Positions 1-10,121 of a stretch of DNA of 10,121 nt are shown piece after piece. Position numbers and translations under genes: made by a program. The notes under the pieces were generated by a model. It saw nothing but the letters and a program-made list of their open reading frames with translations, did no database searches and had not been told where the DNA came from. The stretch comes from Paracoccaceae bacterium (GTDB taxonomy: Bacteria > Pseudomonadota > Alphaproteobacteria > Rhodobacterales > Rhodobacteraceae): contig SKWJ01000390.1 in assembly GCA_007128995.1 (NCBI GenBank), positions 1 through 10,121 on the forward strand, given 5' to 3'. Each line of letters opens with the position of its first letter. Position 1 is the stretch's first letter.

Positions 1-1
1 C

Positions 2-85
2 CCCGGCCCCCGCGGCCGGCGCACCGGCAGCGGCACCACCGCCGCCGCCCCCTGCCGTACCGGTTCCGCCGCCACTGCCGACACC
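2..85 (-). other. Gly/Ala-rich low-complexity stretch at window edge
   Basis: Following 'AGLLVGVGSGGGTGTAG' is a six-Gly run and then 'AAAGAPAAGAG' up to the window edge. Only Gly, Ala, Ser, Thr, Val, Leu and a single Pro occur. It begins inside core 27, before its conserved Asn, echoing the way the Ser/Gly/Asp linker interrupts core 6. Its full length is unknown because it leaves the window. Confidence 0.8.
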
Positions 86-3000
86 GACCAGCAAGCCTGC
101 GCCCGCCCCTGTGATCGCCAGCGCGGTAGAGAGGACAGCAGAATTGATCTGGGACAGGCTGTCTGCCTTGACCCTGATATCACCGACTGCGCTGTTCAAC
201 TCTGCGCCGTCGACCCGGGCGCGGCTGTCAGACATCACCGCATTGTTCGCAACCGCACCGGCGCCAGAGAACGACACTCCGACCCCCAACGCACCCGCCA
301 AGGCGACAGCCGCCGCTGCAGAGACAGCGTTGACCGTTGCCTCAAATGCCGACAGGATCCCACCGTCCAGACGGATGGTCCACTGTGCGCCCGTCGGATC
401 GGCGAGCGACCAGGCCCGTCCTTCCTCGAGCACCGAAAGTCGCAGGGCCGCAAGGGTCGTGACGTCCGTGGATGTGTCGCCCGTGACCGGCATTCCGGAT
501 GCCACAAGCGCAGCTTTCAGACGTCGCAGCACTTCCGCATCCGCAGCCATATCTGCCGGGTCGACCTTTTCGTCCGGTATGTCCTCGCCGAACTCGTCGC
601 GATCCGCCTGGGTCGTTTCCGTGACATCGAGGGTGGCAGCGCTGTCAAGTTCGGCTGCACTGGGAAGGTCCCCCGTCAGGGTGAAGCGATTTGCCTCGTC
701 CCCGGCGACCGCGCGTATCAGGATGCCGCTGCCGCCACGTCCGGGCGTGCCGTCTGCAGCAAGCGTGCCGCGTGCGGTGATTGTGCTGAATTCGGCCTCG
801 GCAAGAACGTCATTCCGGACTTCGTTCACCGATGACGCCGCCGCAACGCTGAAGGATACCGCCTTTCCGCCAAGCGTGGCAGCAAGGCCGATTGCACCGG
901 TTATCGCGTTGATACGGCTATCGTCCTGTGCGCTGATTTCGATACCGTCAGCAGTGACAGTCGAGCCGCGGATAATCGCTTTGGAACTTGCCGCAATGAA
1001 GTTGCTTGTCGAAGACCCGGCACCCGAGACACCGACAGCGACACCCCCAAGGGCGATCGCCCCGGCAACCGATGCCGTAACAGCATTGATCCGTTGCTCG
1101 CCGAGGGCCCGCACAGTCACTTCGCCGGCGTCCGCAAATATGACCGAGTCTGTGATCTCGGCAACGACGCCTGCCGAGGCGCGGCCCAGCCCGACGCGCT
1201 GCCATGACTGGGTGTCGGCATAATCCTGCACGGCCAGGAAGCTTTCTTCGACCCAGAGGGCACCGTCTGCTGCGCCAGTCAACGCTTCGGAAAGCGCGCT
1301 GCCCTCAAAGATCAGGACCTCGTCACCTACATTTTGCCAGATGCGCCCACTGGTCGTGTCAAGAACACGCTCGCCCGATTGCACCTGAAGCATGCCCGAA
1401 GACCACAGGTGATCGACGTAGTCGGCAGCTGCGATATCGCGCTGCCCGAGATATTCATAGATCTCTCCTTGGCGCAGACCTTCCGTGATCCGGACGGTGT
1501 CGCCCTTTCTGATCAACTGCGTCGGCGGCCCGTTCGTGGCGTGCATGGCCGTGTTGTCCGATCCGGGGACATAGCCGATTTCGTTATAGGCAACCGACAT
1601 GCCGATACCGACGCCAACGCCAACCCCGCCAGCCGCCGCGGCAATCGCGCCAGCGGCAACGACAGCATCGATACGTGACTGCGAGCGCGCCAAGACGCTG
1701 ACATCGCCAGTGTCAAGTTTAACGGACATGCCAAGTACCCGCGCAGCCGTATTGCTTGTGATCCTGTTGCCGGCACCCGCGCCGGCACCCGCGACGGAAA
1801 CCGCCTTTGCCCCCGCCGAAGCACTAAGCGATGCAGCAGCCGCGATGGCGCGTATCGCTGAATCATCCCTTGCACTGACCGTGACATCTCCGGAGCGGGC
1901 TCGGACAGTACCCGTACCTGCATTCTCTGTGGATTTGCGCGCAATTTCGGCGGTCACCGTGCTGGACACAGTGTTGACCGCAACCGTGCCGGCCAAGGAC
2001 ACAGCCACACCCAATCCACCGAAACCAAGTCCCAGTGCCAATGCCCCTGCGATGGCATCTATGCGTGACAGGTCCGCGGCATCGATGGTGATGCTGCCAA
2101 CGTCAATGTCGGTCGAACTGCCGAGAATAGCGGCCGAGGTCTCGCCACCAATCTGGTTGTTGACCGCGACGCCAGACCCGGCGACGGCCACACCTTTCAG
2201 GCCACCGGCAATTGCCGCAGCCCCCGAGAAGACCAGGGTGGCAATGTCCCTGTGCGCCTGTGCCGAAACCTCAAGGCTCTGGACAACAGCGTTACCGGAT
2301 GGGGTGCTGCCAAATGTGGTATTCTCGACCAGTGCATGCACTCGTCCGGCCGGGGTGTCCCCTCCCGGTGGCAAGCTGCCCGGATTGTCCAGACCGATGG
2401 AGTTGCGCGCCACCGAAGCGCCAAGCGCAACACCGACACCAACCTTGCCGAACCCCGCTGCCAGCGATGCCGAAAGGACGAACGCACCAATCCGCTGGCT
2501 GTCGCGCGCATCGACGGAAACACGGGACGCCGCACCATCAAGCTGGGTGTCGGAAATCCGCGCAATCGTATCGCTGTTGACCGCGTTGATTGCAACCGCC
2601 CCGGCACCAGCGACACCGACCCCGACCGCTCCGCCGCCGATGGCGATTGCAGCAGCACCCGCGACCGCCGTAATCGTTGCTCGCGCAGCCTCGAAACCAT
2701 CCGCCGAATGCCTGATGATAAACTGACGACCATCGGCATCGACCAGCGACCAGCGTTGACCGGCCTCGACCGCGGTCAACCGCAGGTCCCGCAGAACCTC
2801 GATATCAGTGCTGCCGTGGCGCACAGTCTCGCCTTGCGCGCGCAGGGCCGCTGCAAGGTTCCGCAGGATTTGCGCATCGCCGCGGCGATCCGCCGAGATT
2901 AGCGTCACTTCGCCGGCTGATGTCTCCAGCAGATACTGTCCGCCCTCAGAGAGCCGAAAGTGCCAGTCCTGATCGGCATTGTCCCGCAGCGTCCATGCAT

Positions 3001-6000
3001 CCTCGGCTCGACGGAGCAAGCTGAACTCCTGAACCACGGTGTTTCTGTCGGTCTTGGCAGGATCCAGTTCGCCGACCACATCCCCCCCTGCTGCAGCGAT
3101 CGCCTGCGCCAATGCAAAGATGACATCTGCAGATGCGTTTCGGTTCGGAGTTGCTGCTGTTTCGTCAAGTTCGTCCGGATCAGGCAGCACCTCTGCGCTG
3201 GACGCATCATCAAGCGCCTCCGCGCTTACCCAAGCTACTGAACGTGCCGGATCGGCACCACCAGAAATTGCGGCAATCCGTGCCTCGCCGCCTTCAGCGG
3301 TCAAACGCACCGTCGTATCCGCGACCGCAGCAGTGTTGACATTTTCCACTGTGTTGAAAGCCGTCGCCACGCCCATTGCCACGGACACGCCAACCTTGCC
3401 AAAGGCCGCCGCGACCGAGGCCGCCGCAGCAACCGCCGTGATCCGCGCGTCGTCGAAGGCGCGCACGCTCAGCACCGCAGCTTCGATCTTGCTACCGCTG
3501 ATGACGGCAGCAGGCGCAAGCGCAATACGGTTCACCACCACAGCGCCGCTGCCCGCGACGCCGATTCCGATCTTGCCGGCCGCAAGTGCCACCGCACCCG
3601 CAACGGTCACCGCATCGATCTGCCCGACACTTTCGGCGGTGACGTTAACCACCCCCACGGCAACGCTCACATCGCTGTCGCGGATCTCGGCCAGCACACC
3701 CGCGGCGCTGCGGGTAAGCGCGGTGCGCTGCCAGAAGTCCTGATTGCCGAAATCCTGCAAGTCAAGCAGGCTGCCCGCCCGCCACAGCGACTCGTCTGAC
3801 AGGTTCAGATCGTCAAAACTCACAGGGGTGAGGTCCGCGTCACCAAGGTAGCGGTAAAGCATTCCGGTGGCATGATTGAGCATGATCTCGCCCTGCACAA
3901 TCCGGGCGGGTAACGGAGCATTCGTCGCGTGATCCGCGAACTCGGCCGCACGCAGCGGCGCTTCAGCCACATAGCGGAAGGCCTGCCCGGATCGGATGCC
4001 TTCGTCGATATAGACGACATCGCCCGAAGCAATCGACATCGGCCTGCCAGTTGTCAGCACATGGTCGGGACCAAGTGCGCTTCGGTCCTGCTGCACAAAG
4101 CCGATGCTATTGATCGCGACAGCGCCGCCGATCGCCGCTCCCACGCCCACCTTGCCGGCTGCAACAGCTGCCGACGCCGCCACGACAACAGCACGGATGC
4201 GCGCATCACCGGCCGCACGAACCGAGAGATCCCCCGAAGCCAGCGCAAGATCGCTGCTGTCAATCCGCGCAGCAACGCCGCCGGTGATCCGGTTATCAGC
4301 AATGGCCCCGGCCCCTGCCACAGCAACACCCACCTTGCCGAAGCCTGCGGCAAAAGACGCCGCCGCCACAATCGCCGAAATCCGCGCAGTGTCGCGGGCC
4401 TCGATCCGGATCTCGGCGCCAGTTCCGGCCCCTTGGCCGCTCAGGCGCAGCCCGCCGGCAAGCCCGGACACTTCGGCTCGGGTTTCCGAGCTGATCACGT
4501 TGCGCGCAAAAGACCCTGCCAGCGATATCGCTACACCGGCCTTGCCGGCCCCGAAGGCAACCGAAGCCGCCCCGGCAAAGGCGCGGATTTCCGAACTGTT
4601 GGCGGCGCTGACCATTAGCCTGCCCCCCACGACCGAAGGAGCGTCGTCGGTAGCCACATCGCGGATGCCGGCACTGGCGTCCACGTCAATACGATTGAGC
4701 GCGACGGTGCCCGAACCCGAGATGGCAACTCCGGTCTTGCCGCCCGCAACCGCTGCGCTGCCGGCGAAGACGATCGCGTTGACAGCCTGCGCCGTGGTTG
4801 CAGAAACTACCACTGCGGCGGCGTCATCAAGCCCGAGCGTCGAGCCGATGATTTCCGCCCGCACGCCACCGTCGGCACCGAAAGCGGTAATGGAGTTGCG
4901 GGCGACCGCTGCGCCAAGCGACACGCCAACACCAGTTTTGCCCAGACCGACCGCAGCCGAAGCCATCAGCACGACCGCATCAACCGCGCGCGCATTCTCG
5001 GCGGTGACCGACAGCCCGCTTCCCAGAGACACAACCGCCAGTCGGGCGCCATCTAGTTCCAGACGATATGATACACCGGGCCCGCCATGCAGTTCCCAGA
5101 CCCCTTCGTCCAGACGCTTGAGGGAAATGTCCCCAGCGAGGATCGACGCTGCCAGTTCTGCCGGGCTGGCATCGCCAAAAGCCTGCGGCAGTTCCTCGCG
5201 CAGGGCTGTGATCAGTTCTGACAGAACGGCGGCGTCCGCGGCCCGGTCGACTGGATCGACGCGCGCAACCTCAAGCGCGCCATCCGCGTCGAAGGTCAGC
5301 CAGAAGACCTCTCCTGCCGCGTCGGTGATCGACCAGCCGCCTGCCAGTGCGGTGCCGTCGGGGCCAATCGGGTCGCCTTGCAGCAAGATGTCACCCGCAG
5401 TGATCTGTGCGGCGGTGGCGTCGATGTGGAGCGTCGCGTCAGCCGTCGCCCCGTTGATCGCCTCGATGACCGCGGCGAGCATCCGGGTGTCGGCCGCGGC
5501 GATACCCAACCGGGCGCCCGTGACGTCCGCGACAGACTGAACCCGTCGGAACTCCTCGATTGGCGCCGTGAAGTAAATGAAGCCAAACCTTCCTTGTACC
5601 GCCAGCTCGCCTGTGTCGGTAAAAAGGAAGATGACCATGAAGTCGCCGGAAACCCCATTTTCGATAAACCATTCGACCCCTTCGGGGGAGGAGGGTCCGC
5701 GCTCGATGGTCACAACACCGGAGTTGATCAACCCCTCATTGTAGTCGAACGGTTCGGGCGCCACCGGGTTAATTTCATCCAGCACGGCCAAAAGGATCGC
5801 GCCATCTGTAATGGCCGCATCGAGCGTTGCCGTGATCGCCCTTACGGTAGCCTCTACCGGCGACAGCGCAGGGCTTTCCAGCGCCAGTTGCACGATCTGG
5901 GTTTCGGTGGCGTTGTCGAGTTTCGCGGCCGTCAGCGCGCCAAGGGGCACATGGGTGCCGAGTGCGCTGCCCTCCACGACCGCGGCAACATCCTGGGCGA

Positions 6001-9000
6001 CGGCATTAAAGGCAAAGGCACCGGCACCAGAAACGGCAATTCCGCTCTTGCCGATCCCGACCGACAGCGACGCCGCTACCGCGATGCTGCGGATGCCCGG
6101 GGCCGACACCACCAGCCGGTCGCCTGAGATCTCAAGCCGGTAAAGCTCGCCCCGCGCGCCGTGCAGGGCCCATGCCCCCTCGCCGCGCTGGCCAAGCCGG
6201 ATTTCGCCGGCGGCGATGGCGGCGTCGATCTCGACCGGTCCGGCATCGCCAAAGGCTTCGGGCGTGCCGACGCGGATCGCATCGACCAGCGTGCGCAGCA
6301 CGGCGGCATCGGCGGCCCTGTCGGCGGGGTCGATACGGGTGACTTCCAGCGCGCCGTCATCGTCGAAGGCCAGCGCAAAGACCTCGCCTGCGGCATCGGT
6401 GATCGACCAGCCCTCGGCCAGGGCAACCCCGTCCGGATCCCGCGCGGCCCCGTCGAGGAACACGGTGCCATCGGTGATCTGGCCCGCGCTGGCGGCGATC
6501 CGCAGCGACGAGTCGGAAATCCCTGCGTTGATCGCATTGATTACCGTCTGCAGCGCGTCAGAATTGGTTTCGGCCAGATCGAGGGTGGTGGCGGTGAGCC
6601 CGGTGCCTTCCAGCGTGAAGGAAAGAATGCCGGTTTCGGTGGCATCGTCGAGCTGTTCCGCCGTCAGGCTGCCAAGCGCGACATCACCGACATCCGGCGC
6701 GGCCCCGCGCGCGGTGACCTGCACCTCGCCAGAGATCAGGATGGGGCCGGAATCGGCCACCCGCGCCGAAACTGTTCCGGCAATGTCATTGACCGCAACA
6801 GAGACGCCCACCGACACCGCGACCGCTGTCTTGCCGAAAGCTGCCCCGACCGAGCCGGCGATGGCGGTGGCGTCGATCCGGCTGTCGTCGAGCGCGGTCA
6901 CCGAAAGGCCGGCCGCCTCGGCTGAGATCAGGTTTGACACCAGCGCATCGGCACCTCCGCGGATACGGTTGGCGACCCCGACACCGGCGCCGCCCACGGA
7001 TACGCCGGTCTTGCCGCCAGTGAGCGCGAGAGTGCCGGCGATGATGGTTGCGTCGATGCGCTGTTCGTTCGTTGCGCTGACCGTCACCGACCCGGCGGCT
7101 GTGATCGCCGCCCCGTCGATGACCGCGCGCACAGCATCCGGAGCATCGGACAGATCGACTCGCTCCCAAAGGTCAGTATCGCCGAAATCCTCGATGGCAA
7201 GGTCGATGCCAACTGGCTGGCCGTCCTCTTCGATCAGATCGGAAGACCGTTCGTTACCCAAGAAGCGATAAAGATCGCCGGTGCGGGCATGTCCGCCGAC
7301 GACCCGCACGACATCCCCCTTTTCGAGGGTGACAGGCGTGTCGTCGCTGGTGTAGCGCGCTGCGGGCGCATCGGCGCGCGCCCGGAGACCAACCAGATTG
7401 TCGGCAACCGCAATACCAAGGCCGACCGCAGTGGAACTTGTCCGCGAGAGCGCAAGGTTGGCAACCGCCGCCAAAACTTCGGCATCGATCGACGCCACAT
7501 TTTGCGCCGTAACCGAAACATCTCCTGTCCGCGCCTCGATGCGGCCCACCTCGCGCATGCTGGCTTCAACACCTCCGGCCACGCGATTGACCGCGATGGC
7601 CCCGCCACCTGATAGCGGGGGAACCGGAATGCTAGGCGGGCTCGGAAGACCCGGCAGACTAGGAAGGAAGAAAAACGGCCCCCCGGTAGCGACGTTGAAG
7701 CCAATATTTGCGCCCAGTTCGGCGTCCCTGACAGTCTGATCTGTCTCGCTGTCGCCCCCACCGGAACCAGAGCCATCACTGCTGCCATCACCAGATCCGG
7801 AACCATCAGTGCTGTCGCTGCCCTGCTCGCCTTCGTCCTTCTTGCTTTCCCCGCCAAGGCTGACCGCCACCGCAACCGCTGTCGACCGTCCGGTGGCACG
7901 GATTTCAGCGCTCCGAACAGCCTCTGCCGCGATGGCGGCAGCCGCCAGCGTCGACATTTGAGTGACATCTGCAAGAACGTCGGAAATCAACTCGTTTCGG
8001 GCGAAGCTGGCAGCAAACGATGCCGACCTTGCGCCGGTACTTCCGGATATGCCGACCGCGATCGAACTCGCAAGTACCTCGGCGGTTATGGCGGCAGAGT
8101 CCTCTGCCCGGACCACAACCGCACCCGACGCCCCGGCCGATCCGCCCCTGATCACGGCACTGGCGGCGCTGGCAGAACGGTTCAACGCCACCACCGGCGC
8201 GATCGAGAGGCTGGCACTGGACTGCAATGTGATCGATGTCGCTATCGCCGCATTGCCGATGCGTGCCACTATTCCGGCGACCGAGTCAGCCGTCACCGAA
8301 ACACCCCCGCCCGAAACATCGAGCGTGCTGTCGATAATCCGGGCCTGGGCCGCGGCGCGGTCACTGCCGGACAGTGACGTGCCAAGGAAGGTGTCGACAA
8401 GATTGAAGAGCAGGTTCTGCGGCTTGTAACCGACAGCATTGAAGGCCAGCGTGATGCCGACGGCCTTGGAATCTCCACCACCGAAGACGGCGGTTTCTGT
8501 GTCGATATCGGCCTCTATTGTCGCACGGTTGGTGGCGTCGACCACGACATCGCCAGCTCTGCTCTTGATCGCGGCAGCCTCGATCTCGGCTGTTGCGCTG
8601 CCCAGAACCAGGTTGGTCGCAATGTTGACATTGACGCCCAGCGTGCTTCCGCCGACAAAGACAGAACCGCCCGAAACCAGGACATGGCCCTTGTTCAGCG
8701 CGTTCAGCCGCGACTGGTTGTCGGCAGTGACCGAAACACCATCGGCGCCCGATGGTGCAGCACCGGCAAAGCTCATGCCAGCGGCATCGACATGCATGTT
8801 CGTCAGCCGGGCCAGTGTTTCGCCGCGCACGTCATTCACCGCCTTCAGCCCTGCGACGGCCGAGCCATCCGAACTTGAGGCGTTCAGGCTCAGCCAGTTG
8901 GGGATCAGGTCAAGCAAAGAGCCTGACGGAAGCTTCAGCCAGTCGCTGCTGCGGTAATCGACCGCGGCAAGATCGACGGTCGTACGAAAATCTACCGATG

Positions 9001-10120
9001 ATCCGGATGTGGGCGTCCAGCGCGACGTGTCGCCAAGATCGGCCGCCGTCAGCGCGCCGAGGTCGATTTCCTCTTCAGACCCGTTGAAAACGAAAAGGCT
9101 TCCGCGCGGCAACAGGACGGTGCCATCGGTGTCGGTGATTACTTCGCGGATATAAAGCCTGTCACCGGGCTGCAGGGTCTGGACCCCGGATTGTAGCGTA
9201 TAGGCGCTATTGGCCAGATAGAGCAGCAGATCGCCTTCGGAGAAATCTCCCTCAAGCGTTTCGGCATTTGAGCCGATCCGCACGATGTCACCGAACTGCA
9301 AGTTCTGCGCGCCCGAGAAGGTTGTGTAACGGTAACGCTTTGCGGCATCTTCGAGGAAGGCATAGATCAGATCGACGCCAAGGCGGTTCTCGACGCTGGT
9401 CTTGAATTCCAGTGTGTTGGTCGCGTTGATGACGGCACTGTTGACGGCATCGACCGTCACACCGCCAGCAGCGCGGATGCTATTGGCGGCAGCTGTATTC
9501 CCCTCGACCACCGCCCTTGCGCCCGCCGACACCTTGTTGGACGTCAGTACCAAACCCATTGTGCTGCCTGAGGCCCCTTTCAGCGCCCCGGCCTCGCTGG
9601 TGGTCTCGTTCGACAGAAGTGCCTCGATCCGGGCGGAATTCACCGCCATCACCGACACAGCGCCAGCAGCGGCCAGGTCCGAGCGTTCGACCAACGCCAC
9701 CGCATCGGCCGGATCCTCGCCATTGAAGGCCTCCGAAACTTCAGGCGAGCCGATCAGCGCATCGACAGTATTGAACAGCACGTTGGAGGGTCGCCAGCCG
9801 ACGCTGTTGAACGCCAGGGTCAGGTTGCGCGCCTTGTCGCCGGTTTCGGCAGTAAAGCTGGTCACGGCTGAAAAACGCGTATCGTTGCGCGCGGACACGG
9901 TCACATCACCTGCCGCGCCAAAGCTTTCATCTGCTCCGACCTCCAGCGCAGCAGAAGCGAGCCCGGCCGTTATCTGCGAGCCGACCACCCGGGCCAGAGC
10001 GCCGCCAAGCTGGACATTGGTGGCGATCGCGCCGCCATATGCGTTGCTTTCACCATCTCCCAGAGCGGAGCCGCCCGAGGAGGTCACCTCGCTGTCAACC
10101 TTTGCCAAGAAAAGCGATTC
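2..10120 (-). CDS. Internal part of a giant repetitive secreted/surface protein, open at both ends
   Basis: One minus-strand frame is open across the entire window: 3373 codons, no stop, and neither the true start nor the true stop is present. Translation gives a coherent, low-cysteine, Ala/Gly/Val/Asp-rich protein made of about 27 related cores of roughly 61-69 residues, interrupted by Tyr-rich (Y) and Trp-containing (W) modules. Typical core text is a polar turn with 'S/D-x-R-I-x-A', then 'AFGKVGVGVS-AGAVA-N-I', then 'A-I-x-x-S' and a 'GDVxVxA' strand. The alternating small/hydrophobic pattern suggests repeated beta strands, as in beta-solenoid or filamentous exoproteins. I saw no RTX GGxGxDxUx nonapeptides, no membrane segments and no enzyme motif in this part. 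The absence of cysteine and the great length fit a type I or two-partner secreted adhesin-like protein, but no secretion signal is in view. A LEPR-XLL-type Rhodobacterales exoprotein is my best family guess, from motif style only. No frameshift was found. Confidence 0.96.
86..358 (-). repeat. Superrepeat 3, core 26 and start of core 27
   Basis: Core 26 reads 'LGVGVSFSGAGAVANNAVMS' with its aligned Asn codon at 242-244, the counterpart of cores 10 and 18. It is followed by 'GDIRVKADSLSQINSAVLST' and the opening of core 27 ('ALAITGAGAGLL'), which then runs into a Gly/Ala-rich stretch. The superrepeat therefore continues beyond the window. Confidence 0.8.
359..667 (-). repeat. W4: shortened acidic Trp module (103 aa)
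   Basis: Starts 'LPSAAELDSAATLDVTET', followed by an acidic run at 533-619 (12 Asp/Glu in 29 residues, including 'DRDEFGEDIPDEKVD'), then 'AEVLRRLKAALVASG' and 'GRAWSLADPTGAQWTIRLDG'. The first Trp sub-unit seen in W3 ('AWTLRDN...') is missing, which explains the shorter length (103 against 178 residues). The conserved Trp codon of 'AWSLAD' is at 410-412. The acidic patch is plausible as a solvent-exposed or cation-attracting segment, but no defined metal motif is present. Confidence 0.8.
668..1186 (-). repeat. Superrepeat 3, cores 24-25
   Basis: Conserved Asn codons start at 1001 and 824, 177 bases apart as in cores 16-17. Core 24 reads 'GGVAVGVSGAGSSTSNFI' and core 25 reads 'GGKAVSFSVAAASSVNEV'. 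The connecting strand 'IEISAQDDSRINAITGAI' keeps the DD-S-R-I phrase found at the same place in superrepeats 1 and 2. Ser replaces Ala and Val at several strand positions, making these more polar than their counterparts. Confidence 0.85.
1187..1573 (-). repeat. Y3: doublet Y module (129 aa)
   Basis: Starts 'YVPGSDNTAMHATNGPP'. The first half is 'IRKGDTVRITEGLRQGEIYE' followed by 'YLG'. The second is 'VQSGERVLDTTSGRIWQNVG'. It ends with 'VQDYADTQSWQRVGL', matching 'LQDFGNQDFWQRTAL' at the end of Y2. The second half has Trp where Y2 has Tyr. The near-equal length and same register as Y2 show that the doublet was duplicated as a unit. Confidence 0.85.
1574..2695 (-). repeat. Superrepeat 2, cores 18-23
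   Basis: Six cores with conserved Asn codons starting at 2585, 2402, 2156, 1973, 1766 and 1583 (steps 183, 246, 183, 207 and 183 bases). Texts are 'AVGVGVAGAGAVAINAV', 'FGKVGVGVALGASVARNSI', 'KGVAVAGSGVAVNNQIGG', 'LGVAVSLAGTVAVNTVSS', 'AVSVAGAGAGAGNRITSN' and 'VGVGVGIGMSVAYNEIGY'. The 246-base step comes from a Pro/Gly loop after core 19 ('LDNPGSLPPGGDTPAG'). The 207 and 183 steps between cores 21-22 and 22-23 equal those of cores 13-14 and 14-15. Only core 19 keeps an exact GK. Confidence 0.88.
2696..3229 (-). repeat. W3: Trp module (178 aa)
   Basis: Opens with 'VSAEALDDASSAEVLPDPDE', the diverged counterpart of the 'LTAEQLDDATET' start of W-A. It contains two Trp sub-units, 'EDAWTLRDNADQDWHFRLSE' and 'GQRWSLVDADGRQFIIRHS', separated by 'RRGDAQILRNLAAALRAQGE'. 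The order of the sub-units resembles W-A, but the sequence has drifted. The acidic opening (DPDELDET) is shared in character with W4. It lies between cores 17 and 18, exactly where W-A lies between cores 9 and 10. Confidence 0.8.
3230..3715 (-). repeat. Superrepeat 2, cores 16-17
   Basis: Conserved Asn codons start at 3530 and 3353, 177 bases apart. Core 16 is 'AGKIGIGVAGSGAVVVNRI' and core 17 is 'FGKVGVSVAMGVATAFNTV'; the strand between them is 'LSVRAFDDARITAVAAAAS'. Before core 16, following Y2, is the phrase 'RSAAGVLAEIRDSDV', which recurs after Y3 as 'RASAGVVAEITDSVI'. Core 17 leads into W3 through 'AEGGEARIAAISGG'. Confidence 0.85.
3716..4099 (-). repeat. Y2: doublet Y module (128 aa)
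   Basis: Starts 'FVQQDRSALGPDHVL'. The first half-unit is 'ASGDVVYIDEGIRSGQAFRY'; the second is 'VQGEIMLNHATGMLYRYLGD'. It ends with 'LLDLQDFGNQDFWQRTAL'. The two halves each have the G-[DE]-[IV]-x-x-[IL] ... G-x-x-[FY]-R-Y plan of Y1, so this is an internal tandem doublet. Its length is within one residue of Y3. Its terminal Trp codon (3731-3733) lies 3435 bases from that of Y1 and 2529 bases from that of Y3. Confidence 0.85.
4100..5026 (-). repeat. Superrepeat 1, cores 11-15
   Basis: Five uninterrupted cores with conserved Asn codons starting at 4895, 4694, 4499, 4292 and 4109 (steps 201, 195, 207 and 183 bases). All five carry the GK signature: 'LGKTGVGVSLGAAVARNSI', 'GGKTGVAISGSGTVALNRI', 'AGKAGVAISLAGSFARNVI', 'FGKVGVAVAGAGAIADNRI' and 'AGKVGVGAAIGGAVAINSI'. 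Each resembles the core at the same position in superrepeat 2 (cores 19-23). For example, core 11 and core 19 share 13 of 15 residues over 'GVGVSLGAAVARNSI', and core 14 and core 22 share 12 of 18 over 'GAGAIADNRITGGVAARI'. Core 15 runs into Y2. Confidence 0.9.
5027..5950 (-). repeat. W-B: expanded second Trp module (308 aa)
   Basis: Begins 'VPLGALTAAKLDNATET', the counterpart of the start of W-A. After the insert at 5525-5767 it resumes the W-A plan: 'AAQITAGDILLQGD', 'GWSITDAAGEVFWLTF', 'DRAADAAVLSELITAL', 'QAFGDAS' and 'VWELHGGPGVSYRLEL'. The Trp codon of GWSITD is at 5333-5335, 1074 bases from its partner at 6407-6409. This module has no positional equivalent in superrepeat 2, so W-A plus W-B looks like a local tandem duplication followed by gain of an insert in W-B. 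Confidence 0.85.
5525..5767 (-). other. Aromatic-rich unique insert in W-B (81 aa)
   Basis: This stretch includes 'PFDYNEGLINSGVVTIERG', 'EGVEWFIENGVSGDFMVIFL' and 'QGRFGFIYFTAPIEEFRRV'. I count twelve aromatic residues in 81, against nearly none in the cores. It has no counterpart in W-A, W3 or W4. The local nucleotide sequence is visibly less GC-rich than its flanks, with several AT-ending codons (for example ATT, AAT, TTT). It reads like a small beta-sandwich-like inserted domain rather than a transmembrane helix, because charged and Gly residues break every hydrophobic run. Function unknown. Confidence 0.7.
5951..6100 (-). repeat. Superrepeat 1, core 10, between two W modules
   Basis: A single core: 'IAVAASLSVGIGKSGIAVSG' continuing 'AGAFAFNAVAQDVAAVVEGS', conserved Asn codon 6005-6007. 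It is the counterpart of core 18 ('GVGVAGAGAVAINAVNS') and core 26 ('GVGVSFSGAGAVANNAVMS'), all ending in NAV. In the other superrepeat this position is followed directly by the next core 183 bases on; here W-B intervenes and the next core Asn is 1110 bases away. Confidence 0.8.
6101..6682 (-). repeat. W-A: Trp module (194 aa)
   Basis: Begins 'VALGSLTAEQLDDATET', followed by a 'LEGTGLTATTLDLAETNSDA' segment, then 'SAGQITDGTVFLDG', 'GWSITDAAGEVFALAF', 'DRAADAAVLRTLVDAI', 'EAFGDAG' and 'AWALHGARGELYRLEI'. Over 6242-6535 it aligns without gaps to W-B (5168-5461) with 62 of 98 residues identical by my count. The W-S-[IL]-x-D-x-x-G-x-x-[FW] element is shared with W3 and W4. It separates core 9 from core 10. 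I do not recognise a named domain; no catalytic motif is visible. Confidence 0.85.
6683..7150 (-). repeat. Superrepeat 1, cores 8-9
   Basis: Conserved Asn codons start at 6968 and 6788, 180 bases apart. Core 8 reads 'GGKTGVSVGGAGVGVANRI' and core 9 reads 'FGKTAVAVSVGVSVAVNDI'. Between them is the linking strand 'LSVTALDDSRIDATAIAG'. These correspond to cores 16-17 and 24-25, where the equivalent spacing is 177 bases in both cases and the text 'DD-[AS]-R-I-x-A' is kept. Core 9 leads into Trp module W-A, just as cores 17 and 25 lead into W3 and W4. Confidence 0.85.
7151..7366 (-). repeat. Y1: single-copy Y module (72 aa)
   Basis: The module contains 'LEKGDVVRVVGGHARTGDLY' followed by 'RFLG', then 'GIDLAIEDFGDTDLWERVDL'. 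The signature is GD-x-V-R-[IV], a short loop, G-x-x-[YF]-x-[YF]-[LV]-G, then 'DL', an acidic-aromatic 'DFGDxDxW' and a final W-x-R. Y2 and Y3 contain two tandem versions of the first half, but Y1 has one; it is 56-57 residues shorter. It opens superrepeat 1 and lies between core 7 and core 8. Confidence 0.8.
7601..7684 (-). other. Pro-rich hydrophobic insert inside core 6 (28 aa)
   Basis: This segment reads 'GGPFFFLPSLPGLPSPPS' followed by 'IPVPPLSGGG'. It has nine prolines in 28 residues with a short Phe cluster, and sits immediately before the second half of core 6 ('GAIAVNRVAGGVEA'). With the Ser/Gly/Asp linker (7730-7849) it forms an insertion of about 80 residues within one core. It resembles an exposed Pro-rich hinge; it is too short and proline-broken to be a membrane segment. 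Confidence 0.8.
7730..7849 (-). other. Ser/Gly/Asp-rich flexible linker (40 aa)
   Basis: Forty residues that start with a charged 'ESKKDEGEQGSDS' and continue as Gly/Ser/Asp repeats such as 'DGSGSGDGSSDGSGSGGG'. It follows the strand 'STAVAVAVSLGG', which would be the first half of core 6, so the linker interrupts a core rather than separating two cores. The composition predicts a disordered, acidic and flexible segment. Asp and Gly are abundant, but the spacing is not that of RTX nonapeptides, so I do not call calcium binding. Confidence 0.85.
8381..8449 (-). repeat. LAFN/VLFN motif, copy 2
   Basis: Twenty-three residues beginning 'LAFNAVGYKPQNLLFN' and ending 'DTFLG', aligned without gaps to copy 1 at 9749-9817. 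The two copies are 1368 bases (456 codons) apart. The upstream strand 'AGDVVVDATNRATIEADI' also matches 'AGDVTVSARNDTRFSAV' ahead of copy 1, which supports duplication of a larger block rather than of the motif alone. Confidence 0.8.
8930..9340 (-). repeat. Y0: Tyr/Trp-rich linker module (137 aa)
   Basis: A non-core stretch starting 'KRYRYTTFSGAQ'. It contains successive short beta-like units: 'FGDIVRIGS', 'EGDLLLYLANSAYTL', 'PGDRLYIREV' and 'PRGSLFVFNGSEEEIDL'. It ends with two Trp segments, 'DTSRWTP' and 'VDYRSSDWLKL'. The GD-[IR]-[VL]-x-[IV] units followed by an aromatic and a D-x-x-W tail match the plan of modules Y1, Y2 and Y3, although this copy is the longest and most diverged. Directly after it comes 'DLIPNWLSLN', then 'AVNDVRGETLARL', which leads back into a core-like strand. 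Tyr, Trp and Phe are concentrated here, whereas cores are almost free of aromatics. Confidence 0.7.
9341..10120 (-). repeat. Cores 1-2 with first LAFN motif
   Basis: This is the most N-terminal part visible. Core 1 has its conserved Asn codon at 10016-10018 (text 'GGAIATNVQLGGALARVVGS') and core 2 at 9536-9538 ('GLVLTSNKVSAGARAVVEG'). Both lack the GK signature of later cores. Between them are the strand 'AGDVTVSARNDTRFSAV' and a longer non-core element beginning at 9817. The segment parallels 8720-8300, where the same order (core, 'AGDVVVDATNRATIEA' strand, LAFN motif) recurs, so it looks like one copy of an N-terminal duplication. The protein continues upstream beyond the window edge. Confidence 0.8.
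9749..9817 (-). repeat. LAFN/VLFN motif, copy 1
   Basis: Twenty-three residues beginning 'LAFNSVGWRPSNVLFN' and ending 'DALIG'. They align without gaps to copy 2 at 8381-8449 ('LAFNAVGYKPQNLLFN' ending 'DTFLG'). The pattern is LAFN-x-V-G-aromatic-x-P-x-N-x-L-F-N-x-V-D-x-x-[LI]-G. It is much better conserved than the flanking sequence and is not part of the core consensus, so it is probably a distinct structural element such as a cap or kink. I recall similar text in other giant marine-bacterial exoproteins but cannot name a domain family. Confidence 0.8.
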
Positions 10121-10121
10121 A

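Follow-up and report, generated by a model that had tools for sequence, protein, structure and literature searches.

The window analyzed here (10,121 nucleotides, the entire contig C269 of a genome that is 79% complete in 545 contigs) appears to encode the middle part of a giant bacterial protein of the LEPR-XLL type, probably located at the cell surface, in which repeated cores follow a four-beat order and are interrupted at favored slots by two kinds of modules, Y and W. The four-beat order and its conservation are seen directly in this protein and its relatives, and the nested rhythm looks like an old building rule rather than a product of recent copying in the window gene. The complete reading, a LEPR-XLL-type giant with a solenoid shaft, four-beat cores, and decorated units that serves as a multivalent adhesin, is the one that we favor, with somewhat better than even confidence.

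A single stop-free frame of 3373 amino acids, open at both ends, spans the whole contig on the minus strand. It matches the NF012206 (LktA_tand_53) model in 16 stretches with 253 bits (E = 1e-76), above the curated cutoff of 50 bits; a Pfam search of the window gave no match. The LEPR-XLL motif (NF012209) is found at the start of a giant protein encoded on contig C300 of the same genome (30.3 bits; cutoff, 17), and the letters LEPR occur near the start of a relative from Verrucomicrobia, while the window comes without an N-terminus. Residues 14 to 280 of the window frame match residues 928 to 1173 of the C300 giant (36%, 8e-26). No join of the two contigs by overlapping ends was found, the longest common string being 12 bases at the facing end and 14 over the whole frame strand. 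Type I secreted adhesins have a secretion signal at the C-terminus and dedicated ABC, HlyD, and TolC genes; C300 carries one HlyD-like gene, and the window frame runs off the contig before its C-terminus. The two models, NF012209 (LEPR-8K) and NF012206, describe a short N-terminal motif and one 53-residue repeat; the four-beat order and the Y and W slots lie outside them.

Core and module mapping (all features on the minus strand) places at the N-terminal side a zone 1 of more degenerate cores (positions 7358 to 10120), with one Y-like stretch within residues 236 to 417 and two long-tailed cores of the NAVGYxPxNLLFNxVD type. Unit 1 opens with Y1 (7094 to 7357; 88 residues, a shorter form), followed by core 8 (6932 to 7093; position 1, type a), core 9 (6749 to 6910; position 2, type b), the 213-residue module W1a (6110 to 6748), core 10 (5963 to 6109; position 3, type c, its start displaced by W), an additional and longer W module, W1b (5018 to 5962; 315 residues), which disrupts the register of this unit, and cores 11 to 15 (4085 to 5017; positions 4 to 8, labeled d, a, unclear, c, and d). 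W1a and W1b share a 53-nt repeat at a spacing of 732. Unit 2 consists of Y2 (3656 to 4084; 143 residues), cores 16 and 17 (3311 to 3655; positions 1 and 2, a and b), W2 (2687 to 3310; 208 residues), and cores 18 to 23 (1541 to 2686; positions 3 to 8, labeled c, b [off beat], a, b, unclear, and d). Unit 3 begins with Y3 (1127 to 1540; 138 residues), cores 24 and 25 (779 to 1126; positions 1 and 2, a and b), a shorter W3 (353 to 778; 142 residues), and core 26 (200 to 352; position 3, c), after which the start of core 27 (56 to 184) merges into a terminal stretch rich in Gly and Ala where the contig ends.

The original prediction described this region as a register-locked superrepeat of a Y module, two cores, a W module, and six cores, with units of about 840 residues. 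The layout is as described, and the quoted spacings of conserved Asn codons are all exact: 180, 177, and 177 bases between cores 8 and 9, 16 and 17, and 24 and 25; 579 and 582 bases across the Y module (15-16 and 23-24); 207 bases for both 13-14 and 21-22; and 183 bases for both 14-15 and 22-23. For the terminal Trp residues, the first codon base lies at 7168 (Y1), 3733 (Y2), and 1204 (Y3), in agreement with the earlier reading. A strict lock and a common unit size, however, do not stand. Spacings absent from that reading are unlocked: 1110 bases between cores 10 and 11 versus 183 between 18 and 19, owing to the second W module in unit 1; 201 (11-12) versus 246 (19-20); 195 (12-13) versus 183 one unit on; and 783, 768, and 582 for 9-10, 17-18, and 25-26. 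With agreement within 3 bases at four of the eight spacing positions, the register lock is partial. Unit 1 departs from it: the additional W module brings this unit to 1146 residues, compared with 843 for unit 2.

Likeness among 19 window cores was scored as mean BLOSUM62 value per column, against 5,000 free shuffles and 5,000 that kept odd and even positions. Cores eight apart score 2.03 (11 pairs), a value reached in none of the shuffles of either kind, which bears out the predicted resemblance of core n to core n+8. Scores at shorter lags are 1.73 at lag 4 (free P = 0.0004; parity-kept P = 0.06), 1.63 at lag 2 (0.009; 0.34), and 1.36 at lag 1 (0.85; 0.09). The best match in the window lies eight cores away for 12 of the 19 cores; of the pairs named at the outset, 11/19 and 15/23 are reciprocal best matches, whereas in 13/21 and 14/22 only one partner has the other as its best match. 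In a core tree (56 columns; 1 of 16 inner branches starred), the check that had been proposed, neighbors do not cluster, and several n+8 pairs are supported: 18-26 (98/94), 15-23 (85/75), 9-17 (76/46), and 12-20 (70/8). The best-supported rival pair, 21-25 (90/83), is four apart, and cores 8, 12, 16, and 20 form a clade (87/90).

Could the cores simply have been copied one at a time, the register arising by chance from the insert positions? They do belong to one repeat family, and some of the 183-base spacings are just the default core length, but lag 1 is no better than shuffled in the window and is significant in none of 50 held-out relatives (a label-free test of proteins with at least 12 full cores). 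Single-core tandem copying is thereby rejected as the sole explanation, and we consider an ordinary tandem array very improbable. The same test detects a period of four (a-b-c-d) in 48 of the 50 relatives, with lag 4 exceeding lag 8, the opposite of the window. The period of four is the deeper one and is also present in relatives with no Y hit: in 14 such held-out proteins, 195 of the 296 pairs are forward steps (cores with at least 40 filled columns). The basic period is four cores, and lag 8 is its harmonic, marked out by Y and W. In this data set, L023 holds pieces near-identical to P0006 and L022 is tied to P0046, and neither is independent of the protein hits. These observations would also suit a structural constraint with no historical content, in which the geometry of the stack forces neighbors to be unlike and every fourth core to be alike, making the periodicity convergent; a parallel is offered by neighboring repeats of other multidomain proteins, which are reported to diverge to avoid misfolding (PMC4660218). 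Period-4 geometry alone, however, accounts neither for the excess of lag 8 over lag 4 in the window, a point tempered by the reverse order in the held-out proteins, nor for a comparison of 16 units between proteins, where cores at the same position are more alike than those four positions away at 8 of 8 positions. We regard constraint as a possible account, though a doubtful one.

The layout of Y, two cores, an insert, and six cores recurs in 10 other proteins, including those from Chloroflexi and Verrucomicrobia, and is thus old and common to several phyla. Y favors the d|a slot, and the best reading for W is that it favors b|c, with 122 of the 216 large inserts in held-out relatives falling outside the favored slots (cores with at least 35 filled columns). 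The 16 units compared above come from a total of 22 eight-core units; the other six are four of the five in P0001 (insert after core 7), one in P0003 (no large insert), and one in P0008 (insert after core 6). The original prediction took the pairing of cores as a sign that blocks of about 840 residues had been duplicated. If such a block had been copied twice within the lineage, the likeness of cores n and n+8 would reflect the age of that event, and several results fit: the unit tree pairs the two complete window units, 1 and 2 (support 81/80; 47% identity), and the nearest unit to unit 2 is unit 1; same-position likeness per column is higher within a protein (2.68) than between proteins (2.38); and units 1 and 2 of P0004 are clearly recent copies (67% identical; 100/99). 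Yet window unit 1 is about equally near to a P0003 unit (48%) and to unit 2, the branches of the two window units are long (0.9 and 1.53), placing any within-gene copying long ago, and the longest copy returned by a DNA repeat search of the window measures 53 nt. The presence of the layout in 10 other proteins and the wider occurrence of the period of four also tell against private duplication, which we judge rather unlikely; the pairing and the layout survive from the prediction, and block duplication as their sole account does not.

In the reading that we prefer, the shaft would consist of cores of ~57 to 60 residues, perhaps with one coil per core, in the order a-b-c-d, two beats making up one decorated unit in the window part of the protein. 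Each unit opens with Y, placed at the d|a junction, while W sits at (and extends into) the first b|c junction, which yields the Y-2-W-6 layout and the eight-core period. The array may have grown long ago by copying of whole beats or beat pairs with the phase kept, leaving as its trace the likeness of cores four and eight apart and none between neighbors. By holding the Y modules at regular steps, such a shaft could act as a multivalent adhesin, whose contacts with the outside would probably be made by Y and W. A broader proposal, which we offer tentatively and hold to be less probable, is a rule for the whole family: a fixed four-coil beat with two favored slots, d|a for Y and b|c for W, would make the shaft a molecular ruler presenting binding modules every eight coils, a step of ~4 nm should each core correspond to a single coil with the usual rise. 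A rule common to several phyla would represent a new principle for the growth of giant surface proteins without loss of register. In uncultured bacteria, giant genes often carry no annotation beyond that of a repeat protein without assigned function; the phase-keeping order of four types provides a grammar for parsing them, checking broken assemblies, and choosing expression units.

The shaft is predicted to be a beta-solenoid; the best fold matches of the structural models include the SufB/SufD beta-helix, the curli protein CsgA, and the functional amyloid FapC, with 5 to 15% identity over the aligned parts. These proteins are likewise stacks of beta coils, and to our knowledge none of them has modules inserted at fixed slots. 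For Y3, the model shows a weak resemblance to chitin-binding domains and to modules of phage tailspikes: its Y3 part aligns with chitin-binding modules of the CBM5/12 kind, namely, the chitinase A1 domain 1ed7 and the CBM parts of chitinase B (1ur9) and of Vibrio chitin deacetylases, in most cases over 43 to 47 residues at 2.2 to 2.8 Å. Model 2 had no match at E ≤ 0.001 in a viral structure library. Sequence searches returned little for the modules: Pfam gave weak scattered matches for Y plus two cores (the best, DUF7407, with E = 0.013 in one of eight rows), no CBM family was matched in eight Y-bearing rows at E values up to 10 (the HMMER filters drop most matches above ~0.1), and the single hit of a PDB sequence search with query A1 was to a phage portal protein (E = 0.67).

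The super-repeats of titin (connectin) also give a giant repeat-domain protein a higher-order register, an analogy that implies no kinship. Titin is made of separate Ig and Fn3 domains, in contrast to the continuous solenoid of the window model. Giant1 to Giant5 of Apilactobacillus kunkeei are extracellular proteins of very large size for which a beta-solenoid is predicted and a role in adhesion proposed (PMC12863079); in Giant1 to Giant4, the solenoid forms a single domain at the N-terminus, and the long rod behind it consists of alpha-helical repeats; the accessible portion of that article describes no such register. A literature search with a few terms, over listings of open-licence papers, likewise found no description of one.

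Same-genus and class searches suggest that the decorated zone is uncommon in the clade. A W-centered probe hit 1 of 60 same-genus genomes, its own, and query A1 hit 4, its own and three matching only in the core part, with neither Y nor W hit in the stretches of their giants that were read; at the class level, A1 matched 1 of 289 genomes, again its own, with at most 11 candidates scored per listed genome. A scan of genome contigs with the W-centered probe yielded no confirmed relative, and a second scan, with three close rows as the query, yielded two relatives. Horizontal transfer and a misbinned contig are possible sources of this rarity. The G+C content is 0.64 in the window and 0.59 in C300, and codon use in the window correlates with that of the C300 giant at 0.95, of a same-genus giant (G005) at 0.98, and of the Verrucomicrobia giant at 0.93.

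No description of the four-beat order of the cores (repeats of about 57 to 60 residues, of types a-b-c-d), of its preferred slots or of its distribution among phyla was found in open-licence papers searched with few terms and judged from the listings. The window protein itself belongs to an already known kind of protein. The window is the complete contig C269, from a source genome of 545 contigs that is 79% complete, and its minus-strand frame fills it with 3373 stop-free residues, open at both ends. A Pfam search of this frame gave zero matches, and the NCBIfam model NF012206, which describes a 53-residue repeat found in filamentous proteins, matched 16 stretches of the window (E = 1e-76). 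A Ser/Gly/Asp-rich linker (aa 760-804; window 7709-7843, minus strand) breaks the core run, with a Pro-rich stretch inside the next core. At the contig end (window 1-110) the frame reaches a Gly/Ala-rich stretch, whose low complexity may be why assembly ended there.

A core profile built from the window's own cores recovered cores 8 to 26 of the original prediction, whose conserved Asn codon spacings and terminal Trp codon positions matched exactly. The proposed register lock between successive Y-2-W-6 units (a Y module, two cores, a W module, six cores) holds for the spacings then quoted but fails for 10-11, 11-12, 12-13 and the W spans, which had been left unquoted; likewise, blocks of about 840 residues describe the unit from core 16 to core 24 (843 residues) but not that from core 8 to core 16 (1146 residues). 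Unit 1 has two W modules (window 5018-5962 and 6110-6748, minus strand) with one core between them, and the longest direct repeat found (53 nt, 75%, spacing 732) links their surroundings. Core n does resemble core n+8, the likeness at lag 8 (cores eight apart) exceeding all 5000 shuffles, with odd/even alternation kept or not. The core phylogeny places 18-26, 15-23, 9-17 and, weakly, 12-20 as the n/n+8 sisters expected, but it also joins 21 with 25, an n/n+4 pair, and unites 8, 12, 16 and 20 in a clade, which together were the earliest hint of period four. The eight-core pattern, correctly read from the raw sequence, is a harmonic of the four-beat.

Residues 1000-3307, used as query against 5.8 billion proteins, yielded 61 relatives at E ≤ 0.001 among 1870 candidates scored; named sources include Chloroflexi, Chthoniobacteraceae, Pirellulaceae, the cyanobacteria Oculatella and Anabaenopsis, Methylobacterium, Ilumatobacteraceae and Solirubrobacteraceae. 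Cores, Y and W were mapped in these 61, the window and C300, another contig of the source genome. Exactly eight cores was the commonest count between successive Y modules (22/64 intervals), followed by two and six (12 each), as expected from Y-2-Y-6. A large insert follows core 2 in 16 of the 22 eight-core units, in 11 proteins including the window; taxa are named for two of the other 10 (P0001, Chloroflexi; P0010, Chthoniobacteraceae), and parts of P0006 almost match a Verrucomicrobia contig residue for residue. The six deviating units are in P0001 (four, insert after core 7), P0003 (one, no large insert) and P0008 (one, after core 6). Across the 16 units, cores of different proteins scored 2.38 per column at the same position, 1.84 at other positions of the same parity and 1.26 at other parity, against a maximum of 2.04 in 2000 parity-kept shuffles. 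Next best were positions 1/5 (2.12), 2/6 (2.10), 3/7 (2.25) and 4/8 (2.33, barely distinguishable), so that the eight-core block is a doubled four-core block, a-b-c-d-a-b-c-d.

To prevent circular use of labels, two tests were run on proteins outside label making. With labels from 11 training proteins applied to 51 held-out proteins, 714/927 adjacent cores stepped one forward in a-b-c-d; for all successive cores the count was 843/1161 versus a shuffle mean of 502 and maximum of 563 (2000 parity-kept shuffles). More than half of the pairs stepped forward in 44 of the 50 held-out proteins having at least 8 such pairs, and 195/296 pairs did so in 14 held-out proteins that lack Y hits. The label-free test took 50 held-out proteins, each having 12 or more full cores, and scored their likeness at each lag. 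The peak was at lag 4 (mean z 5.9, with 48/50 above z 2; z 10.1 in both Oculatella P0017 and Methylobacterium durans P0030), followed by lag 8 (3.3; 36/50) and lag 2 (3.2; 39/50), with lag 1 marginally under random (-0.8; 0/50).

The d|a and b|c junctions are preferred slots, without exclusivity: in held-out proteins, Y-bearing inserts fall at d|a in 40/71 cases and at b|c in 16/71, W-only inserts at b|c in 3/4, and 122/216 inserts of at least 60 residues lie at other junctions. The cores would form a shaft of predicted stacked coils with an intrinsic four-beat, at whose slots Y and W would mostly be placed. Growth of the array by copying whole beats would preserve phase and account for the high likeness at lags 4 and 8 and its lack at lag 1; a constraint from the coil stack itself could produce the same period of 4. 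The regularly stepped Y and W modules may make the contacts if the protein works as a multivalent adhesin.

A contig scan of genomes with three close rows (A2) as query found two loci. The Verrucomicrobia locus (JAIPJX010000007, from a MAG) has the letters LEPR close to its start, then a zone 1 resembling the window's, Y-2-W-6 twice and the beginning of a third unit, all within the first third of an open frame of 14,542 residues. A frame of 2577 residues, kept separate, follows; by eye, its printed start resembles Ig-like repeats (L023, L047, L048). The other, a Pirellulaceae contig of 15,827 bases (as long as the contig of P0046), terminates within a Y-2-W unit.

C300 encodes the N-terminal 1356 residues of a related giant; they include a LEPR-XLL domain (NF012209) as well as three stretches matching NF012206 under the cut-off of the latter model (27.5 of 50 bits). 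Identity between window aa 14-280 and C300 aa 928-1173 is 36%. Zone 1 (window 7358-10120, minus strand; C300 locus 5296-9363) combines cores with the conserved tail NAVGYxPxNLLFNxVD and Y-like stretches, and seems to have a larger repeat of its own. Upstream of the LEPR-XLL start lie a SapC-family gene (814-1602) and an HlyD-like gene (3-959), which may hint at how the protein is secreted; the closest named SapC relatives among the 120 best listed are Rhodobacterales such as Cereibacter (61%) and Yoonia (55%), which points to an alphaproteobacterium as the probable source. Three same-genus genomes encode giant frames (5294, 5846 and at least 3818 residues) in which cores are scattered and the stretches read show zero matches to Y and W; the 5294-residue frame contains the letters LEPR.
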